A stretch of DNA of 22,750 nt from a virus: positions 1 through 22,750 of IMG/VR virus record IMGVR_UViG_3300006166_000013. One strand, 5' to 3'. The notes under the pieces are model-generated. The model was given only the letters and a program-made list of their open reading frames with translations, searched no databases and was not told where the DNA came from. Made by a program: the position numbers and the translations under genes. Positions 1-22,750 of the stretch are shown in pieces. How positions within the stretch are numbered: position 1 is the stretch's first letter; the number at the start of each line of letters is the position of its first letter.

Positions 1-113
1 GGTGAGAGAAACAAAAAACGGGGTCAGTGCATTACTCTTTCGATCATGTGTCTGCTTCTCACCAAAAATGGAATTGTCAGACTAGAAAGAAACCGATTTT
101 GTTTCCCATGTAT
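1..113. other. Short intergenic end of window, no gene
   Basis: No reading frame of useful length is present on either strand. Reading the minus strand downstream of the methylase stop there is a weak hairpin, GAAAC/GTTTC at 89-93 and 101-105 with a 7-nt loop, followed by TTTCT. It could be a poor terminator for the helicase-methylase unit, but the stem is only 5 bp and AT-rich. A 7-bp inverted repeat (1-7 with 57-63) also frames the segment and has no clear role. Confidence 0.4.
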
Positions 114-1091
114 CTAATATAGCAGATCTTGAAGAGGATTCAACCCCTTGTGTGACACTTCTTCAACTGGTTTATATTCATTGACTCTCTTTTGAATTAG
201 GTTACCATAGTCTTCATGCAGTTCACATCCAATATAGTCTCTACCTAATGACTTGGCAACTGCTGCGGTCGTGCCTGATCCCATAAAAGGATCTAGTACA
301 ATATCCCCAACCTCACTACCTGCTTTTATACATGGTTCAATCAATTCAGGTGGATATACAGCAAAATGTGCGCCTTTATAAGGTTTTTTGTTCACAGTCC
401 ATACTGATCTTTTATTTCTTTTATCATATATCATCTTTCTTGGTCTTGTTAACCCACTGAACTGATTATTAGTGTCTTTAGTATTATTCATATTAATTGG
501 TTTATTTCCACCCCATCGTTCACCTACTGCCTTCTCCTTAATTGCTTCATTGTCATAATAATAATCTCTACTCTTAGCAAATAAAAAGATATACTCATGT
601 GCTTTCGTGCATCTATCTCTTACACTTTCAGGCATTGGATTAGGTTTATTCCATATAATATCTTGTCTTAACCACCATCCATCTGCTCTTAATGCAAATG
701 CTAACATCCAAGGAATACCCATCAATTCCTTATCTTTAAATCCTTTTAACTTATTTGCCCTCTTAGGTGTCTTCATAGGAAGATCTTGCCTACCCTTGGC
801 AAATGATTGCTTGGCATATTCTCCTGTACCTGACTTATAGTTGTAATAACTATCACCTATGTTTAACCATAGTGTTCCATCATCAGTGAGGATCTTTCTT
901 ACCTCCCTGAATACCTGAACCATTTGTTCAATATATTCCTCCGGCGATTGTTCTAAACCTATCTGCTTTTCTTCTCCACCATAATCTCTCAGACCATAGT
1001 AAGGTGGGGATGTAACACATACCCTAGCACTCTTTGGTAGAAAGGCACATAAAGTCTCTCTACAATCACCAAATAAAATAGTATCTCTCAT
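114..1091 (-). CDS. Beta-class DNA amino-methyltransferase (N4-cytosine or N6-adenine)
   Basis: This is probably a site-specific DNA methyltransferase that transfers methyl from S-adenosylmethionine to an exocyclic amino group. The 325-aa protein has the catalytic motif IV, TSPPYYGLRDYG, at about residues 27-38, and the AdoMet-binding motif I, DPFMGSGTTAAV, at about 267-278. The order IV then I is the beta-class arrangement of the N6/N4 methylase family. SPPY is more typical of N4-cytosine enzymes than NPPY or DPPY, but the base cannot be decided by eye. The WNKPNPMPESVRDRCTKAHE stretch (147-166) is also characteristic of the family. The length is normal for a complete enzyme. The ATG at 1091 overlaps the upstream helicase stop as ATGA, so translation is probably coupled. 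It may methylate phage DNA against host restriction or act in regulation. The family is secure and the specificity is unknown. Confidence 0.93.
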   Translation of the reverse strand: MRDTILFGDCRETLCAFLPKSARVCVTSPPYYGLRDYGGEEKQIGLEQSPEEYIEQMVQVFREVRKILTDDGTLWLNIGDSYYNYKSGTGEYAKQSFAKGRQDLPMKTPKRANKLKGFKDKELMGIPWMLAFALRADGWWLRQDIIWNKPNPMPESVRDRCTKAHEYIFLFAKSRDYYYDNEAIKEKAVGERWGGNKPINMNNTKDTNNQFSGLTRPRKMIYDKRNKRSVWTVNKKPYKGAHFAVYPPELIEPCIKAGSEVGDIVLDPFMGSGTTAAVAKSLGRDYIGCELHEDYGNLIQKRVNEYKPVEEVSHKGLNPLQDLLY

Positions 1092-2263
1092 CTTTTCACC
1101 ACACTAATAGCAGGTTGTCCCTCAGCAAATACTGTATTCACAACTGCCTGTACTTTTCTACTTGTAGTTATACCCACATTTGAATAGCAAGGTACGCAAA
1201 CTAAACCATAGGTCTTCTCAGCAGCACCCAGACGGATCACACGCCCTATTGTTTGTGAAATACCGATATAATCCATAGAACGCATAAACAACACTGCTTC
1301 TAACCCTTTTACGTTGATACCTTCTGATAAGATACTATGATGTAGAACAACAAATTTCTTCTCAGGATCTTTACCCCAAGTATTCAAAACATCAAAGAAT
1401 TCCTCTCTACCAACCTTCTTACCATCTATTATAGCACCTGTTTTAGATGTTATGTACATATAAGAATAACCCCTATATGCTAATTCGTCAAGGAACTTGG
1501 ATCTTGATATAAGAGTAACAATCTGTTTAGTAGACTTTGCACAAATAAGAACCTTATCCTTTCCATTCTTATCCATGCTATCAATAATCTTCTCAGATTC
1601 TACCTCTGGCGTGATCTCATATCTACCTAGTTTTGGAAACTTATTGATTACAACTTTTGGTGGTAATATATAACCTTGCTCTACTAACTCAGGTGCAGGT
1701 ACATTAACTATTACTTTTCCAAAGACTTCCTCATTCTCCATTCCAATACGTGATTTAGTCCCAGAATGCTTAGGAGTAGCAGTAAAGAAATAGCTGCGAA
1801 CAGTATCCAAACCTGCATAAAATTCCACAGTAGGTAGAAAATTTCTTGCAACACTATTGTGTGCCTCATCAAAATAGATCGTATCTACATTTATATTTGC
1901 TTCTTGTACTCTATGCAAAGAATGATAGGTAGTAAAGATAATCTTATGGCAATACTCACTACCAATCCACCAATCTCTAATGACATCCTTCTTGGTACTG
2001 GAAAAATGATGTGTTCTACCACTGTGAACATGCATCACATCAGCATCAGTAATATGCTCTAAAAACTCAGCAGATAATTGATGTGCTAATAAAATTCTAG
2101 GTGCTACAACAACAATGGTAGCAAATTCTTCTTTTTCATATAACCTTACAGCATCCATAATAGCAACAAGAGTCTTGCCGCCACCAGTGGGGATAATGAT
2201 TTGTCCTTTGGAATGATTAGCAATAGCATCCAAAGCACGTTGTTGATGTGGACGCAGTTGCAT
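1088..2263 (-). CDS. Superfamily 2 DEAH-box helicase
   Basis: This is a predicted ATP-dependent nucleic-acid helicase or translocase. From the ATG at 2263 (391 aa) the helicase parts run in order: a Q-like LRPHQQRAL at residues 3-11, Walker A PTGGGKT at 25-31, motif Ia VVAPRILLAHQ near 52-62, motif II DEAH at 132-135, motif III TATP at 161-164, and a second RecA lobe with motif VI SQTIGRVIRLG near the C-terminus. T4-like phages carry SF2 helicases such as UvsW, but this could equally be a restriction-type helicase, and no nuclease motif is visible. The frame is open to an ATG at 2305 and another ATG is at 2281. I prefer 2263 because GAGG lies 8 nt upstream and the extended -10 at 2288-2293 would place the RNA start near 2281. 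The 4-bp overlap with the downstream methylase suggests the two act together. Confidence 0.9.
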   Translation of the reverse strand: MQLRPHQQRALDAIANHSKGQIIIPTGGGKTLVAIMDAVRLYEKEEFATIVVVAPRILLAHQLSAEFLEHITDADVMHVHSGRTHHFSSTKKDVIRDWWIGSEYCHKIIFTTYHSLHRVQEANINVDTIYFDEAHNSVARNFLPTVEFYAGLDTVRSYFFTATPKHSGTKSRIGMENEEVFGKVIVNVPAPELVEQGYILPPKVVINKFPKLGRYEITPEVESEKIIDSMDKNGKDKVLICAKSTKQIVTLISRSKFLDELAYRGYSYMYITSKTGAIIDGKKVGREEFFDVLNTWGKDPEKKFVVLHHSILSEGINVKGLEAVLFMRSMDYIGISQTIGRVIRLGAAEKTYGLVCVPCYSNVGITTSRKVQAVVNTVFAEGQPAISVVKR

Positions 2264-2285
2264 TAAAGGAACCTCAAACATGTAC

Positions 2286-2296
2286 ATATTATAGCA
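2286..2296 (-). promoter_or_regulatory. Extended -10 promoter for helicase-methylase unit
   Basis: The minus strand reads TGCTATAAT, a consensus TATAAT (2288-2293) preceded by TGN, which is the extended -10 form that can work without a good -35. The hexamer 17 bp upstream is CCCCAT, not a -35 match, and falls inside the preceding terminator stem. The expected start is near 2281, just before the helicase. Confidence 0.55.
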
Positions 2297-2320
2297 GAAA
2301 AGCACCCCTAATGGGGTGCT
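2297..2320 (-). terminator. Rho-independent terminator after ParB-like gene
   Basis: There is a perfect 8-bp inverted repeat, AGCACCCC-ATTA-GGGGTGCT on the minus strand (2301-2320), with a 4-nt loop. The trailing T of the stem and the following TTTC give a short U-tract. It begins 9 nt after the stop of the ParB-like gene. Promoter elements of the next unit start immediately downstream. Confidence 0.75.
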
Positions 2321-2329
2321 CTGTGCCAG

Positions 2330-3370
2330 TTAGGTAAGTGGAAAAGGAACCAATACTTTATTTGGATCTTTATCCTCTACACTTTTAATCTGTGCTAATG
2401 AACCAACAATATTATATGGTTTTACTCCAGTAGTCAGGAATTTAGCAGCATAAGCAAGGCACAGTTTGTGGAAATGATCTGCTTCTGCTTTTGCTCGATT
2501 TCTCTGTTGTTTAACATCTTCAGGATCAAGGGCAGATGAGCAATAAAAGACATAATTTGTAGTCTTTTCATGATTAACATAATCCTGTAACAGCATCCTA
2601 AATGCTCTTAATGTATAGAGATCGTTACTTGCATTAACAACTCTTCCAAGATTACTATCACCATCAATACCACCACCTACGGTATACTTTGTTTTGTTGG
2701 TGATAATATCCTTTGCTTCATCAAGATCTAAAGATCTAATCTTGTTGATTGAAACTGTTGCCTTATAGATGTTAGTTGTAATAGTTTCCCTCACCTTATT
2801 ACTAAAGTTATTAGGAATACTCTTTACCCATTCTCTAATACCATCCATAGTCTTATCAACACTTCCACGATTTACCTTTTCAATACCTGCCGAAACGAAA
2901 TCTTTTGCAGCACATGATTTAGAAGGTGGATGGCAGTTAGCACCCAACTTCATATCTACATCAATATCATGCTCATTATATTTTTCAGGATTGAAACTTG
3001 ATGCAATATCATATTCATGAACATCAAAGATCCAAGTTTTCTGCTGTAACTGTTTAAGAGCCCAGATTCTATGAAATCCATCCTTTAACTCCCAACGATC
3101 CTCTTTCTTATTAAAGACGACTCTGGGTGGAATTTGATTATACCTAATTCCTTTTCGCAAATCTTCAAGAATTACTTCCTTATCTGCTTTTTGTGTACCT
3201 GCTGGACGAATTTGATTCTTTTCCCATTCAGGATCCCAATAAACATTGCAAATATCTAATGCAATAGTTTCTACGTAAGGAGCTCCATTAAAAGGTTCCC
3301 TTTGTAAGAATTTCTGCTCAGGATGATCCAACTTAGGGCATTCACATGCCTTGATTTTGATGTGTGACAT
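2330..3370 (-). CDS. ParB-like domain protein
   Basis: This is a 346-aa protein with a ParB/sulfiredoxin-type motif near its N-terminus. At about residues 70-120 an acidic/basic stretch leads into WELKDGFHRIWALKQL (93-108) and then WIFDVHEYD. The DGFHR signature matches the D-G-x-H-R core of ParB-like domains. The rest (about 121-346) is not recognised; it is mainly polar and probably helical. ParB-like proteins of phages include nucleases, CTP-dependent switches and DNA-modification factors, so the activity cannot be named. The frame is open to an ATG at 3460, but that would put coding sequence over a strong sigma-70 promoter and terminator, so the ATG at 3370 is the better start. No clear Shine-Dalgarno is seen. 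The gene appears to be a single-gene unit with its own promoter and terminator. A smaller ParB-like gene lies at 10612-10950. Confidence 0.8.
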   Translation of the reverse strand: MSHIKIKACECPKLDHPEQKFLQREPFNGAPYVETIALDICNVYWDPEWEKNQIRPAGTQKADKEVILEDLRKGIRYNQIPPRVVFNKKEDRWELKDGFHRIWALKQLQQKTWIFDVHEYDIASSFNPEKYNEHDIDVDMKLGANCHPPSKSCAAKDFVSAGIEKVNRGSVDKTMDGIREWVKSIPNNFSNKVRETITTNIYKATVSINKIRSLDLDEAKDIITNKTKYTVGGGIDGDSNLGRVVNASNDLYTLRAFRMLLQDYVNHEKTTNYVFYCSSALDPEDVKQQRNRAKAEADHFHKLCLAYAAKFLTTGVKPYNIVGSLAQIKSVEDKDPNKVLVPFPLT

Positions 3371-3431
3371 AATAAAGTCAAGTATAGAACACAGCAACTT
3401 ACAAACAAAACAGTCTCGTGCTGATATAAGG

Positions 3432-3460
3432 ACTATACACAAAAAAAGAGGGTGTGTCAA
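3432..3460 (-). promoter_or_regulatory. Sigma-70-type promoter for ParB-like gene
   Basis: On the minus strand a perfect -35 TTGACA (complement of 3455-3460) is separated by exactly 17 bp from TATAGT (complement of 3432-3437), one mismatch from the -10 consensus. The predicted start is near 3425, about 55 nt before the ATG at 3370. The -35 lies in the loop of the terminator of the upstream unit and the T-tract is the spacer. Confidence 0.75.
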
Positions 3461-3465
3461 CCCCC
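3441..3465 (-). terminator. Terminator after methylase/2OG-oxygenase unit
   Basis: The minus strand carries GGGGGT-TGACAC-ACCCTC, a 6-bp stem with one G-T pair and a 6-nt loop, followed directly by seven T. It lies about 58 nt after the stop of the 2OG-oxygenase gene. It overlaps a consensus promoter on the same strand. Confidence 0.7.
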
Positions 3466-3522
3466 TGTCCTTAAGAAAATATAAAGCTTCCCGTACAAAC
3501 CCTACAAAGGTAGTTATAAGAA

Positions 3523-4095
3523 TTAAGAATTGTACTTCAATCTCATCTTATTCATGAATTCACAATGCTTATCCATTTCATCTTTAAGATCCATAAAAAA
3601 CACAAGGGTTCTTCTAACATCCTGTAAAGTTTCACCAAAGTAACCTGTCGGTCCATGCTTTAAAGAACCAGAATACACAATTAAACGATTATACTTATTT
3701 TCTACATTAATTTGCTCACCATCTACAAATACAGTTGTTCCTGCCGTTACAGGTGCATCAGGAGTCAAATATATTAATCCTGCAAATGATGTATTGTCTT
3801 TATGCCATTTCCTAAGTTGAGATTTATTATCCTTCTCATAAGACATATGAAAATACATTTCCATTGAATGATCTTCCTTTAAATTAAAATATTCAGAAGA
3901 AGATTCCAATACTTCTTGATAGAATTTACTAATGATTGGATTATTAAGATATGATAACTCCCATGTTCTATATCCCCTCCATACAACTGATATAGGAGTA
4001 TTCAAATGGTACATGTAATCAGCAGAATGTGCTAATTCACTTAATTCGTCAACAGAATCAAAAAAATTATCTTTAATTAAAATACTGTTCGACAC
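3523..4095 (-). CDS. 2-oxoglutarate/Fe(II) oxygenase family protein
   Basis: This 190-aa protein has the iron-binding triad of the 2OG-Fe(II) dioxygenases: KWHKDN gives H98-x-D100, and the distal histidine is H147 in GSLKHGPTGYFG. Arginines at 161-162 (DVRRTLVFFM) are placed to bind the 2-oxoglutarate carboxylate. Predicted strands such as FAGLIYLTPDAP and TTVFVDGEQIN fit the jelly-roll core. Such enzymes hydroxylate proteins, small molecules or nucleobases, and many marine T4-like phages carry several. The substrate is unknown. The gene is last in a four-gene unit and overlaps the upstream half-methylase by 23 bp, so translation is coupled. That context makes a role linked to DNA modification conceivable, but this is inference. 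Confidence 0.82.
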   Translation of the reverse strand: MSNSILIKDNFFDSVDELSELAHSADYMYHLNTPISVVWRGYRTWELSYLNNPIISKFYQEVLESSSEYFNLKEDHSMEMYFHMSYEKDNKSQLRKWHKDNTSFAGLIYLTPDAPVTAGTTVFVDGEQINVENKYNRLIVYSGSLKHGPTGYFGETLQDVRRTLVFFMDLKDEMDKHCEFMNKMRLKYNS

Positions 4096-4477
4096 CTATT
4101 GGTTCCCCAAAAGAATAATCATATTCTAGTGCATCAGCACAAACATAATGATGATGATTAGAACGAACACCTAATCTTGTACATAACTCCTTGTGATTAT
4201 CAGGCATTATCTCGACTGCATATAACATATGATTTACAATATGATGTTCATCATGATATTCCATTAACTTATTTTTTAATCCAACTAGAAAATTACCACT
4301 TCCCGCAGATGGATCAATAAAGGTACTACTAGAATCTTTTAACACATCTTCTGGAATATCATTAACCATACTCTCAACTAACTCAGGTGGAGTAAAAACT
4401 TCCTGAGTTTCTTTTATTCTCTCATCAGATCTTTCAATATTAGATCCTGTATCTAGATTATGTTTATTCTTTTCCAT
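4073..4477 (-). CDS. AdoMet-binding half of a split DNA methyltransferase
   Basis: This 134-aa protein looks like only the N-terminal part of a gamma-type N6-adenine DNA methylase. It has motif X, QEVFTPPELVESMV (25-38), motif I, FIDPSAGSGNFLVGL (53-67), a motif II acidic residue in YAVEIMP (E89), and a motif III-like CADALEYD (113-120). It ends just where motif IV (NPPY) should follow. NPPY instead occurs at the start of the protein encoded immediately upstream (4464-5048), which overlaps this gene by 14 bp in another frame. The two polypeptides together contain one complete catalytic set, so a heterodimeric enzyme is likely. Its own 3' end overlaps the next gene by 23 bp. Homology to AdoMet methylases is clear; activity is inferred. 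Confidence 0.85.
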   Translation of the reverse strand: MEKNKHNLDTGSNIERSDERIKETQEVFTPPELVESMVNDIPEDVLKDSSSTFIDPSAGSGNFLVGLKNKLMEYHDEHHIVNHMLYAVEIMPDNHKELCTRLGVRSNHHHYVCADALEYDYSFGEPIGVEQYFN

Positions 4478-5048
4478 CTCTTTCCTCTAAACATCTATTA
4501 TAAGTGGTAATCAAATCATTCTTTCCAAAATGATATCGACCATTAGTTTGAGTTGCTGCCTCTCTAAATTCATCAGCAAACTCAACTAGATTCTCGATGA
4601 CCTCTGGTGATTTAACACTCAGGAAATGATGTCCCTTAGCATATTGTGTAAAATCTTTTCTCTTCACTCTACCACTAGGTCCACATCCATACTCACCAAC
4701 AAATACATCTGCCTCAAATCTTTCTTCATAAGATAGAAATTCAAAATCAGGATGTTCCGTGTACATAGGTATCTCACCCACACCTACGTCAAATCTCGAT
4801 GTGTTTTTTGCTACCCAATATTGTTTTACTGCACTAATACCACCAGGAAAAGTAGCATTATCTAGATCTTCATCTAGATTACAATGTAAATATGATTTAA
4901 TTTTATTCTGGGAAGAAGGTTTCCGTATAGAAGTAGGCAAGACGAATCGAATATCATCTGTAATCTCGGATGTCTTATTCAAGAATCGTATTGCAAGATT
5001 TCCTCCTACACCATATGGAGGATTTCCAATCGCTAATGTAAATCTCAT
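4464..5048 (-). CDS. Catalytic (NPPY) half of a split DNA methyltransferase
   Basis: This 194-aa protein starts almost directly with motif IV, LAIGNPPYGVGG (residues 5-16), the catalytic loop of N6-adenine methylases. It lacks any AdoMet-binding FxGxG motif. The following sequence (IRFVLPTSIRKPSS, ISAVKQYWVAKN) resembles the region after motif IV in Eco57I/TaqI-like enzymes, and the C-terminal half would be target recognition. The missing motifs X-I-II-III are encoded by the next gene downstream. The ATG at 5048 overlaps the thioredoxin stop as ATGA, and the 3' end overlaps the partner by 14 bp. The gene order (catalytic half first) is the reverse of the domain order in a single-chain gamma enzyme. 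A decayed enzyme is the alternative, but both frames are intact and tightly coupled. Confidence 0.82.
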   Translation of the reverse strand: MRFTLAIGNPPYGVGGNLAIRFLNKTSEITDDIRFVLPTSIRKPSSQNKIKSYLHCNLDEDLDNATFPGGISAVKQYWVAKNTSRFDVGVGEIPMYTEHPDFEFLSYEERFEADVFVGEYGCGPSGRVKRKDFTQYAKGHHFLSVKSPEVIENLVEFADEFREAATQTNGRYHFGKNDLITTYNRCLEERDGKE

Positions 5049-5380
5049 AATTTCTCAATGACTTGCTTATACTTACTACGTCCATGATACCCAAACCAAG
5101 TCTTTAACTCTTCTTTATCTCGAAACAACATAACAACAGGAATTCCATCAAATTTATATTTCTCGAACAAATCTCGTTCTTTTGTAACATCAATTTCAAC
5201 AACTGGAATTTCAGTTTCTTTCACAACACGTTTTAACTGTGGTTTCAATCTAAAACAACCTCCACAGTCATCCTTGGAGAAAAAAACTAAAAATGGATCA
5301 GCAGTATTGTAAAATTCATTAAAAGAATCCTCACCCATCTTCCATAAGGTGTCAGGAATTTCTATGCCCTTTCCAAACAT
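5045..5380 (-). CDS. Thioredoxin-like protein
   Basis: This is a 111-aa single-domain thioredoxin fold. It has strand LVFFSKDD followed by the redox site C39-G-G-C42 (the usual site is CGPC), strand IPVVEIDV (58-65), and the cis-proline segment DGIPVVMLF (78-86, Pro81). The length is typical of thioredoxin, and there is no signal peptide or membrane segment, so it should act in the cytoplasm as a disulfide reductase. Phage thioredoxins commonly serve ribonucleotide reductase or polymerase processivity. Here it leads an operon with a split methylase and an Fe(II) oxygenase, both of which could need reducing conditions. It is first after a good sigma-70-type promoter and overlaps the next gene by 4 bp. 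No strong Shine-Dalgarno is seen before the ATG at 5380. Confidence 0.9.
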   Translation of the reverse strand: MFGKGIEIPDTLWKMGEDSFNEFYNTADPFLVFFSKDDCGGCFRLKPQLKRVVKETEIPVVEIDVTKERDLFEKYKFDGIPVVMLFRDKEELKTWFGYHGRSKYKQVIEKL

Positions 5381-5403
5381 ACCAATTCTATAAAATAAAC
5401 TCT

Positions 5404-5432
5404 ATTATATCACAAGATATCTCTGAATGCAA
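5404..5432 (-). promoter_or_regulatory. Sigma-70-type promoter for thioredoxin/methylase unit
   Basis: The minus strand shows TTGCAT (complement of 5427-5432), a 17-bp spacer and TATAAT (complement of 5404-5409), with TGA just before the -10 giving the extended form. The expected start is near 5397, about 17 nt before the thioredoxin ATG. It lies in the 54-bp gap between the adhesin stop and thioredoxin. A small CTATC-AAA-GATAG hairpin at the adhesin stop lacks a T-tract, so late read-through is possible. Confidence 0.72.
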
Positions 5433-5434
5433 TC

Positions 5435-7813
5435 CTATCTTTGATAGATTATATCACCACCGCAAGTAGCATATGTTTTTTCTGATGATCCACTTTGACC
5501 ACTTCTAGTCCATCTAACATTCCAGAGTTCAATATAATTAAAAGCAACACCAGCAGTACCAGGATTATCATTCCATCCTGCTTTAAGTGTTATATTTCCA
5601 CCACCTTTAATCCTAAGCTTACGTCCACCATCAACAAATTTTGCTTCTGTAATACTACTATCCTTAGAAATAATTTCGAATGATGCATTAGCATCTTGTC
5701 CATCACCATCCCAAAGTTCTATTCTCTGATCATTAGTTCCATTTTGTAACCATGTAGTCCTACCATCATTATCACTATGTAAACCATCAATATGAATTGG
5801 CCAATCAGTATGTCCATCAACTGAGAAAGTACCAGCAGAAACCTGAATGATTAAATCAATCCAAGATCTCGCATCAGAATGCTCAGTATTACTACTACCA
5901 TCTTCTATTCTAACCTTTTGATTACCATCTAATTTAAAGACAGGAGATTGTGCCTGACCATTTGGTTCTGATAGATTCGTAACGCCATTACTCCCATCAT
6001 ACCAATTAGTGCTCTGACTACCAGATGCATGAGTTAATCTATATTTTGCACCAGTTGAGGCAGTTACTGATACTGTATTACTACTCTGATCATTATTTTC
6101 TGTAACAACTATCTGTGATTGTCCTGTACCTTCATACTTATTAAATGTTGCACGATTTTGCCAAGAGGCAGCTCTTGTCATAGTCCAAGTAGCTGCATTT
6201 CCACCAACTGTTACCTGGTTACTACCAGTTCCTCCTGCATTTTGTGCAAAAACTTTATATGTTGTTGTAATTGATGGATTTGCTACGAAAGTTCCACTAT
6301 TACTAGTAGGGTTCCAACCAGAATCACTTGGTGTAGATTGTCCAAAAACATTTGTTATTGTCCAAGGACTTGATGCAGACCAACTTATATTATAAGGTCC
6401 ACTACCACTCGAACTAACAGATACAGATGGTGCGGTAGGATTATTAGTTACAACCGTTGTGCCCGGACATCCACCACTGTAACTACCTTTTACAGTATTG
6501 TTATTAATAGTACCAGATAAAGTAAACGGACTCCCACAAACAGCACTACCACCATCTCCACCAGTTGAAGGTTGCGGAGCGTGCATTGCATTATTTGCTG
6601 AGGTATCTTGCCCATCTTGACCCCAATCTCCACCATCACCACCTCTTCTTCCAGCATCGGTGCATGTTCCATCACTATTATAAGTATACCCACCTACTGA
6701 ACAAGTTGGGCACTTTGGACTTGGATCTGTTCCATTTTGCCCACTAGTTTGGGACATATTATATCCCTTTCCATTTCCTCCTCTACCACCTATACCTTGT
6801 GTAGGTCTAGTAGAGTTTATCGTTTCTTTACAATTATTTCCTTGTGTGTTAGCAACACAATATTCATTACAAAAAGAACTAAATGGCCACCTTGTCCAAC
6901 AATATTCACCCCAAGAACAACAACCACCACTCCAAGATCCTGTCGTTTCGACTGTTCCACCATTAGAAGGGCTACATGCAGGGGCAGATCCACAACCACT
7001 AGTAGTCCAAGTTCTAGAACATGTTCCTTGTTGAGGAATAGCACCATTCATTCCTTGCTCACCACCGCCACCACCACCATATATTCTGGCACTACCAGAT
7101 TTAATGGTGACCCATGTATCATTACCACTATGATTAATACTTAATGCTGTTCCACCAGGAGTACCAGGGTCAGCACCATTTTGTGTACCACTACTATGAT
7201 CATATCCTCTACTATCATATCCACCTTCTCCACCAGCACCTAATATACTTCCATACACCCAAATTCTAACATTACGTGCAGGGACAGTAGGATTTAATTG
7301 TGCAGCAGGTGCACCAGGATTCCATGAACCAGCACCAGGATCATTATTTTCTCCACCCCATGATCCACTATCATTTGCACCACAAGTTCCTTCTATCTTA
7401 ATATATTTTTGTATATTCTTAGTTAAATTACCATTACCAGAACTTGTACTATCTCGACCACCTGATCCATATCCACCCCAATCAATTCCTTCAGAACCAT
7501 TATATCGTCCCATTTTAAAATTGACATCAGTTCCAGTCTGTCTTGCCCAAAATCTCTTATAAGAATCCCTCATTTGGGATGCTTTCCAATTAGAATCACC
7601 AGTACCAGATGAAAAATTCCATCCAGCAATATCTTCATTAGCAACACAATCAGGTACTATTGGATCTCGTGCATTGCCATCAGTATTTCTTTTCAGACTA
7701 AGAGCATTAATCGTACCACTATTAACTTCTTTAAAAGTGTTACGTAGCTGACTCCACTTAATTTCACCACTAGTGAAATATGGACCTTCTCTATCGTATA
7801 CCGAAACGCCCAT
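5435..7813 (-). CDS. Glycine- and cysteine-rich tail adhesin / fibre protein
   Basis: This 792-aa probable receptor-binding or virion surface protein is built in parts. The N-terminus, with GEIKWSQLRNTFKEV at 16-30, resembles the short anchor found on many marine phage structural proteins. Residues about 105-450 are glycine-rich, with IWVYGSILGAGGEGGY (184-199), a six-Gly run at 246-251, and RRGGDGGDWGQDGQD (389-403). This same zone is unusually cysteine-rich: of 17 cysteines, 12 fall at residues 265-384, including a CC pair at 298-299. Residues about 460-540 look like an Ig or fibronectin-type beta domain (ISWSASSPWTITNVF, TTTYKVFAQN). The remainder, to YATCGGDIIYQR, is unrecognised and beta-rich. 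Glycine-rich adhesins at fibre tips determine host range in other T-even-like phages, so that role is inferred from composition and position at the end of the fibre cluster. Confidence 0.8.
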   Translation of the reverse strand: MGVSVYDREGPYFTSGEIKWSQLRNTFKEVNSGTINALSLKRNTDGNARDPIVPDCVANEDIAGWNFSSGTGDSNWKASQMRDSYKRFWARQTGTDVNFKMGRYNGSEGIDWGGYGSGGRDSTSSGNGNLTKNIQKYIKIEGTCGANDSGSWGGENNDPGAGSWNPGAPAAQLNPTVPARNVRIWVYGSILGAGGEGGYDSRGYDHSSGTQNGADPGTPGGTALSINHSGNDTWVTIKSGSARIYGGGGGGEQGMNGAIPQQGTCSRTWTTSGCGSAPACSPSNGGTVETTGSWSGGCCSWGEYCWTRWPFSSFCNEYCVANTQGNNCKETINSTRPTQGIGGRGGNGKGYNMSQTSGQNGTDPSPKCPTCSVGGYTYNSDGTCTDAGRRGGDGGDWGQDGQDTSANNAMHAPQPSTGGDGGSAVCGSPFTLSGTINNNTVKGSYSGGCPGTTVVTNNPTAPSVSVSSSGSGPYNISWSASSPWTITNVFGQSTPSDSGWNPTSNSGTFVANPSITTTYKVFAQNAGGTGSNQVTVGGNAATWTMTRAASWQNRATFNKYEGTGQSQIVVTENNDQSSNTVSVTASTGAKYRLTHASGSQSTNWYDGSNGVTNLSEPNGQAQSPVFKLDGNQKVRIEDGSSNTEHSDARSWIDLIIQVSAGTFSVDGHTDWPIHIDGLHSDNDGRTTWLQNGTNDQRIELWDGDGQDANASFEIISKDSSITEAKFVDGGRKLRIKGGGNITLKAGWNDNPGTAGVAFNYIELWNVRWTRSGQSGSSEKTYATCGGDIIYQR
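7061..7080. repeat. In-frame triplet run coding poly-glycine
   Basis: The plus strand is an almost pure ACC triplet run (one interruption by GCC), which on the coding strand gives six consecutive glycines at residues 246-251 of the adhesin. Slippage here would change the glycine number without breaking the frame. Confidence 0.6.
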
Positions 7814-7817
7814 TATC

Positions 7818-8012
7818 TTATTCTGGTCCTACAACAGAAGCACCCGCAAATCCACCATTTTTACCATCAATATTTCCGATAAAAGTTTCAGTGGTTGATT
7901 TATTAGTATAAATTTTTCTCTTTGAGAAGTCATCTGACCATTGATCAGTACCTTCATAATACACGTCACCTGAACCAAGAATACTTGTCTTTTTGATATG
8001 ATAATTTGCCAT
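7818..8012 (-). CDS. Small conserved-type phage protein of unknown function
   Basis: This is a 64-aa protein starting MANYHIKKTSILGSGDVYYE, with aromatic residues in VYYEGTDQWSDDFSKRKIY and a glycine-rich end. I recognise the general look of short MANYxIKKT proteins that sit among structural genes of marine T4-like phages, but no function is known to me. A coding role is supported by its own late-promoter octamers 25-40 bp upstream and by a gap of only 4 bp to the adhesin gene, whose translation it may prime. No membrane segment or signal peptide is present. It could be a small virion or assembly protein. Confidence 0.7.
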   Translation of the reverse strand: MANYHIKKTSILGSGDVYYEGTDQWSDDFSKRKIYTNKSTTETFIGNIDGKNGGFAGASVVGPE

Positions 8013-8035
8013 AACTTTAAAAGGGTTATATATTC

Positions 8036-8049
8036 TTTATTTATTTATC
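8036..8049 (-). promoter_or_regulatory. T4-like late promoter octamers
   Basis: The minus strand reads GATAAATAAATAAA, holding GATAAATA and an overlapping ATAAATAA, close to the T4 late consensus TATAAATA. It overlaps the stop codon of the 2OG-oxygenase gene and lies 24 nt or more before the ATG at 8012, a suitable spacing. Confidence 0.5.
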
Positions 8050-8626
8050 CCATCATTCTATCATCCGCATTAGAATTTTCATCCATTCTCGAATACATCC
8101 ATCCTGTACAAATATACTTTACTTCCGATTTAGGTGGATATCCTCTATGCATCCATGGCCAAAGAGCAGGAAACATTAACATTTTTCCAGTTTTAGGTTG
8201 AACCTTTAATCCAGTAGAAAATTCTGTATATCCATCTTCCGTTATATCATTTAGATACCATATAAAAGTAATTCTTCGATTTGTCCACTGATCTTGATGC
8301 CATGTATAGAAATCACCTGGATCATATCTTTGAATTTGATATCCTGTATCCTGTGGATATGATAATACCTCTTTTGAATCAGGAACAAAATCTAGATACT
8401 CTTTTAAAGTTGAAGTTATGGAATTAAAGAAAACATCATCTTCTTCTTTCCAATGATCTTTATCACTAAGTGTAAGATCTATTGTTTTTTTAATATCAGG
8501 ATATTCACCACCATGAACTACCCCCTTATACCTTCCGGGATCATTATCAAATTTCTCGATACAATGTTTGCAAAATTCTTCAGACAAAGAATCTTCCTTA
8601 ACATAAACAAAATCATCAAGATTCAT
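8045..8626 (-). CDS. 2-oxoglutarate/Fe(II) oxygenase (prolyl-hydroxylase-like)
   Basis: This 193-aa protein carries a full 2OG-Fe(II) signature: YDPGDFYTWHQDQW supplies H110-x-D112, WPWMHRGYPP supplies H160, and K170 in SEVKYICTGW is positioned as the 2-oxoglutarate-binding lysine, as in prolyl 4-hydroxylase-like enzymes. Core strands ITFIWYLND and GKMLMFPA fit the double-stranded beta helix. Similar hydroxylase-like proteins are frequent in marine T4-like phages but their substrates are generally unknown. It lies between two fibre genes, 9 nt after the 642-aa fibre and just before the 64-aa gene. Hydroxylation of a virion protein is therefore one possibility, and a DNA or metabolite substrate another. 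No useful Shine-Dalgarno is seen. Confidence 0.87.
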   Translation of the reverse strand: MNLDDFVYVKEDSLSEEFCKHCIEKFDNDPGRYKGVVHGGEYPDIKKTIDLTLSDKDHWKEEDDVFFNSITSTLKEYLDFVPDSKEVLSYPQDTGYQIQRYDPGDFYTWHQDQWTNRRITFIWYLNDITEDGYTEFSTGLKVQPKTGKMLMFPALWPWMHRGYPPKSEVKYICTGWMYSRMDENSNADDRMMG

Positions 8627-8635
8627 AATAAAAAT

Positions 8636-10564
8636 CTAATCTTTTCTAATATAGCATAAAGCATAGTATGGTGGCAAATTAGCACTAGTACCACTACTAC
8701 CAGTAGAACTACTATTACCAGATATGCTTACATTATGTGAGTGAGAACCAGCATTACTAGAATTACCACTTACATTATGTGAGTGAGAACCAGTATTTCC
8801 GGTGTTTCCATTATGATTGAGACTGAAGTTATGACTGTGACCACCAGTATTATTTGTATTTCCACTACCAGATGTATCACTAGTCCTATAAATTTTTCCT
8901 CCACCTGATCCATTACTTACAGCATCATAACTCCAGTTGGAAGTTGTTCTATTATTCCATCCACCAAGACCATTTGCATTAGATAGCATATCATCACCTG
9001 GGAACACATGGTTATGATTCGGCATATTTGCACTATGACTATGAGCACCTTCATTACTAGTATTGCCATTGGCATTAAAATTCATACTATGATTATGATT
9101 ACCAGTATTATTGGTTCCGTAGTTACCATCACCATGACTATGATCGCCAGTATTACTAGTGCTGGCAGCATAATTTCCAACACCATGAGTGTGATCCACA
9201 ACTATGGAATTTGCACTACCACCCGTTGCAGCAACAGCATATCCACCACTAGCACTAGCACCAACAATAAACTTACTTCTTAAATCTGGTGTACTATTTT
9301 GTCCATCACATAATGACCACCCAGTAGGAATAGCATTCGCAGCACCAGACCATAAAACAACAACACCTGTTGGAACTGCGTCACCAGCAGTAAGAGTGCT
9401 TATATCAGCATAAGTAGATCCATCATTAGTTAATTGCCACTTATCAGTTGTTTCATTCCAACGAATCTCTACATTACTAGAAGTTCCTCTCTCTATTTGA
9501 ACTCCACCATTCTGAGAAGGGGCACCAGTTTCATCCTTATTAAGAAGAACTTTACTATCACCAACCTGTAATGTATTACTGTTGATAATTGTTTGAGTAC
9601 CATTAACAGTAAGATTTCCTGTTATTTCTACACCACCAGTAACATTAAGATTATTACTACATGTAAGATCATTAACAGTAATATTATTAGTTGTTACATT
9701 ACCTCTACCTGTTACAGATGTAAGAGTGTCTCCCTCACCAGCGGCAGCAATAGTGATTTCATTTCCACTTCTCGTCAATGTTATATCACTACCACCTGCC
9801 AAAGTAACATCATCATTACCACTACCAGATCCACTAGCAGCTAAACGAATAATTTTCTTATTAGATGAACCATCAACAGCACTTAGATCGTAAATATTAT
9901 TATCATTGGTATCTGTTGATGCAATAGTAAATCCAGTAGCAGATACACCACTAAAAGTAATATTACTTCCTGAACCTATTAAAATATCATCATCATTAGA
10001 ACTAGAGTCAGTTAATCTTAATTTAACATCACCACCATCAGCAATAGATGCCTGTGAATATGTTGTATTGGTATTAGTAGGAGCAGCAATAGTGATCTCA
10101 TTACCAGATCTAGTTAAAGTTATATTACTACCACCAACTAAAGTAGCTGTACTAACTCCACTTGAAGATCCACCAGCAGTTAAATGAATATTCTTTTTAT
10201 CAGATGATGAATGATCTGCTGCTGTTAAATTATAAGTTGAATCATTATCAGTCTGATTATTATTAATAGTAATTTCACCACCAGTTCTAGATAAACTTAT
10301 ATTTGTACCTGCAATTAATGTTACCGTAGTAATACCAGTATTTGAGTCATGAAGACGAATAAGTTTCTTACCAGCAGTATCACCGTCTGCTGCATTTACA
10401 GAATAAGTTGTATTTGTATCAGTTGTTTTATATGCACTGGTATCAACAGACCCATCTGCTTTTAAAAATTGAGTAGAATGTCCACCTGGTCTCACAAAGG
10501 TAGTTGCCGTCACAATACCTGTCGCTTCTATACCGCCATCAATTCTAAAACTTTGTTCTGCCAT
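8636..10564 (-). CDS. Repeat-built tail fibre with collar domain and eight HxH motifs
   Basis: This 642-aa fibre-like protein opens with the module MAEQSFRIDGGIEATGIVTA, shared with two other fibres in the window, followed by four ~50-aa repeats (residues 50-280) of the pattern TTY..SA.DGSSNKK.IRL then DVTLAGG..ITLTRSGNEITI. An adapter module at 316-385 (NGTQTIINSNTLQVGDSKV) is also shared. Residues 396-438 are a phage tail-collar domain (VVVLWSGAANAIPTGWSLCD, then STPDLRSKFIVG). After it come eight His-x-His pairs at 458, 475, 490, 508, 517, 576, 594 and 608, ending in LPPYYALCYIRKD. In T4 gp12 and gp37, HxH pairs bind metal along the trimer axis, so the same is inferred here. The likely role is a host-contact fibre, presumably trimeric. 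Confidence 0.88.
   Translation of the reverse strand: MAEQSFRIDGGIEATGIVTATTFVRPGGHSTQFLKADGSVDTSAYKTTDTNTTYSVNAADGDTAGKKLIRLHDSNTGITTVTLIAGTNISLSRTGGEITINNNQTDNDSTYNLTAADHSSSDKKNIHLTAGGSSSGVSTATLVGGSNITLTRSGNEITIAAPTNTNTTYSQASIADGGDVKLRLTDSSSNDDDILIGSGSNITFSGVSATGFTIASTDTNDNNIYDLSAVDGSSNKKIIRLAASGSGSGNDDVTLAGGSDITLTRSGNEITIAAAGEGDTLTSVTGRGNVTTNNITVNDLTCSNNLNVTGGVEITGNLTVNGTQTIINSNTLQVGDSKVLLNKDETGAPSQNGGVQIERGTSSNVEIRWNETTDKWQLTNDGSTYADISTLTAGDAVPTGVVVLWSGAANAIPTGWSLCDGQNSTPDLRSKFIVGASASGGYAVAATGGSANSIVVDHTHGVGNYAASTSNTGDHSHGDGNYGTNNTGNHNHSMNFNANGNTSNEGAHSHSANMPNHNHVFPGDDMLSNANGLGGWNNRTTSNWSYDAVSNGSGGGKIYRTSDTSGSGNTNNTGGHSHNFSLNHNGNTGNTGSHSHNVSGNSSNAGSHSHNVSISGNSSSTGSSGTSANLPPYYALCYIRKD
9410..9619. 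repeat. Fibre adapter module, copy 1 of 3
   Basis: This codes residues 316-385 of the 642-aa fibre (NGTQTIINSNTLQVGDSKV, LLNKDETG, VERG-like and RWNET blocks). It is the most diverged of three copies; the others are at 12795-13019 and 14849-15073. Confidence 0.8.
9725..10417. repeat. Four ~50-codon beta repeats in the 642-aa fibre
   Basis: Four diverged tandem units of about 50-60 codons each start with a TTY or similar triplet and contain IRL or LRL followed by an ITLTRSGNEITI-type strand. Sister arrays are in the 653-aa fibre (six units, 13125-13787 and 12465-12785) and the 758-aa fibre (four units). Confidence 0.8.
10403..10564. repeat. Shared fibre N-terminal module, copy 1 of 3
   Basis: This codes the first 54 residues of the 642-aa fibre. 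The pattern is EQSF+.DGGIEA.GI.T.T.F.R.GG.ST.FL.ADGS.D...Y.TTDT, also at 13773-13934 and 16079-16234. It is probably the part that docks to a common tail or baseplate site. Confidence 0.8.
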
Positions 10565-10579
10565 TATTATACTTTCTAG

Positions 10580-10587
10580 TTATTTAG
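10580..10587 (-). promoter_or_regulatory. Weak late-promoter-like octamer
   Basis: The minus strand has CTAAATAA, an imperfect match to the late octamer, followed by CTAGAAAGTATAAT and the ATG at 10564. The same layout of late-like box, CTA-AAAGTATA leader and ATG occurs before the 653-aa fibre, with a similar version before the 836-aa protein. Confidence 0.3.
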
Positions 10588-10611
10588 ATTATCTTTAATA
10601 TCCTTTGAAGG

Positions 10612-10950
10612 TTAATTCATATAAGCAGTTAAAACTTGCTTTGATGTTAAAATATAACAAGGAATCTTAGTAAGACTCATATCTATAATTTTCTTTAACC
10701 TATGCCTACCATCAATTAATTGATAGTGGTCATCTTCCTTAATAACAATACACGGTAAAGTAATATCTGCCATTTTATATCTTGGATGCCAATCCTCAAT
10801 GGCACTCATAGGTTTTGCTCTTATATCTGATATATCAATATATACAGCATCAATTTTATAAGATTTTACATATCTGTATAATAATTGACAATCAATAAAA
10901 CCACTAGTAAGACTATCGATAGGAAAATCCTTAGTTATGTGATGTCGCAT
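10612..10950 (-). CDS. Small ParB-like domain protein
   Basis: This 112-aa protein has a clear ParB-type core: LPCIVIKEDDHYQLIDGRHR (65-84), with the D-G-R-H-R signature at 80-84, and then a strand KIPCYILT. An N-terminal segment (SLTSGFIDCQLLYRYVKS) precedes it. Little is left outside the ParB fold, so it lacks the helix-turn-helix and CTP-clamp parts of a chromosomal ParB. Its function is unknown; nuclease, nucleotide-binding or protein-interaction roles are possible. It overlaps the upstream 2OG-oxygenase-like gene by 16 bp, so the two are co-translated. A larger ParB-like protein (2330-3370) also neighbours a 2OG oxygenase. Confidence 0.8.
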   Translation of the reverse strand: MRHHITKDFPIDSLTSGFIDCQLLYRYVKSYKIDAVYIDISDIRAKPMSAIEDWHPRYKMADITLPCIVIKEDDHYQLIDGRHRLKKIIDMSLTKIPCYILTSKQVLTAYMN

Positions 10951-11495
10951 ATTCTAAATCCAAAACTAAATCTATCACATTCACTTCCCACACAGTGCCA
11001 AAAATATGGTTTAGTTGATGATAATGAAAATCTACGAAAAGTAAATCCCTCATCATCATAATCAGTTACTACTTTATCATTTTCTAAGTACCTAAAAAAA
11101 GATTTCTTAGATTTAGTCGTGTAAGTTATATAAACTCTATCATCAGGTACTTTATAATTTGTATGCCAACCCATATAACCAGTAGGAGGATAATAATAAT
11201 GGCCTGTACTATAAACTATTTTATCTGGATATACTTCTTTAAGTAAATGAACTAACTTATGACTAATATCCCTTGAAAAACTATGCATGTTACTACTTTC
11301 ACATGCATTAATATCCCTTTCCATTAGGGTATATAAATTTTCCTCAGATATTTCATTCCTCCATTCAGAATCTCTAACAAGACCTTCTATTTTAGCACTA
11401 AATTTAACCTTTTGTGCTTCTGGAATAATAATTTCCTTAATTCTTTCAATTATATGTTTAGGATATAATTCTCTATTTACTAATTTTTGGTTCAT
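10935..11495 (-). CDS. 2OG-oxygenase-like protein with HTN in place of HxD
   Basis: From the ATG at 11495 this is a 186-aa protein. Its C-terminal half resembles a 2OG-Fe(II) fold: YYPPTGYMGWHTNYKVPDDR (101-120), strands VYITYTT and SFFRYLEN, then YFWHCVGSECDRFSFGFRI (164-182) with H167 and arginines 175 and 181. The first iron site would be H111-T-N113, so the usual aspartate is replaced by asparagine. This may be a variant metal site or a non-catalytic member. The frame is open to an ATG at 11549, which would add a hydrophobic 18-residue stretch overlapping the upstream gene by 77 bp. The 11495 start reduces the overlap to 23 bp and seems more likely. The fold assignment is moderate. Confidence 0.72.
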   Translation of the reverse strand: MNQKLVNRELYPKHIIERIKEIIIPEAQKVKFSAKIEGLVRDSEWRNEISEENLYTLMERDINACESSNMHSFSRDISHKLVHLLKEVYPDKIVYSTGHYYYPPTGYMGWHTNYKVPDDRVYITYTTKSKKSFFRYLENDKVVTDYDDEGFTFRRFSLSSTKPYFWHCVGSECDRFSFGFRICDIT

Positions 11496-11973
11496 ACTTA
11501 ACATCATAATTAATATACAAAATATCAGGAACATATGTTCTGAAATCATCTAATGTATTATACTTGAATATATCAATATTGTTCAAACACTCTCTTAATT
11601 TTTGTTTATCTTCTTCAATTTCAGCAATTACATCATCTTTTTTTAAAGACATAGCTCTCTGCTGTAAAATATCTAAAGACTCTAATTTTTTATTTCTAAT
11701 AGGTCTCATCTCTTCAATTAATGAAAACATAATTGCATTATAATCAACTACAACCTCAGTAGGATTCTCGTAATCATCAAAAGAGGTATATTCTATTTCT
11801 CTATATTTAAGTTGCTCCTCCTCATCCATATCTTCATGACAATCTGGCATGACAAGATATGGTGCTCCTTTTGGAATAACACCTTCTTCTACTAATTCCT
11901 GCGGAGACTTATCCGTTATAGTAGTTGCAAGTTTTTCAGTACCAGTAAGGTAATTATAAAAAATAGTTGCCAT
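11473..11973 (-). CDS. Possible tail-fibre assembly/chaperone-like protein
   Basis: This is a 166-aa, acidic, mostly soluble protein. An N-terminal part, with LVEEGVIPKGAPYLVMPD at 27-44, recalls the short conserved block in phage tail-fibre assembly and XkdW-like proteins. The C-terminal part has RNKKLESLDILQQRAMSLKK (93-112) followed by a helix ending KQKLRECLNNIDI (123-135), similar to the RN-LL-xSD ... YRqaLRd layout of those proteins. It starts directly at the end of a fibre gene, its ATG sharing one base with the fibre stop (TAATG), which fits an assembly factor made together with that fibre. I cannot confirm the family by eye; a small structural protein is the alternative. Confidence 0.6.
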   Translation of the reverse strand: MATIFYNYLTGTEKLATTITDKSPQELVEEGVIPKGAPYLVMPDCHEDMDEEEQLKYREIEYTSFDDYENPTEVVVDYNAIMFSLIEEMRPIRNKKLESLDILQQRAMSLKKDDVIAEIEEDKQKLRECLNNIDIFKYNTLDDFRTYVPDILYINYDVKYEPKISK

Positions 11974-13934
11974 TAAATTACAATTAGACTAATTTGACTT
12001 GGATCTACCGTACTACGAGTATACCTTAGTCCATCATTTCTGTCATCCCCACCAAAACCAAATTGTTGTTCTGTGAATTTATGAGATCTTATTCTAAAAT
12101 TAGTAGTAGTCTTATCAAATAACCATGCATTCCACCAATTACCCGCACCTATAGTAGTATTATTAGTAGTATAACCTTCGTCAACATTACCAATAACAAC
12201 TCCATAAGAATTATTACCAACTTGAGCAGTAGAATTAAGAGTTATTGTATATTCACCTGTTCCTGTTCTTGATACTGTTAAATTTTGAGATCTGATTACA
12301 CTACCCGCATTATTAAAACATATATACCCTCTTATTGTAGCACCTGTTGGATGAGAATAGTTATTAGCAGAATCTGCAATACCATCCAACTTAGTCTTTA
12401 ATGTATTAGTGAAATTATTTTGAGTTAACCCTCCATCTCCAACTGAATAAGTTGTGTTTGTATCAGTAGAAGAAATAGTAAGTTGATTTCCATTATTTCT
12501 AGTAACAGTAACATTTGTTCCACCTGTTATCTCTACATCATCATTTGAACCTGTTGATGGATCCAACCTTAATTTTGTTGTACCTGATGGTACACTAAAA
12601 TCATAAGTTGTATCAGTATCAGGTGCACTATTAGTAATTGTTATCTCATCACTAGATCTAGTAAGAGTTATACCAGTACCTCCTGCTAAGGTTACATCAT
12701 CCGTACTACTAGGATTACTACCAGTTAATCTAATTTTCTTTTTATTAGGATCACCGTCTACTGCTGATACACCATAAGTTGTATTTGTGGTAGGAATATT
12801 CTGATATGCACTACCATCATTAGTAAATTCCCACTTATCGGATGTTTCATTCCAACGTAACTGAGTATTAGTAGATGTACCTCTTTCTACTTGAAGACCT
12901 GCATTCTGGGATGGAGTACCAGTTTCATCCTTATTAAGTAATACCTGACTATCACCAACTTGTAAGGTATTACTATTGATTATTGTTTGAGTACCATTAA
13001 CAGTTAAATTACCACCAATAGTAACTGCTCCTGTAAATGTACCAATACCAGCGGTAAGATTTCCTATACCAATAGAATTAGTAGTTACACTACCTCTATT
13101 TGTTACAGAAACAAGTGAATCATTTTCATCATCAGCAGCAATTCTAAATCCATTAGGACCTATTGAATCAATGGTTATATTATTTCCTGCTGTGACAAGA
13201 ATATCATCATCACCACTACCAGATCCACCAGCAGTTAACCTAAGATTTACATTACCACTACCATCAGCAACAGAAGAATGACTATAAGTTGTATTAGTAT
13301 CGGTTCCTGCAAAAGTAATCCTTTCATTATTACGATTAAGAGATATATTAGCACCAGCAACTAATGTTATATCATCATTATTAGAATTAGAATCAGTTAT
13401 CCTAAGTATCTTCTCATCAGCAGAACTACCATCTATTGCTGCATATGTATATGTTGTATCTGTATCAGTTGGACCATGTATAGCAATTTCATTACCTGAT
13501 CTTGCAAGTGTTATATTATTACCACCCGCCAATGTAATATCAGTAGTTCCTACTCCTGATCCACCAGCAGTTAAACGAATATTTTTCTTATTACTTGAAT
13601 GGTCTGTGGCACTAATATCATAAGTTGTATCTGTACCTGCAATCGAAATCTCATCATTATTTCTAGTTACTGTTATATAATTACCACCTGCTATAACAAC
13701 ATCTTTATTTGAAGATCCATCATTCAGACGAATTATCTTTTTATTAGATGCAAAGTCACCAGCAGATATATCATAAGTTGTATTTGTATCAGTCGTTTTG
13801 TATATACCAACATCAATAGATCCATCTGCCTTTAAAAACATGGTGGAAGACCCACCAACCCTAGCAAACGTAGTAGCAGTAATAATACCACTAGCTTCTA
13901 TACCACCATCAACTTTAAAACTTTGTTCTGCCAT
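11973..13934 (-). CDS. Repeat-built tail fibre lacking a collar domain
   Basis: This 653-aa protein shares the N-terminal module MAEQSFKVDGGIEASGIITA with the 642- and 758-aa fibres. It has four ~50-aa beta repeats at 50-270, the shared adapter NGTQTIINSNTLQVGDSQV at 306-380, and two more repeats at 384-490. A TTYSVGDGGLTQNNFTNTLK segment (495-514) is also found in the 758-aa fibre. The C-terminal ~120 residues differ completely: there is no collar and no HxH, but a beta-rich end with GAGNWWNAWLFDKTTTNFRI (597-616) and FGFGGDDRNDGLRYTRS (625-641). It looks like a fibre whose tip was exchanged for another receptor-contact domain. A late octamer and an A-rich leader precede its ATG, and its stop overlaps the next ATG (TAATG). 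Confidence 0.85.
   Translation of the reverse strand: MAEQSFKVDGGIEASGIITATTFARVGGSSTMFLKADGSIDVGIYKTTDTNTTYDISAGDFASNKKIIRLNDGSSNKDVVIAGGNYITVTRNNDEISIAGTDTTYDISATDHSSNKKNIRLTAGGSGVGTTDITLAGGNNITLARSGNEIAIHGPTDTDTTYTYAAIDGSSADEKILRITDSNSNNDDITLVAGANISLNRNNERITFAGTDTNTTYSHSSVADGSGNVNLRLTAGGSGSGDDDILVTAGNNITIDSIGPNGFRIAADDENDSLVSVTNRGSVTTNSIGIGNLTAGIGTFTGAVTIGGNLTVNGTQTIINSNTLQVGDSQVLLNKDETGTPSQNAGLQVERGTSTNTQLRWNETSDKWEFTNDGSAYQNIPTTNTTYGVSAVDGDPNKKKIRLTGSNPSSTDDVTLAGGTGITLTRSSDEITITNSAPDTDTTYDFSVPSGTTKLRLDPSTGSNDDVEITGGTNVTVTRNNGNQLTISSTDTNTTYSVGDGGLTQNNFTNTLKTKLDGIADSANNYSHPTGATIRGYICFNNAGSVIRSQNLTVSRTGTGEYTITLNSTAQVGNNSYGVVIGNVDEGYTTNNTTIGAGNWWNAWLFDKTTTNFRIRSHKFTEQQFGFGGDDRNDGLRYTRSTVDPSQISLIVI
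12795..13019. repeat. Fibre adapter module, copy 2 of 3
   Basis: This codes residues 306-380 of the 653-aa fibre. Its DNA is nearly identical over long runs to copy 3 at 14849-15073, including an uninterrupted 34-nt match from CATTCCAACGTAACTGAG onward. Such identity is a likely substrate for recombination between fibre genes. Confidence 0.85.
13125..13787. repeat. Four ~50-codon beta repeats in the 653-aa fibre, first block
   Basis: Units begin at residues 51, 102, 159 and 214 with TTY-type starts and share AGGSGSG and GNNITL blocks with the other fibres. A second block of two units (12465-12785) lies beyond the adapter module. Confidence 0.8.
13773..13934. repeat. Shared fibre N-terminal module, copy 2 of 3
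   Basis: This codes the first 54 residues of the 653-aa fibre, nearly the same as copies 1 and 3 (ASGIITATTFARVGGSST, FLKADGSID). Conservation of the docking end with variable tips suggests the fibres compete for, or occupy, equivalent positions. Confidence 0.8.
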
Positions 13935-13950
13935 TTATATACTTTTTAGA

Positions 13951-13958
13951 TATTTATT
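13951..13958 (-). promoter_or_regulatory. T4-like late promoter octamer
   Basis: AATAAATA on the minus strand begins 24 nt before the ATG at 13934 and is followed by TCTAAAAAGTATATAA. It overlaps the end of the upstream 758-aa fibre gene. The match to the late consensus TATAAATA is seven of eight. Confidence 0.5.
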
Positions 13959-16234
13959 TAAGACTTCATAATATAACAGAGTGCATAATATGGAGGTCTG
14001 TTTTCAATTGAATTACCACTACCTGCATTATTAGTATTAAAACTATGTGCATGATTAGCACTTTGTCCCGTTGTAGTACCAGTTACGTTATGTGAGTGAG
14101 CACCAGCGTTTTGAATAATAGCATTTGAGGTTCCTGTATGATCATTTCTAAATGTCTGAGCACCAGAAGAAGCACCAAAGTTTCCACCAAAATTATTTAC
14201 AGTGTGATTATGAGAACCAGTATTATTAGTTCCTAAGTTTCCAGCATCATGAGTATGGTTAGTATCTTGCCCTCCAGTAGTTCCACTATGACTATGAGAT
14301 GGCATTTGTGATACACTTAAAGACTGATTCTTAACACCACCAGTATCACCTACATCATAATCATTATCAGTATCACTATAACCAACAACAAATCTTCCTC
14401 TTAAATCTGGTGTACTATTTGAACCATTACATAATGCCCATCCAGAAGGAATAGCATTTGCTGCACCAGACCACATAATAATACCACCAGAAGGGAATGC
14501 ATCAACCCCAGCTATTGTAAATTCACTAGCATTATCATGAGTTAATGTAATATTATTTCCTGCCTTAACTTTAATATCATTATTACCACTACCAGATCCA
14601 CCAGCAGATAATCTAAGAAGAATATCATTACTCGAATCAACACAGGATTGACTATAAGTTGTATCCGAATCAGTTGCAGTATTATTAAATGTAATAGTAT
14701 CACCACTTCTAGCAACGGACAAATTAGTTCCTGCTGCTAGGGTTACATCATCAGTGCTATTAGGATTAATGCCAGTTAAACGTATTTTCTTTTCTGTTGC
14801 TTGTCCACCATCTACTGCTGATACACCATAAGTTGTATTTGTAGTAGGGATGTTTTGAAATACACTACCATCATTAGTAAATTCCCACTTATCAGATGTC
14901 TCATTCCAACGTAACTGAGTATTAGTAGATGTACCACGCTCAACATTAATACCAGCATTTTGCGATGGAACACCAGTTTCATCCTTATTAAGTAATATCT
15001 GACTATCACCAACCTGTAATGTATTACTATTAATGATGGTTTGTGTACCATTAACAGTTAAGTTACCACCAATAGTAAGGTTACTACTAATTGTTTGAGC
15101 ACCAGTAAGAGCAAGTGTTGTACCGTCAAATGTTAAGTCACTACTATTTGTAAGAGCACCACTTGTACCAGCGATAACAATATGATTATTTGTTAGATTA
15201 TTAAATTCACCAGATCCAGCAGTTACTTTACCAGTAATAGAAATACCAGCTGTATCAGTAATTAATTTTTCTGATCCAGCGTAGTATAAAGCAGCCCTTG
15301 CACCAGTACCACTGAATAATTTTAATATTGGTCTCCAACTTGTATCATAGAATTGAAATGCTCCTGATGAAGGACCACCATCTGACTTAAATATTAATGG
15401 ACCCGTTCCAGAATCTTCGATTAATGAACACCAATTACTACCAGCAAGAACACTATCTCCATTAACATCATTTTGACCAGAAAGATCCATAGTATGAGAT
15501 ATTTTTAAATCATTATTAGTACCAAACTTAGCTTCGGTCTCATCCTTAAATTCTAATGCATTCGCAGACTTATCCCATTGTAGATCCTTACCTGATGTAG
15601 CACCAGGAAAGTTTACATCACCATTAAATGTTGTTATACCAGTTACATTTAATGAACTATATGCTGGATCATCAGTATTAACACTATCTAATTTTGTTTT
15701 TAATGCATTAGTGAAATTATTTTCGGATAACTGACCATCTTGAACAGAATATGTCGTATGACTCGAATTTATTGTAATATCATTATTACTTCTAGTTAAT
15801 GTTACATTATTACCAGGAACAAAACTAACAGAACTAATTCCACTACCAGATCCACCAGCAGTTAATATAATACTTTCATTTGACCCATCACTTACCGCTG
15901 ATACCCCATAAGTTGTATCAGTATTAGTATATGATGATGCAATCTCTAATTCTTGATTAACTCTATTAATGGTTACATTACTACCACCTACTAAAGTAAC
16001 ATCAGTAGTTCCACCACCAACAGTTGATAGCCTAATATGTTTCTTATTTGCTACTCCAGTATCTCGTGCTTGAATATCATATGTTGTATCAGTAGTAGTA
16101 TAAGTTTTATTATCAACAGAACCATCTGCCATTAAGAATTCAGTAGAAGATCCACCAACTCTTTTAAAGCTAGTACCTGTTATTATACCAACAGCTTCTA
16201 TACCACCGTCAACTTTGAAACTTTGTTCAGGCAT
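13958..16234 (-). CDS. Repeat-built tail fibre with collar domain and five HxH motifs
   Basis: This is a 758-aa fibre. The start MPEQSFKVDGGIEAVGIITG is the shared N-terminal module. Two beta repeats (50-157) are followed by a different insert at about 216-345 (LQWDKSANALEFKDETEAKF, NDLKISH, LYYAGSEKLITD), a domain seen in many marine phage fibres. The shared adapter (388-462) and two more repeats follow. The collar domain is at 579-620 (GGIIMWSGAANAIPSGWALC, STPDLRGRFVVGY), then five His-x-His pairs at 647, 660, 675, 713 and 728, ending ENRPPYYALCYIMKS. A T4 gp12-like trimeric, metal-binding tip is inferred. The start lies 2 bp after the upstream gene, with AAGG 8 nt before the ATG as a plausible ribosome binding site. 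Confidence 0.88.
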   Translation of the reverse strand: MPEQSFKVDGGIEAVGIITGTSFKRVGGSSTEFLMADGSVDNKTYTTTDTTYDIQARDTGVANKKHIRLSTVGGGTTDVTLVGGSNVTINRVNQELEIASSYTNTDTTYGVSAVSDGSNESIILTAGGSGSGISSVSFVPGNNVTLTRSNNDITINSSHTTYSVQDGQLSENNFTNALKTKLDSVNTDDPAYSSLNVTGITTFNGDVNFPGATSGKDLQWDKSANALEFKDETEAKFGTNNDLKISHTMDLSGQNDVNGDSVLAGSNWCSLIEDSGTGPLIFKSDGGPSSGAFQFYDTSWRPILKLFSGTGARAALYYAGSEKLITDTAGISITGKVTAGSGEFNNLTNNHIVIAGTSGALTNSSDLTFDGTTLALTGAQTISSNLTIGGNLTVNGTQTIINSNTLQVGDSQILLNKDETGVPSQNAGINVERGTSTNTQLRWNETSDKWEFTNDGSVFQNIPTTNTTYGVSAVDGGQATEKKIRLTGINPNSTDDVTLAAGTNLSVARSGDTITFNNTATDSDTTYSQSCVDSSNDILLRLSAGGSGSGNNDIKVKAGNNITLTHDNASEFTIAGVDAFPSGGIIMWSGAANAIPSGWALCNGSNSTPDLRGRFVVGYSDTDNDYDVGDTGGVKNQSLSVSQMPSHSHSGTTGGQDTNHTHDAGNLGTNNTGSHNHTVNNFGGNFGASSGAQTFRNDHTGTSNAIIQNAGAHSHNVTGTTTGQSANHAHSFNTNNAGSGNSIENRPPYYALCYIMKS
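14849..15073. repeat. Fibre adapter module, copy 3 of 3
   Basis: This codes residues 388-462 of the 758-aa fibre and is closely matched to copy 2. It separates the N-terminal shaft and insert from the last two repeats and the collar. The flanking TTNTTYGVSAVDG repeat start is also shared with copy 2. Confidence 0.85.
16079..16234. repeat. Shared fibre N-terminal module, copy 3 of 3
   Basis: This codes the first 52 residues of the 758-aa fibre. It begins MPEQSF instead of MAEQSF and has FLMADGSVDNKTY where the others have FLKADGS. Confidence 0.8.
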
Positions 16235-16236
16235 TC

Positions 16237-18747
16237 TTATACCTTAATAGCAGTGAACTTAACTTTAAATACAGTAGAATTAGCACTAGCAGGAGTTGCT
16301 CTTAGTCTCATATTACCACCACTAATATCCATAGTATAAGAAGAAACATCAGAACCAGTCTTCAATGTACCAAATTCTGTAAATGCAACATTAGTTCCAT
16401 CATGAATAGCAAGTATTTTAACTAATTGATAATTGGTTCCTTGCTTTGCCTGTATTAGATATTCACCAGAACGATAAGTTGCAACTGCTAGTTGATGTAA
16501 ATTTGTCTGCGTTGTTGCAGTAGTTGTTACACTTACAGTATGATCATTAACCCAAGCACTACCGTTATAGGTAAGTGTATCTCCTTCAGCAGCAGATGAT
16601 ATAGTTGTATCACTTAAAGATGCAACTGAATTAGTTGCGTTAGCCCAGTTAGATCCATTAAACTGTAATACCTGAGTATTCTGAGGTGTTGAAAGACTTA
16701 CGTCAGTAAGTGAGTCAAGAGATGATGCACCACCAGTTGCCTGTGATAACCATGTAGTTCCATTATAGATCTGAAGCGTATTAGTATCTGTATTATAGAT
16801 AAACGCACCAGTCTCTGTAGATAATCCAAGTCTTTGGGTACCAGTAAGTCTAGGTGGAATCATATATCTGGTAGCAGCACCTAATGTACCGGATCCAGCA
16901 TATGCAAAGTCAACAGCAGCTTTTGCTATCGTAGTTCCAATACCAATATTGGCATTACCATCAAAGTATACATAAGTATTTCCTTCAGCAGTAAGACTAC
17001 ATGATTTTATACCAATTTTATCATCTTCGAAACAAACATATTCATCCTTAACAAGTAATCCATCAGTACCAGGATCTGATCCTATTCCTATATTATCAAA
17101 TCTTCCAGTACCAACAACATGTATTGAAGTACCACTTGTTGTAGTAGTACCTATTCCAACGTTTTGGAATAATGCTATCTCAGTTCTTCCATCTAAACCA
17201 ATATTTGTCAGAGGTGCATTTGTTCCTAAACCAATTGAATTTAAATCAGCGAGATTAGTAACATTAAGGTTGTAGAATGTTGAAACACCTGAAGTAGCAG
17301 ATACATTACCATTTAATACATTAATCTGTATATCACCACTTATAGATCCACCAACAACAAGATCTCCACCAACTGTAAGGTTATCAGAAATACTTCCAAT
17401 ACCAGTAACATGTAATGGGAATTCTGGAGAACTATTTTTAATACCAAGATTACCCTGGTAATCCAAAGTCATCAAATGCTCACTAGTTTGATGATACCAG
17501 TTATATGCTCCAGTAATTCCTGCACCAACTGTTTGACCTGATAGATTTAAATGTTGGTTAATATCACCATAATCATTATTAATAATATCAAGTGACCTAA
17601 CCTCACTACCATATCTGATTAAACCAGTACTTTGTCCAATTCCACTAGCAGTCGCTGCTTGATTTCCAAAAACAATTCTAGATTCTTCTGTACCAGTAAA
17701 GTTTACTGTCGAAATACCACTTGCAAATACATCTATTGCCTTTCCTGTCGGATTAATACCTATACCTAATTCATCTGCCCTAAGTACAGTTGTGGTAGTA
17801 ATACCAAGATTTGAAGTTGTAGCAGTTACAACCCCAACAAGAAAAGTTCCTCCAGTAGCATCAATTTCACTTGTATTTAATTTAGTAATAGTAGATGCAG
17901 TTCCAGCATCAACATTAGAAATCTGTCCATGGAAATCACCACTAAAACTAGTTGCAGTAACAACACCAGCAGCAATAGTAATATCACCAGAAGTTACTTT
18001 AATATCTCCAAAAGTAGAGACACCAGTAGCATATACATTACCAGTAACATTACCTACTAAATTTCCAGTAACATCACCAGTCACATTTCCAGTAAGAGGT
18101 CCAGAGAATGCATTTGCAGTTGCAACACCGCTTACATTAAGAGTAGATGCATTGGCAACACCAAGAGTACTTAAACCAGAAGATACATCACCCTCAATAT
18201 CACCTCTAAATCCTTTTCCACATGTAATAATACCTGTTGCATGAATATCACCAGTAGATCCAATACCAACACCACCAGCAATAGATCCATTAATAAGATC
18301 TCCACCTATTTGTAGAGGATATCTAGGATCATTTGTTTGTACACCAACCCATCCACGACCATATATGCTTGTAAAACCTAGACCAACATCAATGTCAACC
18401 CATTGTGTAGTTGGTAAATTAAGTAAATATTTTCCATCCCCATAATAAGTTACTATTCCAGAAGGAGTAGAAGCAGTTATAACACCAGCAAGAACACTAA
18501 CACCAGATCCAACTGTACCAGAAGTAAAGTTATTACCGTTAACTATTAAGTTAGTTACTGTTAATGTGTCGTATAACCCCGAAGTGGCTGATAATAGTCC
18601 AACAAAATTAGCACCGCCTCTAACGTCCAAAGCTTGTGTAGGAACCGTAGTTCCTATACCAACCAGACCCGTCGGATTTACATACAGGTTATCGTCATCA
18701 ACTTGGACACCATTACGGAAGTTAAATGTCTTTCTAATATTAGCCAT
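16237..18747 (-). CDS. Virion structural / tail fibre-like protein
   Basis: This 836-aa protein begins MANIRKTFNFRNGVQVDDDN, an N-terminus I associate with cyanomyovirus structural proteins, followed by LVGIGTTVPTQALDVRGG (28-45) of the kind that begins repeated VGIGTT..P..LDV units. Further units of that type recur (ELGIGINPTGKAIDV, NVGIGTTTTSGTSIHV, NIGIGTTIAKAAVDF), so the body is probably a long beta-helical trimer. Residues 220-238 are a strict four-residue repeat (GNVTGDVTGNLVGNVTGNV) from a 12-nt DNA repeat. The C-terminus (about 690-836) has ATYRSGEYLIQAKQGTNYQL and VKILAIHDGTNVAFTEFG, a domain common at the end of marine phage fibre-like proteins. It has no collar or S74 tail. It lies between the S74 protein and three repeat-built fibres and is probably part of the tail or baseplate-attached fibre. 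Confidence 0.82.
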   Translation of the reverse strand: MANIRKTFNFRNGVQVDDDNLYVNPTGLVGIGTTVPTQALDVRGGANFVGLLSATSGLYDTLTVTNLIVNGNNFTSGTVGSGVSVLAGVITASTPSGIVTYYGDGKYLLNLPTTQWVDIDVGLGFTSIYGRGWVGVQTNDPRYPLQIGGDLINGSIAGGVGIGSTGDIHATGIITCGKGFRGDIEGDVSSGLSTLGVANASTLNVSGVATANAFSGPLTGNVTGDVTGNLVGNVTGNVYATGVSTFGDIKVTSGDITIAAGVVTATSFSGDFHGQISNVDAGTASTITKLNTSEIDATGGTFLVGVVTATTSNLGITTTTVLRADELGIGINPTGKAIDVFASGISTVNFTGTEESRIVFGNQAATASGIGQSTGLIRYGSEVRSLDIINNDYGDINQHLNLSGQTVGAGITGAYNWYHQTSEHLMTLDYQGNLGIKNSSPEFPLHVTGIGSISDNLTVGGDLVVGGSISGDIQINVLNGNVSATSGVSTFYNLNVTNLADLNSIGLGTNAPLTNIGLDGRTEIALFQNVGIGTTTTSGTSIHVVGTGRFDNIGIGSDPGTDGLLVKDEYVCFEDDKIGIKSCSLTAEGNTYVYFDGNANIGIGTTIAKAAVDFAYAGSGTLGAATRYMIPPRLTGTQRLGLSTETGAFIYNTDTNTLQIYNGTTWLSQATGGASSLDSLTDVSLSTPQNTQVLQFNGSNWANATNSVASLSDTTISSAAEGDTLTYNGSAWVNDHTVSVTTTATTQTNLHQLAVATYRSGEYLIQAKQGTNYQLVKILAIHDGTNVAFTEFGTLKTGSDVSSYTMDISGGNMRLRATPASANSTVFKVKFTAIKV
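18035..18094. repeat. Five tandem 12-nt units
   Basis: On the plus strand five 12-nt units, such as ACATTACCAGTA and ACATTTCCAGTA, run head to tail, with a degenerate sixth copy to 18106. They code the GN-V-T-type tetrapeptide repeat of the 836-aa protein. The units differ by a few bases, mostly silent or N/D and T/V changes, so the protein pattern is kept. Confidence 0.75.
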
Positions 18748-18766
18748 TTATACTTTATTTTTTAGT

Positions 18767-18774
18767 TATTTATT
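18767..18774 (-). promoter_or_regulatory. T4-like late promoter octamer
   Basis: AATAAATA on the minus strand lies 20-27 nt before the ATG at 18747 and overlaps the stop codon of the upstream gene. It is followed by CTAAAAAATAAAGTATAA. The spacing and sequence fit a T4-like late promoter with one mismatch. Confidence 0.5.
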
Positions 18775-21700
18775 GGTTGAGTTTTGCCTCTAGTTCAGAA
18801 ACCTTACCAGAAAGTTCCTTCACCGCTTCAACAAGTAGTGCAGTAAGTCTTTCGTACCTAACTGCTTTGTACCCATCAGGTCTTGTTTGTGTCATTCCAG
18901 GAAGATTAAGCAATTCCAATTCTTGTGCGATAACACCAATGTCATCCCCAGAATGAGTTGCATCATCTTTCCAAGTATAAGTAACACCTCTAATTGAAAG
19001 AACCTTGGCAAGAGGATCTTCAATTGATTTAATGTTATCTTTTAATCTTTCATCAGATGACCAGAATGCAGTAATATCACCCGTCACTCTGAGATCACCA
19101 GTAACATCAAGTCCACCACTTAATGTAGTAGATCCACTAACAGTTAAGTTATCATCAATTGTTACCGTTCCACCAGCAGAATCAAGAGTTAAATTACCAG
19201 TTGCAGTATCAATTTCATTATCATTTGAACCATTAGCAATTCTAATCTCACCGATATGTGCTTCAGACCAAGGTTTAGTTGAAGATCCAAGATAAGCACC
19301 TTCATCTGCATCAGGAATAATACCAGTATTAATTGTTACTAATCCAGTAAATACACTAGTACCAGTAACATTAAAGTTAGTACCAACATTTAAATTACCA
19401 CCAATACCAACACCACCAATAATTTGAAGTGCACCAGTAGTTGAACTAGTAGAACTAGTAGAAGAGAATAATTTAACATCTCCACATACATTTAACTTCT
19501 TACCAATCGCAGCTCCACCTTTAACTTGGAGAGCACCATTTAATAATCCATTAGAACAATCAATTGTAGCAGGATTACTATCAGTATCCTTATCAAATTT
19601 AACCGTTCCATCTACATATAAATCATTCTTCAAATTAAGTTTAGAGTTAATTCTAAGATCACCGTTAAATGTAACTGGTCCATCAAACTGAGATAGAATC
19701 TGTCGTGAGTTACCACCCTCAACAAGTATTCTCTCTTTAACAATTACTTCATCAAATACAACACTTAATCTGTTAGGATCTTGTCCAGTTACAGTTGGTA
19801 TTGGAATATCAAATGTTATTTCTTGTCCAGTAGCAGAACTAATTTTCTTATTACCAACAAAGAAATCACCATCACTATTCATACCAGTATAAACAACCTG
19901 TCCACAAGATCTTTCTTGTGCTTGTGCTAAGAAATCTTCCGTTTCAGTAAGAGTCTTAACCTGAACTTGAGGTAGAGATGTTGAATAGTTACCTGGTCCA
20001 TAACCAACATATTCAAATGTATGTCCAGATGCTCTAACGATTGATGGTCTACGTGTTTCAACTGCTAATGGTTTAATCTTTATAATTAAAGATCCACTAA
20101 CATGAGCATCAATAAGAGTTCCTAATGCACCACGAATTACAGTTATTTCATCATTACTAGAACCACTTAATGCGTTACTAGTAATTCTCATAATTTCACC
20201 ATTAATCTGGATATAAGATCCTAATGGGAATCTATCAAGAATACCAGTTACTCCACCATTAGGTCTCTTAACCTTAAAGGAAGTATCTACTGTAATTGCT
20301 TCATTCAATAATAATTCATCATGATCATAATATTGAAGATTTCTAACACCAATATTCTCACCAAGATTATCTGCACCAGCATTATGTGATGCTAATCCAT
20401 GCTTAAAGATATATTTGGGTGAAGTAAGAGCAGATGTAGTCTTAGCAGTAAATATAGTTGGAGTAGTAACTGAAGTAACAACAAATTGACCTAAATCGGT
20501 ATCACTAGAATTTTTAACCGTAAATGCATTACCTGCAAGAAGTCCATGAGCCCAAGGACATGTAAATGTAGTAGTGTCAACAGAGAACGATGTACTATCA
20601 ACCTCTACTTGTGCTCCAAGATCTAATGCATACTGATTAATCTGAGGTGCATCACCAGATGTTTTAGCAACAGTAATTGATTTTTCACCTGGAACAGCAG
20701 TAACTCTATAATATGCATCTGTTGCAGTACCAATACCAGTTAATTGAACATAATTACCAATCGCAGTTGCAATACCAGCAGTTGCTATTGTTAATTTTGC
20801 CTGATTGGTTCCACCAATCGTACCAGAATCAAAGTAGAGGTTCTCTCCATTAGCATATCCAGAACCACCTTGTGTAACATCTGCTGAAGTTACAGCACCA
20901 CCACTTACATTTACAGTAGCAGTAGCACCATCCCATGTAGAACCATTACTATTCAGTAATTTTACATTATAATATGTTCCATCAGTATGACCAGAACCGC
21001 CAGTTATTGTACCTGTTCTAACACCATTAAGTTGATGCTCTTCATCAAAAGTTAATGTTGCAGAATTTGCACTGGTAGTAACAGAAACAATTTTACTTCC
21101 TTTATTAAAGGTTTTATTAAATTTATCAACAGTCTCTCTCGTAATACTATTTTTAAGACTATTAGTAGTTGTCTCACCAAGTGGAGATCTAGTTGCATAA
21201 GTTACAGCAGCAGGTGGATTTTCTTCTGTATTATCCTTATCTAACTGTGGATAAAGATCAGTAACATCCTGTGCATACTTAAGATCTGTAAATTCATCAG
21301 CAATTGCATTACCAGAATTAAGTAGATAAAGATAATAAACACCATCCTGAACATTATAAAGGTATTGTGTTATAACTTCTGATCTATAAACATAGAAGTT
21401 TTCTCTAAGATCAGTTCTTTCAAATCTAGGTAATGTAGAAGACCTTGTATGAATATTATTAGTATTTGTACTTCCTGGATTATGAACTACTCCAAGAAGA
21501 TCAGTAGATATAAATTGGAATGTCTTATCATTTGTAGTTGTAGTAACTACAAATAGTCCATTATATCCAACGTTAAGTGCTCCACCAGTATTAGTACTAT
21601 CGGTTACATTTTTGATAGTAACATGATCCCCAACTTTCAATCCATGAGGAACATCAGATACTATAGTAACAACCTTAGATACATTATTATAAGCAGCACT

Positions 21701-22750
21701 TGTTATAAATTTTGTATTTCTATCATAATCATAATCTGCAGTTCCAATACTAGTAAGAGTAAAATCAGCAGTACTTCTTACGTTAGTTGAACTAGATTCT
21801 TGAAGAACAAATCCATCTCCTGGATCTCTACCATTCTTTTGCTCTTTTGGAATTACATATCTAATCTTATAAAGTTTTTCATCCAAACTTCTATCATCTT
21901 CTTTACGAAGTAGATAAGAAATATCAGTACGATCTTGTGGTGCAGTGCCACTTAAACTATTAATATGAGTCCATAATGTACTACTTCCTTGAACATGAAT
22001 AAACCATTGGTTCTGATTAGGATCCCATTGAATTGGATGTCCAATTTCACCAACTTTTTTATCAACAACTCTACTTGTTATATGTAATTTTGTACCACCA
22101 GCATATGTGTTAATAGTAAGAGGTGTTCTAATATCAGCATTAGTTACAGATGATGCTAATTGAACACAATCAGCAGGAAGAACAAGACCATCTGCTCTTG
22201 TACTATTCTTTGCATTAGTTACAACATGATAAATTCCATTAGACTCAATATTCTCAGGAACATCTCCATCATCACTCTTAATCCAAATTGATTCACCATT
22301 TTGGAGTGTATGACCACTACCACCAGTATATGTTGTTGGTGTTAATTTAAAGTAGTAAAAAATCTTACCACCTTGCTCCAACTTAACTGGTTCAGCATTA
22401 TATTGTTTCTCTGAACAACCAGTACCCGATGATGTAGTATTTGATGCATCAATCGGGAAGTCCGACATTAATATCTTTGCTTCATAATTAGTTCCACTTG
22501 GATTATTAACATAAATCTTATCATTTAGTTTTGCACCAACTCTATAACCCTGAGAAATACCTGGTGGTTCAACGTCCTTACTTGTAAATCCAAGTAAATA
22601 CAAATGATTAGGTTTAGCAACACTCTTAGTCTTTGCTACATCAAATTCCAACCATTCAACATCAGAATCCGCTGTAACAATTGATCTTGGAGTTACAATA
22701 GAAGTAACAAATCCTTTATTATCCTTATCAAATGCTTCTTTCTTAAATCC
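18770..22750 (-). CDS. Large virion structural protein with S74 auto-chaperone tail (5' truncated)
   Basis: The frame is open through the right edge of the window: 33 codons without a stop precede the TTG at 22651, so that TTG is not the true start. At least 1326 aa are present. The body is beta-rich, with marine phage signatures: VSDVPHGLKVGDHVTIKN and a related CPWAHGLLAGNAFTVKN block, a VTQGGSGYANGENLYFD loop, and several GNLTV/GDLRV-type units near the end (GNLNVGTNFNVTG, DNLTVSGSTTLSGGLDVTG). The last 96 residues (18773-19060), from WSSDERLKDNI through YTWKD, DIGVIAQELE, YKAVRYERLTALLVEAVKEL and a terminal coiled coil, form a peptidase S74 intramolecular chaperone. In that family the domain trimerises the fibre and then cuts itself off before the serine near RLK, so the mature protein would lose this tail. 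It is probably a long fibre or baseplate-associated component. Confidence 0.88.
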   Translation of the reverse strand, partial: GFKKEAFDKDNKGFVTSIVTPRSIVTADSDVEWLEFDVAKTKSVAKPNHLYLLGFTSKDVEPPGISQGYRVGAKLNDKIYVNNPSGTNYEAKILMSDFPIDASNTTSSGTGCSEKQYNAEPVKLEQGGKIFYYFKLTPTTYTGGSGHTLQNGESIWIKSDDGDVPENIESNGIYHVVTNAKNSTRADGLVLPADCVQLASSVTNADIRTPLTINTYAGGTKLHITSRVVDKKVGEIGHPIQWDPNQNQWFIHVQGSSTLWTHINSLSGTAPQDRTDISYLLRKEDDRSLDEKLYKIRYVIPKEQKNGRDPGDGFVLQESSSTNVRSTADFTLTSIGTADYDYDRNTKFITSAAYNNVSKVVTIVSDVPHGLKVGDHVTIKNVTDSTNTGGALNVGYNGLFVVTTTTNDKTFQFISTDLLGVVHNPGSTNTNNIHTRSSTLPRFERTDLRENFYVYRSEVITQYLYNVQDGVYYLYLLNSGNAIADEFTDLKYAQDVTDLYPQLDKDNTEENPPAAVTYATRSPLGETTTNSLKNSITRETVDKFNKTFNKGSKIVSVTTSANSATLTFDEEHQLNGVRTGTITGGSGHTDGTYYNVKLLNSNGSTWDGATATVNVSGGAVTSADVTQGGSGYANGENLYFDSGTIGGTNQAKLTIATAGIATAIGNYVQLTGIGTATDAYYRVTAVPGEKSITVAKTSGDAPQINQYALDLGAQVEVDSTSFSVDTTTFTCPWAHGLLAGNAFTVKNSSDTDLGQFVVTSVTTPTIFTAKTTSALTSPKYIFKHGLASHNAGADNLGENIGVRNLQYYDHDELLLNEAITVDTSFKVKRPNGGVTGILDRFPLGSYIQINGEIMRITSNALSGSSNDEITVIRGALGTLIDAHVSGSLIIKIKPLAVETRRPSIVRASGHTFEYVGYGPGNYSTSLPQVQVKTLTETEDFLAQAQERSCGQVVYTGMNSDGDFFVGNKKISSATGQEITFDIPIPTVTGQDPNRLSVVFDEVIVKERILVEGGNSRQILSQFDGPVTFNGDLRINSKLNLKNDLYVDGTVKFDKDTDSNPATIDCSNGLLNGALQVKGGAAIGKKLNVCGDVKLFSSTSSTSSTTGALQIIGGVGIGGNLNVGTNFNVTGTSVFTGLVTINTGIIPDADEGAYLGSSTKPWSEAHIGEIRIANGSNDNEIDTATGNLTLDSAGGTVTIDDNLTVSGSTTLSGGLDVTGDLRVTGDITAFWSSDERLKDNIKSIEDPLAKVLSIRGVTYTWKDDATHSGDDIGVIAQELELLNLPGMTQTRPDGYKAVRYERLTALLVEAVKELSGKVSELEAKLNQ

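Follow-up and report, generated by a model that had tools for sequence, protein, structure and literature searches.

A marine cyanobacterial virus appears to encode one amino-methylase in two small, overlapping genes, whose products would assemble in trans, a reading to which we give a probability of about three in four. The window, which is the whole stretch of DNA that was analysed (22,750 nucleotides), carries both genes on its minus strand. The upstream gene, at 4464..5048, encodes a protein of 194 amino acids containing the catalytic NPPY motif, and the downstream gene, at 4073..4477, encodes a protein of 134 amino acids containing the AdoMet-binding motifs X, I, II and III. The evidence supports the two as complementary parts of one NPPY methylase that is split between motifs III and IV.

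The NPPY protein starts with MRFTLAIGNPPYG, which places NPPY at residues 9-12, immediately after the catalytic strand. The gene provides strand 4, NPPY, the remaining catalytic lobe and a target-recognition region, and its sequence contains no AdoMet motifs and nothing N-terminal to the catalytic strand. It matches PHROG 5172 (E 5e-65) from profile position 92 onward but no Pfam or NCBIfam family. The AdoMet protein has EVFTP as motif X (26-30), FIDPSAGSGNF as motif I (53-63), LYAVE as motif II (85-89) and CADALEYDY as motif III (VCADALEYDY with the preceding V), and its gene stops about 20 residues past motif III, ahead of any motif IV. Residues 20-95 match Pfam N6_Mtase (E 3.3e-6, above the family cut-off) and the gene matches PHROG 4376 (E 1.4e-67), a family of stand-alone lobes that, in an alignment of 19 phage rows, likewise have motifs X to III and end before IV. 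The AdoMet gene also weakly matches the start (19-72) of the PHROG 5172 profile (length 377), which therefore covers both genes and implies that the two stretches are found in one chain elsewhere. Pfam N6_N4_Mtase matches neither half, a sequence search against solved structures returns no homologue and PADLOC matches are confined to generic Type II methylases. The reading frames and motifs set out in the preliminary description are thus confirmed for both genes, with family matches well past what chance would give.

The start of the AdoMet gene lies within the end of the NPPY gene, in a 14-bp overlap, ATGGAAAAGAATAA, at 4464..4477 on the minus strand, with the AdoMet gene in the +1 frame. Among the 128 related loci the overlap is 14 nt long in 69, 20 in 33, 17 in 10 and 44 in seven, with other lengths in the rest, and 123 of them have the AdoMet gene in the +1 frame; in S-CAM7 it is in the other frame, with a 4-nt ATGA overlap. 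It had been proposed that a frameshift across the overlap could join the two halves into a fused, permuted chain. The NPPY stop, however, is found 11-44 nt past the AdoMet start in close relatives, none of which has a fused form of the pair, and a wandering stop together with a changeable frame fits coupled translation but not a fixed frameshift site. Fused chains in the permuted order are encoded by Aeromonas phages (Aeh1p090, CC2_106), but not by the window. At the other end of the AdoMet-lobe frame, a C-terminal extension of about 28 residues is seen in a subset of the loci (L099-L103, L125, L130-L132, L135-L136, L138 and L142).

The arrangement is widespread. The same pair is found in the Prochlorococcus phage P-SSM2 and the cultured P-SSM5, S-CAM7 and S-SKS1, with the P-SSM2 orthologues (PSSM2_036/037) being 82% (NPPY) and 73% (AdoMet) identical to the window proteins. 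Together, IMG/VR and the window have 117 loci with adjacent full-length pairs, which come down to 82 distinct sequences; in every one the AdoMet gene follows the NPPY gene. Both genes are under purifying selection, with a median pairwise dN/dS of 0.11 (NPPY gene) and 0.10 (AdoMet gene). In the alignments the N, P, P, Y and a G are kept in 37/37 NPPY rows, and EVFTP, the D, A, G, G, N and F of motif I and the E of motif II are kept in 49/49 lobe rows. With more than 100 loci, cultured phages and dN/dS close to 0.1, the arrangement is not an artefact such as a sequencing rearrangement.

An AlphaFold2 model of the NPPY half (30 sequences, pLDDT 84.5, pTM 0.66) aligns with M.TaqI (2ih5, residues 97-410) over 181 of its 194 residues with an rmsd of 3.9 and a Z score of 7.6, a middling value below 8. 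The catalytic motif is in register, with model residues 9-12 corresponding to M.TaqI 105-108. The model aligns similarly to CamA and M.BseCI, and gamma-class methylases make up most of the best 25 structure matches. The intact sequence kin of the NPPY half are single-chain phage enzymes, namely XbC2 (E 3e-14), KIL3 and the rV5-like naam_195, each of which has its own EPSAGxG lobe in cis; none of these cis lobes gives a BLAST match to the window AdoMet protein. In the rV5-like phage, naam_194 (L010:2536-2994) is annotated as an N6-adenine methyltransferase although methylase motifs are missing from it and the AdoMet-lobe profile finds no match in the genome; it is probably misannotated by neighbourhood.

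The presence of the lobe gene follows the state of the NPPY chain. A tblastn search with the NPPY half matches 205 phage records, many of them near copies, so that the effective number is small. All 11 cyanophage records without an intact cis lobe on the NPPY gene are also matched by the AdoMet half, and none of the Escherichia, Campylobacter and Pseudomonas records (sampled members with an intact cis lobe) is matched by the AdoMet-half search. Lobe profile searches of whole genomes found a lobe protein in 0/3 intact-lobe phages, and two lobe proteins alongside two NPPY chains in S-CAM7. Upstream of NPPY, a different lobe, short and degenerate, is retained in two chains (loci L147 and L148) with approximately 75% identity to the window NPPY half. 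The NPPY chains of the window and P-SSM2 have no lobe of their own; any lobe is also missing from the NPPY chain in Curtobacterium and in the Aeromonas fusions. Because L147 and L148 keep such a lobe and the window and P-SSM2 do not, the sequence comparison indicates that a degenerate lobe was probably once part of the NPPY chain and has been lost, the chain now relying on a separate lobe protein. Locus L147 has in addition two different NPPY chains in tandem (4821-5825 and 5785-6570) followed by a single AdoMet lobe, a layout in which both catalytic subunits would seem to share one lobe.

Judged by its sequence relatives, the AdoMet protein belongs to a family of free-standing lobes whose NPPY partners are unrelated. 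It is found with C6_53, Bellamy gp86, MA01 (a helicase fusion), S-CAM7_055 and the NPPY chains of Lak megaphages, and most of these partners have a short or degenerate lobe of their own without the GxG of motif I, examples of the sequence in its place being GDPSGIHTLR, DAGCVIAITL and DTFLTLTLTL. The C24 and C6 isolates of ACG-2014f have lobes that are 99% identical but NPPY chains that share just 27% identity over only 166 residues. The donor-holding part thus appears to be a swappable module common to many phages and some bacterial restriction systems. Two isolates of one species that share a 99%-identical lobe (L005/L006) have wholly different cassettes downstream of it, either a helicase and an NPPY chain or a nuclease-like gene, an NPPY chain and a helicase, resembling the exchange of specificity cassettes. 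In C24_53 (L005:7557-8570), residues 89-186 of the window NPPY half find two matches, one inside 61-236 and a second at 241-335 (40% identity), which suggests a tandem repeat of the recognition region. A tree of the lobes (27 rows) is shallow and long-branched and leaves the stand-alone lobes unresolved as one clade; its depth is too small to settle origins, and no claim on origin made here rests on it.

These pairings bear on the explanation given in the preliminary description, that one gamma-class enzyme had been cut between motifs III and IV and its pieces exchanged in order, possibly to be rejoined by frameshifting. The split does fall exactly at III/IV, and the halves are adjacent and overlapping with a conserved order of IV...X-I-II-III. 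The BLAST kin of the lobe are nevertheless other stand-alone lobes rather than the lobes that single-chain relatives of the NPPY half have in cis, the NPPY chains of L147, L148 and C24 keep a different short lobe, and one lobe family has unrelated NPPY chains as partners. The gene order, which had been taken as the key feature, is reversed in ACG-2014f and in bacterial loci, where the AdoMet gene comes first, and the stop position and frame vary. We consider a cut and swap unlikely, and a weaker account than the loss of a degenerate lobe with reliance on a separate protein.

Further forms of the same parts occur in other phages. Split NPPY-then-AdoMet pairs are found in T4-like Klebsiella, Shigella and Vibrio phages and in Lak megaphages; the T4-like forms have the NPPY gene first, with overlaps of 17 bp in PSD9, 14 in KLB8 and 4 in PVA23, and the NPPY chain carries a GIY-YIG domain in KLB8 and PVA23. 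A scan of IMG/VR for the Klebsiella-type lobes found nothing. In Klebsiella phage KpV477 (L157:1020-2505) the NPPY gene is present as two frames (kpv477_030 and 029), as opposed to one in KLB8, and has the appearance of a frameshift. The single permuted chain is found in 27 Aeromonas phage records (Aeh1p090, 415 aa; CC2_106, 383 aa; phage 65 p65301; PHROG 11371). The N-terminal half of Aeh1p090 has a match in S-CAM7_055, a separate NPPY chain (E 6e-18), and the C-terminal half matches the separate lobes PVA23_330 of Vibrio (E 3e-27), PSD9_102 of Shigella (E 3e-25) and KLB8_050 of Klebsiella (E 1e-24) as well as the window lobe (E 2e-11). Circularly permuted M.EcoKI-like methylases in jumbo phages have been mentioned in the literature (PMC7824862). 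An accession cited there as an example of permuted or related methylases, APU01582.1, differs from that of the Aeromonas 65.2 protein (APU01675.1); in that genome a methylase-like frame near the expected place of APU01582.1, and a candidate for it, has the normal motif order.

The fused CC2 chain, a relative and not the window pair itself, was modelled from a thin alignment of 20 sequences (pLDDT 69, pTM 0.64). Its lobe (residues 281-383) matches the gamma-class CamA (Z 11.9, rmsd 1.9) and its NPPY part (1-117) matches M.TaqI (Z 8.4). Taken whole and in sequence order, the model matches the beta-class MboIIA (1g60; Z 10.6, 147 residues) and other beta-class enzymes, with Z scores of 10.3 for M.BceJIV, 9.3 for RsrI and 9.0 for EcoP15I Mod. 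In the model, gamma-type parts are thus predicted to form one sheet in beta order.

Related lobes are also found in bacteria: of the 80 best genome loci, 77 have the lobe ahead of an NPPY chain, and in 69 of these a helicase follows. This is the layout of pDrdVI, with M1 (212 aa), M2 (539 aa) and a helicase, provided that its genes are correctly assigned to M1 and M2 by their order and size. M1.DrdVI is 32% identical to the window lobe over 97 residues (E 2e-8), and the window NPPY half gives no BLAST match to M2.DrdVI at E 0.01. M2.DrdVI keeps a lobe of its own, in which DPCTKSG stands in the position of motif I. An unannotated lobe-type frame adjoins an IS1216 element on the Enterococcus faecium plasmid pC20-2A-optrA (L173:2450-2941) and is probably what is left of a DrdVI-like system carried by a resistance plasmid; matches are found in 18 Enterococcus plasmid records.

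As the NPPY chain keeps a degenerate lobe of its own in several relatives and in M2 of DrdVI, a lobe acting in trans cannot simply fill an empty place there. This observation, with the tendency of the lobe protein to travel with helicases, would suit another explanation, in which the lobe is a separate AdoMet-dependent or AdoMet-sensing regulatory subunit of the helicase cluster rather than the AdoMet site of the NPPY chain; DrdVI-type and several cyanophage systems have NPPY chains that keep their own lobe. Yet the NPPY chains of the window, P-SSM2, Curtobacterium and the Aeromonas fusions are lobeless and would then lack any AdoMet site, the fused chain models as one beta-order sheet and the own lobes in the other systems have a degenerate motif I. 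A regulatory role in place of a catalytic one is accordingly improbable.

In the neighbourhood of the pair in the window, a ResIII/DEAD helicase (405 aa) is found at 1088..2305 on the minus strand, and a homologue is present in 111/128 related loci, always downstream of the pair. Between the AdoMet half and the helicase is a gene at 2330..3460 (minus strand) with a DGFHR motif, whose weak family match points to a putative ParB-like role, and a [DN]GxHR gene stands between pair and helicase in 55 of the 112 helicase-bearing loci, the window included. A second small ParB-like frame (LIDGRHRLKKI) is located at 10612-10950, in the tail-fibre region. The thioredoxin/2OG-oxygenase operon in which the pair had been placed holds only in part. 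The thioredoxin gene at 5045..5380 (minus strand) is a real neighbour, overlapping the start of the NPPY gene by 4 bp, but has no homologue in any of the 128 related loci; the putative 2OG-oxygenase-like gene at 3523..4095 (minus strand), a weak assignment (DUF6445, E 8e-4), overlaps the end of the AdoMet gene and has a relative in just three of the 128. A terminator-like stem, AGGGGGTTGACACACCCTCT, followed by a T run lies at 3432-3466 on the minus strand between the 2OG-like and ParB-like genes, and is overlapped by a promoter-like site with 11/12 matches.

A second, intact methylase is encoded at 114..1091 on the minus strand. It is of beta order, with SPPY first and the AdoMet motif C-terminal, matches Pfam N6_N4_Mtase (1e-56) and was rejected as a partner for either half, as it has its own motifs; its P-SSM2 orthologue AAX44419.1 has been called a cytosine-N4 methylase (PMC7824862).

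Since the pair is linked with a helicase here, in the bacterial form and in other cyanophages, analogy suggests that pair and helicase may constitute a DNA-marking or restriction-like cluster. No nuclease gene is recognised beside the helicase in the window cluster, and this leads to the modest guess that the cluster would protect phage DNA. That missing nuclease, and the short frames annotated as hypothetical in both P-SSM2 and S-CAM7, could be taken as signs of the decayed remnants of a methylase or restriction system devoid of enzymatic function, but both genes have a dN/dS of about 0.1, the catalytic residues do not vary and the pair is conserved in cultured phages and more than 100 environmental contigs, which makes this highly improbable.

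The preferred reading is therefore of one methylase from two subunits. A single mRNA would give both proteins, translated by means of the overlapping start and stop. The 134-residue protein would be the AdoMet-binding lobe, with strands 1-3 and motifs X, I, II and III, and the 194-residue protein, an NPPY chain that would have lost its own lobe, would supply strand 4 with NPPY, the remaining sheet and the target-recognition region. The subunits would join in trans, the lobe taking the place of strands 1-3 of a normal methylase, as an exchangeable stand-alone subunit whose family also pairs with other NPPY chains. The base methylated is likely to be adenine, at N6, to judge from NPPY and from DrdVI and MaeIV. 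The physical assembly of the subunits, the m6A activity and a role with the helicase in marking phage DNA are all inferred. More tentative, and somewhat short of an even chance, is a joint reading in which the NPPY/recognition subunit is swapped around the exchangeable lobe in the manner of Type I specificity, and phages display a series from fission to fusion, running from single-chain gamma enzyme to split pair to fused permuted chain, with the gamma-type parts taking beta order.

The permuted motif orders of amino-methylases are an old question, for which one proposed route is gene fission followed by fusion in the other order. Phages show what appear to be intermediate states of permutation next to one another; of these, the window pair is the cleanest because its NPPY subunit has no lobe of its own. 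If the AdoMet subunit is indeed separate and swappable, surveys of motif order in single genes will miss such methylases. Being small (194 + 134 aa) and already split, the pair is a natural starting point for complementation studies.

Several known systems invite comparison. M.AquI and M.EcoHK31I also form one methylase from two polypeptides, but they make 5-methylcytosine and are divided near the variable region or motif IX (PMC3404938), unlike the window pair, where the cut lies between the AdoMet lobe and the catalytic motif. The gamma-class enzymes M.TaqI, CamA, XbC2_125 and naam_195 have the catalytic motif of the window NPPY half, whose modelled fold resembles M.TaqI at a middling Z score, and XbC2 is homologous to it (E 3e-14), but they have X-I-II-III-IV in one chain with no partner gene, whereas the window has two genes that read IV... 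and then X-I-II-III. The beta-class enzymes M.RsrI, MboIIA and EcoP15I Mod have the order of the window pair, namely catalytic motif, recognition region and AdoMet motifs, but belong to another sequence family and consist of a single chain, a property seen in the Aeromonas phage relatives and not in the two chains of the window pair. The Aeromonas fused chains share the order NPPY, recognition region, X-I-II-III and a homologous lobe (E 2e-11), and differ in being one chain rather than two genes and in having an NPPY part from another PHROG family.

The known relatives are DrdVI and MaeIV, Type IIG-like restriction-modification systems that, like the window, have a small separate AdoMet-lobe protein, an NPPY chain and a helicase gene nearby. 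Cloned M1-2.DrdVI gives m6A at GCAGCC when expressed in E. coli (PMC6430315), and M1-M2.MaeIV, described as a split methylase like DrdVI, gives m6A at GCACY in the same host (PMC10113651). In DrdVI, M1 precedes M2, M2 has its own lobe and the helicase carries a GIY-YIG nuclease, the DrdVI protein having been called a fused translocase and nuclease (PMC4996451). In the window, by contrast, the NPPY gene comes first and has no lobe, and the helicase is short and lies about 2 kb downstream with other genes between. A literature search found no description of a split methylase in phages or of a reduced phage form in opposite gene order. The kind of enzyme is thus already known through DrdVI and MaeIV, and the phage pair represents a reduced form of it in the opposite gene order.
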